This document shows positions 1-64,000 of a stretch of DNA of 64,000 nt, piece by piece (the first letter of the stretch is position 1; each line of letters begins with the position of its first letter). A program made the position numbers and the translations under genes. This stretch comes from Archangium lipolyticum (GTDB taxonomy: Bacteria > Myxococcota > Myxococcia > Myxococcales > Myxococcaceae): the NCBI RefSeq assembly GCF_024623785.1, contig NZ_JANKBZ010000014.1, forward strand, positions 124,001-188,000. Reading direction: 5' to 3'. The notes beneath the pieces are model-generated. The model searched no databases and was not told where the DNA came from. It was given only the letters and a program-made list of their open reading frames with translations.

Positions 1-195
1 CTCCTTCTCGGCATCCGTGGTCCCCGACTTCGGACAGGTCTCGACACACGCGTTCATGGCCGAGTTGGCCTTCATCAGGCACTGGCCCCTGCACTCATCC
101 GGAGTCTGCTTGCCAGCCGCCGCGGCCGGCAGCGCCAGCAGCACTCCACCGACGAGCATCGCACCCCACCACGAGGTCTTCCTCACTCGATTCAT
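1..195 (-). CDS. Small secreted Cys-containing protein, C-terminus off the window
   Basis: The reading frame is open from an ATG at 195 to the left edge, so only the first 65 residues are visible. An AGGAGG ribosome site lies about 10 bases upstream of the ATG. The N-terminus has basic residues (RVRK) followed by a hydrophobic run and an AAAAG cleavage-like site, which reads as a Sec signal peptide. The mature part has regularly spaced cysteines (CRGQC, then NAC and TC), typical of small periplasmic or secreted disulfide proteins of myxobacteria. I do not recognise a family. It diverges from the MBL-fold nuclease gene; the 219 bases between them show no other gene. Confidence 0.6.
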   Translation of the reverse strand, partial: MNRVRKTSWWGAMLVGGVLLALPAAAAGKQTPDECRGQCLMKANSAMNACVETCPKSGTTDAEKE

Positions 196-414
196 GGCTC
201 GCACATCCTCCTGATGAAACGTTTGCCGCGAGGATAGGAGGGCACGCCCCCCTCAGGGAAGCGAACCGGCGGGAGAGGCCCTCGAGGAGCCACTCCCGCG
301 CGGGTGAAGCGCTACTGCCCGCCCGTGGGAGCCTCGGTGTTGATCGCGTCGAACCGCACCGCGGAGCAGAAACCAACGGGCTGACATGGAGCGGCTCGGG
401 GTAGAGTGACGCCC

Positions 415-1800
415 ATGGCCTCCATCCAGTTCCTCGGCGCGGCGGGCACCGTCACCGGCTCCAAGTTCCTCCTCGAGCACCAGGGCAAGAGGGTCCTCGT
501 CGACTGCGGTCTCTTCCAGGGGCGCAAGGAGCTGCGCCAGCGCAACTGGCACGCCCTGCCCGTCCCCGCCCGGAGCCTCGACGCCATCGTCCTCACGCAC
601 GCCCACATCGATCACACGGGCGGCCTGCCCCGCGTGGTGCGTGACGGCTTCCACGGGCCCGTCTACTGCACCTCGGGCACGAGGGACCTGTCCGCGCTGC
701 TCCTCCCGGACTCGGCGCACCTCCAGGAGGAAGAGGCCCGCTACGCCAACAAGGAGGGCTACTCGAAGCACCGCCCCGCCCTCCCCCTCTACTCGGTGGA
801 GGACGCGCAGCGCGCGCTGAAGCTCTTCGAGACCTTCGGCTACGAGCGCACCCGGGAGATCCTCCCCGGCATCACCCTCACCTTCTACCGGGCGGGCCAC
901 ATCCTGGGCTCGGCGGTGTGCGTGTTCCACCTGGAGCGCACCAACCAGCGCGTGGTGTTCAGCGGCGATCTGGGCCGCTACCACGCACCCATCCTGAGGG
1001 ATCCTCAGACGGTCCGCTCGGCCACCACGCTCCTGGTGGAGAGCACCTACGGCGACCGCGAGCACGCGGAGACGCGCCCCGTGGACGCGCTGTGCGAGGC
1101 CGTGAACGCGGCCGTCGAGCGCAAGGGCATGGTCGTCATCCCCGCCTTCTCCATCGGGCGCACGCAGGAGCTGCTCTACCACCTGGGCAACCTGGAGCGG
1201 GCGCGGCGCATCCCGGAGCTGGATGTGTTCGTGGACTCGCCCATGGCGTGCGACGCCACGCCCATCTACCTGGCGCACGCGGAGGAGCATGATCTGGACA
1301 TGTCCGCCATCGTGGAGCGTGGTGGGTCTCCGCTGGCCACGAAGCGCACGCGCTTCATCACCTCGCCGAAGGAGAGCCAGCGGATCAACCAGTTCGAGGG
1401 CCCGGGCATCATCATCTCCGCCTCGGGCATGGCCACCGGGGGCCGCATCCTCCACCACCTGAAGCACCGGCTGCCGGATCCGCGCAACACGGTGCTCTTC
1501 GTGGGCTACCAGTCCGAGGGCTCGCGCGGCCGGCGCATGCTGGACGGCGAGAAGGAGATCAAGATCCACGGGCAGATGGTGCGGGTGGAGGCGGAGCTCC
1601 GCACGGTGAGCGGCTTCTCCGCGCACGCGGACTGGACGGAGATGCTGCGCTGGATGGACGGCTTCGAGGCCCCGCCGCGCCAGACACTGCTCGTCCACGG
1701 CGAGCCCTCGGCCCTTCAGGCGCTGAAGGGCCGCGTCGAGGCGCGCGGCTGGCCGGCCTACGTGCCCGGGTACATGGAGAAGGTCGAGCTGGCGGAGTAA
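415..1800 (+). CDS. MBL-fold/beta-CASP ribonuclease
   Basis: A 461-residue metallo-beta-lactamase-fold RNA-processing nuclease of the beta-CASP group (YsdC/CPSF73-like exonucleases). The zinc motif THAHIDH is at residues 61-67, with a further metal-binding Asp in SGDLGRY near 185. The beta-CASP signatures follow: PAFSIGRTQELLYHL, VDSPMA, ISASGMATGGRILHHL near 340 and a C-terminal SGFSAHAD and VHGE. The length is normal and all metal ligands I can place are present. By family it would cut or degrade RNA in the cytoplasm. Start choice: the ATG at 415 gives the conserved MASIQFLGAAGTVTGS beginning; an in-frame GTG at 406 would add three residues. Confidence 0.85.
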   Translation: MASIQFLGAAGTVTGSKFLLEHQGKRVLVDCGLFQGRKELRQRNWHALPVPARSLDAIVLTHAHIDHTGGLPRVVRDGFHGPVYCTSGTRDLSALLLPDSAHLQEEEARYANKEGYSKHRPALPLYSVEDAQRALKLFETFGYERTREILPGITLTFYRAGHILGSAVCVFHLERTNQRVVFSGDLGRYHAPILRDPQTVRSATTLLVESTYGDREHAETRPVDALCEAVNAAVERKGMVVIPAFSIGRTQELLYHLGNLERARRIPELDVFVDSPMACDATPIYLAHAEEHDLDMSAIVERGGSPLATKRTRFITSPKESQRINQFEGPGIIISASGMATGGRILHHLKHRLPDPRNTVLFVGYQSEGSRGRRMLDGEKEIKIHGQMVRVEAELRTVSGFSAHADWTEMLRWMDGFEAPPRQTLLVHGEPSALQALKGRVEARGWPAYVPGYMEKVELAE

Positions 1801-1818
1801 GACCTTCTCCCCGCCCTC

Positions 1819-3090
1819 TCACTCGCCCCGGACGTAGGTGCGGGTCGTCCCGCCCTGCTCGGCGATGGTGAGGGCCGGCTTGCCATTGGGGTCCGTGGTC
1901 GGGTTCACGGTCCACGTCAGGACGCCGATGTTCGGAGTGAAGTCCGCGTTCGACGAGGGGCTGCAGAAGTTCTCGCGGCGGCCGATCTTGAACTCCGGCG
2001 TCACCGTCACCTGGCCATTGGCGCCCCACTGCACGCGCCCTGAGTGGTAGGTGTAGAGCCGCAGGTAGCACGACGTCTTGAAGTTGATGCGGGTGCGGTA
2101 CAGGCTGGAGAACTCGTAGCGGCCGTTGGGCAGGAAGCGCACGTAGTAGCCGTCGAGGTCATCGGGTGCGCTGATGATCCACGAGCGCGCCTTGCTGTCG
2201 TAGTACCCGCCCCTCCGGATGAGGCCACTGTAGAAGGCGCCCTCCACCGGGCCGCCCTGCGTGCCCTTCCCTGTGTTCGGAGCGGGGGCCGCGGCCTCGG
2301 GCTGCCGCGCGGGCTCGGACGGCTGGCCTCCCAGCTTCAGCTCCAGGTTGACGCTCGCGGGCGGAGACACCTGGGCGTAGGCGCCATTCTGCGTCTGGGC
2401 GCCCACCAGATCCGCCGCGTCGATCTCCTTGTTTCCGTTCAGATCCTTCCAGGCGATGACCTGGTAGCTCCCCGGGGCCACGTTCTGGATGGAGAAGGAC
2501 CCCGAGCGGCCGCTCTCCGCCACCTGGGCCGAGTAGGTCGGATCGCCGCAGCCGCCGCCGGCCGGGACGCAGGCGATGACGAGCGTGCCCTTCACGTCCT
2601 GGCCCTTGGGAGCCGTCACCTTGCCAGACAAGGAGGACCCGCCGCCGGACCCGCCGCCCGTGAGCAGCCCACCGCCCCCGTGGACCTTCATCTGGATGTT
2701 GATGTTCCTGGCGGGCGCGGTGACCATCGCCATCTCCTGCCCGCCCTGCTTCTGGCTCGAATAGAAGCCGAGCAGGTCTCCCGCGTCGATCTCCCCGTTC
2801 TTGTTGAGATCCTTCCAGGCCATCACGAACCGGCGCTCCGACGGCACATTCAGAAGCTCGAACGTGTGCTGCTGACCGTGCTCGACGTCGAAGAGGAGCC
2901 CGACGGCGGTCTCCTGGACACACTCGGCCTTGGGGCTCATCTTGCACGCCACCACCATGGCGCCGTTGATGTCGTGGCCCGGAGGAGCGCTCACCGTTCC
3001 CGAGATGTTGCCCGCCGCCAGGGCCGAGGAAGTGGACAGCGCCACACAGGTGGCGAGCAACGGAACCGCCCGGCGAATGGAATCGATCAT
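1819..3090 (-). CDS. Secreted two-repeat carboxypeptidase-regulatory-like protein
   Basis: A 423-residue exported protein: a signal peptide ends at ALAAG near residue 27, then two homologous beta-sandwich repeats of about 100 residues each start with GxxSGTVSAPPG and SLSGKVTAPKGQ. Each repeat contains a WKDLNxNxEIDAxDLxG loop, a calcium-binding-like acidic turn embedded in an Ig/Cna-B-like fold. A Gly/Ser linker separates the repeats and a Pro/Ala-rich linker leads to a C-terminal domain of about 150 residues (GYYVRFLPNGRYEF, SCYLRLY) of unknown fold. The ATG at 3090 has a GGAG site 10 bases upstream; a GTG at 3099 would sit too close to it. Function is unknown; a surface or periplasmic binding role is a guess. 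Confidence 0.65.
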   Translation of the reverse strand: MIDSIRRAVPLLATCVALSTSSALAAGNISGTVSAPPGHDINGAMVVACKMSPKAECVQETAVGLLFDVEHGQQHTFELLNVPSERRFVMAWKDLNKNGEIDAGDLLGFYSSQKQGGQEMAMVTAPARNINIQMKVHGGGGLLTGGGSGGGSSLSGKVTAPKGQDVKGTLVIACVPAGGGCGDPTYSAQVAESGRSGSFSIQNVAPGSYQVIAWKDLNGNKEIDAADLVGAQTQNGAYAQVSPPASVNLELKLGGQPSEPARQPEAAAPAPNTGKGTQGGPVEGAFYSGLIRRGGYYDSKARSWIISAPDDLDGYYVRFLPNGRYEFSSLYRTRINFKTSCYLRLYTYHSGRVQWGANGQVTVTPEFKIGRRENFCSPSSNADFTPNIGVLTWTVNPTTDPNGKPALTIAEQGGTTRTYVRGE

Positions 3091-3179
3091 GCGATGCACT
3101 CTCCAAGCGGCTCCGGCCGGGCGTCAATAGCCGTTCCAGACGCCCGGGATGAGGATGGGGACGGGCCCGTCCCCCACCC

Positions 3180-4592
<1,413 letters not shown>

Positions 4593-4614
4593 TCACGGCT
4601 ACGCTGCCGCTCCC

Positions 4615-5193
4615 ATGAAGGCCTGGATGACCGCCATCTTCCTCTGCCTGGTGCCCGTACAGGGGTTTGCGGCATCCCCAGCGGCGATGGAGCCCCTACC
4701 CGTTCTCGTGCTGGGCATGCCTCCCCTGCCTGGAGACGAGTCGATCCGAGCCCGCCTCAAGGCCTGCATCCTCCTGGGAGACCTCACCTGTGTCGTCGAC
4801 CAGTACCTCCTGCTCAAGAATATCGGACAAGTACCGGGCTGGCTCGTCTCGTTCCAGAACGCCTTCGCCGCCGCCAGCCGCAAGGCGGGCGAGTGCGAGC
4901 GTGTCGCGAAGACGATCCACGAGGGATTGACCCGGCTCGGTCAGCGCCCGGAGTACCTGCGATTCAGCGTCGAAGGGAACGTGCAACTGTTGGGTTTCAA
5001 TGAGGTCTCAAATGGAGTCGTCGTCAGGACTCATCAGCTCGCGACAATAGGAAATCACTGGGCCGTCAAGCTGGGAGACAAGGTCATCGACGCCTATACC
5101 GGTCTGGCCGGTCTACCACTCTCTGAGTACGTGACTCGTCTCACCACTGCGTCCACCAGTCGGGTGGTCTATGAGGTAGTACCTGCGTTATGA
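4615..5193 (+). CDS. Secreted papain-fold effector (Tox-PL-like)
   Basis: A 192-residue protein with a clear signal peptide (hydrophobic core IFLCLVP, cleavage near GFAAS). The C-terminal half reads as a papain-like toxin domain: a candidate nucleophile Cys94 in GECERVAKTI, His148 in NHWAVKLGDK and Asp159 in VIDAYTG, in the order and spacing of the Tox-PL type fold. Its stop codon overlaps the start of the next gene by 4 bases (ATGA), so the two are translationally coupled. The pairing of a small exported enzyme with a tiny cytoplasmic partner is the layout of a toxin-immunity unit. The ATG at 4615 was chosen because it gives the signal peptide; an upstream in-frame start at 4525 would bury it. 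The triad is an inference from alignment by eye. Confidence 0.6.
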   Translation: MKAWMTAIFLCLVPVQGFAASPAAMEPLPVLVLGMPPLPGDESIRARLKACILLGDLTCVVDQYLLLKNIGQVPGWLVSFQNAFAAASRKAGECERVAKTIHEGLTRLGQRPEYLRFSVEGNVQLLGFNEVSNGVVVRTHQLATIGNHWAVKLGDKVIDAYTGLAGLPLSEYVTRLTTASTSRVVYEVVPAL

Positions 5194-5576
5194 GCGAGAA
5201 GAAAATCGCCAAGGTGGAGCCTCTCCCCGAGGAATGGCGCGGGCGCAGAGTCTGGCTCATGGATGCGCTGCTCCATGCCCGGAAGCAACTCCTCATGAAG
5301 CGAGGTCTTTGGATGGTGACAGGAGGAGACACGGTTGACTCACTCCACTCGTTCACCATCGGCTGGGCATCCAACACACAATTCAACGGCGAGGATGATC
5401 TGGAGTGGCAGGACTTCCTGGACTGGCTGCGCGACGTGAAGCACGAGGCGCCACCAGAGGGGTGGCACGTGAAGTACCTTCGGGACTGCGACGGAGATCA
5501 CGAGCGCGCGGCCCTGAAGTTCCTCGACTTCGCCGCGGAGTTCGTCGCGCTCCGGCGCAAGTCCCCATCTTCCTGA
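5190..5576 (+). CDS. Putative immunity protein for the papain-like effector
   Basis: A 128-residue soluble protein without a signal peptide or membrane segment, starting inside the stop codon of the effector gene (ATGA overlap). It is rich in charged and aromatic residues (EEWRGRRVWLMDALLHARKQ, LEWQDFLDWLRDVKHE), consistent with a small helical binding protein. I do not recognise a family. The immunity role is inferred only from the coupling and from the toxin-like neighbour. No promoter of its own is apparent, but overlapping translation would keep its amount tied to that of the effector. After the stop there are 145 bases without a gene before hutU. Confidence 0.5.
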   Translation: MSEKKIAKVEPLPEEWRGRRVWLMDALLHARKQLLMKRGLWMVTGGDTVDSLHSFTIGWASNTQFNGEDDLEWQDFLDWLRDVKHEAPPEGWHVKYLRDCDGDHERAALKFLDFAAEFVALRRKSPSS

Positions 5577-5721
5577 TCATCACGTATTCTGCTCGCGGAT
5601 CGCTGCCGCACTACTGATGACGGGTATTCCGTCTCCTGCGGCACGAGCCCCTCAACTCGGACGCGCATCCCCCACCCGCTTCGGCTAGTCTCCGCGCGGC
5701 GCAACACCCCCGAGGAGACAC

Positions 5722-7377
5722 ATGTCCCGTACCATTCGTGCCCCCCGCGGAACGGCCCTGTCCTGCAAGGGCTGGGTCCAGGAAGCCGCCCTCCGGATGC
5801 TGATGAACAACCTGGATCCCGACGTGGCCGAGCGCCCCGAGGATCTGGTCGTCTACGGCGGCATCGGCAAGGCCGCCCGTGACTGGGGCTCTTTCGATCG
5901 CATCGTCGACGGCCTGCGCCGTCTCACCGACGAGGAGACCCTCCTCGTCCAGTCCGGCAAGCCCGTGGGCATTCTCCGCACCCACCCGGATGCCCCCCGC
6001 GTCCTCATCGCCAACTCCAACCTCGTGGGGAACTGGGCCAACTGGGACCACTTCTTCGAGCTCGAGAAGAAGGGCCTCATGATGTACGGCCAGATGACGG
6101 CCGGCTCGTGGATCTACATCGGCACCCAGGGCATCCTCCAGGGCACCTACGAGACCTTCGCCCAGGCCGGCCGCGTCCACTTCGGCTCCGATGACCTCTC
6201 CGGCCGGCTCGTCCTCTCCGGCGGTCTCGGCGGCATGGGCGGCGCCCAGCCCCTGGCGGCCACCATGAACAACGCCGTCTTCCTCGGCGTGGAGATCGAT
6301 CCGCACCGCGCCCGCCGCCGCGTCGAGACGCGCTACCTGGACGTCGTCGCCAAGGATATCGACGAGGCCATCGCGCTCGCCAAGGAGGCCCAGCAGAAGC
6401 GCGTGGGCCGCTCCATCGGCGTCATTGGCAACGCGGCCCAGGTCTACCGTGAGCTGTACCGGCGCGGTCTCAAGCCGGACCTCGTCACGGACCAGACGAG
6501 CGCGCATGATCCGCTCAACGGCTACATCCCCGCGGACCTGTCCCTGGAGGCCGCGGCCGAGCTGCGCCAGCGCGATCCCAAGGGCTACGTCGAGAAGGCT
6601 CGTCAGTCGATGTCCATGCAGGTGGAGGCGATGCTCGACTTCGCCCGCGCCGGCAGCCACGTCTTCGACTACGGCAACAACATCCGCGCCCAGGCGCAGC
6701 TCGCCGGTCTGGAGAACGCCTTCGACTTCCCCGGCTTCGTCCCGGCCTACATCCGCCCCATGTTCTGCGAGGGCCTCGGGCCCTTCCGCTGGGTGGCGCT
6801 CTCGGGTGACCCCGAGGACATCCGCCGCACGGATCAGGCGGTGCTCGAGCTCTTCCCCCAGAAGCAGTCGCTGCACCGGTGGATCAAGATGGCCCAGGAT
6901 CGCGTGGCCTTCCAGGGTCTGCCGGCGCGCATCTGCTGGCTGGGCTACGGCGAGCGCGCCAAGGCCGGCCTGCGCTTCAACGAGATGGTGCGCAAGGGCG
7001 AGGTGAAGGCCCCCATCGTCATCGGGCGCGATCACCTGGACTGCGGCTCCGTGGCCTCGCCCAACCGCGAGACGGAGTCCATGAAGGACGGCACGGACGC
7101 CGTGGCCGACTGGCCCATCCTCAACGCCCTGGTGAACGCGGTGAATGGCGCCTCCTGGGTGTCCTTCCACCACGGCGGCGGCGTGGGCATGGGCTACTCG
7201 CTGCACGCCGGCCAGGTCATCGTCGCCGACGGCACGCCCGAGGCCGCCCGCCGTATCGAGCGCGTGCTCACCTCGGATCCCGCCATGGGCGTGCTGCGTC
7301 ACGCCGACGCGGGCTACCCCGAGGCCGTCGACGTTGCCCGCAGCCGTGGCGTGCGCATCCCCGGCATCACCGAGTGA
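5722..7377 (+). CDS. hutU: Urocanate hydratase
   Basis: A 551-residue NAD-dependent lyase converting urocanate to imidazolonepropionate, the second step of histidine breakdown. The sequence is typical over its whole length: the substrate/NAD region includes [20 protein letters not shown] and the glycine-rich [15 protein letters not shown] near residues 165-180, followed by [27 protein letters not shown] and [17 protein letters not shown]. It is followed after only 3 bases by hutI, so the two form an operon (hutUI). A GAGGAG ribosome site precedes the ATG. hutH is not in the window. Confidence 0.95.
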
Positions 7378-7380
7378 GTC

Positions 7381-8646
7381 ATGGAAACCCTGGAGCTGCT
7401 GGTCCGCAACACGTCCGAGGTGCTCACCGTGGAGGGCTCGCACACCGAGCCCGCCGAGCAGGCCCTCACGCCCCGTCCCAACGCCTGTGTCGGCGTGCGC
7501 CGGGGCAAGGTGTGGTACGTGGGCCCCGAGGGCGCCCTGCCGCCGGGCGCCGTGGGCCCCTCCACCCGCGTCATCGACGCGCACGGGCAATTCGTCGGCC
7601 CCGGCTTCGTGGATCCCCACACCCACGCCGTCTTCGCCGGTGAGCGCGCGGCGGAGTTCGACCTGCGCACCCAGGGTGCCACCTACCTGCAGATCGCCCA
7701 GGCCGGCGGTGGCATCGTCAGCACCGTGCGCGCCACGCGCTTCGCCAACGAGGAGGATCTCATCCGGCTCGCCCTGCCCCGGCTGCAGATGATGCTGGAG
7801 TACGGCATCACCACCGCCGAGGTGAAGAGCGGCTACGGCCTCAACCTTCAGGACGAGCTGAAGATCCTCCGGGTGGTACAGCGGCTGTCGGCGCTCCAGC
7901 CCGTGGAGCTGGTGCCCACGCTGCTGTGCGCACACGCGGTGCCGGAGGAGTACCGCGAGTGGCGCGAGGCCTACATGGACCTGTGCATCCGGGAGATCAT
8001 CCCCGCGGTGGCCGAGCAGGGCCTGGCGCGCTTCTGCGACGTCTTCGCCGAGCAGAGCGCCTTCACCCTGGCCGAGGCGCGCCGGATCCTCGTGGCCGCC
8101 CAGAAGCTGGGAATGAAGCCGCGGTTGCACGCCGACCAGCTCACCTCCAACGGGGGCGCCGAGCTGGCGGCCGAGCTCGGCGCGGCCACCGCCGACCACC
8201 TGGAGCACGTGAGCGACGCGGGCATCCGCGCCATGGCCGAGGCGGGTGTCACCGCCGTCCTCGTGCCCACCTCCACCCTCTTCCTGCGTGTGCGGCCCTA
8301 TGCCCCCGGCCGCAAGCTGCGCGACGCGGGCGTCAACGTGGCGCTCGGCACCAACCTCAACCCCGGCTCCGCCATGAGCGAGAACCTCCCCCTCTCCATG
8401 GGGCTCGCCTGCCTGGAGAACGGGCTGACCGCCGCCGAAGCCTACTGGGCCGCTACCCGAGGGGCCGCCCTCGCACTTGGTTTGAACACATACGGCCGGA
8501 TTACCGTGGGCGATCCGGCAAACATTGTCGTTTTTTCGTGCTCAAACTACCGCCACCTTCCCTATCACCTGGGAATCAATCACGCACGGATTGTCATTAA
8601 AGATGGCCATGTGGTGGTAGAAAGCGAGCGGGCCCTCTGTCCGTGA
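7381..8646 (+). CDS. hutI: Imidazolonepropionase
   Basis: A 421-residue amidohydrolase-fold enzyme that hydrolyses imidazolonepropionate to N-formimino-glutamate, the third step of histidine breakdown. Metal and substrate motifs are visible: DPHTHAVFAGERAAEF at about 79-94 (HxH metal site), VKSGYGLNLQDELKIL, LLCAHAVPEEY, LHADQLTSNGGAELA, ADHLEHVS and LGTNLNPGSA. Length and motif order are normal. It starts 3 bases after hutU stops. The codons near the 3' end (about 8470-8640) are noticeably less GC-rich than the rest of the gene. Confidence 0.95.
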   Translation: METLELLVRNTSEVLTVEGSHTEPAEQALTPRPNACVGVRRGKVWYVGPEGALPPGAVGPSTRVIDAHGQFVGPGFVDPHTHAVFAGERAAEFDLRTQGATYLQIAQAGGGIVSTVRATRFANEEDLIRLALPRLQMMLEYGITTAEVKSGYGLNLQDELKILRVVQRLSALQPVELVPTLLCAHAVPEEYREWREAYMDLCIREIIPAVAEQGLARFCDVFAEQSAFTLAEARRILVAAQKLGMKPRLHADQLTSNGGAELAAELGAATADHLEHVSDAGIRAMAEAGVTAVLVPTSTLFLRVRPYAPGRKLRDAGVNVALGTNLNPGSAMSENLPLSMGLACLENGLTAAEAYWAATRGAALALGLNTYGRITVGDPANIVVFSCSNYRHLPYHLGINHARIVIKDGHVVVESERALCP

Positions 8647-8674
8647 TGTCAGTCGGACAGCAGGCGCACTCCGG

Positions 8675-8703
8675 GACTTCCCGTCGGGGCCGGCCGTTAT
8701 AAT
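8675..8703 (+). promoter_or_regulatory. Candidate promoter with perfect -10 box for the amidotransferase gene
   Basis: A TATAAT hexamer occupies 8698-8703, in otherwise very GC-rich DNA; 17 bases upstream is a poor -35 (GACTTC, 8675-8680). Transcription would start about 8710, only about 9 bases before the ATG at 8719, so the mRNA would be nearly leaderless. No good Shine-Dalgarno sequence lies before the ATG, which agrees with that reading. Confidence 0.4.
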
Positions 8704-8718
8704 CAAAAAAGCAAGACC

Positions 8719-9555
8719 ATGTGCCGTCTCTTCGGCTTTCGTTCGTCCATCCCCGCCGCCGTCCATCCCTCGCTCGTCACGGAGAAGAACTCCCTTCTTC
8801 GTCAGTCCAAGGAGCACAAGGATGGTTGGGGCATCGCATCCTATGAAGCAGGCGAGCGCCCGCTCGTCGCGCACGGACTCGGCCCCGCGTACTGCGACCC
8901 CGACTTCGAGCGGGTGAGCAGCCGGGTGTCCGCTCGCACGGTGGTGGCCCACCTGCGGCTGGCCTCCGTGGGCGCGGTGGAGAAGCGCAACGCCCACCCG
9001 TTCTCCCTCGGCCGCTGGTGTTTCGTGCACAACGGCACGGTGAAGAACTTCGCCCGGCACAAGGCCGAGGTGGAGGCGCTCATCCGTCCGGACCTCCGCG
9101 CACACATCCAGGGTGCGACGGACTCGGAGCGCTGCTTCTACCTCTTCCTCACCCAGCTGGCGGAGCAGCAGACGCTCGAGGGCCAGGCGTGTGTGGAGAA
9201 GGTCGCCTGCGCGCTGGCGCGGACCATGGAGCTGGTGTCGTCCATCACGGACGTGCCGGGGCAGGACCGCTCGTCGATGAACTTCCTCGTGACGAACGGG
9301 GACGTGATGGTGGCGACGCGGCGCAACCGGACGCTCTTCCTGTCGGACACGGCGCCCGAGACGGGCAAGCGCCCCCACCGCGGGCTGTCCGGTCCTCCGA
9401 AGCCGGGAACGCAGCTCGAGCAGTTCGTGCTCGCCAGCGAGCAGCTCTCGGGCGAGGACCACTGGCACCCCATCGACGAGGAGGACATCGTCGGCGTGGA
9501 CAGCCGCCTCGTCCTGCACCGGTGGAAGGTGCAGGACCTCTGCACGAAGCCCTGA
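8719..9555 (+). CDS. Class II glutamine amidotransferase (YafJ-like)
   Basis: A 278-residue N-terminal-nucleophile amidohydrolase: Cys2 directly after the initiator Met (MCRLFGFRS) is the expected nucleophile once Met is removed. Other family blocks are SKEHKDGWGIASY, RTVVAHLRLASVG, NAHPFSLGRWCFVHNGTV and ATDSERCFYLFL. These are those of the stand-alone YafJ/GATase_4 family, which hydrolyses glutamine or a related amide; no synthase domain is attached, so the acceptor is unknown. It ends 13 bases from the convergent lipoprotein gene. Confidence 0.8.
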   Translation: MCRLFGFRSSIPAAVHPSLVTEKNSLLRQSKEHKDGWGIASYEAGERPLVAHGLGPAYCDPDFERVSSRVSARTVVAHLRLASVGAVEKRNAHPFSLGRWCFVHNGTVKNFARHKAEVEALIRPDLRAHIQGATDSERCFYLFLTQLAEQQTLEGQACVEKVACALARTMELVSSITDVPGQDRSSMNFLVTNGDVMVATRRNRTLFLSDTAPETGKRPHRGLSGPPKPGTQLEQFVLASEQLSGEDHWHPIDEEDIVGVDSRLVLHRWKVQDLCTKP

Positions 9556-9568
9556 TCCAGGCCCGCGC

Positions 9569-10009
9569 TCACTCCCTGGGCGGAGGGCCTTTGCCCGGAG
9601 TGCCCCAGCGGGCCACGGTGACGGGCACCGTCATGTCCCCCTGCACCAGGAAGGTGTGGCGGGACGTGGACGAGCCGTCCATGGCGAGTTCGGGGCGCCA
9701 CTCGCCCCCCTGCCAGAGATCGAAGGACACCTCCGCGCCCACCACGAGGCGCACCGAGCCCGAGTAGAACCGCTCACGCTGGCGGCGGAGCTGGAAACCC
9801 GGAGCCGTCTCCTTGCCGAGCGCTGGATCCGAGCCCACCACGAGGACGACCGCGTCGGCCGGGGTGTCGGCGGGGACGGTCACCTCGAAGGTGACGGTGG
9901 CATGGGGATACTGCTGAGGGGGAGGCTCGATGGCGCCACAGCCGGCCAGCACCGCACCGGCGAGCGGAACGACCACCAGGAGCCACTTCGCTGCATGGGA
10001 GAGGGGCAT
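9569..10009 (-). CDS. Lipoprotein with a starch-binding-like (CBM20-type) beta domain
   Basis: A 146-residue protein with a lipoprotein signal (AGAVLAGC, modified Cys near residue 23). The mature part has the pattern of a small beta-sandwich of the CBM20/starch-binding-like type: TVTFEVTVPADTPADAVV, VVGSDPALGK, a central aromatic strand and VSFDLWQGGEW. Such domains bind glycans or act as docking modules. The family call is tentative. The protein would be anchored in the inner or outer membrane; the residue after Cys is Gly, not Asp, so there is no obvious inner-membrane retention signal by the E. coli rule. It has a weak ribosome site. Confidence 0.5.
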   Translation of the reverse strand: MPLSHAAKWLLVVVPLAGAVLAGCGAIEPPPQQYPHATVTFEVTVPADTPADAVVLVVGSDPALGKETAPGFQLRRQRERFYSGSVRLVVGAEVSFDLWQGGEWRPELAMDGSSTSRHTFLVQGDMTVPVTVARWGTPGKGPPPRE

Positions 10010-10150
10010 GGGGCGGAAGATACCCAGGGACCGGAAGGCTCTGCCCAGGATGGCGGCCTCCCACTGTCCGCTGGAATGCTCTCCGGCCCCCCTGCCCGGC
10101 CAGGAAGCGGCCCTCGGGACCAGGCCCGAGGTCCGCCGAGGCTCGAGGGC

Positions 10151-10600
10151 TTACGCCCAGCTCATCGTCTGAGCCTGACGCTGAGCGAAGAGCTGCGCCA
10201 GGTTGTTCTGGATGATCTGGTCGGTGGTGGAGTCCGGCGCGGGCTGCGACTGACGCGACGAGAAGATGTCCGTCGCCATCTTGAGCAGATCACCCGAGCC
10301 CATGGCGTTCTTCAGGAAGCCACCGATGCTGCCCAGGCCGCCCCCGCTCAGGAAGCTCTGCGCGGTGCCCAGGAAGTTCGACGCGAAGCCGCCGAAGGAG
10401 CCCAACATGCTCCCGAGACCGCCCTTGGCGAGCATGCCCAGGCCGCTGGTCAGCAGGCTGCTGGTGCCACCCGTCAGGAGGCCGAGGCCCACGTTGATGA
10501 GAAGCTTGCCGAACGGGGACTGGGCGAACTTCATGACGCCCTTGGCGATCTTGCCGAGCCCCTTGCCCACCTTCTTCAAAACCTTGCCGACGAAACCCAT
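10151..10600 (-). CDS. Gly/Leu-rich amphipathic small protein
   Basis: A 149-residue protein of strongly biased composition. The first 35 residues are a cationic amphipathic stretch (GKVLKKVGKGLGKIAKGVMKF), followed by about 75 residues of Gly/Leu/Ser/Phe-rich sequence with repeated short blocks (LGSMLGSFGGF, LSGGGLGSIGGFL). The last 35 residues are polar (SSRQSQPAPDSTTDQ) and Gln-rich. There is no classical signal peptide. I do not recognise a family. The pattern resembles membrane-active or secreted structural proteins, but that is only a resemblance. A GGGAGAAC site precedes the ATG. It follows the 142-residue hypothetical gene by 63 bases on the same strand, so they may be co-transcribed. 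Confidence 0.55.
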   Translation of the reverse strand: MGFVGKVLKKVGKGLGKIAKGVMKFAQSPFGKLLINVGLGLLTGGTSSLLTSGLGMLAKGGLGSMLGSFGGFASNFLGTAQSFLSGGGLGSIGGFLKNAMGSGDLLKMATDIFSSRQSQPAPDSTTDQIIQNNLAQLFAQRQAQTMSWA

Positions 10601-10663
10601 GAATGTTCTCCCGAAGTGAAATCTGAAGGAATTATCGGGCTGGGAAAAGCAAAGTTGCGTGGA

Positions 10664-11092
10664 TCATCCCTGCCGTCCGTGACCCGCGCGCCGGGCCTTC
10701 TCCAGATCGGCCTTGAGCTGGGAGTCCTCCTTGCCCGGCGTGGCGGCCACGGCGGGCGTGTCCGACAGCTGCACGGGGGGCGGCTTCTTCGCCTCGGTGA
10801 ACTCGGTCCTGTTCGGGTTGGCCGTCTGAGCGATCGTCGCGGCCTCGATGATGTACTGCCCCATCGCGTCCGCGTCCGGCGGCGGGCAACCCATGGCACG
10901 CAGGTCCTCGTCCTCGACGATGTAGAGGCTGGGCTCCGCGTTGGGGTTGAGCACGAAGTGGATCACCTGGTTGACGTACTCCTCGAGGGGCACGCCCAGG
11001 TTCTCCGCGATCTTCGCGGTGTTGGGGTCGGAGAGGACCTTCCTGCGGATGACCTCGGGATCCTTGGGGATTGCGGGCTTGTTCGTGTCCAT
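10664..11092 (-). CDS. Hypothetical acidic soluble protein
   Basis: A 142-residue protein without signal peptide or membrane segment. The N-terminal 100 residues look folded (PKDPEVIRRKVLSDP, IAENLGVPLEEYVNQVIHFV, YIVEDEDLRAMGCPPPDA); the C-terminal 40 are Pro/Ala/Lys-rich and probably disordered. It lies 46 bases after tsaE and 63 bases before the Gly-rich gene on the same strand, though a hairpin at the end of tsaE may separate it from the core operon. I do not recognise a family. A role linked to the Gly-rich neighbour, for example as a chaperone or regulator, is a guess from position only. Confidence 0.5.
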   Translation of the reverse strand: MDTNKPAIPKDPEVIRRKVLSDPNTAKIAENLGVPLEEYVNQVIHFVLNPNAEPSLYIVEDEDLRAMGCPPPDADAMGQYIIEAATIAQTANPNRTEFTEAKKPPPVQLSDTPAVAATPGKEDSQLKADLEKARRAGHGRQG

Positions 11093-11107
11093 GGACCCAG
11101 CTTAAGA

Positions 11108-11145
11108 GGGGAGGCGACTTCTCGTCGAGTGAAGTCCCCTACCCC
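11108..11145 (-). terminator. Hairpin at the end of tsaE
   Basis: Arms 11108-11121 and 11131-11145 can pair over about 14 bp with one mismatch (C115/C137) and one bulged base, around a 9-base loop. The stem overlaps the tsaE stop codon. The downstream side in transcription direction has CTCTTAAG, not a real T-tract, so termination would be weak or rho-assisted. Confidence 0.4.
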
Positions 11146-11615
11146 AGCCACGCCTTCAGCAGCTCCGCCGGACGCGAGCCCCAGGCCTCGGCCACCAGCT
11201 CGCGAGACTCCTCGCCGGTGTCCCGGAGGGTGATGCGCAGGTACTCGCGGGGGGCGGCCTCGGGCACCCTGTCCAGCCACTCCACCAGCACCGCGCCATC
11301 CCCACCCACCAGGTCCAGGAAGCCCGTGGCGTACAGCTCGTCGTAGTCGGCCAGCCGGTAGAGGTCCGCGTGGTACAACGGCACCCGGCCCTTGTAGGGG
11401 TAGACGATGGCGAAGGTGGGGCTGGCCACCTCCGAGCGCGACACGCCCGCGCCCTCGGCCACGCCACGCACCAGGTGCGTCTTGCCCGCGCCCAGATCGC
11501 CCACCAGCCCCACGAAGTCCCCCGGCTGGAGCAGCTCCCCGAGCCGGACTCCCAACCGGTGCGTCTCCTCGGGCGAGCCCGACTGCACCGTGCGGCCCAG
11601 CGTCGGCGCGCTCAT
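11139..11615 (-). CDS. tsaE: tRNA t6A37 synthesis ATPase TsaE
   Basis: A 158-residue ATPase that works with TsaB/TsaD to make the N6-threonylcarbamoyl-adenosine at position 37 of ANN-decoding tRNAs. The Walker A motif GDLGAGKT is at residues 39-46; the downstream SPTFAIVYPY, LYHADLYRL and LVEWLDRV blocks are those of the family, and the length is normal. Start: the ATG at 11615 overlaps the nnrD stop by 4 bases (ATGA); a longer in-frame start at 11642 would lie well inside nnrD. Coupling of nnrD (yjeF) and tsaE (yjeE) is a common bacterial arrangement, supporting both calls. Confidence 0.92.
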   Translation of the reverse strand: MSAPTLGRTVQSGSPEETHRLGVRLGELLQPGDFVGLVGDLGAGKTHLVRGVAEGAGVSRSEVASPTFAIVYPYKGRVPLYHADLYRLADYDELYATGFLDLVGGDGAVLVEWLDRVPEAAPREYLRITLRDTGEESRELVAEAWGSRPAELLKAWLG

Positions 11616-13144
11616 CGGTTCCACCTCGTCCACACGTTGCACATCCCCTTGGCCACGTCCGTGGCGATCAACCCCAACCTGCCGCGCCGGGCCACCATCA
11701 GGTCCGCCGACAGGCCGTGCGCGTAGACCGCCGTCCAGGCGGCATCGGGGAGCTTCAGGCCCTGCGCCAGGAGCGCGCCCAGCACGCCGCTCAGCACGTC
11801 CCCCATGCCTCCGGTGGCCATGCCCGGGTTGCCCGTGGGGTTGACGTACACGGTGCCATCCGAGTGCGCGATGAGCGTCCGCGCGCCCTTGAGCACCAGC
11901 GTCACCCCGTGCGTGCGCGCGAAGTCCCGCGCCACCTCCACGCGGGCCTTCTGGAGATCCTTCGTGGGCACGCCCGTGAGCCGGGACATCTCGCCCGGGT
12001 GCGGGGTGAGCACCAGCGGCCCCTTGGCCCGGCGCAGCACGTCCAGGTCCGTGGCCACGGCGTTGAGCGCGTCAGCGTCCAACACCGCGGGCGCATCCAC
12101 GCGCGCGAGCAGCTCGCCCAGGAGCTTCGTCGTCTCCGGGCCCCGGGGGATTCCAGGGCCCACGACGAGCACGTCCTTCTTCTCCGCCGCCTCCAGCAGG
12201 GGCTCCAGGTCCGCCATGCCGAGCGGCCCCCGGTTCTCCAACGGCCAGCCCATCACCTCGGGCGCATGGCCGAGCACCGGCTCCACCACCTCGGAGCGGG
12301 TGGCCACGGTGACGAGCCCCGCGCCAGCGCGCAGCGCCCCCAGGGCCGACATGGCCGCCGCGCCGGACTTGCCGTGGCTGCCGGCCACCACCAGCACGTG
12401 CCCATAGGAGCCCTTGTGCGTGTCCGAGCGGCGCGGTGCGATGGCCCCTCGCGCGTCGGCCTCCTCGACGAGGAACAGCTCCGTGCCCGGGTGGGGCTCG
12501 ACGGCCTCGGGAGGAATGCCGATGTCCACGCACCGCAGCTCACCGCACAGGGTGGCGCCGGGCTCCAGCACCTGCCCCTGCTTGAGGAAGCCGAAGGTGA
12601 CGGTGACGTCCGCCTCCACGCAGGGCACGAAGGGCTCGCCGGTGTCCGTGTGCAGCCCCGAGGGGATGTCCGCGGCCACCACCTTCGCCCCCGCCGCGCG
12701 CCAGCGGAGCATGTGCTGGATGGCCTCGGCGAACTCCCCCGCCGGGGCCCGCGTGAGCCCCGTGCCGAAGAGCGCGTCCACCACCACGTCCCCGCCCCGA
12801 GGATCCGCCACTGCCCCGAGCGGCTGGGGCTGAATTCCCGAGGGCCCGAGCGCATGCAGGTTACGCTTCGACTCGGGCGTCAGCTTCGTCCTGTCTCCCA
12901 CCAGCACCAGCGTCACGGGGAGCCCGGCGGCGTGGAGGAAGCGCGCCGCCACCAGCCCGTCCCCGCCGTTGTTGCCCGGCCCGCACACCACCACGTACCG
13001 CCCGCCCGGGGCGCCCAGCCCGCGCGCCGCGTCCGCCAGGAACCGGCCGGCGTTCTCCATCAACAGGGGGGACGGCATGCCGAAACGGGACTCGGCGGCC
13101 TGGTCGGCCGCGCGCATCCTCGCGGCGGTGAGGGCACGGCGCAT
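11612..13144 (-). CDS. nnrD: Bifunctional NAD(P)HX epimerase/dehydratase
   Basis: A 510-residue fusion repairing hydrated NAD(P)H. The N-terminal YjeF_N epimerase part (about 1-215) carries CGPGNNGGDGLVAARFL at 54-70 and VVDALFGTGL; the C-terminal ADP/ATP-dependent dehydratase part (about 225-505) carries GSYGHVLVVAGSHGKSGAA, LTPHPGEMSRL and NPGMATGGMGDVLSG near 438-452. Both halves look intact. It starts 3 bases after acpS and overlaps tsaE. A GGAGCTGAGTC ribosome site precedes the ATG. Confidence 0.93.
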   Translation of the reverse strand: MRRALTAARMRAADQAAESRFGMPSPLLMENAGRFLADAARGLGAPGGRYVVVCGPGNNGGDGLVAARFLHAAGLPVTLVLVGDRTKLTPESKRNLHALGPSGIQPQPLGAVADPRGGDVVVDALFGTGLTRAPAGEFAEAIQHMLRWRAAGAKVVAADIPSGLHTDTGEPFVPCVEADVTVTFGFLKQGQVLEPGATLCGELRCVDIGIPPEAVEPHPGTELFLVEEADARGAIAPRRSDTHKGSYGHVLVVAGSHGKSGAAAMSALGALRAGAGLVTVATRSEVVEPVLGHAPEVMGWPLENRGPLGMADLEPLLEAAEKKDVLVVGPGIPRGPETTKLLGELLARVDAPAVLDADALNAVATDLDVLRRAKGPLVLTPHPGEMSRLTGVPTKDLQKARVEVARDFARTHGVTLVLKGARTLIAHSDGTVYVNPTGNPGMATGGMGDVLSGVLGALLAQGLKLPDAAWTAVYAHGLSADLMVARRGRLGLIATDVAKGMCNVWTRWNR

Positions 13145-13147
13145 GAC

Positions 13148-13525
13148 TCAGCTCCTTTTCTGAAGGATGACCGTCGCGGCGGCGACCCCCGCGTCATGGG
13201 TGAGCGCGAGCAGGGCCTCCGCGCCTCGCTTCTCCATTTCCTGGAGAGCCACCCCGGAGAGGCGGAAGCCGGGCGGACCGCCCTGCCGCACCACCTCCAT
13301 GTCCTGCCAGGTGAGGCCCGGGGGCGCGCCCAGCGCCTTCACCAGGGCCTCCTTGGCGGCGAAGCGGGCCGCGTAGGCACTGGCCGCGTCCGCACGCGCG
13401 CCACACAGGGCCCGCTCGGCCTCCGTGTACACCCGCTCCAGGAAGCGCTCGGCGCGCGGCCCATCGAGGATGCGCTGGATGCGCGCCACCGAGCAGATGT
13501 CCATCCCCAGGCCGAGGATCGCCAT
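13148..13525 (-). CDS. acpS: Holo-[acyl-carrier-protein] synthase
   Basis: A 125-residue phosphopantetheinyl transferase that moves the 4'-phosphopantetheine arm of CoA onto apo-ACP. The two metal/CoA-binding signatures are present: GLGMDICSVARI with Asp9, and RFAAKEALVKALG with Glu59. The length is normal for the AcpS (not Sfp) type. It lies 5 bases after pdxJ and 3 bases before nnrD, within a tightly packed operon. The pdxJ-acpS pairing is widely conserved in proteobacteria. Confidence 0.93.
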   Translation of the reverse strand: MAILGLGMDICSVARIQRILDGPRAERFLERVYTEAERALCGARADAASAYAARFAAKEALVKALGAPPGLTWQDMEVVRQGGPPGFRLSGVALQEMEKRGAEALLALTHDAGVAAATVILQKRS

Positions 13526-13530
13526 GGCGC

Positions 13531-14256
13531 CTATCCCGGGTTGCGCATCAGCTCGACCATCTCCCGCACCGCCCGCTCGAAGCCCACCAGCACTGCCCGA
13601 GCGACGATGGAGTGACCGATGTTCAGCTCGTCGATCTCCTGGATGCGCGCGATGGGCAGCACGTTGTCGTAGTTGAGCCCGTGGCCCGCCGCCACCGTCA
13701 TGCCCAGCCGCGCCGCCGCCTTCGCCGCGTCCACGATGCGGCTCAGCTCCCGCGTCCGCTCACGCTCGTTGCGCGCCTCGCAGTAGCGCCCGGTGTGCAG
13801 CTCGATCCGGTCCGCGTTCACCTTGTGCGACGCCCGCACCTGGTCCAGGTCCGGGTCGATGAACAGCGACACCGGGATGTCTCCGTCCTTGAGGTTCTTG
13901 ATGATCTTCGCGAGCGGCTCGCGCTGGCCGGCCACGTCGAGCCCGCCCTCGGTGGTGAGCTCCTCGCGCCGCTCGGGCACCAGCGTCACCACGTCCGGCT
14001 TGTGCTCGTAGGCGATCTTCACCATCTCCTGGGTGGCCGCCATCTCCAGGTTGAGCAGCGTCTGCACGGTCTCCCGGAGGATGCGCAGATCCCGCTCCTG
14101 GATGTGCCGCCGGTCTTCCCGCAGGTGGATGGTGATCTGCCCGGCACCGGCCAGCTCGGCGATGGCCGCCGCCGTCACCGGATCCGGGTACGTGGTGCGC
14201 CGCGCCTGCCGCAGCGTCGCCACGTGGTCCACATTCACACCCAGTCGCTGTCCCAT
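13531..14256 (-). CDS. pdxJ: Pyridoxine 5'-phosphate synthase
   Basis: A 241-residue TIM-barrel enzyme that condenses 1-deoxyxylulose 5-phosphate with aminoacetone 3-phosphate to form pyridoxine 5'-phosphate in the DXP-dependent vitamin B6 route. Conserved blocks: [17 protein letters not shown] at 5-21, [47 protein letters not shown] and [10 protein letters not shown]. The length is normal. It is preceded by glmM (70 bases) and followed by acpS after 5 bases. A GGGAG site precedes the ATG. Confidence 0.95.
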
Positions 14257-14326
14257 CTCGGCCGCTCCCTGCTGGCGCGCGTCTCAGAGCACGCGCGCCC
14301 TTCTATTGGCGGCCCGAGACCGGATG

Positions 14327-15721
14327 TCAACCGTTGAGCGCCTTGGAGAGCGCCTCGGCGATCTCCCGGGCGTACTGCTCGTTGCGCGCGGCGTCGGTGC
14401 CCTCGATGAGGACGCGGGCCTTGGGCTCGGTGCCGGAGAAGCGCACCAGCACCCGGCCCTCCTTGCCCAGCTTCTTCTCCACGTCCTGGATGGCCCTCAT
14501 CACCGTGGGCAGCTCGCCCAGCTCGCGCTTCTGCTTGACGACCACGTTGACGAGCGTCTGCGGCACCGGCTCGAAGATGGAGGCCAGCTCGCTCACCGGC
14601 TTCTGCTGGCGGCACATGACGGCCAGCAGCTGCAGCGCGGCCAGGGTGCCGTCGCCCGTGGTGGTGTGGTCCGAGAAGATGAGGTGGCCGCTCTGCTCGC
14701 CACCGATGTTGTAGCCGTTCTTGCGCATCTCCTCGACGACGTAGCGGTCACCCACCTTGGTGCGGACGACCTTCACGCCCCAGCGCGACACCGCCCGCTC
14801 CAGGCCGATGTTGCTCATCACCGTGGACACGAGCGTCTTCTTCTTCAGCTCCTTGCGCGTGACGAGCTCGCCGGTGCAGATGGCCATGATGGCGTCGCCA
14901 TCCACCACGTTGCCCTTCTCGTCCACGACGATGAGGCGGTCCGCGTCACCGTCGAGCGCGATGCCCACGTGCGCCCCGTGCTTCACCACCGCGCGGGACA
15001 GGTTCTCCGGGTAGAGCGCGCCGCACTTGTTGTTGATGTTCTTGCCGTCCGGCTGCACGCCCAGGGCGATCACCTTGGCGCCCAGCTCCTCGAGCACCGC
15101 CGGAGCCGTCTTGTAGGCGGCGCCGTTGGCGCAGTCGACGACGATGGTCATCCCCTCCAGCGTCAGCTCGCGGGGGAAGGTCGTCTTGAGGAACACGATG
15201 TAGCGCCCGCGCGCGTCCTCCAGGCGGAAGGCCCGGCCGATCTTCGTCGCGGTGGGGCGGATGGAGTCGATGGCGCCGCTGGCCACCAGCTCCTCAATCT
15301 TGGCCTCCGTCTCGTCCGGCAGCTTGAAGCCGTCGCGCCAGAAGAACTTGATGCCGTTGTCCTGGTACGGGTTGTGGGAGGCGGAGATGACGGCGCCGGC
15401 GTCGGCGCGCATCGAGGTGGTGAGGTTGGCGATGCCCGGTGTGGGCAGAGGACCCACCAGGTCCACATCCACGCCCATGGAGATGATGCCGGCGGCGAGC
15501 GCCTGCTCGAGCATGTAGCCGGACAGCCGCGTGTCCTTGCCGATGATGACGCGGTGACGGTGGGGCCCGTTGCGGATGAGGTGCGCGAGCGCTCGTCCGA
15601 GCTGCATCGCGACCTCCGCCGTCATCGGGTACACGTTGGCGACGCCCCGGACGCCGTCCGTGCCGAACAGTCTCTGCGACGCCCGCTCTTCCTTCGGGGG
15701 CATGTTCATCCTGTAAGCCAT
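14327..15721 (-). CDS. glmM: Phosphoglucosamine mutase
   Basis: A 464-residue enzyme of the alpha-D-phosphohexomutase family, converting glucosamine-6-phosphate to glucosamine-1-phosphate on the way to UDP-GlcNAc, peptidoglycan and LPS. The active-site serine loop [14 protein letters not shown] has Ser114; the metal loop [13 protein letters not shown] and the sugar-binding GGEQSGHLI and [15 protein letters not shown] are in order. Start: ATG 15721 has GGAAAGG upstream and yields the family N-terminus [10 protein letters not shown] at about 17-26; a longer open frame to 15853 has no better site. The 197 bases between folP and glmM hold no gene. Confidence 0.94.
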
Positions 15722-15918
15722 GGTGTGCCGCTCACCTTTCCCTATCCCTGGGCCGGCCTGAAGCCGGAACCTCCGACGCCGAGGGCTTATACCCTGCCCT
15801 CCACAGTGCCCGAAGCTAGGGAGTACGAGCCCCCTAAACAAGCTTGCGGCCAATCAGGCCGTCTCGCCCCGTGGTCGGTCGTCCCGGAGCGCACATCCGC
15901 CCTGAGGGGGCCACTCCC

Positions 15919-17169
15919 TCAGTCTCGTACTTTTCCCCCCAGGTAGAGAGACCCGCCCTCCCCCGCCGCGCGCACGGCATCCGCGACGGCGAGTGCGTCC
16001 CGCACCTCGGCCACGTCGTGCACGCGCACGAAGTCGGCGTCCCCCGCCGCGGCGACCACGGCCACGGAGCCCAATGTCGCCGCCAGACGCTCGTTCGCCG
16101 GCTTCCCCCCCGCCAGCTTCCCGAGGAAGGACTTCCGGCTGGTGCCCACCAGCACCGGCAGCCCCAGCACGCGCAGCTCCCCCAGCCGCCGCAGCAGGAA
16201 GAGGTTGTGCCCGAGCGTCTTGCCGAAGCCGATGCCCGGATCCACCAGCACACGCTCGCGCGGCACGCCCGCGGCCACCGCCCGCGCCACGCTGTCCTCC
16301 AGGAAGGCCAGCACCTCGTCCACCACGTCCTCGTAGTGGGGGTCCTTCTGCATCGTCTCGGGGGTGCCCTGGATATGCATCACGCAACAGGCCGCGCCCG
16401 CCTCGGCGGTCACACGGGGCAGCTCCGGATCGAAGAGAAAGCCACTGATGTCGTTGACGAGCACCGCGCCGGCCTTGAGCGCCTCGCGGGCCACCGCCGC
16501 CTTGGTGGTGTCCACGGAGATGGGCACCTCCGTGCGGGCGCGCAGGCCCTGGATGACGGGGACGATGCGGGCCACCTCCTCCTCGGCGGGCACGGGCGGA
16601 GAGCCGGGCCGGGTGGACTCACCGCCCACGTCCAGGATGTCCGCGCCCGCCTCGGCCAACCGCAGCCCATGCGCGATGGCCCGCTCGGTGTCGAAGTAGC
16701 GTCCACCGTCCGAGAAGCTGTCCGGAGTTACATTCACCACGCCCATGACGTAGGTGCGCGTCCCGAAGGTGAAGGTGCGTCCCCCCAGCACCAGTGATGC
16801 GGGTGGAGCCGGGGCCTCCAGCACGCGAGCCAGCGCCGTGCCCAGTCCGGCCAGCTCCGGCCGGACCTTCGCCTCGGACACCACGCGCTCGAACTGCTCC
16901 TTGCGTCCGGAGAGGAGCCCGGTGCCGGGGCGCGTGCGCTCGTCGCCCGCCACCCAGGAGGGGTACGCCTCGCGCCCGGCGGCCACCGGGGACGCGGAGA
17001 GGCCGGAGAGGAAGCGGCCCTGCTCGCGCTCCAGGCCAGTGAGCAGCACGTGCAGCGCGGGCAGCGTCCCGAGCAGGTGCTCGCGAGCGGAAGCAGGCAG
17101 CCCCATGCGAAGCAGGGCCGGCTCGAGGTCGGCGGGACGGTCGGCGCGGACGGGGCGGGCGCGAATCAT
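15919..17169 (-). CDS. folP: Dihydropteroate synthase with N-terminal extension
   Basis: A 416-residue protein whose residues from about 127 on are a dihydropteroate synthase (condensing pterin pyrophosphate with p-aminobenzoate for folate). Signatures: VMGVVNVTPDSFSDGG at 141-156, LDVGGESTRPGS, PISVDTTKAAVA, NDISGF, VLVDPGIGFGKTLGHN and GTSRKSFLG. Ordinary FolP is about 280 residues, so the first ~125 residues are an extra Leu/Ala/Arg-rich, probably helical segment (ADLEPALLRMGLPASAREHLLG) of unknown role. The ATG at 17169 is the first start after the terminator hairpin at 17203-17232; the frame is open to 17247, but that would place the start upstream of the hairpin. It follows ftsH on the same strand. 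Confidence 0.92.
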   Translation of the reverse strand: MIRARPVRADRPADLEPALLRMGLPASAREHLLGTLPALHVLLTGLEREQGRFLSGLSASPVAAGREAYPSWVAGDERTRPGTGLLSGRKEQFERVVSEAKVRPELAGLGTALARVLEAPAPPASLVLGGRTFTFGTRTYVMGVVNVTPDSFSDGGRYFDTERAIAHGLRLAEAGADILDVGGESTRPGSPPVPAEEEVARIVPVIQGLRARTEVPISVDTTKAAVAREALKAGAVLVNDISGFLFDPELPRVTAEAGAACCVMHIQGTPETMQKDPHYEDVVDEVLAFLEDSVARAVAAGVPRERVLVDPGIGFGKTLGHNLFLLRRLGELRVLGLPVLVGTSRKSFLGKLAGGKPANERLAATLGSVAVVAAAGDADFVRVHDVAEVRDALAVADAVRAAGEGGSLYLGGKVRD

Positions 17170-17202
17170 GTCGGGTCGGCTCCGGGGACTCGGAAAGCAG
17201 AA

Positions 17203-17232
17203 GGGCCCTCCCCACGAGAGTGGAGAGGGCCC
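17203..17232 (-). terminator. Strong hairpin between ftsH and folP
   Basis: An inverted repeat of 13 bp with one mismatch (outer arms GGGCCCTC and GAGGGCCC) and a GAGA tetraloop. On the minus strand it is followed by TTCTGCTTTC. Placed 27 bases after the ftsH stop, it reads as the ftsH terminator or an attenuator before folP. Confidence 0.6.
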
Positions 17233-17259
17233 GGGTTCTACACGCAAGCGCGGCTCAGG

Positions 17260-19179
<1,920 letters not shown>

Positions 19180-19358
19180 GTGTCAGCTGCCCTTTCGGTG
19201 CTCGGCAGGATGAGGGCACGGTCAAAAAGGCCTAGCATTTCGACCGTTTGTCACGACACCGGGTGTGTGACCCGTTTGTCGGACGGTATCAGCAACAGCA
19301 AAAACGCCTCAACTATTTTGGGGGTTCCACCCCCCCACATCCTCCGCGGTGGTCGACT

Positions 19359-20729
19359 CTATAACGGAGTCGTCCCGAGCATGCCCGGGACTGGAGGCGA
19401 GGCCCACAGAAAGAGGCGTACAGCCCGCGAGGGTGTGGAATTCCAGACCCCTGGAATCCAGAGGACGAGCCCCTCGGCGTCCGTCACCACGGGCAGCGAG
19501 TCGCGGCGCTCGCCGGGAATGCGCCGGTCCACCAGCACATCCTGCAGCTTGCGCGAGCCGGCGGGCCCTCGGACCCGGTCGCCGGGCCGCCGCGTCCGCA
19601 CGGTGAGGGGCCAGCGCGTCTCCTCCGGCAGCGACAGGCCCAGGGTTCCTGGGGGCGGAGCGACCGCCGCCACGGTGAAGCGCCAGCCCGTTCCCTCCTG
19701 GAGTCCCGAGGCCCCCTCCCCCGCCAGTACCAGCTCCGGAGGAGGTGGAGTGCTCCCACCCCGGCGCACGCAGCGCACGCGCCCGCCCGCCGTGTGGAGC
19801 TGAAGGCCGCCGGGCTCGTGGCCTCCGCCCAGCGTCACCGGCCGGCCCGTCTCCACCGCGCTCAGCGCCCGGGCGAGGGAGGCATCGTCCACCGTCGCCC
19901 CCGCCTCGGTCAGCAGGCGGGCCAGCACCCGGCGTCGCAGGGGCGGCTCCAGGGCGCGCACCCCCACCGCGTCCAGGCTCCCATCCGGCAGGGTGAGCCG
20001 GACCCGGGCGCCGTCGGCCAGCTCGCCCAGCAGGGCCTCGTCCTCGGCGGCCAGGCGGGCGAAGGTGGCCAGGTGCGGTACCACGGGGAAGCCCGCGGCG
20101 CGCACCAGCACGGGCAGCACCTCATATCGGATGCGGGTGCGCAGGAACGCGGGGTCCACGTTCATGGGATCCATGACGAAGGAGATTCCCTGCTCGGCCA
20201 GGAAGGCCTCCACCTCCTCCCGCGTACGCTCGATGAGCGGGCGGACGAGGAACGGACGTACCCTGTGGATGCCGACAGCGCCCCGGAGGGCGGTGCCCCG
20301 CACCAACCGCATGAGGAGCGTCTCCGCCTGGTCGGACGCCGTGTGCGCGGTGGCAACTACTTGGAGCCCCAACTCCCGCCGCAGGGTCTCCAGCGCCGAG
20401 TAGCGGGCCTCGCGCGCCCGCGCCTCCACGCCGGAGCCCGGCGACAGGTTCAACCGGCGCACATGGCAGGGCAGCCCCCAATGGGCGGCCAGCCGGGCGA
20501 CCGCCTCCACCTCTCCCCGGGCCTCGGGCCGCAGGCCATGGTCGAGCGTGGCCACCTCCACCCTCAAGGAGAGGGACTCGCGCACCCGCGCGGTGCCCAC
20601 GAGCAGCGCGGACGAGTCCGCGCCCCCCGAGACGGCCAGCAGCACCGAGCCCCCCACCAGCCCCAGCTGCCGGTAGGTGCGCTCCAGGGCCGTCGAGAAA
20701 AGGACGCTCGTTTCACCAGTGGAGGGCAT
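19359..20729 (-). CDS. tilS: tRNA(Ile)-lysidine synthase
   Basis: A 456-residue N-type ATP pyrophosphatase that adds lysine to C34 of the CAU-anticodon isoleucine tRNA so that it reads AUA. The P-loop SGGADSS is at 34-40; ATLDHGLRPEA, VATAHTASDQAETLLMRLVRG and the family-specific NVDPAFLRTRIRYEVLPVL follow. The C-terminal substrate-binding part (RPGDRVRGPAGSRKLQDVLVDRRIP) is present, so the gene is full length. It is the first gene of the long minus-strand block; the 179 bases to ftsH hold no gene. Confidence 0.93.
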   Translation of the reverse strand: MPSTGETSVLFSTALERTYRQLGLVGGSVLLAVSGGADSSALLVGTARVRESLSLRVEVATLDHGLRPEARGEVEAVARLAAHWGLPCHVRRLNLSPGSGVEARAREARYSALETLRRELGLQVVATAHTASDQAETLLMRLVRGTALRGAVGIHRVRPFLVRPLIERTREEVEAFLAEQGISFVMDPMNVDPAFLRTRIRYEVLPVLVRAAGFPVVPHLATFARLAAEDEALLGELADGARVRLTLPDGSLDAVGVRALEPPLRRRVLARLLTEAGATVDDASLARALSAVETGRPVTLGGGHEPGGLQLHTAGGRVRCVRRGGSTPPPPELVLAGEGASGLQEGTGWRFTVAAVAPPPGTLGLSLPEETRWPLTVRTRRPGDRVRGPAGSRKLQDVLVDRRIPGERRDSLPVVTDAEGLVLWIPGVWNSTPSRAVRLFLWASPPVPGMLGTTPL

Positions 20730-20784
20730 TGAACAGGGGAAGGAATCAGAATCGAGCGAGTCGGGTTACACCGGATGCAGCCGG

Positions 20785-20813
20785 TTGAAGGGGCGCAAGA
20801 CGATTCTTATGAT
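20785..20813 (+). promoter_or_regulatory. Promoter of a putative small RNA
   Basis: TTGAAG at 20785-20790 (4 of 6 to the -35 consensus), exactly 17 bases, then TATGAT at 20808-20813 (5 of 6 to the -10). The expected start is about 20820. It faces away from tilS, whose start codon is at 20729. Confidence 0.55.
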
Positions 20814-20819
20814 CGTCAC

Positions 20820-21047
20820 GGAGGTCGCGAGGGTCGGGAGGGTCGGGGAAAAGATGGTGGGGGGAAATGGTCGCGCGACGCAAAATGTTCTGAACGTGGA
20901 TTTTTGACGGAGTTGGGCCTAGGGGTCCCCCCCCTCCCCCTCTGGGCCCACGGGGCCGCCGGGATCAGTCCTGGCGGTCCTTCTTTCCGGAAAGCCCCGG
21001 GTTCTCGCCATGAGGACCCGGGGCTTTCCCTTTTGCGGGTTTTTTTC
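20820..21047 (+). ncRNA. Candidate small RNA of about 220 bases
   Basis: The region from the predicted start near 20820 to the T-tract at 21047 has a promoter, a strong intrinsic terminator, no credible coding frame and several hairpins. These include an inverted repeat at about 20957-20978 (CCGCC/GGCGG with inner GGA/TCC) and GGGCC/GGCCC pairing further upstream. A second promoter (21098-21126) serves the ribbon-helix-helix genes downstream, so this transcript looks independent rather than a leader. I could not match it to a known RNA family. An attenuated leader of 21178 is the alternative. Confidence 0.45.
20989..21047 (+). terminator. Intrinsic terminator of the small-RNA candidate
   Basis: The arms 20989-21006 and 21012-21029 form a stem of about 18 bp (GGAAAGCCCCGGGT pairing with ACCCGGGGCTTTCC) with one G-T wobble. 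It is followed by CTTTT and then GCGGGTTTTTTT. This is one of the best rho-independent terminators in the window. Confidence 0.8.
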
Positions 21048-21097
21048 CCAGACGGCGTCAGTCCGGGTGCATACGCTGTGTGAGCACTCCGAAACCG

Positions 21098-21126
21098 TTG
21101 ACCCGTCAGGGAGACTGTCGGATAAC
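21098..21126 (+). promoter_or_regulatory. Promoter of the ribbon-helix-helix pair
   Basis: TTGACC at 21098-21103 (5 of 6), a 17-base spacer, then GATAAC at 21121-21126 (4 of 6). The predicted start near 21133 gives a 45-base leader before the ATG at 21178. Confidence 0.45.
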
Positions 21127-21177
21127 GGCACCGGTGTGTTCAGGTCGTCACCTCGTATCCGCTCCGGAGACCCAGGT

Positions 21178-21390
21178 ATGGCAGGCACCGACAAGCGCAA
21201 GCAGTCCCTGTACTTCCCCGAGGAGATGCTCAAGGAGATCCAGGAGGAGGCCAATCGCCAGGACCGCTCGCTCTCGTGGGTCGTGCAGCAGGCCTGGAAG
21301 ATCGCTCGCGATCGTATCAAGTCGTTCCCCGCCGTGAACGACGTCACGGGCGACGAGCGGCAGGACCCTCGCGAGGAAGGAAGGTCCTAG
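21178..21390 (+). CDS. Ribbon-helix-helix protein (TIGR04563-like), copy 1
   Basis: A 70-residue protein of the small myxobacterial RHH-type family: KRKQSLYFPEEMLKEIQEEA forms the DNA-contacting strand and first helix, and RSLSWVVQQAWKIARDRIK the second helix. Such proteins are dimeric DNA-binding repressors or copy-control-like regulators. The tail is acidic and polar. It is followed after 5 bases by a paralogue with the same motif, so both are probably co-transcribed and may heterodimerise. The ATG was chosen because it begins the conserved domain; the frame is open further upstream without a better start. Confidence 0.75.
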   Translation: MAGTDKRKQSLYFPEEMLKEIQEEANRQDRSLSWVVQQAWKIARDRIKSFPAVNDVTGDERQDPREEGRS

Positions 21391-21395
21391 CCCTC

Positions 21396-21614
21396 ATGGC
21401 CGCAACCGATCATCGAAAGCAGAGCCTCTATTTCCCCGAGGACATGTTGGACGAAATCCAGCGCGAGGCGACGCGGCAGGATCGCTCGCTCTCGTGGATC
21501 GTCCAGCAGGCATGGAAGGTAGCTCGGGCCGAGCTGCGCAAGATGCCGTCGCCCAATGACGTGTTCGGGCCGACGCCCTCGCGGCCAGACGGCTCGGGAG
21601 ATTCGCAGTCCTGA
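21396..21614 (+). CDS. Ribbon-helix-helix protein (TIGR04563-like), copy 2
   Basis: A 72-residue paralogue of the preceding gene: HRKQSLYFPEDMLDEIQREA and RSLSWIVQQAWKVARAELR differ from copy 1 at only a few positions over about 45 residues, whereas the tails diverge. Both share the SLYFPE strand, expected to insert into the DNA major groove. The tandem arrangement points to local gene duplication. It ends 25 bases from the convergent lipoprotein gene at 21640. The target is not known; an inverted repeat near their own promoter would be the first place to look. Confidence 0.75.
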   Translation: MAATDHRKQSLYFPEDMLDEIQREATRQDRSLSWIVQQAWKVARAELRKMPSPNDVFGPTPSRPDGSGDSQS

Positions 21615-21639
21615 AGCGTGCGCGCCACGCGCCGCCGGC

Positions 21640-22479
21640 CTACTGCACCACGGGCCGGCCCGGCCGGGCGCAATTGACGAAGACGATCCGCTCAGCCTCC
21701 TCCAGAGGCTGTTTGTCCGTGGCGTGGTTCTTCCGCAGATAGGCCTCGGTGAGGTTGGCGTCCGTGGCCTTGCCGTCCGTCGCGCTCGCCGTGACGGGGT
21801 TGCGTGACAGGTCCTTGCCCGCGTCCTTGAAGATGACGCCGTACCCGTCCCCTCCTCCGAGGAGGAACTCGGCCATGGCCACGCGGTAGCGGATGGAAGG
21901 ATCCGCGCGCGGCGGCAGCGGCACCGTGCGGTCCTTCACCTTGAGCCCCACCACGCGCTGGCCCATGGGGCGCGAGCAGTCCACGCGCACCGTGGTGCCC
22001 TCGGACACGTGCAGGAAGGCGCCGTCCGGCGAGACGATGGGCTGCTCCTCCGGGGACAGCGCCTCCACCGAGTGCTCGAACATGTCCACCAGCTGCTTCT
22101 CGGTGAGGTCCACCGTGATGACGGCGTTCTCGAAGAGGAGGATCTCGTGCAGCAGGCCGTTCTTCAGGGGGCCCCTGGGCACGGAGGTGCGGGTGACGCA
22201 CAGGCCCTCGGCGCGCAGCGAGCCCCCGTTGACGATGCCGAGCTCGGCGGGGGCCTTGGAGCCGTCCTCCGCGTGGAGGAAGGCGTCCGCGGCGAGCTGG
22301 CCGAGCGCGTTGTTGTCGTGCCGGGTGAAGGGCTTGTCGAGGAAGACGTCCTGGGCCAGGTAGCCGACGATGGAGTTCGGATCGTCCACCAGCGGCTGGC
22401 ACTGGTCGTTGAACTGCATGCAGCCGAGACCCGGCGCGAGGGCCACGGCGAGAACGGCGGCGGTGAGCGTGCGGGACAT
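21640..22479 (-). CDS. Lipoprotein made of a 5'-nucleotidase C-terminal domain only
   Basis: A 279-residue lipoprotein (signal ending APGLGC, Cys near residue 20). The mature part aligns by eye with the C-terminal substrate-binding domain of UshA/5'-nucleotidases: LGQLAADAFLHAE, LGIVNGGSLRAEG, VTRTSVPRGPLKNGLL, VDLTEKQLVDMFEHSVEAL and AMAEFLLGGGDGYGVIF. The N-terminal metallophosphatase domain, which supplies the metal ligands, is absent, so nucleotidase activity is not expected; a binding role is likelier. Its ATG shares a base with the stop of the upstream receptor gene (TGATG), so the two are an operon. Confidence 0.8.
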   Translation of the reverse strand: MSRTLTAAVLAVALAPGLGCMQFNDQCQPLVDDPNSIVGYLAQDVFLDKPFTRHDNNALGQLAADAFLHAEDGSKAPAELGIVNGGSLRAEGLCVTRTSVPRGPLKNGLLHEILLFENAVITVDLTEKQLVDMFEHSVEALSPEEQPIVSPDGAFLHVSEGTTVRVDCSRPMGQRVVGLKVKDRTVPLPPRADPSIRYRVAMAEFLLGGGDGYGVIFKDAGKDLSRNPVTASATDGKATDANLTEAYLRKNHATDKQPLEEAERIVFVNCARPGRPVVQ

Positions 22480-25346
22480 CAGTTGCGGGCCCTCAGGGTG
22501 AGGAAGGCGGAGACGCCCTCGCGTGGCAGCAGGCCGGACATGCGGTCCGGGCGGGGGACGTCGTCGCGCAGGTCGGAGTCGAAGACGTTGTGCACCACCA
22601 CGGCCAGCTCGAAGCGGTCGGCGATGGGCTCGGTGCGCAGTTGCGCGGTGATGAGGCTGTAGGAGGGAATCTTGTAGCGGCGGATGAGCTCCAGCACGCT
22701 GCGGGTGTTGTTGCGCCGCTCGGCACCGGCGCGCACCACGAGATCGAAGTTGATGAAGTCACCGATGGGCATGGACACGCCCGCGTTGAAGCGCGCCTGG
22801 GGGATGTCGGTGAGGTACTTGTGGTTGGTGGGCAGCTCCTGGTCCTCGGCGCGGAAGAGGCTGGCGTTCACCCACGCGTTGGCGCGCTTGGAGGCCTCCA
22901 GCCGGGCCTCGCCCTCCACGCCGTAGACGAGCACGCCCAGCTCGCGGTTGCGCACCGGGACGATGTTGCCCGAGATGTCCACGGCCATGATGGGGTTGGA
23001 GAAGCTCTCGAGGAAGGCGTTGGTGCGCAGACGCACGCGCGCATCACCCGCGGCCTGGACGAGATCCGCGCCGACCTCGAAGGTGTTCACCACGGCGGGC
23101 TTCAGGTCCGCGTTTCCCTCGAAGCGGCCCTGGTTGTAGTCCGTGTCCGGGATGGTCTCCACCAGCTCCTGGAGCGTGGGCGGACGGAAGGCGCGGCCGT
23201 AGAGCAGCTTGAGGACGAGCGAGTCCGTGGCGGAGAAGACGAGCCCCACGCGCGGGTTGATGGTGGGCACCAGGTGGGTGCCGGTGATGAGGTTGGAGTC
23301 GTCGACGGTGGGCAGCTGGGTGGCGTCCACGCGCACGCCGAGGGTGAGCGTGAGCGGCTCCACCACCGTCCACTGGTCCTGCGCGAAGGCGCCCAGCGAC
23401 AGGCGCCGCGCGGCCGCGCCATCGGCGAGCTCGAGGATGTCCACCAGCCCCTCGGGCGTGGTCAGCTCGGCACGGCGCCGGCTGTCGAGGGTGTAGTTCG
23501 TCGCGTAGCTGTAGTCGCCCAGCATCTGCAGCTCGCCCACGGCCCCCACCGAGAGCCGGTTGCCCTCGAACAGGGAGATGTCCGAGTCCACGCTGACGCC
23601 GATCGTGCGCACGGTGACGCGGGTCTGCTCCTGCATGCCCTCGGGGAAGAGCTGGTTGTCGTCGGGGCCGGTGCGGAAGTCGTTCGGGCCGATGTGGAAG
23701 AGCCGATCCGTGTGCTGCTGGTCCCCGTAGAGGCGCGCGCGCAGCCGCACCTGCTCGTTCAGCTCGTGCTCGTAGGTGACGTCGCCGAGGAACACCTGCC
23801 ACCCCAGGCGCGAACCCGGGCCCGCGGTGTCGAAGAGGCCCATCAGGGCATCGCGGTCCTCGGAGATCAGCCGCGCGGAGACGTTGAGGTGCCCCTTGGG
23901 CGCCACGTCGAGCTCGGCCCCCAGGCCCAGGTTGAGCAGGAAGCGTCTGTCCTGGGTGTAGCCGACGGGATCCAACGGGTCGCGCATCTTCTGGGCGAGC
24001 GTCTCCGCGTCGAGCGCGTCCGTCTCGATGGGGGAAGAGTCCCCCTGCTGGTACCAGACGTCCGCGTCACCGAAGAGCTTGAAACCGCCGAAGGAGTGGG
24101 CCCCGGAGGCGTGACCATCGAAGGAGGTGGCCAACCGGTCGTCGAGCGCGGGAAAGCCGCCACCGGAGACGGCCGCGAGGAAGCCCTCGTTCCGCCAGGT
24201 GACGAGGTTCACCACGGCGAGGAAGGCGCCAGCGCCGTACAGCGCCGAGCCGGGCCCACGGATGACCTCGATGCGCTCGAGGTTCTCCACCGGCAGGTTC
24301 ATCAGCGCCTTGCCATCGAAGAAGTTGTTGAGGCGCTGGCCATTGAGGAGGAAGAGCACCTCGGCGTCATTGCGCAGGCCGCGGATGGCGACGCGGTGGA
24401 AGCCCTGCACGTCGCGGCTGATGGTGAGGCCGGGCACCACGTCCAGCACGTCCGCCACCGTGCGGGCCCCGAGCGCGCGGATCTGCTCGCGCCCGAAGGA
24501 GGCGCCGATGGCGGGCACCTTCTTCACCGACTCCTCGTGCCGGGTGGCGAGCGCCAGGGTGTCCTCGGCGGTGTAGAGGGCCAGGTCCTCCTCCAGCGCG
24601 GAGCGCTCGGGCGGGGGCTCGGTGGGCTCGGCTGGCCGCGAGGACCGTGCGAGGGCCGAGCGCGAGGAGGCATTCTCCGGGTCCGGGGGCAGGTCGGCGG
24701 ACAGTGCCGCCATGGCGTCATCGGAAGACGTGGCCTTCCGGGTCGGCTCGGCCCGGGTCTCGGCCTTCGGAGCCGGTTCCGCCTTCTGCGCCGGCTCGGC
24801 CTTCTGCGCCGGCTGACCCCTCCGGGTGGACTCGGCTCTGCGGGAAACGGGCTCCGGCTCGGAGGTCCGGGCAGACGCGGCCGAGGCAGCGGCACGCGGC
24901 GTGGGAGCCGGCTCCGGAGCGGGCCGGGACGTGGTGAGCGGGGTTCGCGTGGAGGGCACCTGCCCCACGACGATGACGCGGACCGGGCGGGTGGCGCTCT
25001 TGAAGAGAGGCACGCGGTCCCCGTCGGGGGTGTAGCCCTCCATGTAGTACTCGACGCCGGGCGGCGCGACGTTCGTCCCGGGGATGACACCCCGGTAGAG
25101 ATCGCCGTACTGCAACTCCATGGGCGCTTCCGTATAGGGCTCGCCGGGTCCCCGGTAGCGGATGACGACGCGCTGGATGCGCTGGGTCCCGGTGAGCACG
25201 CCGTCGACCACCAGCGTCGCCCCGGGCTCCGCCTGGGCGGGCGCGGTGTGGAGCAGGGTCGACTGCTCCTGGGCGGAAACAGGCAACGCCGCGAGGAGCA
25301 CCAGCGCGACGAGGATGGTGGGGGGGCTCGGGAGTGCGGACTTCAC
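22479..25346 (-). CDS. TonB-dependent outer-membrane receptor with N-terminal extension
   Basis: A 955-residue receptor. After a signal peptide (cleavage near PVSAQ) comes an extra ~100-residue beta domain (TLVVDGVLTGTQRIQRVVI, GVEYYMEGYTPDG). Then a ~120-residue Ala/Pro/Glu/Arg linker contains AQKAEP, AQKAEP and APKAE in tandem. The plug follows (VADVLDVVPGLTISRDV, GFHRVAIRGLRNDAEVLFLLNG, VENLERIEVIRGPGSALYGAGA). The remainder is a long barrel ending in a short Arg/Asn tail (SAFLTLRARN). Such receptors import siderophores, haem, cobalamin or sugars with TonB energy. The operon partner is a nucleotidase-domain lipoprotein and the divergent neighbour is ChaN-like, so the ligand could be iron/haem or a nucleotide; the sequence does not decide. 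Confidence 0.88.
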   Translation of the reverse strand: MKSALPSPPTILVALVLLAALPVSAQEQSTLLHTAPAQAEPGATLVVDGVLTGTQRIQRVVIRYRGPGEPYTEAPMELQYGDLYRGVIPGTNVAPPGVEYYMEGYTPDGDRVPLFKSATRPVRVIVVGQVPSTRTPLTTSRPAPEPAPTPRAAASAASARTSEPEPVSRRAESTRRGQPAQKAEPAQKAEPAPKAETRAEPTRKATSSDDAMAALSADLPPDPENASSRSALARSSRPAEPTEPPPERSALEEDLALYTAEDTLALATRHEESVKKVPAIGASFGREQIRALGARTVADVLDVVPGLTISRDVQGFHRVAIRGLRNDAEVLFLLNGQRLNNFFDGKALMNLPVENLERIEVIRGPGSALYGAGAFLAVVNLVTWRNEGFLAAVSGGGFPALDDRLATSFDGHASGAHSFGGFKLFGDADVWYQQGDSSPIETDALDAETLAQKMRDPLDPVGYTQDRRFLLNLGLGAELDVAPKGHLNVSARLISEDRDALMGLFDTAGPGSRLGWQVFLGDVTYEHELNEQVRLRARLYGDQQHTDRLFHIGPNDFRTGPDDNQLFPEGMQEQTRVTVRTIGVSVDSDISLFEGNRLSVGAVGELQMLGDYSYATNYTLDSRRRAELTTPEGLVDILELADGAAARRLSLGAFAQDQWTVVEPLTLTLGVRVDATQLPTVDDSNLITGTHLVPTINPRVGLVFSATDSLVLKLLYGRAFRPPTLQELVETIPDTDYNQGRFEGNADLKPAVVNTFEVGADLVQAAGDARVRLRTNAFLESFSNPIMAVDISGNIVPVRNRELGVLVYGVEGEARLEASKRANAWVNASLFRAEDQELPTNHKYLTDIPQARFNAGVSMPIGDFINFDLVVRAGAERRNNTRSVLELIRRYKIPSYSLITAQLRTEPIADRFELAVVVHNVFDSDLRDDVPRPDRMSGLLPREGVSAFLTLRARN

Positions 25347-25454
25347 GGGTAATCCGGATGCTCCTCCGAGGGGTTCGGTACGTCAAGGAAGGGGGGTGGG
25401 CCCGGCCGCCGAATTTTTGCCGGGGTGGCGGGCGCGTGCGAGTTGTGACCGTCC

Positions 25455-27011
25455 ATGCGCGCGTCGCTCGCTCTCCACCTCGCCCTGTTCCGCCGCCAGA
25501 AAGCCCAGATCGCCCGGGCCATCGAGGGGCAGTCGGTGGCCTTCCGGGCCTATGAGGCCCGCTACCGCCGGCGCACCTCGGAGTATCGGAGGGTGCTGCC
25601 CGCCTCGGCGGTGTCCCAGCAGGTGCAGGCGGCGGACGTGGTGTACGTGGGCGACTACCACACGCTGCCGCTGGCACAGGAGACGTACCTGGAGCTCGTC
25701 GAGGGCACGCGTGAGGCGGGCCGCCGCGTGGTGCTCGCGCTCGAGTGCGTGGAGGGCCGTCACCAGTCAGCGGTGGAGGCATATCTGGCGGGCCGCCTCG
25801 CGGAGCGCTCGCTGCTCGCCCGCCTGGGCCATGGCGTGGGCCAGGGGAACGGGGCCTGGTCGGGCCTGCGCTCGCTGCTGGCTTACGCGAAGCGTCATCG
25901 GCTGCAGGTGGTGGGCATCGACCGGCGGGCGCAGGGCGAGCGCTCCCTGGAGCTGCGGGACGCGTACGCGGCGGAGCGGATCGCCCGGGCGGTGCGGGCG
26001 GAGGATCGGCCGCGGGTGATGGTGCTGGTGGGCCAGTACCACGTGGCGCCCTGCCATCTCCCGGCGCAGGTGGAGCGGGCACTGGGCGAGGGGCACGGGC
26101 TGCGCGGGCTCGTGGTGTACCAGAACGCCGAGGGCGTGTACTGGCGGCTGGCGCGCGAGGGCAAGGCGGGCGCGGCGCAGGCGGTGGAGCTGCCGGACGG
26201 CTCGCTGTGCCTGCTGAACGCCTCGCCGGTGGTGTGCCAGCAGAGCTTCCTGGACTACCTGGAGGCGGAGTCCGGGGACTCGCCGCTGCGGGAGCGGAGC
26301 GCGGCGGAGCGCTTCCGGGAGATGGCGAGCCTCATCGGGCGGCTGGCGGGAGTACCGGTGGGCCGGGCACTGGACGAGGTGGAGGTGGTGACGGCGGCGG
26401 ACGAGGACGCGCTGGTGCGCATCCAGCAGCGGGGCCGCTTCACGCAGGGCGAGCTGCTGCAACTGCGGCGGCACATCCTGTCGCGGGAGAGCTGCTACAT
26501 CCCCCGGGCGCGGACGGCGTACCTGGCCTCGCTGTCGCTGAACCACGCGGCCGAGGAGGCGGCGCACTTCGTGCGGCACTGCGCGGTGGGAGACGCGATG
26601 GATTCTCCGCGGCGGGCCTCGGACGCGTTCTACGCGCGGTGCCTGGAGGAGGCGCTGGGGTTCTTCGGCTCGAAGCTGGTGAACCCGCGGCGCAGCTGCC
26701 TGGGCCCGGGCGAGTGGGCACTGCGCTTCGCCCAGGCACGAGGCGTGGAGCGGCAGATCGCCGCGTTCGTGCTTGCACACAAGGCGGCGGAGGTGGAGGT
26801 GCCCGACGAGGCGGTGAAGCTGCTGCCCCTGCGCAAGGACCGGCTCTTCCACGGCGTCAGCCACGCGCTGGGGTACCTGCTCGGAGACGCGCTGTACCGG
26901 GGCTTCGACGGAGATCAGGTGGACAAGGCGGACCTGCGGGCCCTGTTCCGCAATCCGTTGGAGGACCCGCGCGCCACGTATTTCGACTGGGTCCGCCGGC
27001 TCTCCGTGTGA
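25455..27011 (+). CDS. ChaN-like (haem-binding lipoprotein family) protein, cytoplasmic form
   Basis: A 518-residue protein whose N-terminal ~270 residues carry the ChaN/DUF399 pattern: VVYVGDYHTLPLAQETYLEL near 58-77, VVLALECVEGRHQ, YLAGRLAERSLL, VVGIDRRAQGE and VMVLVGQYHVAPCHLPAQV. The C-terminal ~240 residues are extra, mainly helical, and end with a YRGFDGDQVDKADLR segment. There is no signal peptide or lipobox, unlike classical ChaN lipoproteins. ChaN of Campylobacter binds haem, and the gene diverges from the TonB receptor operon, which suggests but does not prove a link to iron uptake. The intergenic 108 bases have no clear consensus promoter. Confidence 0.65.
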   Translation: MRASLALHLALFRRQKAQIARAIEGQSVAFRAYEARYRRRTSEYRRVLPASAVSQQVQAADVVYVGDYHTLPLAQETYLELVEGTREAGRRVVLALECVEGRHQSAVEAYLAGRLAERSLLARLGHGVGQGNGAWSGLRSLLAYAKRHRLQVVGIDRRAQGERSLELRDAYAAERIARAVRAEDRPRVMVLVGQYHVAPCHLPAQVERALGEGHGLRGLVVYQNAEGVYWRLAREGKAGAAQAVELPDGSLCLLNASPVVCQQSFLDYLEAESGDSPLRERSAAERFREMASLIGRLAGVPVGRALDEVEVVTAADEDALVRIQQRGRFTQGELLQLRRHILSRESCYIPRARTAYLASLSLNHAAEEAAHFVRHCAVGDAMDSPRRASDAFYARCLEEALGFFGSKLVNPRRSCLGPGEWALRFAQARGVERQIAAFVLAHKAAEVEVPDEAVKLLPLRKDRLFHGVSHALGYLLGDALYRGFDGDQVDKADLRALFRNPLEDPRATYFDWVRRLSV

Positions 27012-27129
27012 CCCTCGGGGGGTTTGGTCCCCTACCCGCCCCTCGTCACCAATCTTTCGCAAGCCTCCTCGCCTGCTTCACGGTGGGTAGGCGGTGGCGC
27101 CCGACGGTGACGTGCACAACGTCCGGAGC

Positions 27130-28281
27130 ATGAAAGCTCTAACCTATGAAGGACCGTACCGGGTCGCGGTGCGTGAGAAGCCCGATCCGAAGATCGAGCA
27201 TCCCCAGGACGGCATCGTCCGCGTGACGAGCGCGGCGATCTGTGGCTCCGACCTCCACCTGTTGCACGGGCTCATGCCGGACACCCGCATCGGGTTCACG
27301 TTCGGCCACGAGTTCACGGGCATCGTGGAGGAGGTCGGCCCCGGGGCCCAGGGCATCAAGAAGGGCGACCGGGTGATGCTGCCGTTCCAGATCTTCTGTG
27401 GCGGCTGCTACTACTGCACCCGCGGCCTCACCGCGTGCTGTGACAGCACCAACCCAGCAACCGACGCGGGGACCGGTATCTACGGCTACTCGCACACCAT
27501 GGGAGGCTACGACGGCGGCCAGGCCGAATACGTCCGCGTTCCCTTCATTGGAGTGGACGCCGAGAAGATCCCCGATGACGTCGAGGACCTCGACGCCCTG
27601 CCCATCACGGATGCGTTCTCCACCGGCTACCAGGCCGCCGAGATGTGCGACCTCAAGGGGGGCGAGACCGTCCTGGTCCTCGGGTGTGGCCCGGTCGGCC
27701 TGTTCGCGATGTGGTCGGCCTGGGCGATGGGCGCCGGCCGCGTCATCGCCGTGGACCACATCGACTACCGCCTCGAGTTCGCGAGGAACTGGTTCGGCGT
27801 CGAGACGCTCAACTTCAAGGACCTCGATCTCGTCACCACGGTGAAGGGAATGACGGAGGGCCGCGGCGCCGATGCCACCATCGACGCGGTCGGCTGCGAG
27901 GCGGCGGGCTCGCCCGTGCATCGCGTGCTCGGCGTCTACGGGAAGCTGGAGGCCGGGTCTCCACAGGCCATCAACTTCGCCATCCACGCCACGCGCAAGG
28001 CCGGGACGATCTCCCTCATTGGCGGCTATGGCCCACCGTTCAACGGCGTCGACATCGGCACCTTCATGAACAAGGCGCAGACGATGCGCACCGGCCAGGC
28101 CAGCGTGAAGCGCTACATGCCGCACCTGCTCGAGCACGTCCGGGCCGGGCGGATCCAACCGAAGAAGGTCTTCACCCACCGCCTGCCGCTGGAGCAGGCC
28201 TCCCTCGGCTACCACACGTTCGCCCAGAAGCGTGACGGCTGCATCAAGGTGGCGCTCTTCCCCAACGGAACCCTTCACTAG
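27130..28281 (+). CDS. Zinc-dependent alcohol/formaldehyde dehydrogenase (MDR)
   Basis: A 383-residue medium-chain dehydrogenase. Catalytic zinc ligands: Cys in ICGSDLHLLHG and His-Glu in FGHEFTGIVEEVG; the structural zinc site reads CGGCYYCTRGLTACC. The NAD(P) fold VLVLGCGPVGLFAMW and the following DHIDYRLEFAR are clear. It resembles the formaldehyde/glutathione-independent dehydrogenase branch (NxxFxMNKAQTxRTGQ near the C-terminus). The ATG at 27130 begins the conserved MKALTYEGPYRV. It is followed after 13 bases by a small unknown gene, probably in the same transcript. Confidence 0.85.
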   Translation: MKALTYEGPYRVAVREKPDPKIEHPQDGIVRVTSAAICGSDLHLLHGLMPDTRIGFTFGHEFTGIVEEVGPGAQGIKKGDRVMLPFQIFCGGCYYCTRGLTACCDSTNPATDAGTGIYGYSHTMGGYDGGQAEYVRVPFIGVDAEKIPDDVEDLDALPITDAFSTGYQAAEMCDLKGGETVLVLGCGPVGLFAMWSAWAMGAGRVIAVDHIDYRLEFARNWFGVETLNFKDLDLVTTVKGMTEGRGADATIDAVGCEAAGSPVHRVLGVYGKLEAGSPQAINFAIHATRKAGTISLIGGYGPPFNGVDIGTFMNKAQTMRTGQASVKRYMPHLLEHVRAGRIQPKKVFTHRLPLEQASLGYHTFAQKRDGCIKVALFPNGTLH

Positions 28282-28294
28282 GACGGAGACCCCG

Positions 28295-28744
28295 ATGAAT
28301 CCCACGCCAGAGCTGAGCACTCCGGAGAGAATCCAGAAGCGGTCCGGGTACCAGTCCCTTCAGCCCGTGACGAGACCGGACTACTGGGGCGTCGACCTCG
28401 ACCCGTCCCGCCGGCCGGGTGTCCCGATGATGCGGGAGAACCCCCAGCCGTGGCCGAACACGCGCTTCCCACCGGAGCGCCAGCCGGGTGAGCCGACCTC
28501 ACCCATGCACGGCCGCCCCAACAAGACCATGCCGCCGGTCTTCGGCACCGCCGTCCCGCTGCGCGGCCTCTCCGGTGCGATCCGTAGGTTCGCCTACAGC
28601 TACCCGGACCACTACCCGAGCCACTGGTTCCTGAAGATGCTCGGGGACCGCGTCGACTTCTGGAGCTACCGCGCCCGGCGCGTCCTGCCGGTGGTGGTGC
28701 CGTTCGCGGTGCTGGGCTTCCTCGGCGGCCTGGTCCGCCGTTGA
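28295..28744 (+). CDS. Small protein with one C-terminal membrane segment
   Basis: A 149-residue protein encoded 13 bases after the dehydrogenase. The first ~110 residues are Pro/Arg-rich (PERIQKRSGYQSLQPVTRPDYWG, PPERQPGEPTSP) and contain GTAVPLRGLSGAIRRFAYSYPDHYPSHW, a charged/aromatic block that looks conserved. Residues about 128-146 (VLPVVVPFAVLGFLGGLV) form a single hydrophobic helix near the C-terminus, so it is probably a tail-anchored inner-membrane protein. I do not recognise a family; similar genes next to this dehydrogenase type suggest a partner role, which is inference. Confidence 0.6.
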   Translation: MNPTPELSTPERIQKRSGYQSLQPVTRPDYWGVDLDPSRRPGVPMMRENPQPWPNTRFPPERQPGEPTSPMHGRPNKTMPPVFGTAVPLRGLSGAIRRFAYSYPDHYPSHWFLKMLGDRVDFWSYRARRVLPVVVPFAVLGFLGGLVRR

Positions 28745-28745
28745 G

Positions 28746-28767
28746 CCACTCCCCGCGCGGGGGGCTA
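28746..28767. terminator. Short bidirectional hairpin between convergent genes
   Basis: CCCCGCGCGGGG (28751-28762) is a perfect palindrome with flanking GCC/GGC pairing, in the 20-base gap between two convergent stop codons. There is no T-tract on either side. Confidence 0.35.
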
Positions 28768-31263
28768 TGACTCCGGCGTGGGGAACACCACCAACCGCCC
28801 CGAGCGCAGCATCACGGCGAGCTCGGGGCGCGCGTCTCCGAGCAGGTTCACGGGCCGGACCCACTCCACCTGTCCGCCTGGCTCGTAGCGCCGCGCCCGG
28901 CCCCAGTTGCCGCCGCCCGTCCCGAGCGCCACCCACAGCGTGGTGTTGTCCTGGGACACACCGACGAAATCCGAAACGCCATCAGCATCCAGGTCCGTCA
29001 GCGCGAGCGTCTTGTCTCCCACGGGAGGCGCGCACGGAAAGGCGGCCCCAAGCGACCCGTGCCCATCACCGGGGTACAGCACCACGCCGCCGTTGCGCGA
29101 CGCCGCCTGCACCAGGTCCATCCGTCCATCACCATCGGCATCCGTGACACCGAGCAGTTCCTCGGCGGAAAACTGATACGCGAAGCCGTGTCCCCGGAGC
29201 GTGGAGCCATCCGCTGCGGTGGGGTTGAGGTTGATGCCCAGCGTCGTGTGGATGAGATCCAACGTGCCATCGCCATTGAAGTCCGCGGCGAGCGGAGCTC
29301 CCACACCCGCGCAGCTGTCATCCGGCTCGGGGTTGTAATCCTCCAGGCGAGCCCCGCGGAACGTGCCGTCCCCCTGGTTCGTGAAGCGCAACACCGTGCC
29401 GAGGCAGTACCCCGGGACGGCGACCACGAGGTCCATGCGCCCATCGCGATTGAAGTCGGCGGCCAGGTGGTACCCCACATACTCCAAGGCCCAGAGCGGT
29501 AGCTCCCGCTCGAAGGGGGCCGTCGTGTCGTTCCACAGCACCCCCACGGAAGGCCCATACCAGGTGTCCGGTGGAGCATCCAGACGCCGGAAGGCACCCG
29601 CGAGATCGGTCCGGCCATCGCCGTCGAAGTCGCCCGCGACGATTCCACGCGCCTCGCGGTGTGAGGCGACGTCCCGGGTCATGAAGGTGCCGTTCCCCGC
29701 GTTCAGCACCAGCCGGACCCCTTTCTCCGGCAGCGCGAGCGCCACATCCTGGCGCCCATCCGCATCGAAGTCCCCCATCGCCACGTCCGTGCTCACCACC
29801 CCTGTCTCCACCGTCGCCAGCGGAGACACGGACGGGAGCGTGGAGGAGCCACCGGGCCTGGAAGCCAGGGGGCACGCGAAGGGGACGAGCGGTTCGCGGA
29901 CGAGCTCGTCCGGGATGGCGTACACGGACACCGTGTTGTCGTCCGCCTCGGCCACCAGCAGCTCCGGCGTGCCATCGCCATCCAGGTCCGCCGTGGCGGC
30001 GGCGCTCGGAGCCCGGCCCACCGACAACTGGCCACGCGACACGAGCGTTCCATCTCCCTTCCCCCGCAGGAGGGTCACCGCGCCCCCCGTGCCGTGCAGG
30101 GCCACCACGTCGGGAAGGCCATCGGTGTCGAGGTGCACCACGGCGACGTCGGTCGCATCGGGCTCGAGAAACACCGTGGAAGCCAGGGAGAACCCCCCCT
30201 GGCCATCGCCCAGGAACACCGAGGCCCGGGTAGCGGTTGCCGCGAGCAGATCCGCGTGCCCATCGCGGTTGAAGTCCGTAGTGTACAGGTGACGGACGAA
30301 ACCACTCCAGAGCGCGAGCCCCGCGGCCCGGACCCGGCCCATGGCGTCTCCGAGGAAGAGGTGGGCATTGTGCCCATGCTCCAGGGTGGCGTTGAACGCG
30401 ACATCCGCGAAGCCATCCTCGTTGTAGTCCGCGACCGCGGCCTCCAGGCCGGAGTCCAGCATGTAGACCACATCCCCTCCGTCCTCCCACTGGAGGAACG
30501 AGGCCTCGAAGCCCCCGTCTCCCCGGGGCCGCAGCAGACTGAATCCGGCGAGGCTCCCGGGCCCCTCGTCGGAGGCTTCGTTACCGAGCACCCACAGGAA
30601 AGGGGAACCCGCGCCTCCGCTCCAGAAGCCCAGGCTGGAGACGACCCCCTCGCCAAAGGAGAAGGGCTTCACCGCGAAGGAGCCGTTCCCCTCCCCGAGC
30701 AGCAACTGCGCCCCGCCGCGAGTCCCCACCAACACGTCCAGATCGCCATCGCCATCCGCGTCACCAGCCGCGATACGGCCCATCGCACCCCGGACGTCTC
30801 GCAACGCAGTGACCTTGCCGAGACCTCCGCGCCCGTCATTGAGCAACAGGAGGAACTCGCCGACACGGCTCACGTACTGGCTCGTGAAGTTGCGGCCACT
30901 CGCGTTGACGGCGACGTCCACCGCACCGTCGCCATTGAAGTCACCCACCGCGAGCCCTCGCGGCGACACGCCCGCGTGGAACGAGGCTCGCCACCAGGCG
31001 CTCCGCTCACGCTTCGGCTCGGCCGGAGGCGGCATGCTCCCGCCCGGGCCAGGCGGATCCGGCTCGACGGGCGGAGGCTCGACGAGCGGGGGCGGTGGCT
31101 CCACGGGTGGTGCAGAGACATCCTCCGAAGGAGCCGACGGGACCGACGAGGGAACCTCGGCGGGCACCTCCCCCACGTCCACCACACGACACCCCGCGAA
31201 CAACCAGGCCCCCGCGTACAGGCCCACACGCGCCCACTTCCCCCACCCGCCCCTCGACACCAT
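28765..31263 (-). CDS. FG-GAP/VCBS repeat lipoprotein
   Basis: An 832-residue surface lipoprotein: signal with AGAWLFAGC, then a ~60-residue Pro-rich spacer (PPPPLVEPPPVEPDPPGPGG) and about twelve FG-GAP-type calcium loops such as DFNGDGAVDVAVN, DADGDGDLDVLVG, DLDGDGTPELLVA and DFDGDGRTDLAGA. These repeats build a beta-propeller like that of integrin alpha chains. It is probably displayed on the outer membrane for adhesion or ligand binding. The ATG at 31263 follows a GGGGGAG site; an open frame upstream to 31386 is not likely to be used because it lacks a signal. The next lipoprotein gene (31364-32422) lies just upstream on the same strand. Confidence 0.8.
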   Translation of the reverse strand: MVSRGGWGKWARVGLYAGAWLFAGCRVVDVGEVPAEVPSSVPSAPSEDVSAPPVEPPPPLVEPPPVEPDPPGPGGSMPPPAEPKRERSAWWRASFHAGVSPRGLAVGDFNGDGAVDVAVNASGRNFTSQYVSRVGEFLLLLNDGRGGLGKVTALRDVRGAMGRIAAGDADGDGDLDVLVGTRGGAQLLLGEGNGSFAVKPFSFGEGVVSSLGFWSGGAGSPFLWVLGNEASDEGPGSLAGFSLLRPRGDGGFEASFLQWEDGGDVVYMLDSGLEAAVADYNEDGFADVAFNATLEHGHNAHLFLGDAMGRVRAAGLALWSGFVRHLYTTDFNRDGHADLLAATATRASVFLGDGQGGFSLASTVFLEPDATDVAVVHLDTDGLPDVVALHGTGGAVTLLRGKGDGTLVSRGQLSVGRAPSAAATADLDGDGTPELLVAEADDNTVSVYAIPDELVREPLVPFACPLASRPGGSSTLPSVSPLATVETGVVSTDVAMGDFDADGRQDVALALPEKGVRLVLNAGNGTFMTRDVASHREARGIVAGDFDGDGRTDLAGAFRRLDAPPDTWYGPSVGVLWNDTTAPFERELPLWALEYVGYHLAADFNRDGRMDLVVAVPGYCLGTVLRFTNQGDGTFRGARLEDYNPEPDDSCAGVGAPLAADFNGDGTLDLIHTTLGINLNPTAADGSTLRGHGFAYQFSAEELLGVTDADGDGRMDLVQAASRNGGVVLYPGDGHGSLGAAFPCAPPVGDKTLALTDLDADGVSDFVGVSQDNTTLWVALGTGGGNWGRARRYEPGGQVEWVRPVNLLGDARPELAVMLRSGRLVVFPTPES

Positions 31264-31363
31264 CACCGCTCCCCCTCGACCCGCTTGCGCTGCAAATGCG
31301 CATGGGGCGCGTGGCTCGCAAGAACGGTCCGCCCGAGGCCGCGCCGCTACTCCCTCGCTCCCT

Positions 31364-32422
31364 CTACGGTGAGCCCGCTCCGGCATCCGCGGTGTCGGCG
31401 TGACGCACGCGGAACCGCAGCGCCTGGCCCGACACGGGTTCCATCGCTCGCCGTCCCAGATCGTTGGGAACGAACCAGAAGCTCCCCTCGTCGTTCACGC
31501 ACCACAGCTCGTACTCGCCCACGGGGATGGCCCCGAGCGTGGTCACCACCCTGCCCCGCCCGGGCTCCTCGGTGACGGCCTGGGCGAGCGGGATGACGAA
31601 GAGTTGCAGCAGCTCGGCGGCGATCTCCCGGCTCGGGTCCCCCTGCAGGGCGCCAAGGAACGGAGCCGGATTGGGCAGCAGCGGCACGAGGACCTGCGCG
31701 GGCCGCCCCTGGCTGTCGAGCGGCACGGTCTGACCGGGCCGAGGCACGAAGCGCAGGAAGAACTGGGGCCACAGGTCGAACACGCCATCCCCGTTCACGT
31801 CATCTGGAGTCCCGTCCCCATTGGTGTCCGCGAGCCGGACGAAGAACCGGGGCTCCTCGCCGCGCAGCAACCCGAAGCCCTCGCTCCTCACGGAGAACGA
31901 GGTGATCGCCGTGGCCGAGTCCGTCAGGGACAGCACGCCCCCCTCCCCCTGCTCCACGACCTGGAACGCGGGAAGCGGACGGCGCACGCCGCGAGACAGC
32001 GCGAGGTCCGCCGTCAGCACCTGCCCCGGCTGGACGTTCAGCTCGACCGAGGACTCGGGCACCTGATCGCCCGCCCCTGGCTGCGCGAGCACGTCGACGG
32101 TCAGGTCCGCGTCGCCATTGGCATCGAGGAACCCCCACAGCCGGTACACGTCGGGGCCCACCTCGGAGAAGCGGAAGCGCGCGTCCCCGGCCGCGAGGCG
32201 CACCTCGGGCACGGCGGTCACGTACCTCGGCACCCCACGCTGCTCCGGAGGCGCTTCGCCGGGAGAAAACAGGAACAGGTAGGCATTGCCCCGGGCGGGG
32301 CCCGACGGCGCCACGCTGCCCTCCACGCGGGCGGCGCGCCGGAGCTCCGTGGAGGGCTCGGAGCAGCCGGCGAGGACGAGCCCGAGGGTCAGGCAGAGGA
32401 CACGAAGGGCGATGGGAGACAC
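31364..32422 (-). CDS. Lipoprotein with calcium-loop-like motifs
   Basis: A 352-residue lipoprotein (signal LGLVLAGC, Cys near residue 20). The mature part starts with an Ig-like region (VEGSVAPSGPARGNAYLFLF) and holds two acidic loops, GFLDANGDADLTVD and DTNGDGTPDDVNGDGVFD, that resemble EF-hand or type 3 calcium loops. The C-terminus (GEYELWCVNDEGSFWFVPNDLG) looks like a folded domain. I do not recognise a family. It lies 100 bases upstream of the FG-GAP lipoprotein on the same strand, so the two may be co-expressed as surface proteins. Divergent from the carboxylase gene, with 75 bases between. Confidence 0.7.
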   Translation of the reverse strand: MSPIALRVLCLTLGLVLAGCSEPSTELRRAARVEGSVAPSGPARGNAYLFLFSPGEAPPEQRGVPRYVTAVPEVRLAAGDARFRFSEVGPDVYRLWGFLDANGDADLTVDVLAQPGAGDQVPESSVELNVQPGQVLTADLALSRGVRRPLPAFQVVEQGEGGVLSLTDSATAITSFSVRSEGFGLLRGEEPRFFVRLADTNGDGTPDDVNGDGVFDLWPQFFLRFVPRPGQTVPLDSQGRPAQVLVPLLPNPAPFLGALQGDPSREIAAELLQLFVIPLAQAVTEEPGRGRVVTTLGAIPVGEYELWCVNDEGSFWFVPNDLGRRAMEPVSGQALRFRVRHADTADAGAGSP

Positions 32423-32497
32423 GGCGCCACTCTATCCTTCCGGGGGTGCTCGCGGCTCTGGCAAGGTATCGCCCCGACTCTCCTGGGAGGCCACACC

Positions 32498-34081
32498 ATG
32501 AAGATGAAGGATCGGGTGGAGAAGCTGGAGGAGCAGCGCCGGCGCAACGAGGGGATGGGGGGACCGGAGCGGATCGAGCGTCAGCACGCCAAGGGAAAGC
32601 TGACGGCCCGCGAGCGCCTGAAGCGGCTGTTCGACGAGAACACCTTCGAGGAGATGGGGCTGCTGGCCGGAGCGGAGGGCAACCTCCCCGAGGAGGAGGC
32701 GCCGGGCAAGCCCTCGCCGGCGGACGGCGTCATCACGGGCGTGGGGGAGATCGACGGCAGACCGGTGGCGGCGGCCATCTACGACTTCACGGTGTTCGGG
32801 GGCTCCATCGGCACGGTGGGCGAGCGCAAGGTGGCGAGGCTGAGGGACCTCGCGCTGAAGAACCGGATTCCGATGGTGTGGCTGGTGGACTCGGCGGGGG
32901 CGCGGTTGGAGGCGGGAGGCGAGGTGGACCCGAGACGCCTGGCGAGCTTCGCGGACACGGGGTACCTCTTCCGCGAGCAGGTGGTGATGAGCGGGGTCAT
33001 CCCGCAGGTGGCGGCGATGGTGGGCCCCGGAGCTGCGGGTACGGCCTACATCCCGGCGCTGGCGGACTTCGTGCCCATGGTGAAGGGAACGAGCTCCATC
33101 GCCATTGGCGGCCCATACCTGGTGGAGTCGGTGGTGGGCGAGAAGGTGACGGAGGAGGAGCTGGGAGGCTCGAAGGTGCACAACGAGCTGTCCGGGGTTG
33201 CTGACTCCGAGTACCCGGACGACGCGGCATGCCTCACCGCCATCCGCGAGTATCTGTCCTTCTTCCCCTCGCACTGCGAGGACAAGCCGCCGCGCAAGCA
33301 GTCGTCGGACCCGTTCGACCGGAGGGACGAGGATCTGCTGAAGGTGGTACCGGAGAGCCCGAGGCAGGCGTTCGACATGCACAAGGTCATCCTGTCGCTG
33401 GTGGATGACCGGAAGTTCTTCCCGCTCAAGCCGAGGTTCGCGCGCAACTTGATTACAGGACTGGCGCGCATCGATGGCTGGCCGGTGGGCATCGTGGCGA
33501 ACAACTCGATGTACCTGGGCGGAATCCTGGACGTGAACGCGTCGGACAAGGCGGCGCGGTTCATCAACCTGTGCGATGCCTTCAACATCCCGCTGGTGTT
33601 CCTACAGGACGTGCCGGGCTTCATGGTGGGCACGAAGGTGGAGCAGCAGGGAATCATCCGGCACGGGGCGAAGATGATGTACGCGGTGGCGAGCGCCACG
33701 GTGCCCAAGCTCACGGTGGTGGTGCGCAAGGGTTACGGGGCGGGCTATTACGTGATGAACGGCCGGGCCTTCGAGCCGGACCTGCTGGTGGCGTGGCCTG
33801 GGGCGGAGATTGGCGTGATGGGCCCAGAGGGAATGGTGTCCATCGCGGCGCGCAAGCTGCTGCAGAGCGCGGAGAGCCCCGAGGCGGCCGAGGCCATGAA
33901 GAAGGAGCTGGCGGACGGCCTGCGCCAGCACATCCGCATCGAGCGCACGGCGGCCATGGCGATGGTGGATGACGTGGTGGACCCGCGCGACACACGGAGG
34001 CTGCTGGCCCGGGCTCTCAAGCGCACAGCCAACAAGAAGGTCGAGCGCCCCTTCCGCCGCCGCGAAATCTCCCCCGTGTAG
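32498..34081 (+). CDS. Acyl-CoA carboxylase carboxyltransferase (beta) subunit
   Basis: A 527-residue biotin-dependent carboxyltransferase of the propionyl-/methylmalonyl-CoA family (PccB type). Typical blocks: RIERQHAKGKLTARERL, GVITGVGEIDGRPVAA, VWLVDSAGARLEAG, GTAYIPALADFVPMVKG, GWPVGIVANNSMYLGG, FLQDVPGFMVGTKVEQQGI and AWPGAEIGVMGPEGMVSIA. The N- and C-crotonase-like halves are both complete. No biotin carboxylase or biotin-carrier gene lies beside it, so its partner subunit is elsewhere, or it may act with a shared alpha subunit. Substrate (propionyl, acetyl or methylcrotonyl) cannot be fixed by eye. The ATG has TGGGAGG upstream. Confidence 0.88.
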   Translation: MKMKDRVEKLEEQRRRNEGMGGPERIERQHAKGKLTARERLKRLFDENTFEEMGLLAGAEGNLPEEEAPGKPSPADGVITGVGEIDGRPVAAAIYDFTVFGGSIGTVGERKVARLRDLALKNRIPMVWLVDSAGARLEAGGEVDPRRLASFADTGYLFREQVVMSGVIPQVAAMVGPGAAGTAYIPALADFVPMVKGTSSIAIGGPYLVESVVGEKVTEEELGGSKVHNELSGVADSEYPDDAACLTAIREYLSFFPSHCEDKPPRKQSSDPFDRRDEDLLKVVPESPRQAFDMHKVILSLVDDRKFFPLKPRFARNLITGLARIDGWPVGIVANNSMYLGGILDVNASDKAARFINLCDAFNIPLVFLQDVPGFMVGTKVEQQGIIRHGAKMMYAVASATVPKLTVVVRKGYGAGYYVMNGRAFEPDLLVAWPGAEIGVMGPEGMVSIAARKLLQSAESPEAAEAMKKELADGLRQHIRIERTAAMAMVDDVVDPRDTRRLLARALKRTANKKVERPFRRREISPV

Positions 34082-34084
34082 CCT

Positions 34085-34113
34085 GCCCCGACGGGTTCGA
34101 ATCCCGTCGGGGC
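34085..34113 (+). terminator. tRNA-T-arm-like hairpin after the carboxylase gene
   Basis: A perfect 11-bp stem (GCCCCGACGGG / CCCGTCGGGGC) with the loop TTCGAAT, which is the exact T-loop consensus of tRNA (GGTTCGAATCCC). No complete tRNA precedes it, since the carboxylase stop codon is only 4 bases upstream. It may be a terminator or the leftover 3' end of a tRNA used as an integration site; the accessory island begins right after it. Confidence 0.55.
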
Positions 34114-34488
34114 TGACCTGGGAATCCTGGCCCAGTCCCTGCCTGTCGTTCGCGTGAAGGTGCGTGTTGGCGTGCAGGAAGAAGCCCTCCATGAGGGCGC
34201 ACCGGGGTAGCGGCGAAGGTGTCAAACACCTCGTCCGCAGGGGCGGCGTTGGTGGACTCGACCGGGGAAGAGGTGGCGCATGCCGCGTGGCAGGAGGCGC
34301 CCATTCCCCCCAATGGTTCTGGCGGCGTCGTGGTGGGCACCCAGGGGAAGCCTGCGCAGCTCAGCTGCCCCTGTACTCTCAAGCTGTGGGAAGCTCAGGG
34401 GCCCCGTACCGTCACCCCGGGAACGTCACCTTCCCGGTGAGCCAGAAGGCGGCGCCCTGAGCACGGCAACTGCGAGCCGTGCCCGGCC
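34114..34488. other. Non-coding stretch after the hairpin, possible gene debris
   Basis: No convincing complete gene. A plus-strand frame through about 34225-34410 (LVDSTGEEVAHAAWQEAP, VVVGTQGKPAQLSCPC) has the look of a former secreted protein but lacks a start and breaks near 34410. Nothing else was seen. Confidence 0.35.
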
Positions 34489-35247
34489 TCAAGGGGTGGA
34501 GCGCCCGCCGATCTCCGGGAAGCGCTCGTAGGCCCGCGTCAGCGCGTCCAGGTGCGCGGGGTTGTCCAGGTCGAGCGGAGCCTCGGTGAGCCGGACAACC
34601 CACCCGTCCGTCGCGGTACGCCGTGAGCGCGAAAGCAGCTCCGCGTCGCGGGCGGGATCCGGAAAGCCGATGGCCCGTGCGGCAGCTTCCGACCAGTAGT
34701 TCAGCCACCCGAGACAATGTGGAATCTCGGGTGCGGGGATGGCGTCTGGGAGCTTGAGCGCTGGCAACCCCCGTGGTGGCTTTGGTGGCCCATACATCTT
34801 TGGCCCCATCTGCTCCGCAATGACAAGCATCACGCTTCCCGGCGTTATATGTCCCCACACAGCCTGTGCACCCTCCGCCACACCTGCCAATACACCCCCC
34901 GCAGCGGCGATAACGGCGTTCTCCAGCGGCAACATCGCATGGATTTGAAGCTGCGGCTGGGCGCCCGGATAACGGCCCGCCGGGATTTCCCATCCGCCTA
35001 GCGTCACGACATGGTTGTCATCGTCATTACAGAGGAACGGGAAATCCCCATCTGCTCTCTCTCTTTCGACCCATTCATCTCGTTGGGGCAAAGAGACGAG
35101 TCCTTCTTCCTTGGACATCGTCCATCCCAGGTACAAACCAGGGAAAGCTCGTTCCATCCCATGAACGATGGCAAGTCTGCGCTCATCATGACTCATGAGT
35201 GAAGGCGCATAGACATTGAGGGTGAGGGAATCTTTTGCGTCTGACAT
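34489..35247 (-). CDS. Putative immunity protein (DUF5953-like)
   Basis: A 252-residue cytoplasmic protein without signal or membrane segment, resembling the myxobacterial DUF5953 group as I remember it (LNVYAPSLMSHDERRLAIVHGMERAFPGLYLGW near the start; GWLNYWSEAAARAIGFPDP and DGWVVRLTEAPLDLDNPAHLDALTRAYERFP near the end). Its ATG lies directly after the stop of the broken toxin gene (TGA-A-ATG spacing), the usual place for a cognate immunity protein. The frame is intact over its full length although the toxin is frameshifted. The family name is from memory and should be checked. Confidence 0.6.
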   Translation of the reverse strand: MSDAKDSLTLNVYAPSLMSHDERRLAIVHGMERAFPGLYLGWTMSKEEGLVSLPQRDEWVERERADGDFPFLCNDDDNHVVTLGGWEIPAGRYPGAQPQLQIHAMLPLENAVIAAAGGVLAGVAEGAQAVWGHITPGSVMLVIAEQMGPKMYGPPKPPRGLPALKLPDAIPAPEIPHCLGWLNYWSEAAARAIGFPDPARDAELLSRSRRTATDGWVVRLTEAPLDLDNPAHLDALTRAYERFPEIGGRSTP

Positions 35248-35248
35248 T

Positions 35249-36246
35249 TCAACACCAATTCATGACTACTACGTCAAGGCTGGGGTCTGCTCGGAGCAGA
35301 GCTGCTTTGTGTGCTTCGCTACGAACGCCGACGACAAATTTAAAGCCACATTCCGCAGCAAGCCTTCGCTCTCGCTGTATTTCCGGCAACTTCATTTCGA
35401 CCAAGAACTGCCGCGAGCGAGGCGGTTGTTTCTCAAAGTCATCCGTTTTGACCTCCCAGAGCGTGCGCGTGGCCAGTTGCAGCGCGTCGAAGTTCTTCCC
35501 ATTCACGTACACATCCCCACCAGGGAAGGCGTTGCCCGGCATCTTGTCGGCGCATTCGTTGTGCGGGTCATGCCCGCCACGGTGGCGCGGCAAGGGGATG
35601 GGCTTGCATCTCGGGTCGTCTTCTTCCTGGGTGAGGGCGGTCGCGGGCTGCTTTCGCGGTGACGGCTCCCGGGCCGGTGCTTTCGTCGCACGAGGCTGGG
35701 CCTCGAGTTCCACAATGAGTTCGAGACGTCCCGCAGTCGGGCCTCGAGCACCCGTTGAGCGTCGACCCAGGGCGGATGGCTGTCAGACTCCGGCCCGGCG
35801 GTGCTGGAGGGCCAGAGCAGGACGAGGGCCACGAGCACCGGGCCCACCCTGGAGAGCGCCAAAGGGGCCTCGCTTGCGCGTCCAGCCTGGGCGAGGCCCT
35901 CGGCGCCCCTCGCCACCTCAGCGGCTTGCCCGCTCGTCCTCGCTGCGCGGGAGAAGCGCTCGAAGGCCCGTTCCGCTGCGGTGAGCTTGCGGTCCAGCTG
36001 TTCCCACTGATGCGGCTCGATGTCTTTGCGTGCCCGAGACAGCAGCGCCCTGGCCTTGTCCAGGTCCGCCTTTCCAATCCACGACCGATCCGGTGCCGGC
36101 TCCATCGGCGCGGAAACGAGCCGGATGCGCGGGCTCGAAGTGGGAGTCGACGCGAAGGCCTGGGACCGTGGCATCGACTGCGAGGCGGGCGCGCTAGCGC
36201 AGGCGGTGAGCAGCACCAGGAGCGCGGTCCAAGCTCGCAAGCGCAT
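35249..36246 (-). pseudogene. Frameshifted lipoprotein toxin with nuclease-like (DUF6310-type) C-terminus
   Basis: The N-terminal frame starts at ATG 36246 (AAGGA site) with a lipoprotein signal LLVLLTAC, a helical segment (LDKARALLSRARKDIEPHQWEQLDRK) and a hydrophobic stretch VGPVLVALVLLW. Near 35725-35735, after VLEARLRDVS, the frame is lost. The C-terminal domain continues in another frame (ELIVELEAQ, then CKPIPLPRHRGGHDPHNECAD) with NGKNFDALQLATRTLWEVKTDD, a D-x-E-V-K pattern of PD-(D/E)xK nucleases, to the stop at 35249. A one-base gain (or two-base loss) at about 35728 would join the two frames. Sequencing error is the alternative. It is an inter-bacterial toxin layout, with the immunity-type gene 1 base downstream. 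Confidence 0.6.
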
Positions 36247-36395
36247 CGTCACGTCCTTTCATCAAGCGAGGGGGGGGCAGGCTCAAGTCGGGCCCGCTGG
36301 GGAGTATGCCAGCACGCTTCGACAGCGACGAACGAGCGCGCGAGGGGCACAACCTCTCCCCCTCTTGCAGCGTCGCGCTTCGTCGTGCTGCCCGC

Positions 36396-36972
36396 TCAGA
36401 GCTGGAGGTCCAGCGCCTGGACAGGGCTGATGCTCTTGGCGGTATAGCCAGGCTGGGTGCCGTCGCCCAACTGGCCGCTGAGATTGCCTCCCCAGGTCCA
36501 GACCGTGCCGTCCTTCTTCACCGCGACCGCGTTGTGCATGCTCGCCGCGACGCGGGTGACGTCCGTCAGTCCCTGAACCCGCACGGGCGTCGTGCGCACG
36601 GTGGCTGTGGAGCCATCACCCAGCTGTCCGTCCAGGCTGTAGCCCCAGGCCCACGCGCTGCCATCACTCCTCACCGCCACCGAGAACCGATTCCCCGCGG
36701 CGATGGAGATGACGCCAGGCAGGCTGGCGAGCCGCGCCGGAGTGGTGCGCTTGTCGGTGGCGGCACCATCGCCCAGCTGACCGTGGCCGTTGACTCCCCA
36801 GGCCCACAGCGTTCCGTCATGGCCCACCGCCAGGGAGTGATTTCCATTGACGGAGAGGAGGACGATGCCGGAGAGGCCTGGCACCTGCACCGGAGCCGTG
36901 CGTTGGGTGGTGGTGCCGTCGCCGAGCTGGCCGCTTGCGTTTCTACCCCAGGCCCAGACGGTGCCATCCGGT
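36396..36972 (-). pseudogene. RCC1-repeat gene fragment, 5' end missing
   Basis: The frame holds at least four RCC1/BNR repeats of the bacterial type (DGTVWAWGRNASGQLGDG, DGTLWAWGVNGHGQLGDG, DGSAWAWGYSLDGQLGDG, DGTVWTWGGNLSGQLGDG), spaced by about 52 residues, which normally build a seven-bladed propeller in a secreted protein. Upstream the homology ends abruptly at about 36972 with an in-frame TAA just before the first repeat, so signal peptide and early blades are gone. An ATG-like start inside (36890) is not a real gene start. The 149 bases between this fragment and the broken toxin show nothing recognisable. Confidence 0.65.
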
Positions 36973-37186
36973 TAACACGTTGTCAGCTTGTATTCACCCA
37001 CAGTGAAGGACGCAAAGGCGAGCACTGGCCGCCAGCAGGATGAATTCCACGTCATGGGGCGGACTCCAAATCCGCTCCACCGCCGAGCACAGGAGCGGCT
37101 CGTCGTCGCTCACCAGCTGCTGGGCGTGCTGGCCGACGTGCTACTCAAGGCCCTCACCAAGGCTCCCGCCGGACACGAGGCAAGCG

Positions 37187-37360
37187 ATGACCACCAAGAA
37201 AACGCCTCGGCCCACGTTTTCCGAATCCAGAAGGACGCCACTCCAGGTCATCGCTGAGATTCGCAAGCTCGCCAGGAAGCATTACAGCGATTCGCAGATA
37301 GCAGAGGAGCTCAACCGGAGTGGCTTGAAGAGCGGCCTGAGTCACGCCTTCACCCACCGC
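37187..37360 (+). pseudogene. Site-specific recombinase remnant
   Basis: The frame from ATG 37187 reads IAEIRKLARKHYSDSQIAEELNRSGLKSGLSHAFT, the helix-turn-helix-like segment found near the C-terminal part of serine recombinases and some transposases (L..EG.SD.QIA..LN..G.....G..FT). No catalytic domain is present, and after about 37360 the frame runs into unrelated Ig-like sequence. The upstream 36973-37186 has an open frame of 89 codons of no recognisable content. Confidence 0.4.
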
Positions 37361-37941
37361 CTGGAGGTGTCCGCACCCGGGGAGGACCCGGAGACCACCA
37401 CGCTCTCGGGCAAGATGAGCCCCTGGACCGGCGCATGGATGCTGCTCGCCGAGGGCGCCGATAGGACCTTCACCGCCCGGGTCCTAGACGCCGCCGGCAC
37501 CCAGCTCTACGCGGGACAGGCCACAAGCGTCACGCTTGCCGACGGCAAGAAGACACTCGTTTTCATCACCCTCGACGACCTGGCCATCTCGAACGCCACG
37601 CAGAGAGAGGCGCCCTACCTCACCTCCGTCACCTCCCACCCGGCCGAAGTCAGCGCCGGCTGCACCGTGTCCCTGCGCGCCACCGTCCGCGAGAGGAACC
37701 CGGGTGACACGCTGCAGTTGGAGTGGAGAGCCTACCGGCGGAGCCCTCGCCCACCCTCCGGAGGCACCATCACCTAGACGGCGCCTCTACCGGTGCCGCC
37801 TGCTCTGTCGACTGCACAGCCGTTGACTACCTGGGGGGGAGCTCCGGCTTCACCCTTCCCCTCATCGTGCCCGCCTCCGCCACCACCAGCTCCTGCTGCC
37901 AGCACTGTGGGACTGGCAGCAAGCCGTGCGGTGACAGCCCT
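37360..37941 (+). pseudogene. Ig-like domain fragment of a secreted RCC1-type protein
   Basis: In one frame: GAWMLLAEGADRTFTARVLDAAG, LYAGQATSVTLADGKKTLV, APYLTSVTSHPAEVSAGCTVSLRATVRERNPGDTLQLEW; then the frame breaks near 37760 and continues in another as GAACSVDCTAVDYLGGSSGFTLPLIVPAS and a Cys-rich end. This is the N-terminal Ig-like portion seen in myxobacterial secreted proteins that carry RCC1 repeats. It lacks its own start and is fused to recombinase debris upstream. The matching RCC1 part lies 0.4 kb away on the other strand, so a rearrangement split the gene. Confidence 0.5.
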
Positions 37942-37947
37942 CCTCAA

Positions 37948-38754
37948 TCACTGACTGACGCTGACGCTGAAGTCCAGCGAGGATATCTTGTCATCAATAT
38001 CCCCATACCACGGCAAGTCAAACCAGTGGGTATCACCAAAGTCAAAATCAGCATGCCCGTCGAACAGGTAGGCTCGAGTATCATCGAGGTATGGGTCCTT
38101 ATAGAAACTGCCCACAATGTTATTGATTACAAAACTCGACCCATTCAAGCGACAAGGAGAGATGCCCCGCTCATAACATATGGAAAGCGCATCCCTGTAG
38201 GATGAGTACGCATTGTCATGCAGAATCGTGGGGTATCGCAAACCAATCTCAGATGCAGGATTTGGGTACTGACTGGCGATGGCGGAGTTGAATTCAAAAA
38301 GCGAACCATAACAGGCTCTCTCGCCCCCATAGCCGGTGCCGGTATACATCTCAACGAGACAGGACGGGGGGGACAGACACGAACCGTAATTCCCACAGGT
38401 CGACCCAGCACCATTAATTGTGCACGCGCGATCACACCGTGAAGAACCAGAACAGATGCTGGAGCACTCGCTTGTGCAAACTCTGATAGCCCCACAATAC
38501 GCAACCGGTCCTTCTGGATTCAACATGCACGGGGTATCACATGGCATTTGCGCCGTACAAATTGCTTGGCACGGAGGTCCCAATATATTCGCCTGCGTGA
38601 CGGCACCAACATCCGGGGCGATTGGCTCGTCCCCAATGTTGACATCTTCAGCCACGCCGCATCCAAGAGCCCAAACGACCGACACGAATACAAACAAAAA
38701 GTGTCTCAATCTCGCCTCAATCAAGTGACACTGCCATGCACCAGACGTCCCCAT
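37948..38754 (-). CDS. Cys-rich lipoprotein with a beta/gamma-crystallin-like domain
   Basis: A 268-residue lipoprotein (signal VVWALGC, Cys near residue 32). The first ~90 mature residues hold about 14 cysteines in a knot-like pattern (CQAICTAQMPCDTPC, CTSECSSICSGSSRCDRAC). The C-terminal part shows a beta/gamma-crystallin signature: a CLVEMYTGTGYGGERACYG motif and DDKISSLDFSV at the end, features also seen in I36-type inhibitors. The gene is clearly less GC-rich than its neighbours, which suggests transfer. It ends next to the Ig-like fragment (convergent). The 55 bases to the IS5-type remnant are empty. Confidence 0.6.
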   Translation of the reverse strand: MGTSGAWQCHLIEARLRHFLFVFVSVVWALGCGVAEDVNIGDEPIAPDVGAVTQANILGPPCQAICTAQMPCDTPCMLNPEGPVAYCGAIRVCTSECSSICSGSSRCDRACTINGAGSTCGNYGSCLSPPSCLVEMYTGTGYGGERACYGSLFEFNSAIASQYPNPASEIGLRYPTILHDNAYSSYRDALSICYERGISPCRLNGSSFVINNIVGSFYKDPYLDDTRAYLFDGHADFDFGDTHWFDLPWYGDIDDKISSLDFSVSVSQ

Positions 38755-38809
38755 AGTCGTCAGTATCGCACAAAGTCAATGGATTTCAGATGCTGTCGAG
38801 CAGGAGCGA

Positions 38810-39010
38810 TCATGCGAGACTGTGGAGCATGAGTCGCGTCGTGCACAGATAGAGGATGGATTCGGAAAGCTTGCCCTTGTGCTCGTAGTCATTGGGCGAA
38901 CGCCGCTCCCGATTGAGCGAGCCGTAGGTGCTCTCGCCAATCAAAAGCACGACTGTGTCTCGCCCGGGACGCAGACCGGATCGGGTCACCCGGATGCCAA
39001 CAAGAGTACG
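38810..39010 (-). mobile_element. IS5-family transposase C-terminal fragment
   Basis: On the minus strand, GESTYGSLNRERRSPNDYE and SESILYLCTTRLMLHSLA then a stop at 38810-38812 match the end of IS5-type DDE transposases (VERTFAWLGRCRRL..DYE ... IRLMLRRLA). About 65 codons are readable; no DDE triad, no start and no terminal repeat were found, so this is a dead remnant. Confidence 0.6.
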
Positions 39011-39078
39011 AGCGACAACGCAGCGAGAGTAAACGGTGAGTAGCGCATGGCCATCAACCTACTCGTAGGTGCCCCGAT

Positions 39079-39633
39079 TTAAAGAAAAACCGCACCCTGG
39101 CTACCTCTCACCTTCACTTGAAGATGCGGGGTCACCTCCTCGACCACCCAGCCCTCCGAAGCCGTGTTCTTCACCATGACACGGACCGCCGCCTCGGACC
39201 TCCCGCCGCTACCGGAAAACAGGAGCTTGGAGATCGTCGTGGCGGCGCCCGCAGAACCGGGCCCAACCACGTAGTCTCCCACCTTCGCCCACGGGAGCCG
39301 CGTCAAACCCTTGACTTCCTGGGCGAGGAGCCCGGGCAGCACTCCCACCAGCTCACTCGCCGCCGACGCCTGCCCACCGCTTTCGCATTGCGCGAGGCGC
39401 CGCGTGCGGTCCTCCACCTCCTCGCGCAAGGACGCTGCCGTCCGCGGCTGGCGCAACACCTTCACCTGCAGCTGCGCCCTCCCCGCCACGACTCGCGTCG
39501 TGGTCCCCCGCTCGGAGGTCCGCCGGAAGGCTCGGTTGTAGCTGCCACCTCCCCAGCCGTGGGGTCCACCGAAGCACCGGCTGATGCTTGGCCAGCAGTC
39601 GCAGCACCTCCCCGCTCTACTGGGATCCACCAC
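39079..39633 (-). pseudogene. DUF2381-like fragment, N-terminus lost
   Basis: The frame from about 39510 down reads QLQVKVLRQPRTAASLREEVEDRTRRLAQCES, LPGLLAQEVKGLTRLPW and AAVRVMVKNTASEGWVVEEVTP, resembling the middle coiled-coil and the last beta domain of the myxobacterial DUF2381 family (secreted proteins of about 300 residues). The expected signal peptide and first domain (about 110 residues) are missing; the first 40 codons of the open frame (RCCDCWPSISRCFGGPHGWGG) do not look like protein. I treat it as a truncated pseudogene. Confidence 0.45.
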
Positions 39634-39721
39634 CTAAACGCACTGCCGACGACAGCCCCGGCACCGAGGTCTCCTCGGGCCGGGGTTTTTCTTTCGTACC
39701 TGCGCCGGCGAGAGCCGGGCC

Positions 39722-40333
39722 CTACATGAAGATCCCGGGCGCCCCCTCGAGGGCCGCGCGCAGTTCCTCGACAGTTGTGTCGCTCTTCTTCGCAATGGTG
39801 GGCGCGTGCCACGCCGACGCGACCGTGCCCTTTGGCGGATCGCATACCGTCCTGATGACGGAGTCAAAGGACCCGGGCCACTCGCGCCGCGCCAGCTCCG
39901 CCGCGTGCCGGCGTGCGTCCAGGAAGGTGAAGCACGGCCAGCGCGGCAGCCGAATCGAAGTCATGTCGCAATTGAAGAAGCGGCACCCCTCGAGCTGCGC
40001 CTCGGAGAAGTCGCAGTCCTCGATCCCACCCGCCCTCCACCTCTCGTCCACGTCCTCGCGGAAGCCGAAGTCATTGCCGGTGTAGCTACCCTTGAACCGG
40101 CACCCCTTCAGCTTCATCGTGGCCCACGGCAGGCCCTTCAGCTGGCCCTTCGCCTGAATGGTGCAGTTGACGAGCTGCCCTGATACCAAGCTCACTGCGC
40201 GCCGCGCGGCACTGATGATGACCGTGCAGTCGCGCAGCGTCAGGTCGGGGCCGAGCCAGTAGAATGGGCCTTTCAGCAGCTCCAGCCGCTCGCCGATGAT
40301 CTCTCGCTTCTCGTAGTGGATGTTGGGAGTCAC
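39722..40333 (-). CDS. Putative immunity protein with pentapeptide-like core
   Basis: A 203-residue soluble protein that follows the broken SitA-like toxin by 7 bases on the same strand. The centre has pentapeptide-repeat-like spacing (CTIQAKGQLKGLPWATMKLKGCRF, DCDFSEAQLEGCRFFNCDM), which would form a right-handed beta-helix; the C-terminal ~70 residues are helical (FTFLDARRHAAELARREWP). No signal or membrane segment. The frame is intact from start to stop although the toxin upstream is multiply damaged, so it may now serve as an orphan immunity gene against kin toxins. Confidence 0.6.
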   Translation of the reverse strand: MTPNIHYEKREIIGERLELLKGPFYWLGPDLTLRDCTVIISAARRAVSLVSGQLVNCTIQAKGQLKGLPWATMKLKGCRFKGSYTGNDFGFREDVDERWRAGGIEDCDFSEAQLEGCRFFNCDMTSIRLPRWPCFTFLDARRHAAELARREWPGSFDSVIRTVCDPPKGTVASAWHAPTIAKKSDTTVEELRAALEGAPGIFM

Positions 40334-40340
40334 GAGGACC

Positions 40341-41728
40341 TCAGAAGAAGATCATGCGGAAGAATGTGCTGGCCATCCGCCGCCCGTGCAGCGCGAAGTT
40401 GGACTCAGTGCCCGACAGGATCTCGTAATGGTAACTCTGTCCGCCCGGGCCGGTGATGTCTACTCCGCGGCTGTTCCAGGACAAACCGGGGAATCGGTCC
40501 TTCACCTGCGCCTCGACCCATCGCCCTCGCGCCTGACGCTCCAGGAGATTCGCACGATGCTCCAAGCTGCGGCGCCGCATCCTGTCGATTGCCCGCACTT
40601 CGTCATCCGACAGCATAGCCCGGGACCACTTCGCCGCTTCCTCCCTCACAGCCGCCTGCAGCTCGTCGCCTAGCCGGTCCTCCGCCGGTATGTCCCTGTG
40701 GCTCTTGCCTCGCGGGAGGTGCCACCGCTCGCCATTGCTGAGGATGACCTGCCTATTTCCACCACGGTGCTGGATGGCCACGGTGCCCGAGTGCCCTCAA
40801 GCTGCTCCCGAGCTGCCGCTCCTCGCCAGGACGTTGATGGCGACGGGCGCCTGCGGGGACGTGAGGACGACGAGGGCGCGGCTCTGCTCCACCACCACCT
40901 CCACCGCGGCGGCCTCCTCCATCGCCACCGCTACAGAGCCCTCCATGCCCTGGGCCGCCCACTGAGCCTGCACCTGGTTGAACCTGGGCAGTGAGCGCAG
41001 GTGCGTTGCTACCTCGCCGAGAGTCCGCCGGGTGAGGGTGGCCACCGCGAGAATGAGGGCCCGGGCTGCGTCCGTCCCTATGCGCTTGCCGAAGGCCTCG
41101 CCGGCGTCGCGCAGCTCCTCGAACGTGGTGGCCTCGTGTGCCGCGTGCGCCATGCTGGCCCACCCGTCCATGAGGCCCCACATGGCGTCCACGCCCAGCC
41201 AGGCCAGCAGCACCACCGAGAGCGCGGCCGCAACTGCCTTCGTGCTCGGCTCCGGTAGCAGCCAGAGCGCCAGATACAGGCCCGCGGCCCACACCAGCGA
41301 GGCGAGCCCTTGTCGGTGAGGGGCACCAGCGTGAGGACCCTGTCCCGGTACACCTCGGCAAGCAGCTCCTCCTCGGGCATGGCCTGAAGCAGCCCTTGTG
41401 CGGCCTCCTGGGGTGTCCCCTGCACCTGGTGGTGCTGGAGGAGCTGCGCCACCGCGCGCTGGTACTCCTCCCGCGTGACGGCCACCACCCGTGTTTTCCC
41501 GCCCGCCTCGACATGGCCCGCGTACACAATGACCACCGGCTGCAGCTCCCTCGGCGCCGTTCGCGCCTCGCTCCCCGCTGCCTCCTCCCAGCCGCGGATC
41601 CCCCCCTCCCCCCGCTTCCCCGCCGGGCCCCGCGTCGCGCAGGCCGCGTGGAGGAAGAGGACGATGAGCCAGAGGGCGCCTGCCGGCGCCCAGGGGGGCG
41701 GGCCTCGCCGCCGAGCCTTGAGCTGCGT
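40341..41728 (-). pseudogene. SitA-like lipoprotein toxin with start, frameshift and stop lesions
   Basis: Read through the damage, the product is a lipoprotein toxin: signal GALWLIVLFLHAAC, a region with VVAVTREEYQRAVAQLLQ, a hydrophobic hairpin (GLYLALWLL, AVAAALSVVLLAWLGVDAM), a helical part, and a C-terminal toxin domain (VEAQVKDRFPGLSWNSRGVD, YHYEILSGTESN). It resembles the SitA5-type swarm-inhibition toxins of Myxococcus. Three lesions: ACG (41726-41728) instead of ATG exactly 9 bases after GGAG; loss of one G near 41307-41309 shifting the frame inside DKG(L)AS; and an in-frame TGA at 40797-40799 between SSGAA and GHSGTVAIQHRGG. Sequencing error could explain one lesion but hardly three. 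Confidence 0.65.
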
Positions 41729-41754
41729 ACCGCCGCACTCCCCCGCACTCCCCA

Positions 41755-41885
41755 GCCCCAGGACTCCAGCACCCGGCGCCTGCCCCCACACCGTACGCAG
41801 GCCAACACGCCCAGCGCTTTCCGTCCTGCGCAGCAGCCCGGCCCAATCCACTCGCGGCGTCCGATCCTTCTTTGCTTCCGCCTTC
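41755..41885 (-). mobile_element. IS91-family transposase C-terminal fragment
   Basis: On the minus strand DRTPRVDWAGLLRRT, then in the next frame KALGVLACVRCGGRRRVLES, match the C-terminal zinc-binding end of IS91-type rolling-circle transposases (RVDWA.LL.R....DVL.C..CGGRRRVLA). The break between the two frames and the missing catalytic part show a dead remnant. It ends about 30 bases before the toxin pseudogene. Confidence 0.55.
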
Positions 41886-41991
41886 GCTGCTGCCTCAAGC
41901 GGGGGGCTCGCCTCTTGCTGCTCCGGCTCTACTCCCTCTTGGGGGAGCTGCTCGTGCTGCACTACGCCCTGGGCGCGCGGAGTGAGGATGC

Positions 41992-44625
41992 TCATCGCCT
42001 GGATCCGGTCGAAGGCATGGCCTCGAGCGCGCCCAGGTCCCACGCGCCGTCATGCCAGAAGGAGCTCGACAGCACGTACTCCACCTCGGGCTCCGTGACG
42101 CCCTCACTCAGGGGCAGGCCCAGCGCCTCGGCGAACGCCAGGTCGTAGTCGAGGAATAGCGCCTGGAGCGCGGGTGGCGTGCTCGGCGGGTACACGGCGA
42201 AGGGCACCAGCGTGTCCTTCCGCGAGATGGCGAGCAGTTGCCGCGCCAGCACGCTCCCCCGCGCGTCCCGCGCGTAGAGCACCCGCTTGTTGATGTCGAG
42301 CGCCACCGCCGCTGCGGACTCCGCGCGGATGCCATTGAGGCCGAAGCAGCTCCCCACGTAGGTGCCCATGCGCAGCACCTCCAGCGCGTCCCCTTCCATC
42401 TCCAGCGTCACCCGCCCCCACCCCGGTACCTCCCAGCTCAGCACCGGCCCCGCGAGCCACGTCTCCGGCTTCACCCGGGGGTGGCGGGCGAACCAGGCGC
42501 GGGACTCGGGGTGCTCGCGGATGAAGTCGCGCTCGCCCGCGAAGTAATGCTGGAGCAGCCGGCGCAGGCCCCGCCGGTTGCCCTCCACCAGCCGCGCCAT
42601 CTGCAGCGCGTGCCGCACCCGCGTGTCCCCCACGTCCGCCGCGAGGCTTCCGCGCAGGAATTCGAGCACATGCCGCGCCAGCAACTGCATCCGCAGCCGG
42701 GGCAGCTGGGTCCGCGCCAGGCGCAGCGCCCGCTCCGTCCGGGCCGGGGACAGCGTCTCCCCCGCCTCCCACGCCAGCCGCGCCTTCCTCGGCAGCGGGC
42801 TGTCCACGCCCTCGCTCCCATGCTCGCGCAGGCTCGCCACGAGGCGCCCGGGCTCCCACTCCAGGGGATCCTCCCGGACCCAGGGGTGCCGGGCGAAGTC
42901 CTCCCACAGCGCGGCCCGGGCCTCCTTGTGCGGTGTGCCCAGCAGCGCCACCGTTCGCGCCAGGGTCTCGGGGCAGGACTCCAGGGCCGCGAGCACCAGG
43001 TCCGCCCTCCGCGCCACCAGGTCCGCCATTCCCTCGCCCACCAGCCCCGCCAGGTCTCCCCGGGAGCAGCTCTCCTCCAGGCACGACAGGCTCCGCTCCG
43101 GAAGGCGCGTGAGCCGCTCGCGCACCGAGGGCTCGGGGTGATTCACCAGGGATTCGAGCGCGTAGGACAGGCGGTCCGCGTCCCCGAAGGGCGGCTGGCA
43201 CACGCGCTCGGCCAGGGTGAACACGGTGGGTTCCAGCCAGTCCGGGCCCGACCACTTCGCCCCCATGTCGCCCAGAAGGTTGAACACCATCTGCACCGCG
43301 CGCCGCTGGTGGCTCGCCGGAATGCGCTCCAGCAGCCGGAGCAGCCGGGGATGGAGACGCCGGATGGCCCCCCACGCCCGTGGCTCCTCCTCGTCGGGCG
43401 CCCAGGCCTCGGCCAGGCCCTCCACCAGCCGCCCCGCCGCGCCCGGGCTCAAGCGCCGCCAGGGCGTGTCCACGAGCAGCCCGGCGAAGTCCGGGAACTG
43501 GCCACACAGCCCCCACAGCGTCACCAGGGTGGCCTCCTCGAGCTCGATCTCCGCGAAGGCGAAGAGGTCCAGCAGGAGCTCCTCCGGGACGGGGCCACTC
43601 GCCGTGGGCAGCGCGTGGGTCAGCCAGTCCCGTCGGGGGGAGTCTCCGAGGGCCTCCAGCAGCCGGTAGCCACTGAGCAGGTACTCGCTGGTCAAGCCCA
43701 GGGCGAGGCCACACAGGTAGTACCGCCGCCGTCCCGGCACCTCGGCCGCGAAGTCCTCGATGCGGAGATCGTACCGGCCAGGCTCGAGGCCCGCCACCTT
43801 GGACTTCGTCTCGAAGAGGGCCTGGAGCAACCCCGCCTGGTGCTCGGGTTCGAGCGAGGCGGTAACCTCCAGCCAGCCCAGGCCCTTGTCCGGCACCCAC
43901 TCCGCCAGCAGCCGCGCGGCGAGCACCCCCACCTCGGGGTGGGAGTCGAGCGCCAGGCGTCCCCGCAGCGCGAACAGCCGGTGGAAGTCGGAGGCCTCGC
44001 CCGGCCGCAACAGGCACCCGAGCCGGAGCAGGCTCCCGGGCAGCTCGGCGCTCCGCGCCTCCAGGACGCCATGGCGCCACGCCAGGGCCACGTCCACGCG
44101 TCCCGGCGCCGTGAGCGCGCGATCCACCTGCGCCAGCCGCTCGCGCGACAGGCCCTCGTCTCCAAGCCGCTGGAGGGCCTCGGCCAGGTGGGGCCGCAGG
44201 GGCTCGAGCAGGGCCCGCGCCGTGGAGCGGTGCAGCAGGTAGGGCCGCACGTCGAGCGCCTCGGGCTGGCTCCGTTTGGGCGGCTGATAGGTGGTGCCCC
44301 GGTAGCCCCGGGGGTGGGCGGCGGTCCTCTTGTGCGGCGCGGGGGGCGGCTCCAGCCAGGGGTGGGCCAGCGCGGGCGCGGGGCCCAACTCACCCGGCAC
44401 GGTGTGCAGCAGCACCCGCAGCACGTGGGTGAGCGTGTCCACCGTCGCGCCGCGCGCCCGGCCCAGGTGCTCCCAGGACGCGAGCAGCGCCGCGCGCTCC
44501 CGCGAGCCGTCGCCCTTCACCTCGCCGAGTGGCCTCCGGACGAGGCGGCTCGCGCCCTCCTCCTCGGGCAGCAGGAGCGCGATGAGCCCCTCCGGCTCGC
44601 GAGACACACAGATGAGGCGTGGCAT
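41992..44625 (-). CDS. Large protein of unknown function
   Basis: An 877-residue soluble protein without signal or membrane segments, mostly helical and Leu/Arg/Glu-rich (repeated patterns like RLLERIPASHQRRAVQMVFNLLG and LTRLPERSLSCLEESC suggest HEAT/ARM-like repeats). The C-terminal ~150 residues form a distinct region: LRMGTYVGSCFGLNGIRAES, VALDINKRVLYARDARGSV, RQLLAISRKDTLVPFAVYPP and LFLDYDLAFAEALGLPL. I have seen this ending in unnamed bacterial proteins but cannot attach a function. Start at ATG 44625 (MPRLICVSREPEG); the frame is open to 44760, across the intergenic gap and into the LysR gene's 3' end. It is downstream of the LysR gene on the same strand. Confidence 0.7.
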   Translation of the reverse strand: MPRLICVSREPEGLIALLLPEEEGASRLVRRPLGEVKGDGSRERAALLASWEHLGRARGATVDTLTHVLRVLLHTVPGELGPAPALAHPWLEPPPAPHKRTAAHPRGYRGTTYQPPKRSQPEALDVRPYLLHRSTARALLEPLRPHLAEALQRLGDEGLSRERLAQVDRALTAPGRVDVALAWRHGVLEARSAELPGSLLRLGCLLRPGEASDFHRLFALRGRLALDSHPEVGVLAARLLAEWVPDKGLGWLEVTASLEPEHQAGLLQALFETKSKVAGLEPGRYDLRIEDFAAEVPGRRRYYLCGLALGLTSEYLLSGYRLLEALGDSPRRDWLTHALPTASGPVPEELLLDLFAFAEIELEEATLVTLWGLCGQFPDFAGLLVDTPWRRLSPGAAGRLVEGLAEAWAPDEEEPRAWGAIRRLHPRLLRLLERIPASHQRRAVQMVFNLLGDMGAKWSGPDWLEPTVFTLAERVCQPPFGDADRLSYALESLVNHPEPSVRERLTRLPERSLSCLEESCSRGDLAGLVGEGMADLVARRADLVLAALESCPETLARTVALLGTPHKEARAALWEDFARHPWVREDPLEWEPGRLVASLREHGSEGVDSPLPRKARLAWEAGETLSPARTERALRLARTQLPRLRMQLLARHVLEFLRGSLAADVGDTRVRHALQMARLVEGNRRGLRRLLQHYFAGERDFIREHPESRAWFARHPRVKPETWLAGPVLSWEVPGWGRVTLEMEGDALEVLRMGTYVGSCFGLNGIRAESAAAVALDINKRVLYARDARGSVLARQLLAISRKDTLVPFAVYPPSTPPALQALFLDYDLAFAEALGLPLSEGVTEPEVEYVLSSSFWHDGAWDLGALEAMPSTGSRR

Positions 44626-44692
44626 GCCGTCCCCCTTCACCCCCACGATAGCCCAGGGCCACGCGGCCCGTTGAGTCTCCAGGATCAAGCCC

Positions 44693-45592
44693 TCAGGAGC
44701 GCTTTCGCCGCGAGCCACTGTGCGGCGACAAGCTCGGCTCGGCCAGCGTGGCCATGGCATCCACGAAGAGCCGGACCTTGGCCGGAAGATTCAGCCGGCT
44801 CGGGTAGACGACGTGGATGGCCCGCAGGCTCGCGGGCTTCGGGCCGAAGAGGATTTTCAGCCGGCCGTCACGGACTGCGTCCCGGCAGAGGATGGCCGGG
44901 ACGCGCGCAATGCCGATCCCGGCGATCGCCGCCTCACACGCGAGCTCGAGATCATTCACGGTCAGGACCGGATCGATTCGAGACTTCACCCCCTCGGCCT
45001 CCCACGTCTCGAACGGACTGAAGCCAATGCAGCGCGCGGAGTGGAGCGCCCTGGCGCTCGGCGCGCCGTACTTCGATAGGAAGCGAGGGCTCGCCACGAA
45101 GTGAATCGGACCCTCGCCGAGCTTTCTCGCCACGAGCGACGAGTCGTCGAGCGGGCCGATGTGAATCCCGACATCCAGCCCCTCTTCGATGAGGTGGACA
45201 CGGCGGTCCGCCAGCACCAGCTCCACCCGCGCCTGGGGATAACTGGCGAGGTACTGCGCAATCACGGGTGTCAGGTATCGCCGCCCGTAGAGTACCGGCG
45301 AGGACACCCGCAGCAGGCCGGTGGGCTCCGCCTGCCGCTGTTGCACCTCGCTGTTCGCCTCGTCGATTTGGGCGGCGATGGCGGAGCAGCGCTCGTAGTA
45401 CGTCGCTCCTGCCTGGGTGACCCGCAGGCGCCGCGTGGTTCGTTCGAGAAGCCGCACCCCGAGCCGCTCCTCCAGATTGCGGATGCGCTCGCTGATGGTC
45501 TGCTTGGTGATGCCGAGCCGGCGCGCCGCCCGGGTGAAGCTCTCCTCTCGAACGACCGCGACGAAGAGCATCATGTCGGCTGGTGAAATCAT
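44693..45592 (-). CDS. LysR-family transcription regulator
   Basis: A 299-residue regulator: winged helix-turn-helix at about 1-60 (MMLFVAVVREESFTRAARRL, ITKQTISERIRNLEERLG) and a periplasmic-binding-protein-like effector domain (GLLRVSSPVLYGRRYL, VELVLADRRVHLIEEGLDVGIHIG, ELACEAAIAGIGIARVP). It belongs to the YcaN/AaeR-like branch judged by LFVAVVREESFTRAARRL. Divergent from the glutathione transferase gene with 104 bases between; LysR regulators typically control the divergent gene, so the transferase is its likely target. Start ATG 45592 gives the conserved N-terminus; the longer frame to 45730 would overlap the transferase gene. Confidence 0.88.
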   Translation of the reverse strand: MISPADMMLFVAVVREESFTRAARRLGITKQTISERIRNLEERLGVRLLERTTRRLRVTQAGATYYERCSAIAAQIDEANSEVQQRQAEPTGLLRVSSPVLYGRRYLTPVIAQYLASYPQARVELVLADRRVHLIEEGLDVGIHIGPLDDSSLVARKLGEGPIHFVASPRFLSKYGAPSARALHSARCIGFSPFETWEAEGVKSRIDPVLTVNDLELACEAAIAGIGIARVPAILCRDAVRDGRLKILFGPKPASLRAIHVVYPSRLNLPAKVRLFVDAMATLAEPSLSPHSGSRRKRS

Positions 45593-45596
45593 GACC

Positions 45597-45613
45597 GTCA
45601 AGTCTAGCCTGAC
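45597..45613. promoter_or_regulatory. Candidate LysR operator
   Basis: An imperfect inverted repeat GTCAAG-TCTAG-CCTGAC (5 of 6 matching in each arm) lies 5 bases upstream of the LysR start codon and 84 bases upstream of the divergent transferase gene. LysR sites are typically T-N11-A dyads of about this size. Confidence 0.35.
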
Positions 45614-45696
45614 AATGAGTTCGCCTGGGGCTGGATTGTCCGGGGACCCCTGGCCGCCGCATGTTACCGCCTCCCGCCAACCCCAGGTGCACACCC

Positions 45697-46311
45697 ATGA
45701 AGCTCTACTTTGCCCCCCGAACCCGAGCAACCCGTGCCCGATGGCTGCTGGAGGAACTCGGGGTCCCCTACGAGCTGGTCAAACTCGACCTCTCTCGACA
45801 GGAGAACAGCACCCCCGCCTACCTGGCGGTGCATCCGCTGGGCGAAGTCCCCGCCCTGGTGGAGGGGGACGTCACGCTGCTCGAGTCCCTGGCCATCTGT
45901 CTCCATCTGGCCGACCGGTTCCCGGAGAAGCACCTGGCGCCGCCCATGGGTTCCACGGAGCGCGGCCCTTATTACCAGTGGATGGTCTTCGCCGAGCTGA
46001 CCCTCGATCCCGTGGTGATGGCGTTCCACCAGCACGCACAGTTGCCCGAGGAGGAGCAGGCCAGCGCGCACTCGGCGGAAGAGCTCGCGAAGCACAGGAC
46101 CCGACTCGCGGCCGTGCTCGACGTCATCAACGGGGGCCTCGGCGACCGTGAATTCCTCGTGGGAGGGGCATTCACCGCCGCCGATGTGGTGATGGTGTCC
46201 ATCCTCCACTGGGCCAACACGCTGAAGCTGCTCGATGGACACCCGAGGCTGGCGGAGTACGTCAAGCGCCACGCTCAACGTCCGGCTGTGCGAAGGGCCG
46301 TCTCGGGGTGA
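45697..46311 (+). CDS. Glutathione S-transferase
   Basis: A 204-residue protein with an N-terminal thioredoxin-fold domain (MKLYFAPRTRATRARWLLEELGVPYELVKLDL; VPALVEGDVTLLESLAICLHLADRFP with the Glu-Ser glutathione contact) and a helical C-terminal domain (FTAADVVMVSILHWANTLKLL). It is a GstA-like cytosolic enzyme conjugating or reducing electrophiles with glutathione. The ATG at 45697 gives the conserved start; the frame is open from 45661 but adds only non-homologous residues. Likely controlled by the divergent LysR regulator. Confidence 0.88.
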   Translation: MKLYFAPRTRATRARWLLEELGVPYELVKLDLSRQENSTPAYLAVHPLGEVPALVEGDVTLLESLAICLHLADRFPEKHLAPPMGSTERGPYYQWMVFAELTLDPVVMAFHQHAQLPEEEQASAHSAEELAKHRTRLAAVLDVINGGLGDREFLVGGAFTAADVVMVSILHWANTLKLLDGHPRLAEYVKRHAQRPAVRRAVSG

Positions 46312-46476
46312 GGCGGGTGGAGAAGGGAAAGCCCGCTCGCGTCAAGGGGGGCGGGTTTCGCCACTTTCCGTCGACTGCGCAGGTTCTCCTCTCAGACAGC
46401 GTCTGGTGCCGCTGACGCGCGCTCTCTAGTATCTGCGGCCGCTGGAGCACCAGCGGACCTCGAGAGGGGGCACATC

Positions 46477-47250
46477 ATGAAACGGTTGCAGGACAAGGTC
46501 GCGGTCATCACCGGCGGCGGCAGTGGCATCGGAGCGGCGACGGCCGCGCTCTTCGTCCAGGAGGGAGCCCGGGTGGTGGTGGTGGGCCGGAACGAGGAGA
46601 AGCTCCGCAAGACGGTGCAGGCGATCAACCACGAGAACGTCAGCTACACCGTGGCGGACGTCTCCCAGGCCGAGGACACCCAGCGCTACCTCCGTGAGGT
46701 GGTGGAGCGCCACGGCGGGCTCGACATCCTGGTGAGCAACGCGGGCATCCAGGGGCAGTTCGGCCCCATCTCCGACATCCCCGTGGAGGCCTTCGACTCG
46801 GTGATGGCCATCAACGTGCGCGGGACGTGGCTGTCCATCAAATATGCGTTCCCCGAGATGCAGAAGCGCGGCGGCGGGAGCATCATCCTCACCTCCTCGT
46901 CGGGAGGCCTCGGGGGGATGGGCATCTCCTCGCCGTACGTGGCCAGCAAGCACGCCGTCGTGGGGATCGCGCGCGCGAGCGCGATCGACGGCGCGCCCCA
47001 CCGCATCCGGGTCAACGCGGTGTGCCCGGGCCCCGTCGACAACGACATGATGACCAACGTGGAGCGGACCCTGGGGGCCGGCAATGAGGCCGCGATCCGG
47101 GCCTGGGTCGCCGGACGCGTGCCCCTCAAGCGCTTCGCCTCCAACGAGGAGGTCGCCCGGCTGAACCTCTTCCTCGCCAGCGAGGAGAGCAGCTTCTGCA
47201 CCGGCGGCGCCTACACCGTGGACGGTGGCTGGTCCTCCAGCCTGCCCTGA
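46477..47250 (+). CDS. Short-chain dehydrogenase/reductase
   Basis: A 257-residue Rossmann oxidoreductase of the classical SDR family. Cofactor motif TGGGSGIG at 12-19, NNAG variant SNAG at 87-90, catalytic Ser around 140, Tyr154 and Lys158 in YVASK, and the PG motif CPGPVDNDMM. The charge after strand 2 (VVVGRNEEKL) suggests NADP(H). The substrate is unknown. Start ATG has GAGAGGGGG upstream. It is followed after 26 bases by the AlkD-like gene. Confidence 0.88.
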   Translation: MKRLQDKVAVITGGGSGIGAATAALFVQEGARVVVVGRNEEKLRKTVQAINHENVSYTVADVSQAEDTQRYLREVVERHGGLDILVSNAGIQGQFGPISDIPVEAFDSVMAINVRGTWLSIKYAFPEMQKRGGGSIILTSSSGGLGGMGISSPYVASKHAVVGIARASAIDGAPHRIRVNAVCPGPVDNDMMTNVERTLGAGNEAAIRAWVAGRVPLKRFASNEEVARLNLFLASEESSFCTGGAYTVDGGWSSSLP

Positions 47251-47276
47251 TATCGACAACCATCGAGGAGACTCGC

Positions 47277-48068
47277 ATGCCGAAAACGATGACGCTGTCC
47301 CAGGTAATGAAGCAGCTCGAAGCTCAGGGCGACGAGAAGGTGCGCCAGCGCTACGTGCGCGATGGCGCGGGCGACAACGTCTTCGGCGTGCTGCTCGGCA
47401 AGATCCGTGGCCTCGCGGAGGCGCTCGGGACGAACCACGCGCTCGGCCTGGAGCTGTGGGCGACGGGCAACCACGAGGCGCGCATCCTCGCGTGCATGCT
47501 GCTCGCTCCCGAGGCGCTCACCGAGAAGGAGGCGCGCGCGCTCCTCGAGCCGCTCTCGAACCCAACCCTGGTCGACGAGCTCGTTGGACGCGTGCTCGTG
47601 CATGCGCCCATCGCCGAGGCGCTGCAGGTGCGGTGGATGGACGGCGGCAAGGAGCTTCCCCGCCGCGCCGGGTGGAGGCTCCTCGCCGGGCGCATCGCGC
47701 GCGGGCTCGCGAAGGACCTCGACGTCCGCGCGACGCTCGCGCGCATCGAGCATGAGTTGCCGGCCGCACCGTACCGGGTGAAAGAGGGCATCAACTTCTG
47801 CCTCGTCTGGATCGGCATCCACCTGCCCGCGTACACCGCGGAGGCCATCGCCATCGGCGAGCGCCTCGGCCGGTGGGACCCGCGGCCGATCCCGAAGGGC
47901 TGCACGTCGAGCTACGCGCCGGAGTGGATCGCTGCGTCGCTCGCGCTGCGTCGAGGCGAGAAGACCGCGGCACGAAAGGCGATGGAGGCGGCCGCGAAGG
48001 CGAAGGCCGCTCCGGTCAGGAAGAAGAGCGCCGGGAAGAGGCCAGCTGCCCCAAAGGGGGCGCGCTGA
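47277..48068 (+). CDS. AlkD-like DNA alkylation repair protein
   Basis: A 263-residue protein whose first ~220 residues match the helical HEAT-like repeat family of AlkD/AlkC DNA glycosylases (MTLSQVMKQLEAQGDEKVRQRYVRDGA, VLLGKIRGLAEALGTNHALGLELWATGNHEARILACML). Such proteins remove or tolerate alkylated bases without base flipping. The C-terminal ~40 residues are Lys/Ala/Pro-rich (KKSAGKRPAAPKGAR), a basic DNA-binding-like tail. AGGAG precedes the ATG. Some family members are only DNA-binding, so enzymatic activity is not certain. Confidence 0.7.
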   Translation: MPKTMTLSQVMKQLEAQGDEKVRQRYVRDGAGDNVFGVLLGKIRGLAEALGTNHALGLELWATGNHEARILACMLLAPEALTEKEARALLEPLSNPTLVDELVGRVLVHAPIAEALQVRWMDGGKELPRRAGWRLLAGRIARGLAKDLDVRATLARIEHELPAAPYRVKEGINFCLVWIGIHLPAYTAEAIAIGERLGRWDPRPIPKGCTSSYAPEWIAASLALRRGEKTAARKAMEAAAKAKAAPVRKKSAGKRPAAPKGAR

Positions 48069-48098
48069 CCTCGCGCGCCAGGTGGAGCACGGACTCCC

Positions 48099-49382
48099 CT
48101 ACCGGAACAAGGCCAGGTCGATGGCATTGGCCATCGCCTCGTAGCCGGCACCGTTGGGGTGCAAGTGGTCGCCGCTGTCGTACTCCGGGCGCAGCAGGAG
48201 TGGGTCGGCCGGGTCGCGCGTGGCCGCATCGAAGTCGATGATGCCCTTGACCTGTGCGGTGTTGGCGCGAATCCAGGCATTCACCGCCTGCCGTTTGGCC
48301 TCGGTCTCCTCGCTATAATACGGCGCGGCGGTGCCCTTGAACGGGAGCAGGGTGCCCAGGAACACCGCGACGTTGCGGGCCTTCGCCTGATCCACCATCG
48401 TCTGGAGGCCAGCGATGATTTCGTCGGCCGTCACCACCTGCGTCGGCGCGAAGGCTCCGAAGCCGATGTCGTTGATGCCGATCAGGATGATGGCGTGGGT
48501 GACCCCCGTCGTGCCCAGCACGTCACGCTGGAAGCGTTCCACCCCCCTGGTCCCGATGACGTCGTTGAGCACCCGGTTGCCCCCAATGCCCTGGTTGACC
48601 ACGCTGAACCCTTCCAGCGCCGGGTCGGCCGCGACGCGGCGCGCGAGGAAGTCGGGGTAGCGGTTGGCCGCATCCACGGTCGACCCCGCGCCGTCGGTGA
48701 TGGAATCCCCAAAGGCGACGATGACTCCGCGGGCATCGTCGTTGCGCACGTCGATGCCAGTTACCCAGTAATACGACTGCCGTGTCTCCGTTGGGGTGAA
48801 GGTCGCGCTGCCGAGGGCGTTTCCGGCCGCGACCGAGATGGTCTGCTGACCCTGCGCGTGCAGGGTCTCCACGGGCGTTGTCTGGGGCACGTATACGGTG
48901 ACTGCCACGTCCGTCTGGGACAGGAGCGAGAAGCGCGCCTCGTCACTCCAGGCCTCCTGGCCGGCGGGGACCGTCACGGACTCCTGACCATTGAAGCGGA
49001 GGACGGTGTCCGTCGTGGCATTGATGGATGCGCCGCCGGTGCTGCGGGCGATGTGCACGCCGCCGAGGGTGACCGGAGCGGTGCCGAAGAGGTTCGACAC
49101 CCTCACTCGGACCTTGTCCCCGCCGGCCGATACCCGCATCACATGTCGTATCGATTGGTCCTGGAACGATTGCGGCTCCGGCGGCGGCACCCCCGGCACA
49201 GGAATGGGCTCGTTGTAGTCCTGCGGCGCGGCCGTCCATGTGGCCTGCAACCGCTGCGCATCGTCGCAGGCGCTCAGGCCGGCGGCGAGGCACGCGGCGG
49301 CCACGAAGCCGAAGAAGCGCCGGCGGGTCACCGCCTCCGGCCAGAGGCGGGGCGGGGTGTCTTTCGTGGTGGTGTTTCTCAT
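48099..49382 (-). CDS. Exported SGNH/GDSL hydrolase
   Basis: A 427-residue secreted esterase-like hydrolase. A twin-arginine-type signal is present (TRRRFFGF, hydrophobic run, GLSAC, so possibly also lipidated at Cys39). An N-terminal jelly-roll-like beta domain precedes the catalytic domain: nucleophile block VAFGDSITDGAGS near 218-230, GGNRVLND, GINDIGFG and the C-terminal DHLHPNGAGYEAMANAID carrying Asp/His. These are the four SGNH blocks. It is likely to deacetylate polysaccharide or hydrolyse lipid esters outside the cytoplasm. GGAGAACCC precedes the ATG. Confidence 0.85.
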   Translation of the reverse strand: MRNTTTKDTPPRLWPEAVTRRRFFGFVAAACLAAGLSACDDAQRLQATWTAAPQDYNEPIPVPGVPPPEPQSFQDQSIRHVMRVSAGGDKVRVRVSNLFGTAPVTLGGVHIARSTGGASINATTDTVLRFNGQESVTVPAGQEAWSDEARFSLLSQTDVAVTVYVPQTTPVETLHAQGQQTISVAAGNALGSATFTPTETRQSYYWVTGIDVRNDDARGVIVAFGDSITDGAGSTVDAANRYPDFLARRVAADPALEGFSVVNQGIGGNRVLNDVIGTRGVERFQRDVLGTTGVTHAIILIGINDIGFGAFAPTQVVTADEIIAGLQTMVDQAKARNVAVFLGTLLPFKGTAAPYYSEETEAKRQAVNAWIRANTAQVKGIIDFDAATRDPADPLLLRPEYDSGDHLHPNGAGYEAMANAIDLALFR

Positions 49383-49463
49383 GAAGGGTTCTCCTCCCCG
49401 AGAGCGGGTGGCATCGTTATAGCCGCTGCTCGGTGTGCTGGGTCCGATGCGTGAGCTACTTCG

Positions 49464-50084
49464 CTATGCGGCCTTGACGGGCTGTCGCAGGATCGTCTTG
49501 AGCCTGGCGGGTGCGGTTCGACGCGCGTCGCTGAGGTAGATCTCGTGATGGTCGCCGTTGAAGGCGAGGCCGTTGTCGGGAAGATAGCGGTGGTGAAGGC
49601 GCTCCAGGGTGGGGGTCTCATCGTCGTATGAGCCGATGTGCAGGATCTGGACGCAGGTTCCTTCGGCGAGACTGAACAGCCGGAGCTTCCCGAGCGCGGC
49701 GTTCTCGCCTCGCTTCCTCGCGACAGCGTCGATGGCGGCCTCGACCATCTCCTCGGTGAGCCAGTCCGGCTGGCTGATCATCATGGTCCACTCCCAGCCC
49801 TCCTTGTGGCGCGTCACGAATACGCTGGGGTCGTCCGCGCGCCAGAGCCCCTCCAACGGACCGACCACGAAGTCGCGGCCCAGCGTGCTCTTGCTGGCGA
49901 ACTTCAGCGCGTACGCCACCCCGTAGAGGGCTTCGACCGCGTTCGCGTACGCCGCGGAGGTGTTCGGATCGCCTCGGCCGTCGACCGCGAGGTACCGGAG
50001 CTCGGGTACCTCCACGACGGTGAACTCCTTCGACGGCGGTGCGTACAGCTCCCGGTGCGCCTTCTTGATGTCGTACTTGTCCAT
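49464..50084 (-). CDS. GyrI-like small-molecule-binding domain protein
   Basis: A 206-residue stand-alone GyrI-like (SRPBCC-unrelated, AraC effector-binding-like) domain: VVEVPELRYLAVDGRGDPNT near the start, AYALKFASKSTLGRDFVVGPLEGLW in the middle, and VQILHIGSYDDETPTLERLHHRYL, the strand typical of GyrI/BmrR effector domains. No HTH is fused. Such domains bind hydrophobic or aromatic compounds and may hydrolyse them. GAGGAG precedes ATG 50084; the frame is open upstream to 50159 with no better start. It lies 99 bases beyond the TetR gene on the same strand. Confidence 0.78.
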   Translation of the reverse strand: MDKYDIKKAHRELYAPPSKEFTVVEVPELRYLAVDGRGDPNTSAAYANAVEALYGVAYALKFASKSTLGRDFVVGPLEGLWRADDPSVFVTRHKEGWEWTMMISQPDWLTEEMVEAAIDAVARKRGENAALGKLRLFSLAEGTCVQILHIGSYDDETPTLERLHHRYLPDNGLAFNGDHHEIYLSDARRTAPARLKTILRQPVKAA

Positions 50085-50183
50085 CGCGGTCTCCTCGGCG
50101 AAAAAGTATAGGACGGAGAGGAGCCCATGGCCCGCCACACCGTGTAGCCACCGCGCCACGAGGAGGCGCGGATCGCCTTGGCG

Positions 50184-50882
50184 TCAGGTCGTGCGTGTGC
50201 GGCGACGCCGGGGGCGTTCGCGGGGCGGGCACTGCTGGACGGGCGATGGGCGACGTACGCCGAGGTAGCCGGCCACCAGCGCGCGGAGCTCACGCTCGAA
50301 GCGCGGGCTGTCGAGCAGCTCCGGGCGGAAGAGCAGCGTGTGGTCGGTGAGCGCGTCGAGCGAGGTCACCAGGATGTGCGCCGTCAGTGACGGGTCGACG
50401 ACGTCCAGCTCGTCGCGTCGCGCCGCCAGCCATTCGGCCAGCGCGTCGGCGAGTCGGCGGTTGACGCGATCGAAGAGCTCGAGTGTGCCCTGGCGAGGCA
50501 GCTCGACGAGCACGGCCCGGTAGAGCGGCGCGTCGCGCCGTGAGACGTCGAGCGCGACACGCACGAGCTTCGCGATCCCCTCGTCGACCGACGCGTCGTG
50601 AAGCGACGTGCCCACCTCGATCAAGTGCGCCGTCATCTCGTCGGCGATCCGCTCGACCAGCGCGAGCAGCAGCGCCTCCTTGTTCGGGAAGTACTGGTAC
50701 AGGCTGCCCACGCTCACCCCCGCGGCGCGCGCGATCCGGTTGGTGGTCAGCGCCTGCCAGCCGTCGCGGAGCAAAATGCGAGCTGTCGTTTGAATCAGCG
50801 CGTCGACCAGCGCCTTGCTGCGAGCCTGCGAGGGTTGCTTTCGAGCACCATTCTGCCTGGAACTTTCGATCTTTGCGCGCAT
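50184..50882 (-). CDS. TetR-family regulator
   Basis: A 232-residue repressor: helix-turn-helix in residues about 25-70 (ALIQTTARILLRDGWQALTTNRIARAAGVSVGSLYQYFPNKEALLLA) and a helical ligand-binding domain (LFDRVNRRLADALAEWLAARRDELD). The last 20 residues are Arg/Pro-rich. ATG 50882 has AAGG 8 bases upstream; a GTG at 50900 would also be in frame. Divergent from the DUF418 membrane protein gene, with 81 bases between that hold a perfect palindrome, so it most likely represses both itself and that gene. Confidence 0.88.
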   Translation of the reverse strand: MRAKIESSRQNGARKQPSQARSKALVDALIQTTARILLRDGWQALTTNRIARAAGVSVGSLYQYFPNKEALLLALVERIADEMTAHLIEVGTSLHDASVDEGIAKLVRVALDVSRRDAPLYRAVLVELPRQGTLELFDRVNRRLADALAEWLAARRDELDVVDPSLTAHILVTSLDALTDHTLLFRPELLDSPRFERELRALVAGYLGVRRPSPVQQCPPRERPRRRRTRTT

Positions 50883-50927
50883 CGTCGCCTTCCCGCACAC
50901 GGCCCCTCGAACGCGAGCCCGCCGCGA

Positions 50928-50955
50928 GTCTTGAATGCGAGCATTCTTTCATAAT
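50928..50955 (+). promoter_or_regulatory. Promoter of the DUF418 gene with embedded TetR operator
   Basis: A perfect palindrome GAATGC-GA-GCATTC lies at 50933-50946. GTCTTG (50928-50933) and, 16 to 17 bases later, CATAAT (50950-50955, 5 of 6 to the -10 consensus) make a promoter whose spacer is filled by the palindrome. The start point would be about 50962, leaving almost no leader before the ATG at 50964. Confidence 0.5.
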
Positions 50956-50963
50956 CTCATCGC

Positions 50964-52145
50964 ATGAGCCAACGTGCCCGCCTCACCACACTCGATGCCC
51001 TGCGGGGCTTCTGCCTGCTCGGCATCCTCGTGATGAACATCCAGTCATTCGCGATGCCCGTCGCGGCCTATCTGAATCCCACCGTGTTCGGAGCGCTCGA
51101 CGGCGTCGACGGTCTCGCCTGGTCGTTCGGTCGCCTCCTCTTCGACTGCAAGTTCCTCAACCTGTTCGCCATGCTCTTCGGCGCGTCGCTCGTGCTCGGG
51201 GGCGACGACACGTGCCCGCGCCGTCGGCTCGCGTGGCTGATCGTCTTCGGGCTGTTGCATGCCTACGGCGTCTGGTACGGCGACATCCTGTTCACCTACG
51301 GTGTCGTCGGCATGCTCGTCGTCGGCGCGCGGGCATGGCCCCCCGGGCGGCAGCTGCGCCTCGGCCTCGCGCTGGTTTCGGTCGGGCCAGCGATCGCGCT
51401 GGTGACCGCCCTCGCGTTCGATCACCTCCCGCCCTCCCTGCTCGGCGCGCTCCTCGAGTACCTCGATGCACGCTCGGTCGCGGGGGAGCTCACGGCCTTC
51501 AGGGGCGACTGGATGACGCAGCTACCCGTCCGGGCAAAGCTGGCCTTCGAGGGCCAGACCTCCGCGCTCATCTACGAGACGGGCTGGAGGGCGGCGGGGT
51601 GCATGCTGCTCGGCATGGCTGGCCTTCAGCGAGGGATGTTCGAGGGGCACTTCGCGTCGCCGCGGGCCGTGCTGCTGCTCTGGGTGCTCGGCCTTGCGTC
51701 CACCTCGGCGGGCCTGGCAGTGCAGATTGCCGGGGGGTTTTCACCACGTGCCTGGGTGTTCGCGCAGGTGCTGCACGAGGTGGGGGCGGTGCCTCTGGCC
51801 ATCGCGATCGGGTGCACGGTGGTCGGGCTGGCTCGGCGCTTCGCGCGTGCCGCGCCCACGCGTGCCATCGCTTCCCTCGGCAGGGTCGCGTTCACCGCCT
51901 ACCTGATGCAGTCGGTCGTCGGAACGCTGGTCTTCGGAGGGCACGGCCTTGGCGCCTTCGGGACGTGGAGCCGCTCAACGCTCCTGCTCGCCGCGTTCGT
52001 CTTTTGGGCGCTGCAGGTGCTGCTTGCCAGCCTCTGGTCGAGGTACTTCGGGCGCGGGCCGCTCGAGGCGCTCTGGCGAGGACTCGCGCGCGGGGACTTC
52101 TCGCTCCGCCCGCGTGTGGCACACGTCGGGCAGCCCGGCGAGTGA
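50964..52145 (+). CDS. DUF418 multi-pass membrane protein
   Basis: A 393-residue inner-membrane protein with about 8-10 hydrophobic helices. The opening RLTTLDALRGFCLLGILVMNIQSF and the C-terminal block AFTAYLMQSVVGTLVF, then LWSRYFGRGPLEALWRGL, are the DUF418 (YeiB-like) signature. The molecular function of the family is unknown; some members are linked to transport or acyltransferase-like chemistry. No Shine-Dalgarno site precedes the ATG, consistent with a leaderless mRNA from the promoter just upstream. Likely controlled by the divergent TetR regulator. Confidence 0.82.
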   Translation: MSQRARLTTLDALRGFCLLGILVMNIQSFAMPVAAYLNPTVFGALDGVDGLAWSFGRLLFDCKFLNLFAMLFGASLVLGGDDTCPRRRLAWLIVFGLLHAYGVWYGDILFTYGVVGMLVVGARAWPPGRQLRLGLALVSVGPAIALVTALAFDHLPPSLLGALLEYLDARSVAGELTAFRGDWMTQLPVRAKLAFEGQTSALIYETGWRAAGCMLLGMAGLQRGMFEGHFASPRAVLLLWVLGLASTSAGLAVQIAGGFSPRAWVFAQVLHEVGAVPLAIAIGCTVVGLARRFARAAPTRAIASLGRVAFTAYLMQSVVGTLVFGGHGLGAFGTWSRSTLLLAAFVFWALQVLLASLWSRYFGRGPLEALWRGLARGDFSLRPRVAHVGQPGE

Positions 52146-52271
52146 ATCCTGAACTTTCCCGAACTCTCGAGCGGACGGCATGTTGGGGCCCTATCCTCCC
52201 GTCGTTCTCCTATGTTCCCTCCGGGTGACCCAAGTACCCGGAGAAGCGTGATGGATACCGAGGAGGAAGTC

Positions 52272-53183
52272 ATGAAGACGAGGTGGTTGTTACCCGTGGC
52301 CTTGCTGCTGGCCATCACGGGATGCGATGTGCTCACGGGTGGCGCGGAAGGCGAGGTCACGTACGCGGAGGTGCCCAGCCCGAGTGAGCCCGGTGGGGTG
52401 CATCCGCTGACACTCGATATCGCAGTGCCAGAGGGGCCGGGCCCCTTTCCCGCGGTCGTCTTCATCCATGGTGGCGGATGGGTCATCGGAGATCTGGACG
52501 AAAACGCAGAGCGAGTCCAGGAAGCGAGCCGGCGGGGCTTCGTCGGGGTGACCATCAATTATCGGCTCGCGAACCTCGATGATGGACACGGCAAGGCCCT
52601 CCACCCCTGGCCGGCGCAACTGCAGGACGTGCGGTGTGCGCTCCGGTGGCTCGCCGCGAATGCCGCCACGTACAAAGTGGATACGGCCCGAGTGGGGGTG
52701 CTCGGCGGGTCCGCTGGCGGGCACCTCGCGATGATGTCGGCGTACGCCCGGAACGAAGCACGCTTCGAGCCGGACTATTGCCCCTACAGCGAGAACCTCG
52801 AGGTGAAGGCCGTGGTGTCCATGTGCGGCGCCGGTGACCCCGCGTCCGTCTATGAGACGACGGACTGGTGGATCAAACCCTACGTCACCCGGTTCCTCGC
52901 GCTGCCGGATGGAGCGAAGGTGAGGGATGCGCCCGAGGTCTTCGCTGACGTCAGCAACCTCACCTACATGGGGCACGGGCCCAGGGTGCCGCTGCTGATT
53001 CTCCAGGGGACGGCGGACACCCTCGTCCTCCCCGAGGTGCAGCGAGCCTTCGCGGTATCGGCTCGATTGCTCGGACAGGAGGTCCACGTCGAGTACCTCG
53101 AAGGCGCGGGCCACGACATCGATGCCACCCACCGGGCCGAGTCGGATGAGCTCATCTGGAAGTGGTTCGGGGAGAGGCTATGA
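52272..53183 (+). CDS. Alpha/beta-hydrolase (BD-FAE-like) esterase lipoprotein
   Basis: A 303-residue lipoprotein (MKTRWLLPVALLLAITGC). The hydrolase fold shows the oxyanion motif FIHGGGWVIGD near residues 65-75, nucleophile GGSAGGH near 146-152 and C-terminal Asp/His in LQGTADTLVLP and EGAGHDID. The family (BD-FAE/carboxylesterase type) hydrolyses short-chain esters or acts on feruloyl- or peptide esters. An AGGAGGAAGTC ribosome site sits directly before ATG 52272. The stop overlaps the next gene by 4 bases. Confidence 0.85.
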   Translation: MKTRWLLPVALLLAITGCDVLTGGAEGEVTYAEVPSPSEPGGVHPLTLDIAVPEGPGPFPAVVFIHGGGWVIGDLDENAERVQEASRRGFVGVTINYRLANLDDGHGKALHPWPAQLQDVRCALRWLAANAATYKVDTARVGVLGGSAGGHLAMMSAYARNEARFEPDYCPYSENLEVKAVVSMCGAGDPASVYETTDWWIKPYVTRFLALPDGAKVRDAPEVFADVSNLTYMGHGPRVPLLILQGTADTLVLPEVQRAFAVSARLLGQEVHVEYLEGAGHDIDATHRAESDELIWKWFGERL

Positions 53184-53716
53184 CGATGCGCCACTTCATC
53201 TGCATGCTCGTGCTGTTGGGAGCGCCGCGAGTGCTGGCCCAATCAGGCGGAGGAGAGGCCCACGCTCCAGCCGAGGACGCCTTCGCTCTCAGGCTGGGGC
53301 TCAGCGCCCGGCCGCTCATCGGTCTCAGCGGAGTGAGCGCCATCAGGACGCACACGCTTCGGGACGGGGGTTGGGTCGTCGCGGACGTCGCTCCCTCCTA
53401 CCGTCTGTCACGACTCTTCGCCGCCGAGCTCGGCCTGTCGGCGATGGTGCCCGTGAAGGACGCGTGGGGGTTTCCGGACTTCCGGCTCGCGGTGACGCCC
53501 GCCGCCCGGCTCGACGCCGGGCCCGTCTACGCGCGCATCGGCGTGCCCCTGATGTTCGGGGAGGGCTTCAGTCTGGGCGCTCAGGCCGCGGTGGGCGCGA
53601 CGCTCTTCGATCGCTTCTACGTGGGAGTCATCGGGGAGGCCAACGTCAGAGACCTGCTGGGGATGGTGGGGCTCGAGCTGGGCGTCCGCTTCGGTGGCCC
53701 GAAGCCTCGCATCTAG
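53180..53716 (+). CDS. Small outer-membrane beta-barrel-like protein
   Basis: A 178-residue exported protein with signal peptide (MLVLLGAPRVLAQ) and alternating strands (FALRLGLSARPLIG, VADVAPSYRLSRLFAAELGLSAM, LDAGPVYARIGVPLMFG, SLGAQAAVGATLFDRFYVGVIGEANV, VGLELGVRFGG), consistent with an 8-stranded barrel. It starts inside the stop codon of the esterase gene (ATGA), so the two are translationally coupled. It ends with aromatic-free basic residues (RFGGPKPRI) rather than a C-terminal Phe. Function unknown. Confidence 0.65.
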   Translation: MTMRHFICMLVLLGAPRVLAQSGGGEAHAPAEDAFALRLGLSARPLIGLSGVSAIRTHTLRDGGWVVADVAPSYRLSRLFAAELGLSAMVPVKDAWGFPDFRLAVTPAARLDAGPVYARIGVPLMFGEGFSLGAQAAVGATLFDRFYVGVIGEANVRDLLGMVGLELGVRFGGPKPRI

Positions 53717-53759
53717 CCCGCGCTCGAGTCAGGTGATGAGCAGAGGCGTAATCACGCTT

Positions 53760-53775
53760 GGGGGGCCCGCCCCCC
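53760..53775. terminator. GC hairpin between the barrel and methyltransferase genes
   Basis: GGGGGG-CCCG-CCCCCC forms a 6-bp GC stem about 44 bases after the stop codon, without a T-tract. The 191-base gap holds no gene. Confidence 0.25.
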
Positions 53776-53907
53776 ACGACGTCCGCCAGGTCCTCATCAC
53801 ATGGCTGGCCTCCTCGGGGCGCTCTCCTCGGAGAGCCCCAACAGGCGCGCCCACTCCTCTTCATAGGATTCGCTTATTCCAAGAGCTTCGTGGACACTCC
53901 ACTCGCC

Positions 53908-54735
53908 ATGAGTGACTACATCACACTGAACAAGGCCAACTGGGACGAGCGCGCTGCGCTGCATGCGGCGTCGAAGGGGTACGACACCGCCTCCTTCATC
54001 ACGGACCCGCAGCATCTTTCCCCTGTCGTGCGTTTCGATCTTCCGCGCCTGGGGAACATCGCCGACGCGCGTGGTGTGCACCTGCAATGCCATATCGGGA
54101 CGGACACCCTCTCCCTGTCGCGATTGGGCGCTCGCATGACGGGACTCGATTTCTCACCCGGGTCGATCGCGCAAGCGCGCTTGCTTGCTCAGCGCTCTGG
54201 CGCCCAGGTGGATTTCGTCGAGGCGGATGTGTACGACGCAGCCCAGGTGCTTTCCCCTGGTTCGTTCGACCTGGTCTACACCGGGATCGGTGCGCTGTGC
54301 TGGTTGCCCAGCATCGACCGATGGGCCCGGACGATCTCCGAGCTGCTGAAGCCGGGCGGACGGCTGTTCATCCGGGAAGGTCACCCGATTCTGTGGGCGG
54401 TGAACGAGAAGCATCGCGATGCACTGGTCATCGAGTATCCCTACTTCGAACGCAAGGAACCCACCGTCTGGGACAGCGACAGCACCTATGTGGAGACTGA
54501 GGGCTCACTGACAGCGACGGTCACCCACGAGTGGAACCATGGCCTGGGCGAGCTCGTGACCGCGCTCCTGACCCATGGCCTGGACATCACCGCACTGGTG
54601 GAGCACGACAGCGTTCCTTGGGAGGCGTTGCCCGGCCAGATGAGCTGCTCGCCCGATGGCGAATGGCGCCTGGACAAGGACCCCTGGCGCCTCCCGCTCA
54701 GCTACACACTGCAGGCGACGAAGCGCCGTCACTGA
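53908..54735 (+). CDS. SAM-dependent methyltransferase
   Basis: A 275-residue class I methyltransferase. SAM motifs: VHLQCHIGTDTLSLSRLGARMTGLDFS near 57-83 (the GxG-like motif is HIGTDT and the acidic GLDFS ends strand 2), DFVEADVYDA, and FDLVYTGIGALCWLPSI. It resembles the UbiE/Methyltransf_11/25 group. The C-terminal part (EYPYFERKEPTVWDSDSTYVE, VTHEWNHGLGE) is typical for a subset of small-molecule methylases of unknown substrate. ATG 53908 gives the conserved MSDYITLNKANWDERAALHA start; the open frame upstream to 53758 crosses the hairpin. Confidence 0.85.
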   Translation: MSDYITLNKANWDERAALHAASKGYDTASFITDPQHLSPVVRFDLPRLGNIADARGVHLQCHIGTDTLSLSRLGARMTGLDFSPGSIAQARLLAQRSGAQVDFVEADVYDAAQVLSPGSFDLVYTGIGALCWLPSIDRWARTISELLKPGGRLFIREGHPILWAVNEKHRDALVIEYPYFERKEPTVWDSDSTYVETEGSLTATVTHEWNHGLGELVTALLTHGLDITALVEHDSVPWEALPGQMSCSPDGEWRLDKDPWRLPLSYTLQATKRRH

Positions 54736-54910
54736 CCTTGTCCTACGCGACGGGTATTGACACGGTTCCACCCGTTCGTGCTACCTACCCGCTCAGCCAT
54801 TCGACGCTCCGATGGCGGCGCGACTGAACGTCGTTGCCGTAGGGCGTCCTCGGATGGCGTTTGAATGATTGGCGTCACCCGAGTCTTGACCCCGCCTCTG
54901 GAGGCAGACC

Positions 54911-55933
54911 GTGTCCGATGCCAGGCTCCCCGTTCTCGATTTCGTTCTGAGCAACTACAAGAACTTCAACGCACGCGCCACGCGCGACGCGCTCCTCGCG
55001 TACTGGCGCCACATTTCAGCAGGCGGGCGGATGTTCTGGGCCGTCGCCGGTGCGATGTCGTCTGCCCAGTTGGGGATCACGCTCGCTCCCGCCATTCGCG
55101 CTGGCTTGATCCACGGCCTCTCGGTCACGGGGGCCAACCTCGAGGAGTCGCTCTTCCGGCTCGTCGCGCATCACAGCTACAAGGACTTCCCCGATTATCG
55201 GTACTTCACCAAGGGGGACGATACGAAGATCCTCGCCGACCGGATGCGCCGGGTCACCGACACCAGCATTCCCGAAGACGAGGCGTTCCGAGCGGTTGAG
55301 AAGATTGTCGTGCCCATGTGGCAGCGGGCGACAGCGAACGGTGAGCGGCGCTTCTGGCACGAGTACTTCTACGAGGTGATCCAGGCCATCGAGCCTGGGG
55401 CGTACGAGGGAGACCCCGAGGCCTGCTGGCTCCTCGCGGCGGCGCGTGCACGACTGCCCATCGTCGTGCCGGGCTACGAGGACTCCACCTTCGGGAACAT
55501 CTTCGCCTCGTACGTCAAGACGGGTGAGTGCAACGCCAGCATCGTGAAGTCCGGCATCGAGTACATGGCGGACTTCTACGACCGTTACCAGGAACTCTCG
55601 ACGGGCGCTGGCATCGGGTTCTTCCAGATCGGTGGCGGCATCGCCGGTGACTTCCCCATCTGTGTCGTGCCGTCGATCAAGTATGACCTCGCCCAGCCCG
55701 TGAAGCCGTGGGCGTACTTCTGTCAGATCAGCGATTCGACGACCTCGTACGGTTCGTACTCCGGAGCGACTCCCAACGAGAAGATCACGTGGGACAAGCT
55801 CACGGAGACGACGCCGATGTTCGTCATCGAGTCCGATGCGACGATCGTCGCGCCGCTCGTGCTCCGCGCGCTCCTCGAGTGCAAACTCCACCCCGCCGAG
55901 GCGGAGGCACTCATCGCTCGACACGGTGGTTAG
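54911..55933 (+). CDS. Deoxyhypusine-synthase-like protein
   Basis: A 340-residue protein of the deoxyhypusine synthase family. Matching blocks: GAMSSAQLGITLAPAIRAG, VTGANLEESLFRL, TDTSIPEDEAFRAVE, PGYEDSTFGNIFAS, GIGFFQIGGGIAGDFPI and SGATPNEKITWDKL, in which Lys296 lines up with the catalytic Lys of the human enzyme (SWGKI), then VIESDATIVAPLVLRALLE. Bacteria lack eIF5A, so bacterial members are thought to act in polyamine metabolism (e.g. homospermidine-type reactions); that is known of the family, not shown here. It starts with GTG, preceded by GGAGG at a good distance. Confidence 0.8.
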   Translation: MSDARLPVLDFVLSNYKNFNARATRDALLAYWRHISAGGRMFWAVAGAMSSAQLGITLAPAIRAGLIHGLSVTGANLEESLFRLVAHHSYKDFPDYRYFTKGDDTKILADRMRRVTDTSIPEDEAFRAVEKIVVPMWQRATANGERRFWHEYFYEVIQAIEPGAYEGDPEACWLLAAARARLPIVVPGYEDSTFGNIFASYVKTGECNASIVKSGIEYMADFYDRYQELSTGAGIGFFQIGGGIAGDFPICVVPSIKYDLAQPVKPWAYFCQISDSTTSYGSYSGATPNEKITWDKLTETTPMFVIESDATIVAPLVLRALLECKLHPAEAEALIARHGG

Positions 55934-56139
55934 CCGCAGCCATATCTTCGAACGGCGCTCTCTGACGGGGGTCGCCTGCGGCGACCAGGACGATGTCTCC
56001 GGGCCAGATCGCGGCGAGGCGTTCCGCTGCCCCGCGCGGCGCGCCTTGCCCTTCGCCGGGGCGCTCCGCAATCGTTCCGGCGACCCTTCGTAGGACCGGA
56101 TGCGCCGCCCCAAGCGGCCTCTCTCCCGGAGTCGTTTTC

Positions 56140-56664
56140 ATGCCCAGGTCCCTCCTGTCTGTCCTCGCCGCCCTCTCCCTGCTCGCCACGCCCGCCGCCG
56201 CCCTCGCGGAGGACGACGCCAAGAAGACGGACAAGGCCGGCACCTGCACCATCCACGCGAAGAAGGGGGACCTCGTCGCCCAGGGCAAGAACCTGGTCGT
56301 CGAGAGCGGAACGAAGGCCCGGGACGCGATCGCCATCGATGGCAACGTGAAGGTCCGCGCCGGCGCCACGGTCAACAACGTGGTGTCCATCCGGGGCAAG
56401 GTGACCATCGAACCCGGCGCCCAGGTGTCGGGAGACGTGACGTCCCTCGGAGGAGACGTCGTCCTCGGAAAGAGCGCCACCATCTCCGGGGACGTGGTCG
56501 CCCTCGGAGGGAAGATTCAGACCGGAGAGGGCGTCACCATCTCCGGCGAGAAGACCCAGCTCTCGGTGAGCTTCAACGGAGAGGAACTCTTTCAGAAGCT
56601 CTTCAGCGGCATCATCACCGGCGAGGGCACCCGCGACTGCGAGCTGAGCTTCGACGAGGACTGA
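56140..56664 (+). CDS. Exported bactofilin-like polymer-forming protein
   Basis: A 174-residue protein with signal peptide (SLLATPAAALAED). The mature part is a run of hexapeptide-like beta-helix turns (IDGNVKVRAGATVNNVVSIRG, VTIEPGAQVSGDVTSLGGD, VVLGKSATISGDVVALGGK), the pattern of bactofilins, but those are cytoplasmic. The C-terminus (CELSFDED) carries a second Cys that could pair with Cys in GTCTIHAKK near the N-terminus. Function unknown; possibly an envelope or periplasmic filament. Confidence 0.72.
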   Translation: MPRSLLSVLAALSLLATPAAALAEDDAKKTDKAGTCTIHAKKGDLVAQGKNLVVESGTKARDAIAIDGNVKVRAGATVNNVVSIRGKVTIEPGAQVSGDVTSLGGDVVLGKSATISGDVVALGGKIQTGEGVTISGEKTQLSVSFNGEELFQKLFSGIITGEGTRDCELSFDED

Positions 56665-56670
56665 CCGCCG

Positions 56671-56696
56671 ACGCATAGGGCGAAGAGAAGGCCTGT
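56671..56696 (+). repeat. 26-bp direct repeat, left copy
   Basis: ACGCATAGGGCGAAGAGAAGG followed by CCTGT; it matches the sequence at 62619-62644 at 24 of 26 positions in the same orientation. The copy sits just before the lanthipeptide synthetase gene. Confidence 0.6.
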
Positions 56697-56825
56697 GGAG
56701 GGGGCGGGCTGGTGCAGAGGGGCCGAGGAGGGCCGCTGACGGGTGGCGTCGAGCTTGCACGACGGTGATGGAGGGGGTTCTTATACAGCCCGAGCCGGAA
56801 AACGATGGACGCGCGTTGAGAGGTG

Positions 56826-59474
56826 ATGGAAGTGCCTTCGGATTCATTCCTCGCGCTGATCTCAGAAGCCTGTGCCTTGCAGGGGGGGGCCATGAGCGCC
56901 TGGCGAGTCCAACCTTCCAAGGAGTGGATCCGGGTCCTGCCCAACGAGGCTCCGGTGCCGCAGCAGGGTTGGAAGCTGCATCTCTCGGCGGGTCTGCTGT
57001 CCGCGGAGCGCATCCTGAGCCAGGCCTTGCCGGTGTTGTTGGCCGAGCGGGTGTCCTTCAAGGTGGCCGCCTCACCGCAGGTGCTGGGCGCTCTCAACGA
57101 GGGCCATGGTGGGCGGAGCCAGGTCGGCAAGTTCCTGACGGTCTACCCGCGGGATGACGCGCACGCGGTCCACCTGGCCTCCCGGCTCGACGAGGCCACC
57201 CGTGGTCTGTCCGCCCCATCCATTGCCTCGGATCGGCCACTGCGGCCCGGCAGCTGCGTCTTCTATCGCTACGGCAGCTTCAGCAGCCGTCACATGCAGA
57301 CGCCGCTGGGCCAGGTGATGACCTTGCTCGAGGCGCCAGATGGCCAGCTCGTCCCGGATCGCCGAGAGCCGGTCTACCGGGTGCCTGCGTGGGCGAAGGA
57401 CCCGTTCATCGCAGCGGGGGTGGCAGCTCAGTTGCCCGAGGCCGCGACGGTGCTCGCGGAGCGTTATGCGCCCGTGGCCGTCCTTCACCGCACCCACCGG
57501 AGCACGGTCCTGCTGGCGATCGATTTGAAGGAGATGCGCAAGTGCGTGCTCAAGCAGGTGACGCGCTCCGCGGGCGATGATGCGGCGGGCAGCCGACGCC
57601 TGCGGCACGAACTGGAAGTGCTCACCCTGCTGGCCCCGTCGCCCTGGTTTCCGGCCCCGTACCAGTACGTCGAGGACGAGACCTTCGCCTATCTGTCCAT
57701 GGAGGACATCGAAGGCGAGACGCTCGAGGTCCATGTCCGCAAGCTCTCGGCACGAGGCTGTTTCGCGACCGAGGCTCAGCTCCTGTCCTGGGGGCGCCAG
57801 CTCGCCGAAGCCCTGGCGAGCCTGCATGAGCGGGGACTCGTCCATGGAGATGTCAAGGCCCCCAATGTCATCATCACTTCCAGCGGGAAGCTTCGCCTGA
57901 TCGACCTGGAGCTGGCGCACGGCGCCAGCGCGCCACGCGTCACGGACGCTGGCAAGGGAACCCGCGGTTACATGACACGGGAGCAGTTCTCCGGACAGGC
58001 CTCCACCGTCGCGGATGACGTCTACGCCCTGGGCGCGCTGCTCTACTTCGCCGCCACGAGCGCGGAGCCCTCGCTCGCCCCGGAGGGCTCGTTGCTCTCC
58101 CGGCCCCTCTCCCTGCTCAACCCATTGCTGTCCCCTCGGCTCGCGGCCTTCATCGCGCGGTGCTTGACGCCGGAGCACCGGCCCGACTCGATGCGGGAGG
58201 TCATCGCCGCGCTCTCGGAGCTGGACGCCTCCCCGCCCTCAATCCAGGTCCCTGGTCTGGAGCCCCTGGCCGGTGTGGCTCCGCCGGTGGACCTCTACCG
58301 CATGCAAGCACGGCGTCTGGGCGACACGCTCGTCCATGTGGCGCAGCGAGTCCCCTCCCAGGGCGCCCTCTTCTGGAACCATGGGCACCTCCTGGGCGGA
58401 GGACTGCCCTCCCTGGACATCAACCTGGGCAGCGCCGGCATTCTCCTCACGCTGTCAGCCCTGGTCTCCGCTTTCGACGAGCCAGGGCAGCGGGCCACGC
58501 TCGCCGAGGCGGCGCGCTGGCTGGCGAAGGCTCCGAGACCCGAAGGACCGCCGCACCCGGGTCTCTATGTGGGGGAGGCGGGAGTGGGGCTGGCGCTGCT
58601 GCGCGCCGGACGGGTGTTGGAGGACGAGGGGTTGCTGCGGGAGGCGCGGAAGCGGGCACGGCTCATCGCCTCGCTTCCCTTTGCCTCACCGGACCTGTTC
58701 AACGGCACGGCCGGGCGCGCGAGGTTCCACCTCGAGCTGTGGCGGGAGCTCGACAGCTCCGAGGACCTCCAGGCCGCGCTCGCCGCCGGAGCCGCACTCA
58801 TCGACGGAGCACAGCGCTCGGAGCCGGAAGGACTCCTCAAGTGGGCGATTCCCCCGGGCTATGATGGGCTCAGTGGCCAGATCCAGCCGGGCTATGCCCA
58901 CGGGGCGGCGGGGATTGCCGACACCCTGCTCGAGCTCTACGAAGCCACGCAGGAGAAGCGCTTCCTGGAGGCAGCCCGGGGAGCGGGCCGCTGGCTCGTC
59001 TCGCAGGCGGCCGAGGCGCTGGAGGACGGCAGCGGCTTGTGCTGGCCCCAGCAGGAGGGGGGCCCACCGCACGCGGCACTCTGGTGCCATGGCGCGGCGG
59101 GGATTGGGAAGTTCTTCCTGCATGCTTCCCGGCTGGAAATCCTGCCGGAAGCCGCCGGGTTCGCCGCGCGTGCCGCCAGGACCGTCGCGCGAGGGACTCG
59201 CTGGACCAATCCCGTCCAGTGCCACGGCCTGTCCGGGAATATCGAGTTCCTGCTGGACATGTTCCAGGCCACGCGGGAGCAGGAGTACCTGGATGGGGCC
59301 TACGCGCTCGCCCAGGCCCTCGAGGCCTTCGCCGTGGAGAAGGAGGGCCAGCTCTACTGGCCCGCGGAGAACCCGGAGTCCTTCAGCCCGTCCTACCTGG
59401 TGGGCTATGCGGGAGTCGCGGCGTGTTTGCTCCGGCTCGCCGAGCCCGCCCACCGCGTGTCTCTCTTGCGTTGA
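56826..59474 (+). CDS. Lanthipeptide synthetase (class III/IV, LanKC/LanL)
   Basis: An 882-residue three-domain lanthipeptide synthetase. Residues about 30-205 form the phosphoSer/Thr lyase-like domain (WKLHLSAGLLSAERILSQ, VGKFLTVYPRDD, YRYGSF); about 210-480 a Ser/Thr kinase-like domain (KCVLKQV, LVHGDVKAPNVII near His340, LRLIDLELA); about 505-880 a LanC-like cyclase domain (GYAHGAAGIADTLLELYE at 689-706, WCHGAAGIGKFFLHA, QCHGLSGNIEFLLDM). Cys754, Cys799 and His800 match the NisC zinc ligands with nearly identical spacing (45 versus 46), so the cyclase looks catalytically intact as in class IV (LanL); class III enzymes have lost them. ATG 56826 follows GAGAGG. Confidence 0.9.
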   Translation: MEVPSDSFLALISEACALQGGAMSAWRVQPSKEWIRVLPNEAPVPQQGWKLHLSAGLLSAERILSQALPVLLAERVSFKVAASPQVLGALNEGHGGRSQVGKFLTVYPRDDAHAVHLASRLDEATRGLSAPSIASDRPLRPGSCVFYRYGSFSSRHMQTPLGQVMTLLEAPDGQLVPDRREPVYRVPAWAKDPFIAAGVAAQLPEAATVLAERYAPVAVLHRTHRSTVLLAIDLKEMRKCVLKQVTRSAGDDAAGSRRLRHELEVLTLLAPSPWFPAPYQYVEDETFAYLSMEDIEGETLEVHVRKLSARGCFATEAQLLSWGRQLAEALASLHERGLVHGDVKAPNVIITSSGKLRLIDLELAHGASAPRVTDAGKGTRGYMTREQFSGQASTVADDVYALGALLYFAATSAEPSLAPEGSLLSRPLSLLNPLLSPRLAAFIARCLTPEHRPDSMREVIAALSELDASPPSIQVPGLEPLAGVAPPVDLYRMQARRLGDTLVHVAQRVPSQGALFWNHGHLLGGGLPSLDINLGSAGILLTLSALVSAFDEPGQRATLAEAARWLAKAPRPEGPPHPGLYVGEAGVGLALLRAGRVLEDEGLLREARKRARLIASLPFASPDLFNGTAGRARFHLELWRELDSSEDLQAALAAGAALIDGAQRSEPEGLLKWAIPPGYDGLSGQIQPGYAHGAAGIADTLLELYEATQEKRFLEAARGAGRWLVSQAAEALEDGSGLCWPQQEGGPPHAALWCHGAAGIGKFFLHASRLEILPEAAGFAARAARTVARGTRWTNPVQCHGLSGNIEFLLDMFQATREQEYLDGAYALAQALEAFAVEKEGQLYWPAENPESFSPSYLVGYAGVAACLLRLAEPAHRVSLLR

Positions 59475-59495
59475 TTCGGCGCCTGCATCGGCTTC

Positions 59496-60503
59496 CTAGT
59501 CCGTCCGCAAGGCCTTGGGGACGTTCTGGAAGGTAGGGGCGTCGCGGACAAGCTCTTCCCGCAGGACGGAGAAACCAGCGCCGAGACGCTCGCTCAACCG
59601 GTAGAGCTCCAGGACGACGGCGAACCAGAGCGACGGCGTCGAACCCCGTCCCTCCGCGAGGAACCCATGAGCCTCCGACAAGAACTCCGCGTCACGCTCC
59701 TGGGCGGCCAGCCACCGCAGCCGCAACCACTGGTGCGGCCGGGCGAAGCGCGCGCAGGCCGCCGACGCGCCGGGTTGGAGATGGGGAGTGAATCGCTCCA
59801 GCCTGCGCCGGGTCTCGGGGGTCTCGGGGGCAAGCACCTCGGCCAGAGACTCCATGACATCGTCGAACGCCGCGGCCCGCATGTCGTCGCTCATGGGCGG
59901 GACCGCGGCGGTGCATTGCGACTCCGGGAGCGGCCAGGAGGCGGTATTGCCCTCGATGTATGAGAGGAGATTCACCCCCAGGTTCAGCGCCTCATCCAGC
60001 CGTCCCCGGCGGGCCTCCATGTGGAGCAGGTTGCGCACGAGGTGGATGCGTCGGGGCTCGAGGAACGTATAGCCATGCGCCCCTTGAAGTGCATGGGTGG
60101 CATCCAAGGCCTTGAACAACGCGGTCCGTGATTGCTCGAAGCGTCCCTCTCGGTAATCGAGGTAGGCCTCCGCGGCCTGATGGATCGAGGTCATGAGCAG
60201 GCGTGCTTCGATGCTCATCTGCTCCAAGCCCAGCTCGGAGCGAGCCTCCCGCATCGCCTGCTCGGCGGCGGCGTTCTCACCGGAGCGTGAGGCGCGCAAC
60301 GCTCGCTCGCGAGGAGCGACGCTTCGGCGGAACCGTTCGATATCCTCGGCTGAAAGCCGGACGATGACCTGGCGCCGAGCCTCCTGCTCAAACCGTCCCA
60401 GCAGGACAGCCTGCGCGGGACGCGAGCTCAGCCCCCGCCCCTGTCTGTATGCTTGCAGAACCATTTGCGGCATCAAGCCAGGCGGCTCCGCTCCACGACT
60501 CAT
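59496..60503 (-). CDS. TPR-like hypothetical protein between synthetase and precursor
   Basis: A 335-residue, mostly helical protein without signal or membrane helix, with short tetratricopeptide-like helices (AEAYLDYREGRFEQSRTALFKALDATHAL, LHMEARRGRLDEALNLGVNLLS). Regions rich in Arg/Glu predict coiled coils near 45-110. It lies on the strand opposite to the synthetase and its precursor. I do not recognise a family, and no HTH or protease motif was found; a regulator or maturation partner of the lanthipeptide system is only suggested by position. Confidence 0.55.
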   Translation of the reverse strand: MSRGAEPPGLMPQMVLQAYRQGRGLSSRPAQAVLLGRFEQEARRQVIVRLSAEDIERFRRSVAPRERALRASRSGENAAAEQAMREARSELGLEQMSIEARLLMTSIHQAAEAYLDYREGRFEQSRTALFKALDATHALQGAHGYTFLEPRRIHLVRNLLHMEARRGRLDEALNLGVNLLSYIEGNTASWPLPESQCTAAVPPMSDDMRAAAFDDVMESLAEVLAPETPETRRRLERFTPHLQPGASAACARFARPHQWLRLRWLAAQERDAEFLSEAHGFLAEGRGSTPSLWFAVVLELYRLSERLGAGFSVLREELVRDAPTFQNVPKALRTD

Positions 60504-60656
60504 CGGACAAGCTCCAGCGGGGACATGATAGAGACCGGTCTCAGCCTATCCGGAACCTCCAGGTTGCTTCTAGCTCTGGGTGTTCATCTCCCACGGGCGA
60601 ACCGCTCGAGGACGTTCCACTCAGCCGGTTCTGGGTTTGATTCAAGATGGTTTTCC

Positions 60657-60706
60657 TTGACATTCAAGAAAACCTTCTTTTAGATGAGCTTGAGAGTAAC
60701 TCTCAA
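60657..60706 (+). promoter_or_regulatory. Promoter with two palindromes upstream of the precursor
   Basis: A consensus -35 TTGACA at 60657-60662, 17 bases, then TTAGAT at 60680-60685 as a weak -10; start near 60692. An inverted repeat GGTTTTCCTTG / CAAGAAAACC (60649-60674) covers the -35, and the perfect palindrome TTGAGAGT-A-ACTCTCAA (60690-60706) covers the start point. Either could bind a repressor. Confidence 0.55.
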
Positions 60707-60732
60707 ACAACGTCGTCATAACGGAAAACCAG

Positions 60733-60945
60733 ATGAACGATACCCTCCAGGACATCCGGGGTAAGGTGCAGGAGCTGTTGAGTCGCGCTGAGATCGATGC
60801 CAGCTTCCGTCAGATGCTGCAGGTGAATCCCGGCGACGTTCTCTGTACCGCAGGCATTCCCAAAGCCGTTGACAGCACACAGGTGGCCCTGCCTCCAACC
60901 TGTGAGGTGGTCAGCTGCATGCTCACCTGTTTTACAACGTCATAG
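60733..60945 (+). CDS. Lanthipeptide precursor peptide with NHLP-like leader
   Basis: A 70-residue peptide. Residues about 1-41 form a leader of the nitrile-hydratase-like (NHLP) style: RGKVQELLSRAEIDASFRQM, then NPGDVLCTAGIP, ending near a CTAG-IPK double-Gly-like position. The following ~29 residues are rich in Thr/Ser/Cys, with Cys57, Cys62 and Cys66 and dehydratable Ser48, Thr49, Thr56, Ser61, Thr65, Thr68, Thr69 and Ser70. This is the composition of a core that a LanL enzyme would dehydrate and cyclise into thioether rings. The synthetase lies about 1.3 kb upstream on the same strand. No transporter or protease gene accompanies it. There is no good Shine-Dalgarno site. Confidence 0.75.
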   Translation: MNDTLQDIRGKVQELLSRAEIDASFRQMLQVNPGDVLCTAGIPKAVDSTQVALPPTCEVVSCMLTCFTTS

Positions 60946-60989
60946 CGTGACGCCGTCCTGGGCCCCTGTCCCCAGGACGCATCACCGTG

Positions 60990-61345
60990 GCGTGATATAA
61001 ATCCACGAAGCGGGCGCCGCCCTGAGAGGGATTGAGGCGGACTTGCCCACCAGCAACGAGGCGAGCGCCGCGAGCCTGTCACCGAAGACACTGCGCGCGT
61101 GCGCGGGCACCTCCCCGCGCGTCACCACCCCGCAGCCAGGGCATTGCAGTGCATGACAGCGATACTCGGTGACGATGGCCGACAGGGGCGGCACCTCCAC
61201 CACCTGATGCCGCCGGGTCGCGCGATCCTGCCCCCACAGCCGTCGCTTGCAACCCCTGCACTCCCCGGGCACCAACTCCACCACGTGCTGCACCTCCTCG
61301 GGCGGCAGCAGCGCGCGCTCATGCTTCTTATGTCCAGGTTGGCCT
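60990..61345 (-). mobile_element. IS66-family transposase remnant
   Basis: On the minus strand QPGHKKHERALLPPEEVQHV, VVELVPGECRGCKRRLWG and YRCHALQCPGCGVVTRGEVP (the zinc-binding CxxC...CxxC region) match IS66-type TnpC. The fragment stops after RLAALASLLVGK, without the DDE domain. It is fused at about 61345 to an IS3-type OrfA scrap. Confidence 0.7.
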
Positions 61346-61349
61346 CCTG

Positions 61350-61508
61350 GACGGTGCCCTTGCCACCCTCGGCCTCGCGTACCCAGTTGCGCAGGGCCGA
61401 CTCGGTCAGGTCCAGGTCCTTGGCCACCTGAGGCAAGCTCTTGCCGCCCTCACGCACCAGTCGGACCGCATCAGCCCTGAACTCCGGAGTGAAACTCCGC
61501 CTCTTCGA
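61350..61508 (-). mobile_element. IS3-family OrfA remnant
   Basis: RRSFTPEFRADAVRLVREGG and GKSLPQVAKDLDLTESALRN, read on the minus strand, are the N-terminal helix-turn-helix of IS3-type OrfA. It runs without a break into the IS66 fragment and overlaps the last ~12 codons of the terpene-cyclase-like gene, so an insertion probably changed that gene's 3' end. Confidence 0.7.
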
Positions 61509-62514
61509 GGCGCCCCGCGCGGGCGAGCCGGAGCAAGCCGGCGCGGGCCTCGGACCACTGCCGCGTCAGCGCCTCGGACGGCTCGCCCAGCCTGCTCACC
61601 GCATCGAGCAGCGGGAACGTCGAGGCCTGCGCACGCGGGCTGGGCGAGCGATCGGCCGTCGGGAGGATGGTGGTCCTCCCGGCATGGGCCTGGCGCTCGA
61701 CGCGCACGACGCCGTCGGGCCAGCGCTCGACGAGGGCATTGACGACGGTGGCGGCCGCGGCCTCCGGCAGCCGCTGCTCGGTTGCTTCGGCCCACCGCAC
61801 CAGGACGGCCAGTCCGCGCAGCACGTCGTAGAAGTAGAAGCGCGGGAACGTGAGCGCGCGCCAGGCCACCGCCGCACCGCGCTCCTCGGCGTTGTGCACG
61901 GTCCGCGAGCCGTGAATGAGGGCACGGTCAATCAGGAAGCCACCGGCGCGAGTGGCAAAGGCGCGCTGCTCGCTCGATCCGGCTCCGCCGAGCAGCATGG
62001 CCTCGAGCGTCGCGACAGTCCCGACCATCGAGCTGGGGCACTCGCCGGTCTGGAGGTACGCGGTGTTGTCGCAGTTGAGGCCACCATCGGCCATCTGGTA
62101 CCGCACGAACCAGGGTTTGACCCAGGGCAGCGTCCGCTCGACGTCGATGCCGCACGCGGCGAGCACCGGGTACATCGTGCCGAGGGCGCAATGACAGGCA
62201 CTGTCGCGCTGCGTGTCTGCACCCGGGGCATCGCTCGGGTGGATCGGGAAGAGGTGCAAGAGGCGATCGATCCTCGCGGCCATCGCCGCGGAGGTGCGCG
62301 AGGGGATCTGGCGTGCTTCGCCGAGCTCGTGGAGCAGCAGCATGTGCCACCACGGGGAGTTCCACTTGGGCCAGTACGGATCACGCTCGATGCTGTGCAA
62401 CGCGGCATCCGAGCCGAGGTAGGCGATGGAATCGGCAACCCCACGCTCGACCTCTGCGCTCCGGAGTGAGGTGGGGCTGGGAACGGCGGCAAGCTTCTCG
62501 AGATCGATCGTCAT
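61471..62514 (-). CDS. Terpene-cyclase/prenyltransferase-like protein, 3' end altered
   Basis: A 347-residue protein of the alpha/alpha-barrel superfamily of squalene/hopene cyclases and prenyltransferases: PWWHMLLLHELGEA, ADGGLNCDNTAYLQTGECPSSMVGTVATLEAML (the DGGxxCD repeat seen in cyclase QW repeats), TFPRFYFYDVLRGLAVLVRW. It is shorter than a typical squalene cyclase (about 600) and lacks the DxDD motif, so a function in cyclisation is doubtful. The last residues (EEAEFHSGVQG) derive from the IS3 fragment. It sits between the lanthipeptide genes and the right direct repeat. ATG 62514 has no strong ribosome site. Confidence 0.6.
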   Translation of the reverse strand: MTIDLEKLAAVPSPTSLRSAEVERGVADSIAYLGSDAALHSIERDPYWPKWNSPWWHMLLLHELGEARQIPSRTSAAMAARIDRLLHLFPIHPSDAPGADTQRDSACHCALGTMYPVLAACGIDVERTLPWVKPWFVRYQMADGGLNCDNTAYLQTGECPSSMVGTVATLEAMLLGGAGSSEQRAFATRAGGFLIDRALIHGSRTVHNAEERGAAVAWRALTFPRFYFYDVLRGLAVLVRWAEATEQRLPEAAAATVVNALVERWPDGVVRVERQAHAGRTTILPTADRSPSPRAQASTFPLLDAVSRLGEPSEALTRQWSEARAGLLRLARAGRLEEAEFHSGVQG

Positions 62515-62618
62515 TCGCGGCTCTGGTCTGAGAGGCCTCTTCTCTTAACGGGGGAGCCGCTCCCGGGCGAGTGCTATTTGTAAAGTGGTGAAGGTGCTGG
62601 TGCCCAGTGGACCTCGCA

Positions 62619-62644
62619 ACGCATAGGGCGAATAGAGGGCCTGT
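62619..62644 (+). repeat. 26-bp direct repeat, right copy
   Basis: ACGCATAGGGCGAATAGAGGG followed by CCTGT; differs from the left copy (56671-56696) at two positions. It lies 105 bases beyond the start of the terpene-cyclase-like gene. The 240 bases 62515-62754 hold nothing else that I recognise. Confidence 0.6.
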
Positions 62645-62754
62645 CGCGGGTGAGGGACGGTCCTGCCACGAGGGCAACACTGCCCTGCCCGCCCGAGGGC
62701 TACAGCGACCGCGCGCACGCTGCCAGAGTCGTCGGCATGTCAAGACGATGCGAG

Positions 62755-63306
62755 TCAGAGGAGATCGGAGAAGTCCGGGGCGCGCGCGCTCAGGAAGGCC
62801 ATCAGCGTGGCGAGGCGACCGGGCGTCAGCCGGCGATCCCGGCGCAGCATGACCACGCTCGCGGCGGCGCCGCGGAAATCGGCGAGGACCTCGACTGCCG
62901 CGCCGCTCCGGAGCGAGGCGGCCGCGAGGTAGAGCGGGACGCATGCCATGCCGCCGCCCGCGAGCATCGTACCCCAGACGGCGTCGCCGTCGTCGAACGC
63001 GAACCGCGCCCGTGGCTCGTAGGTCCCCCCGATCGTGCCGACCACCGTCCGGTGGGGCCAGGGCTGGATCCGTCCGCTCTGGGGGTTCCGGAACCTGACG
63101 AGGTCGTGCTCGTCGAGCTCCGCGATCGTCCGCGGCGCGGGTCGCCGGGCGAGGTAGGTCGCCGATCCCGTGCGCATGTCGGCGCTCTCGGAGGCGGTCC
63201 TGCAGCCCACGCGTAGCATTTTGCCGGCCTGAGCGTACGAAAGCGAAACGCCGCGGTCGTCTCGAACCGCGGCGCTTGGCACCGTCACGCTCCCGATACG
63301 TGACAA
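62755..63306 (-). pseudogene. LysR-family regulator without its DNA-binding domain
   Basis: The frame from about 63150 on reads ATYLARRPAPRTIAELDEHDLVRF, YEPRARFAFDDGDAVWGTMLAGGGMACVP, FRGAAASVVMLRRDRRLTPGRLATLMAFL, the C-terminal effector-binding half of a LysR regulator. The expected ~150 N-terminal residues, including the helix-turn-helix, are absent: the first ~50 codons of the open frame show no homology and no HTH. This is a truncated pseudogene or a free effector domain. Confidence 0.6.
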
Positions 63307-63361
63307 ACATCATAATCCTCATTACCTTGACAAGACCTGAAAACAAGGAAGGGGCTCGAGG

Positions 63362-64000
63362 ATGTTCCAGCGTGCATGGATGCATGGAAGGCGGAAACAA
63401 CGGACCATGGGAATCGTCGCCTTGGGGGCGCTCCTGGTTGTCGGCGGGGCGACCATGGGGGATGCCTCGGCAACGACTTCAACGACGACCGCGCAGCCGA
63501 CCACGACGACCACAGCATCCAGTTCCGGGAACACGTTTCCTGATCGTTGGAGTGTCGGTGCGCCGGGTGTCGGAACGTACAGCCAAACCGACGCCCATCT
63601 TCCGGTGCCGGCCGGCTACACGGAGATCTCACCACCAAACGGCGAATACGACCTCTATACCTGCGGATCCGTTGTACTCGACCACGTCTACATCCGCGGA
63701 TTCATCTACCTCGGAACGAACTGCTCGGGCACGGTGACGATCAAGAACTCGATCATTGCGCCTCCCGCAGGTACCACCCAACGGAGCATCCTCAACAACT
63801 CGAACGGTGGACTCACGCTCAACATCATAGACACCACCATTCGTCCGGAACCCGTGCCGCTCGGCGGAACCAACGCCGCCCTCACGGATCACGCCACGAA
63901 CGGATGCGCTCCGAACTGCTACATCAACATGAACCGTGTGGACGTGGCGAACAGTGGTGGCATGTGTCTCTGCGGGGAGAACACCACCATTGAGAACAGC
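63362..64000 (+). CDS. Secreted right-handed beta-helix-like protein, C-terminus off the window
   Basis: Open from ATG 63362 to the right edge, 213 codons visible. A basic N-terminus and hydrophobic stretch (GIVALGALLVVGGATMGDASA) form a signal peptide, followed by a Thr/Ser-rich linker (TTSTTTAQPTTTTTASSS) and a domain with short beta rungs (VVLDHVYIRGFIYLGTNCSGTVTIKN, LTLNIIDTTIRP, NRVDVANSGGMCLCGENTTIENS) that resembles pectate-lyase-like or polysaccharide-binding beta-helices. Several cysteines are regularly spaced. AAGGAAGGGG precedes the ATG. Divergent from the LysR fragment. Confidence 0.7.
   Translation, partial: MFQRAWMHGRRKQRTMGIVALGALLVVGGATMGDASATTSTTTAQPTTTTTASSSGNTFPDRWSVGAPGVGTYSQTDAHLPVPAGYTEISPPNGEYDLYTCGSVVLDHVYIRGFIYLGTNCSGTVTIKNSIIAPPAGTTQRSILNNSNGGLTLNIIDTTIRPEPVPLGGTNAALTDHATNGCAPNCYINMNRVDVANSGGMCLCGENTTIENS

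Follow-up and report, generated by a model that had tools for sequence, protein, structure and literature searches.

The 64,000-nucleotide stretch of the Archangium lipolyticum genome analyzed here (the window) encodes a 70-residue peptide at positions 60733–60945 (+), in which a leader resembling those of the nitrile-hydratase-like (NHLP) clan is followed by a Cys/Ser/Thr core. A class IV lanthionine synthetase (LanL) is encoded 1.26 kb upstream on the same strand. We consider it probable that the two belong to a class IV lanthipeptide system in which an NHLP-clan leader on the precursor takes the place of the short leader canonical for this class. Leader type helps to recognize lanthipeptide classes, and mining tools find precursors by leader type. 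An earlier sequence-only reading of the window had already interpreted the peptide as an NHLP-leader precursor paired with a LanL-type enzyme, and comparison with related loci supports this interpretation. The same leader–enzyme pairing recurs in two other phyla, which suggests an undescribed subtype and not a chance event.

The open reading frame (ORF) proposed in that reading is real and exact, and its translation up to the stop codon is MNDTLQDIRGKVQELLSRAEIDASFRQMLQVNPGDVLCTAGIPKAVDSTQVALPPTCEVVSCMLTCFTTS. The N-terminal leader-like part carries RAEIDASFRQMLQVNPGDVLCTAGIP, and residues 12–43 (60766–60861, +; VQELLSRAEIDASFRQMLQVNPGDVLCTAGIP) match the NHLP-clan models, with the model hit itself covering residues 12–42. 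In the alignment, the leader continues for about 12 residues after AGIP and then stops, without the EFLxETxLGEVAGY tail of its relatives. The putative core, TCEVVSCMLTCFTTS (residues 56–70; 60898–60942, +), has a predicted start and cleavage site placed at the end of the family-wide similarity in the alignment. Three Cys and eight Ser/Thr lie beyond residue 43, and the count given earlier for the core holds for that whole segment. No GG that could mark the end of a leader occurs anywhere in the peptide, and by inspection it contains no canonical class IV leader of the LxxLQELPExD or VxxLHKxE type. The structure model of the peptide has three short helices (residues 3–21, 23–31, and 33–39) at low confidence (mean pLDDT of 63), and a PDB fold search with this model gave no match.

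The peptide scored below the curated cut-off of every public model, including NF038399 (Os1348/NHLP clan; E = 0.001), TIGR04509 (0.0039), and TIGR03793 (0.023), with the cinnamycin model at 0.0041. A more telling comparison used a precursor profile built from 20 LanL-adjacent Chloroflexota precursors with the window peptide left out. Among the 609 ORFs of the window, this profile gave the peptide 36.4 bits (E = 9.5e-11), the runner-up had E = 1.2, and the top score among 2,000 shuffles of the peptide was 5.8 bits. The same profile detected nothing better than E 0.35 among 2,398 small ORFs around class III, canonical class IV, and class II synthetases and further LanC or kinase genes (36 loci), and the canonical class IV precursors at loci L052–L054 had E values of 0.76–3. 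The ORF is short, lies outside an operon, and is under the public cut-offs, as a chance reading frame might be; however, its match to an independent profile, its distance from the shuffles, and the fact that the match covers the leader region of precursors whose gene order is conserved across their family make chance a negligible explanation. Across the 22 aligned precursors, NF038399 matched 16 (E up to 0.01; best 7e-7, compared with 1e-3 for the window peptide), TIGR04509 matched 12 (E up to 0.01; best 1.9e-7), and TIGR03793 matched nine (E up to 0.01; best 2e-5), which justifies the NHLP label for the precursor family as a whole. In the host's own bacterial family, sequence search alone found only weak and unconvincing homologues of the peptide.

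The synthetase ORF opens at a GTG at 56823, but the ATG at 56826 is the likelier start, and the protein (56826–59474, +) contains RamC_N lyase, Pkinase, and LANC_like zinc cyclase domains (Pfam). It scored 716 bits against NF038150, the NCBIfam class IV model (curated cut-off of 650), and 388 bits against the class III model (cut-off of 575). When 18 class IV-type and eight class III enzymes were aligned, with numbering from the GTG at 56823, it retained K51, H53, and K80 in the lyase, which we take to be catalytic, and K244, E263, D343, N348, and D361 in the kinase. The zinc ligands C755, C800, and H801 were also present, whereas none of the eight class III enzymes has them. The ligands and the model score rule out class III identity. 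The earlier reading placed a class III/IV-type synthetase near the peptide; the enzyme, on the same strand as the peptide, is specifically class IV. The class III LanKC enzymes of the host's family (L010–L018) share the lyase–kinase–cyclase architecture but are only 25–33% identical to the window LanL, lack the zinc ligands, and in several cases adjoin VLALQQL- or GG-type leaders. Among 189 genomes of its phylum, the window LanL was the only one above the class IV cut-off, and five congeners had no LanL match at the threshold used. This restricted distribution is consistent with horizontal acquisition.

We searched 84,980 species genomes, and then genomes of Chloroflexota and Actinomycetota, for matches to the window LanL. 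The best match anywhere searched was a LanL with 52% identity from a Chloroflexota metagenome-assembled genome (L019), directly upstream of which lies a 96-residue NHLP-like precursor (L019:5693–5983). Further LanLs from Chloroflexota (L045–L051) and Actinomycetota (L085 and L089), which are 36–51% identical to the window enzyme, also have NHLP-like precursors directly upstream on the same strand. There is one such precursor in L050, L051, L085, and L089; L046 has two, L049 three, L048 five, and L047 seven, and L045 has one plus two. Homologous precursor–synthetase pairs, for which the sequence-only reading had suggested a search in other myxobacterial genomes, exist in both phyla, and homologues of the peptide adjoin LanLs of the same clade rather than occurring only where no synthetase is nearby.

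Some of these loci have features of their own. The precursors at L047:3971–6462 (seven) and L048:5172–6636 (five) are paralogous, NHLP-like, and different in their cores, and each array lies upstream of a single LanL; both arrays occur in one Chloroflexota genome and may constitute a combinatorial class IV system. The window core resembles the L048 cores (CTVTCILTxCTITSL), but 2–13% of shuffles scored equally, so composition suffices to explain the likeness and we do not use it as evidence. At L050:4882–5109 and L051:9828–10055, the precursors have a single core Cys (LFTDSWGCVK), which would permit at most one thioether ring. A second LanL of the L045 genome (L045:373–3043) appears to be broken into a 537-amino-acid lyase–kinase ORF and separate LanC-like ORFs, while upstream of it two precursors persist that share the leader and end in FDSWGCV. 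At L090:2638–7964, two tandem LanLs (46% and 29% identical to the window enzyme) lie behind one precursor-like ORF (7993–8289, −) with the core DCTITSLTGCCVTLI, which scored weakly against the precursor profile.

In a maximum-likelihood tree of 26 synthetases (with the BLAST-matched frame used for each row, and with LanL relatives chosen for their similarity to the enzyme of the window or of L019, which makes the sample non-neutral), the 11 LanLs labeled as having an NHLP-like precursor, including that of the window, formed one clade with 100/100 support. This clade also took in one unlabeled enzyme, L087, and the class III enzymes and the class IV enzymes with canonical leaders fell outside it. 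Class IV enzymes of Chloroflexota and Actinomycetota that are more distantly related carry canonical leaders. The kinase loop of the clade reads D-x-K-x-x-N (HGDVKAPN in the window enzyme), compared with D-F-N-P-x-N in the canonical class IV enzymes of the set and D-x-(A/T/S) in class III. The combination of an NHLP leader with a LanL, to which the sequence-only reading had drawn attention, is supported, as a clade-wide feature and not a single oddity.

The relatives also share a gene cassette. A GAF-domain protein and an S8 subtilase accompany the LanL in eight loci (L019, L046–L051, and L089), and an MFS transporter follows in L046, L047, L048, and L051. The subtilase is present in L045 and has an ABC transporter gene beside it in L089, and both S8 and GAF are absent from the stretches examined in two other clade members, L085 and L090. 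Most precursors of the relatives have no GG site but a conserved EVxGY motif ahead of the core. These two features, together with the subtilase of the cassette, suggest that the subtilase, and not a C39 peptidase, is likely to be the enzyme that removes the leader in the relatives. We lean toward the view that the LanLs with NHLP leaders are a separate class IV subclass, with its own leader recognition, the D-x-K loop, combinatorial arrays, and S8 maturation, that has spread between Chloroflexota, Actinomycetota, and the host of the window.

The window locus shares with these relatives a LanL of the 100/100 clade and a nearby NHLP-like precursor, but it is rearranged: its precursor lies downstream of lanL, whereas those of the relatives lie upstream; its leader is shortened; transposase remnants follow downstream; and the adjacent GAF, S8, and exporter genes of the cassette are missing. 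Neither the window nor the 14 kb that follow it contained an S8, GAF, or MFS homologue, and no peptidase-type ABC exporter was recognized among the neighboring genes scanned, which were part of the genes of the window. Between lanL and the precursor, a gene at 59496–60503 (−) is convergent to the former and divergent from the latter, with its start 230 bp from that of the precursor, so the two do not form one operon. This accessory gene encodes a 335-amino-acid protein with no Pfam family, whose structure model is all-alpha with weak, TPR-like fold matches only, and it was found in one of 97 other relatives of the host that were searched. The protein is 26% identical over 291 amino acids (E = 1e-23) to that encoded at L048:11398–12420, which in this Chloroflexota cassette sits between the subtilase gene and the MFS gene. 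The similarity might conceivably stem from the helical repeats themselves, but the presence of a homologue in the L048 cassette is evidence that the LanL and the precursor are one unit despite the rearrangement.

The intergenic region shared by the accessory gene and the precursor (60504–60732) has the position of a common promoter region, and its G+C content is 51%, compared with 68% for the window. It contains inverted repeats (60644–60655/60668–60679) and a perfect palindrome with 8-bp arms and a 1-nucleotide spacer (60690–60706; TTGAGAGT-A-ACTCTCAA), which is the sole AT-rich one among the 11 8-bp palindromes (spacer 0–3) in the 64 kb. These repeats may have a regulatory role. No sigma-70 consensus site was found near the precursor. 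Directly past its stop codon is a perfect 9-bp hairpin (60954–60979, +) without a T tract, which is a possible terminator or 3′ end; no T-tract terminator was found near the precursor. An Rfam search of 50–64 kb returned no family. The transposase remnants (zf-IS66 and HTH_Tnp_1; 60982–61457, −) adjoin the precursor downstream.

Several features count against the peptide and the window LanL forming such a class IV system: the lack of a shared operon, the shortened leader without the GEVxGY tail, the missing S8, GAF, and MFS genes, the adjoining transposase remnants, and three LanM-sized LanC proteins encoded elsewhere in the genome. The shortened leader, the transposase remnants, and the missing genes would also fit a decaying or recently moved remnant in which the enzyme and precursor genes look intact but the protease, GAF protein, and exporter are gone, and which may be silent or yield only a peptide that still bears its leader. 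The absence of the LanL from five congeners at the threshold used points the same way, as does the broken LanL beside intact precursors in L045, which indicates that decay occurs in this family. Nevertheless, both window ORFs are full length, the conserved LanL residues are intact, the accessory gene has been retained, and proteases and exporters could act in trans, so that we regard a remnant as unlikely.

The LanM-sized proteins raise the further question of whether a class II LanM from another part of the genome modifies the peptide, with the proximity of the LanL being coincidental. NHLP leaders are established for class II (PMC2887384; main text of PMC7268733), and the genome does encode the three large LanC-domain proteins (L105–L107). 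However, the small precursors beside two of them (L105 and L106) have leaders of a different kind (GG type), the precursor profile fits no ORF in the neighborhood of the three convincingly (best 0.048), and the closest scored relatives of the peptide adjoin LanLs of the same clade as its neighbor, which is the only LanC protein found on the contig of the window. Modification by a distant LanM is accordingly very improbable. The host genome itself appears to be rich in lanthipeptide loci.

The class IV system that we favor would work as follows. In class IV biosynthesis, the LanL phosphorylates Ser and Thr residues of the core and eliminates the phosphate, and the zinc cyclase adds Cys thiols. 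In the window, the new element would be recognition of the helical NHLP-like leader by the nearby LanL. Its kinase domain would then phosphorylate Ser/Thr residues of the C-terminal core, its lyase domain would produce dehydro-amino acids by eliminating the phosphate, and the cyclase with its zinc site would add the three core Cys (C57, C62, and C66) to these, forming (methyl)lanthionine rings, of which up to three would be possible. A protease would finally cut off the leader; in the relatives, this is probably the S8 subtilase of the cassette, but in the window it would have to act from elsewhere.

The canonical class IV lanthipeptides (venezuelin, SflA, and globisporin) likewise combine a Cys/Ser/Thr core with a LanL that has a lyase, a kinase, and a zinc cyclase domain. 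Canonical leaders, however, are short, as in Actinomadura (L021; LVAALQELPETDPVEIDG) and Chloroflexota (L040–L042), in contrast to the NHLP-clan-like leader of the window, and the D-x-K kinase loop differs from the D-F-N of the canonical enzymes at such loci. Class II lanthipeptides and proteusins with NHLP leaders (PMC2887384; main text of PMC7268733) have in common with the present family a nitrile-hydratase-related leader, paralogous arrays, and variable cores. They differ in that the neighboring enzyme in the window is a LanL, and not a LanM or a cyclodehydratase, that the peptide has no GG cleavage site and the window no LanM, and that the relatives of the peptide have an S8 subtilase in their cassette.

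Haft et al. 2010 (PMC2887384) tied NHLP to TOMM and LanM, and passages of the main text of Walker et al. 2020 (PMC7268733) report NHLP leaders in five families of class II, describe different motifs for class III, give no NHLP leader for class IV, and state that 86% of class IV precursors were unannotated. According to a 2025 review (PMC12328550), class IV occurs in Actinobacteria and Firmicutes, and a survey of Ktedonobacteria gene clusters (PMC6497799) does not mention LanL. The FAST-RiPPs report (PMC9576775) describes the production of a class IV product from Chondromyces crocatus with one methyllanthionine; its LanIV is thus also myxobacterial and class IV, and may or may not belong to the same subtype. 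The open-access literature searched describes NHLP leaders for class II and none for class IV. On this literature, the novelty of the pairing is probable, and the "new precursor type" proposed in the sequence-only reading is plausible.

As a LanL branch with NHLP-like leaders demonstrates, the leader of one class can be joined to the synthetase of another, and the branch offers a natural test of leader recognition by kinase-type synthetases. Its precursors can readily serve as a search model for class IV precursors that have been overlooked, and the presence of up to seven different ones beside a single LanL suggests a combinatorial system. Elsewhere in the window, just upstream of the lanL neighborhood, a gene of the deoxyhypusine synthase family (54911–55933; Pfam DS, E = 6.6e-34) has a homospermidine biosynthesis model as its best NCBIfam match, far under the cut-off, and a 164-amino-acid RCC1-repeat ORF at 36396–36890 is possibly a piece of a larger repeat protein.
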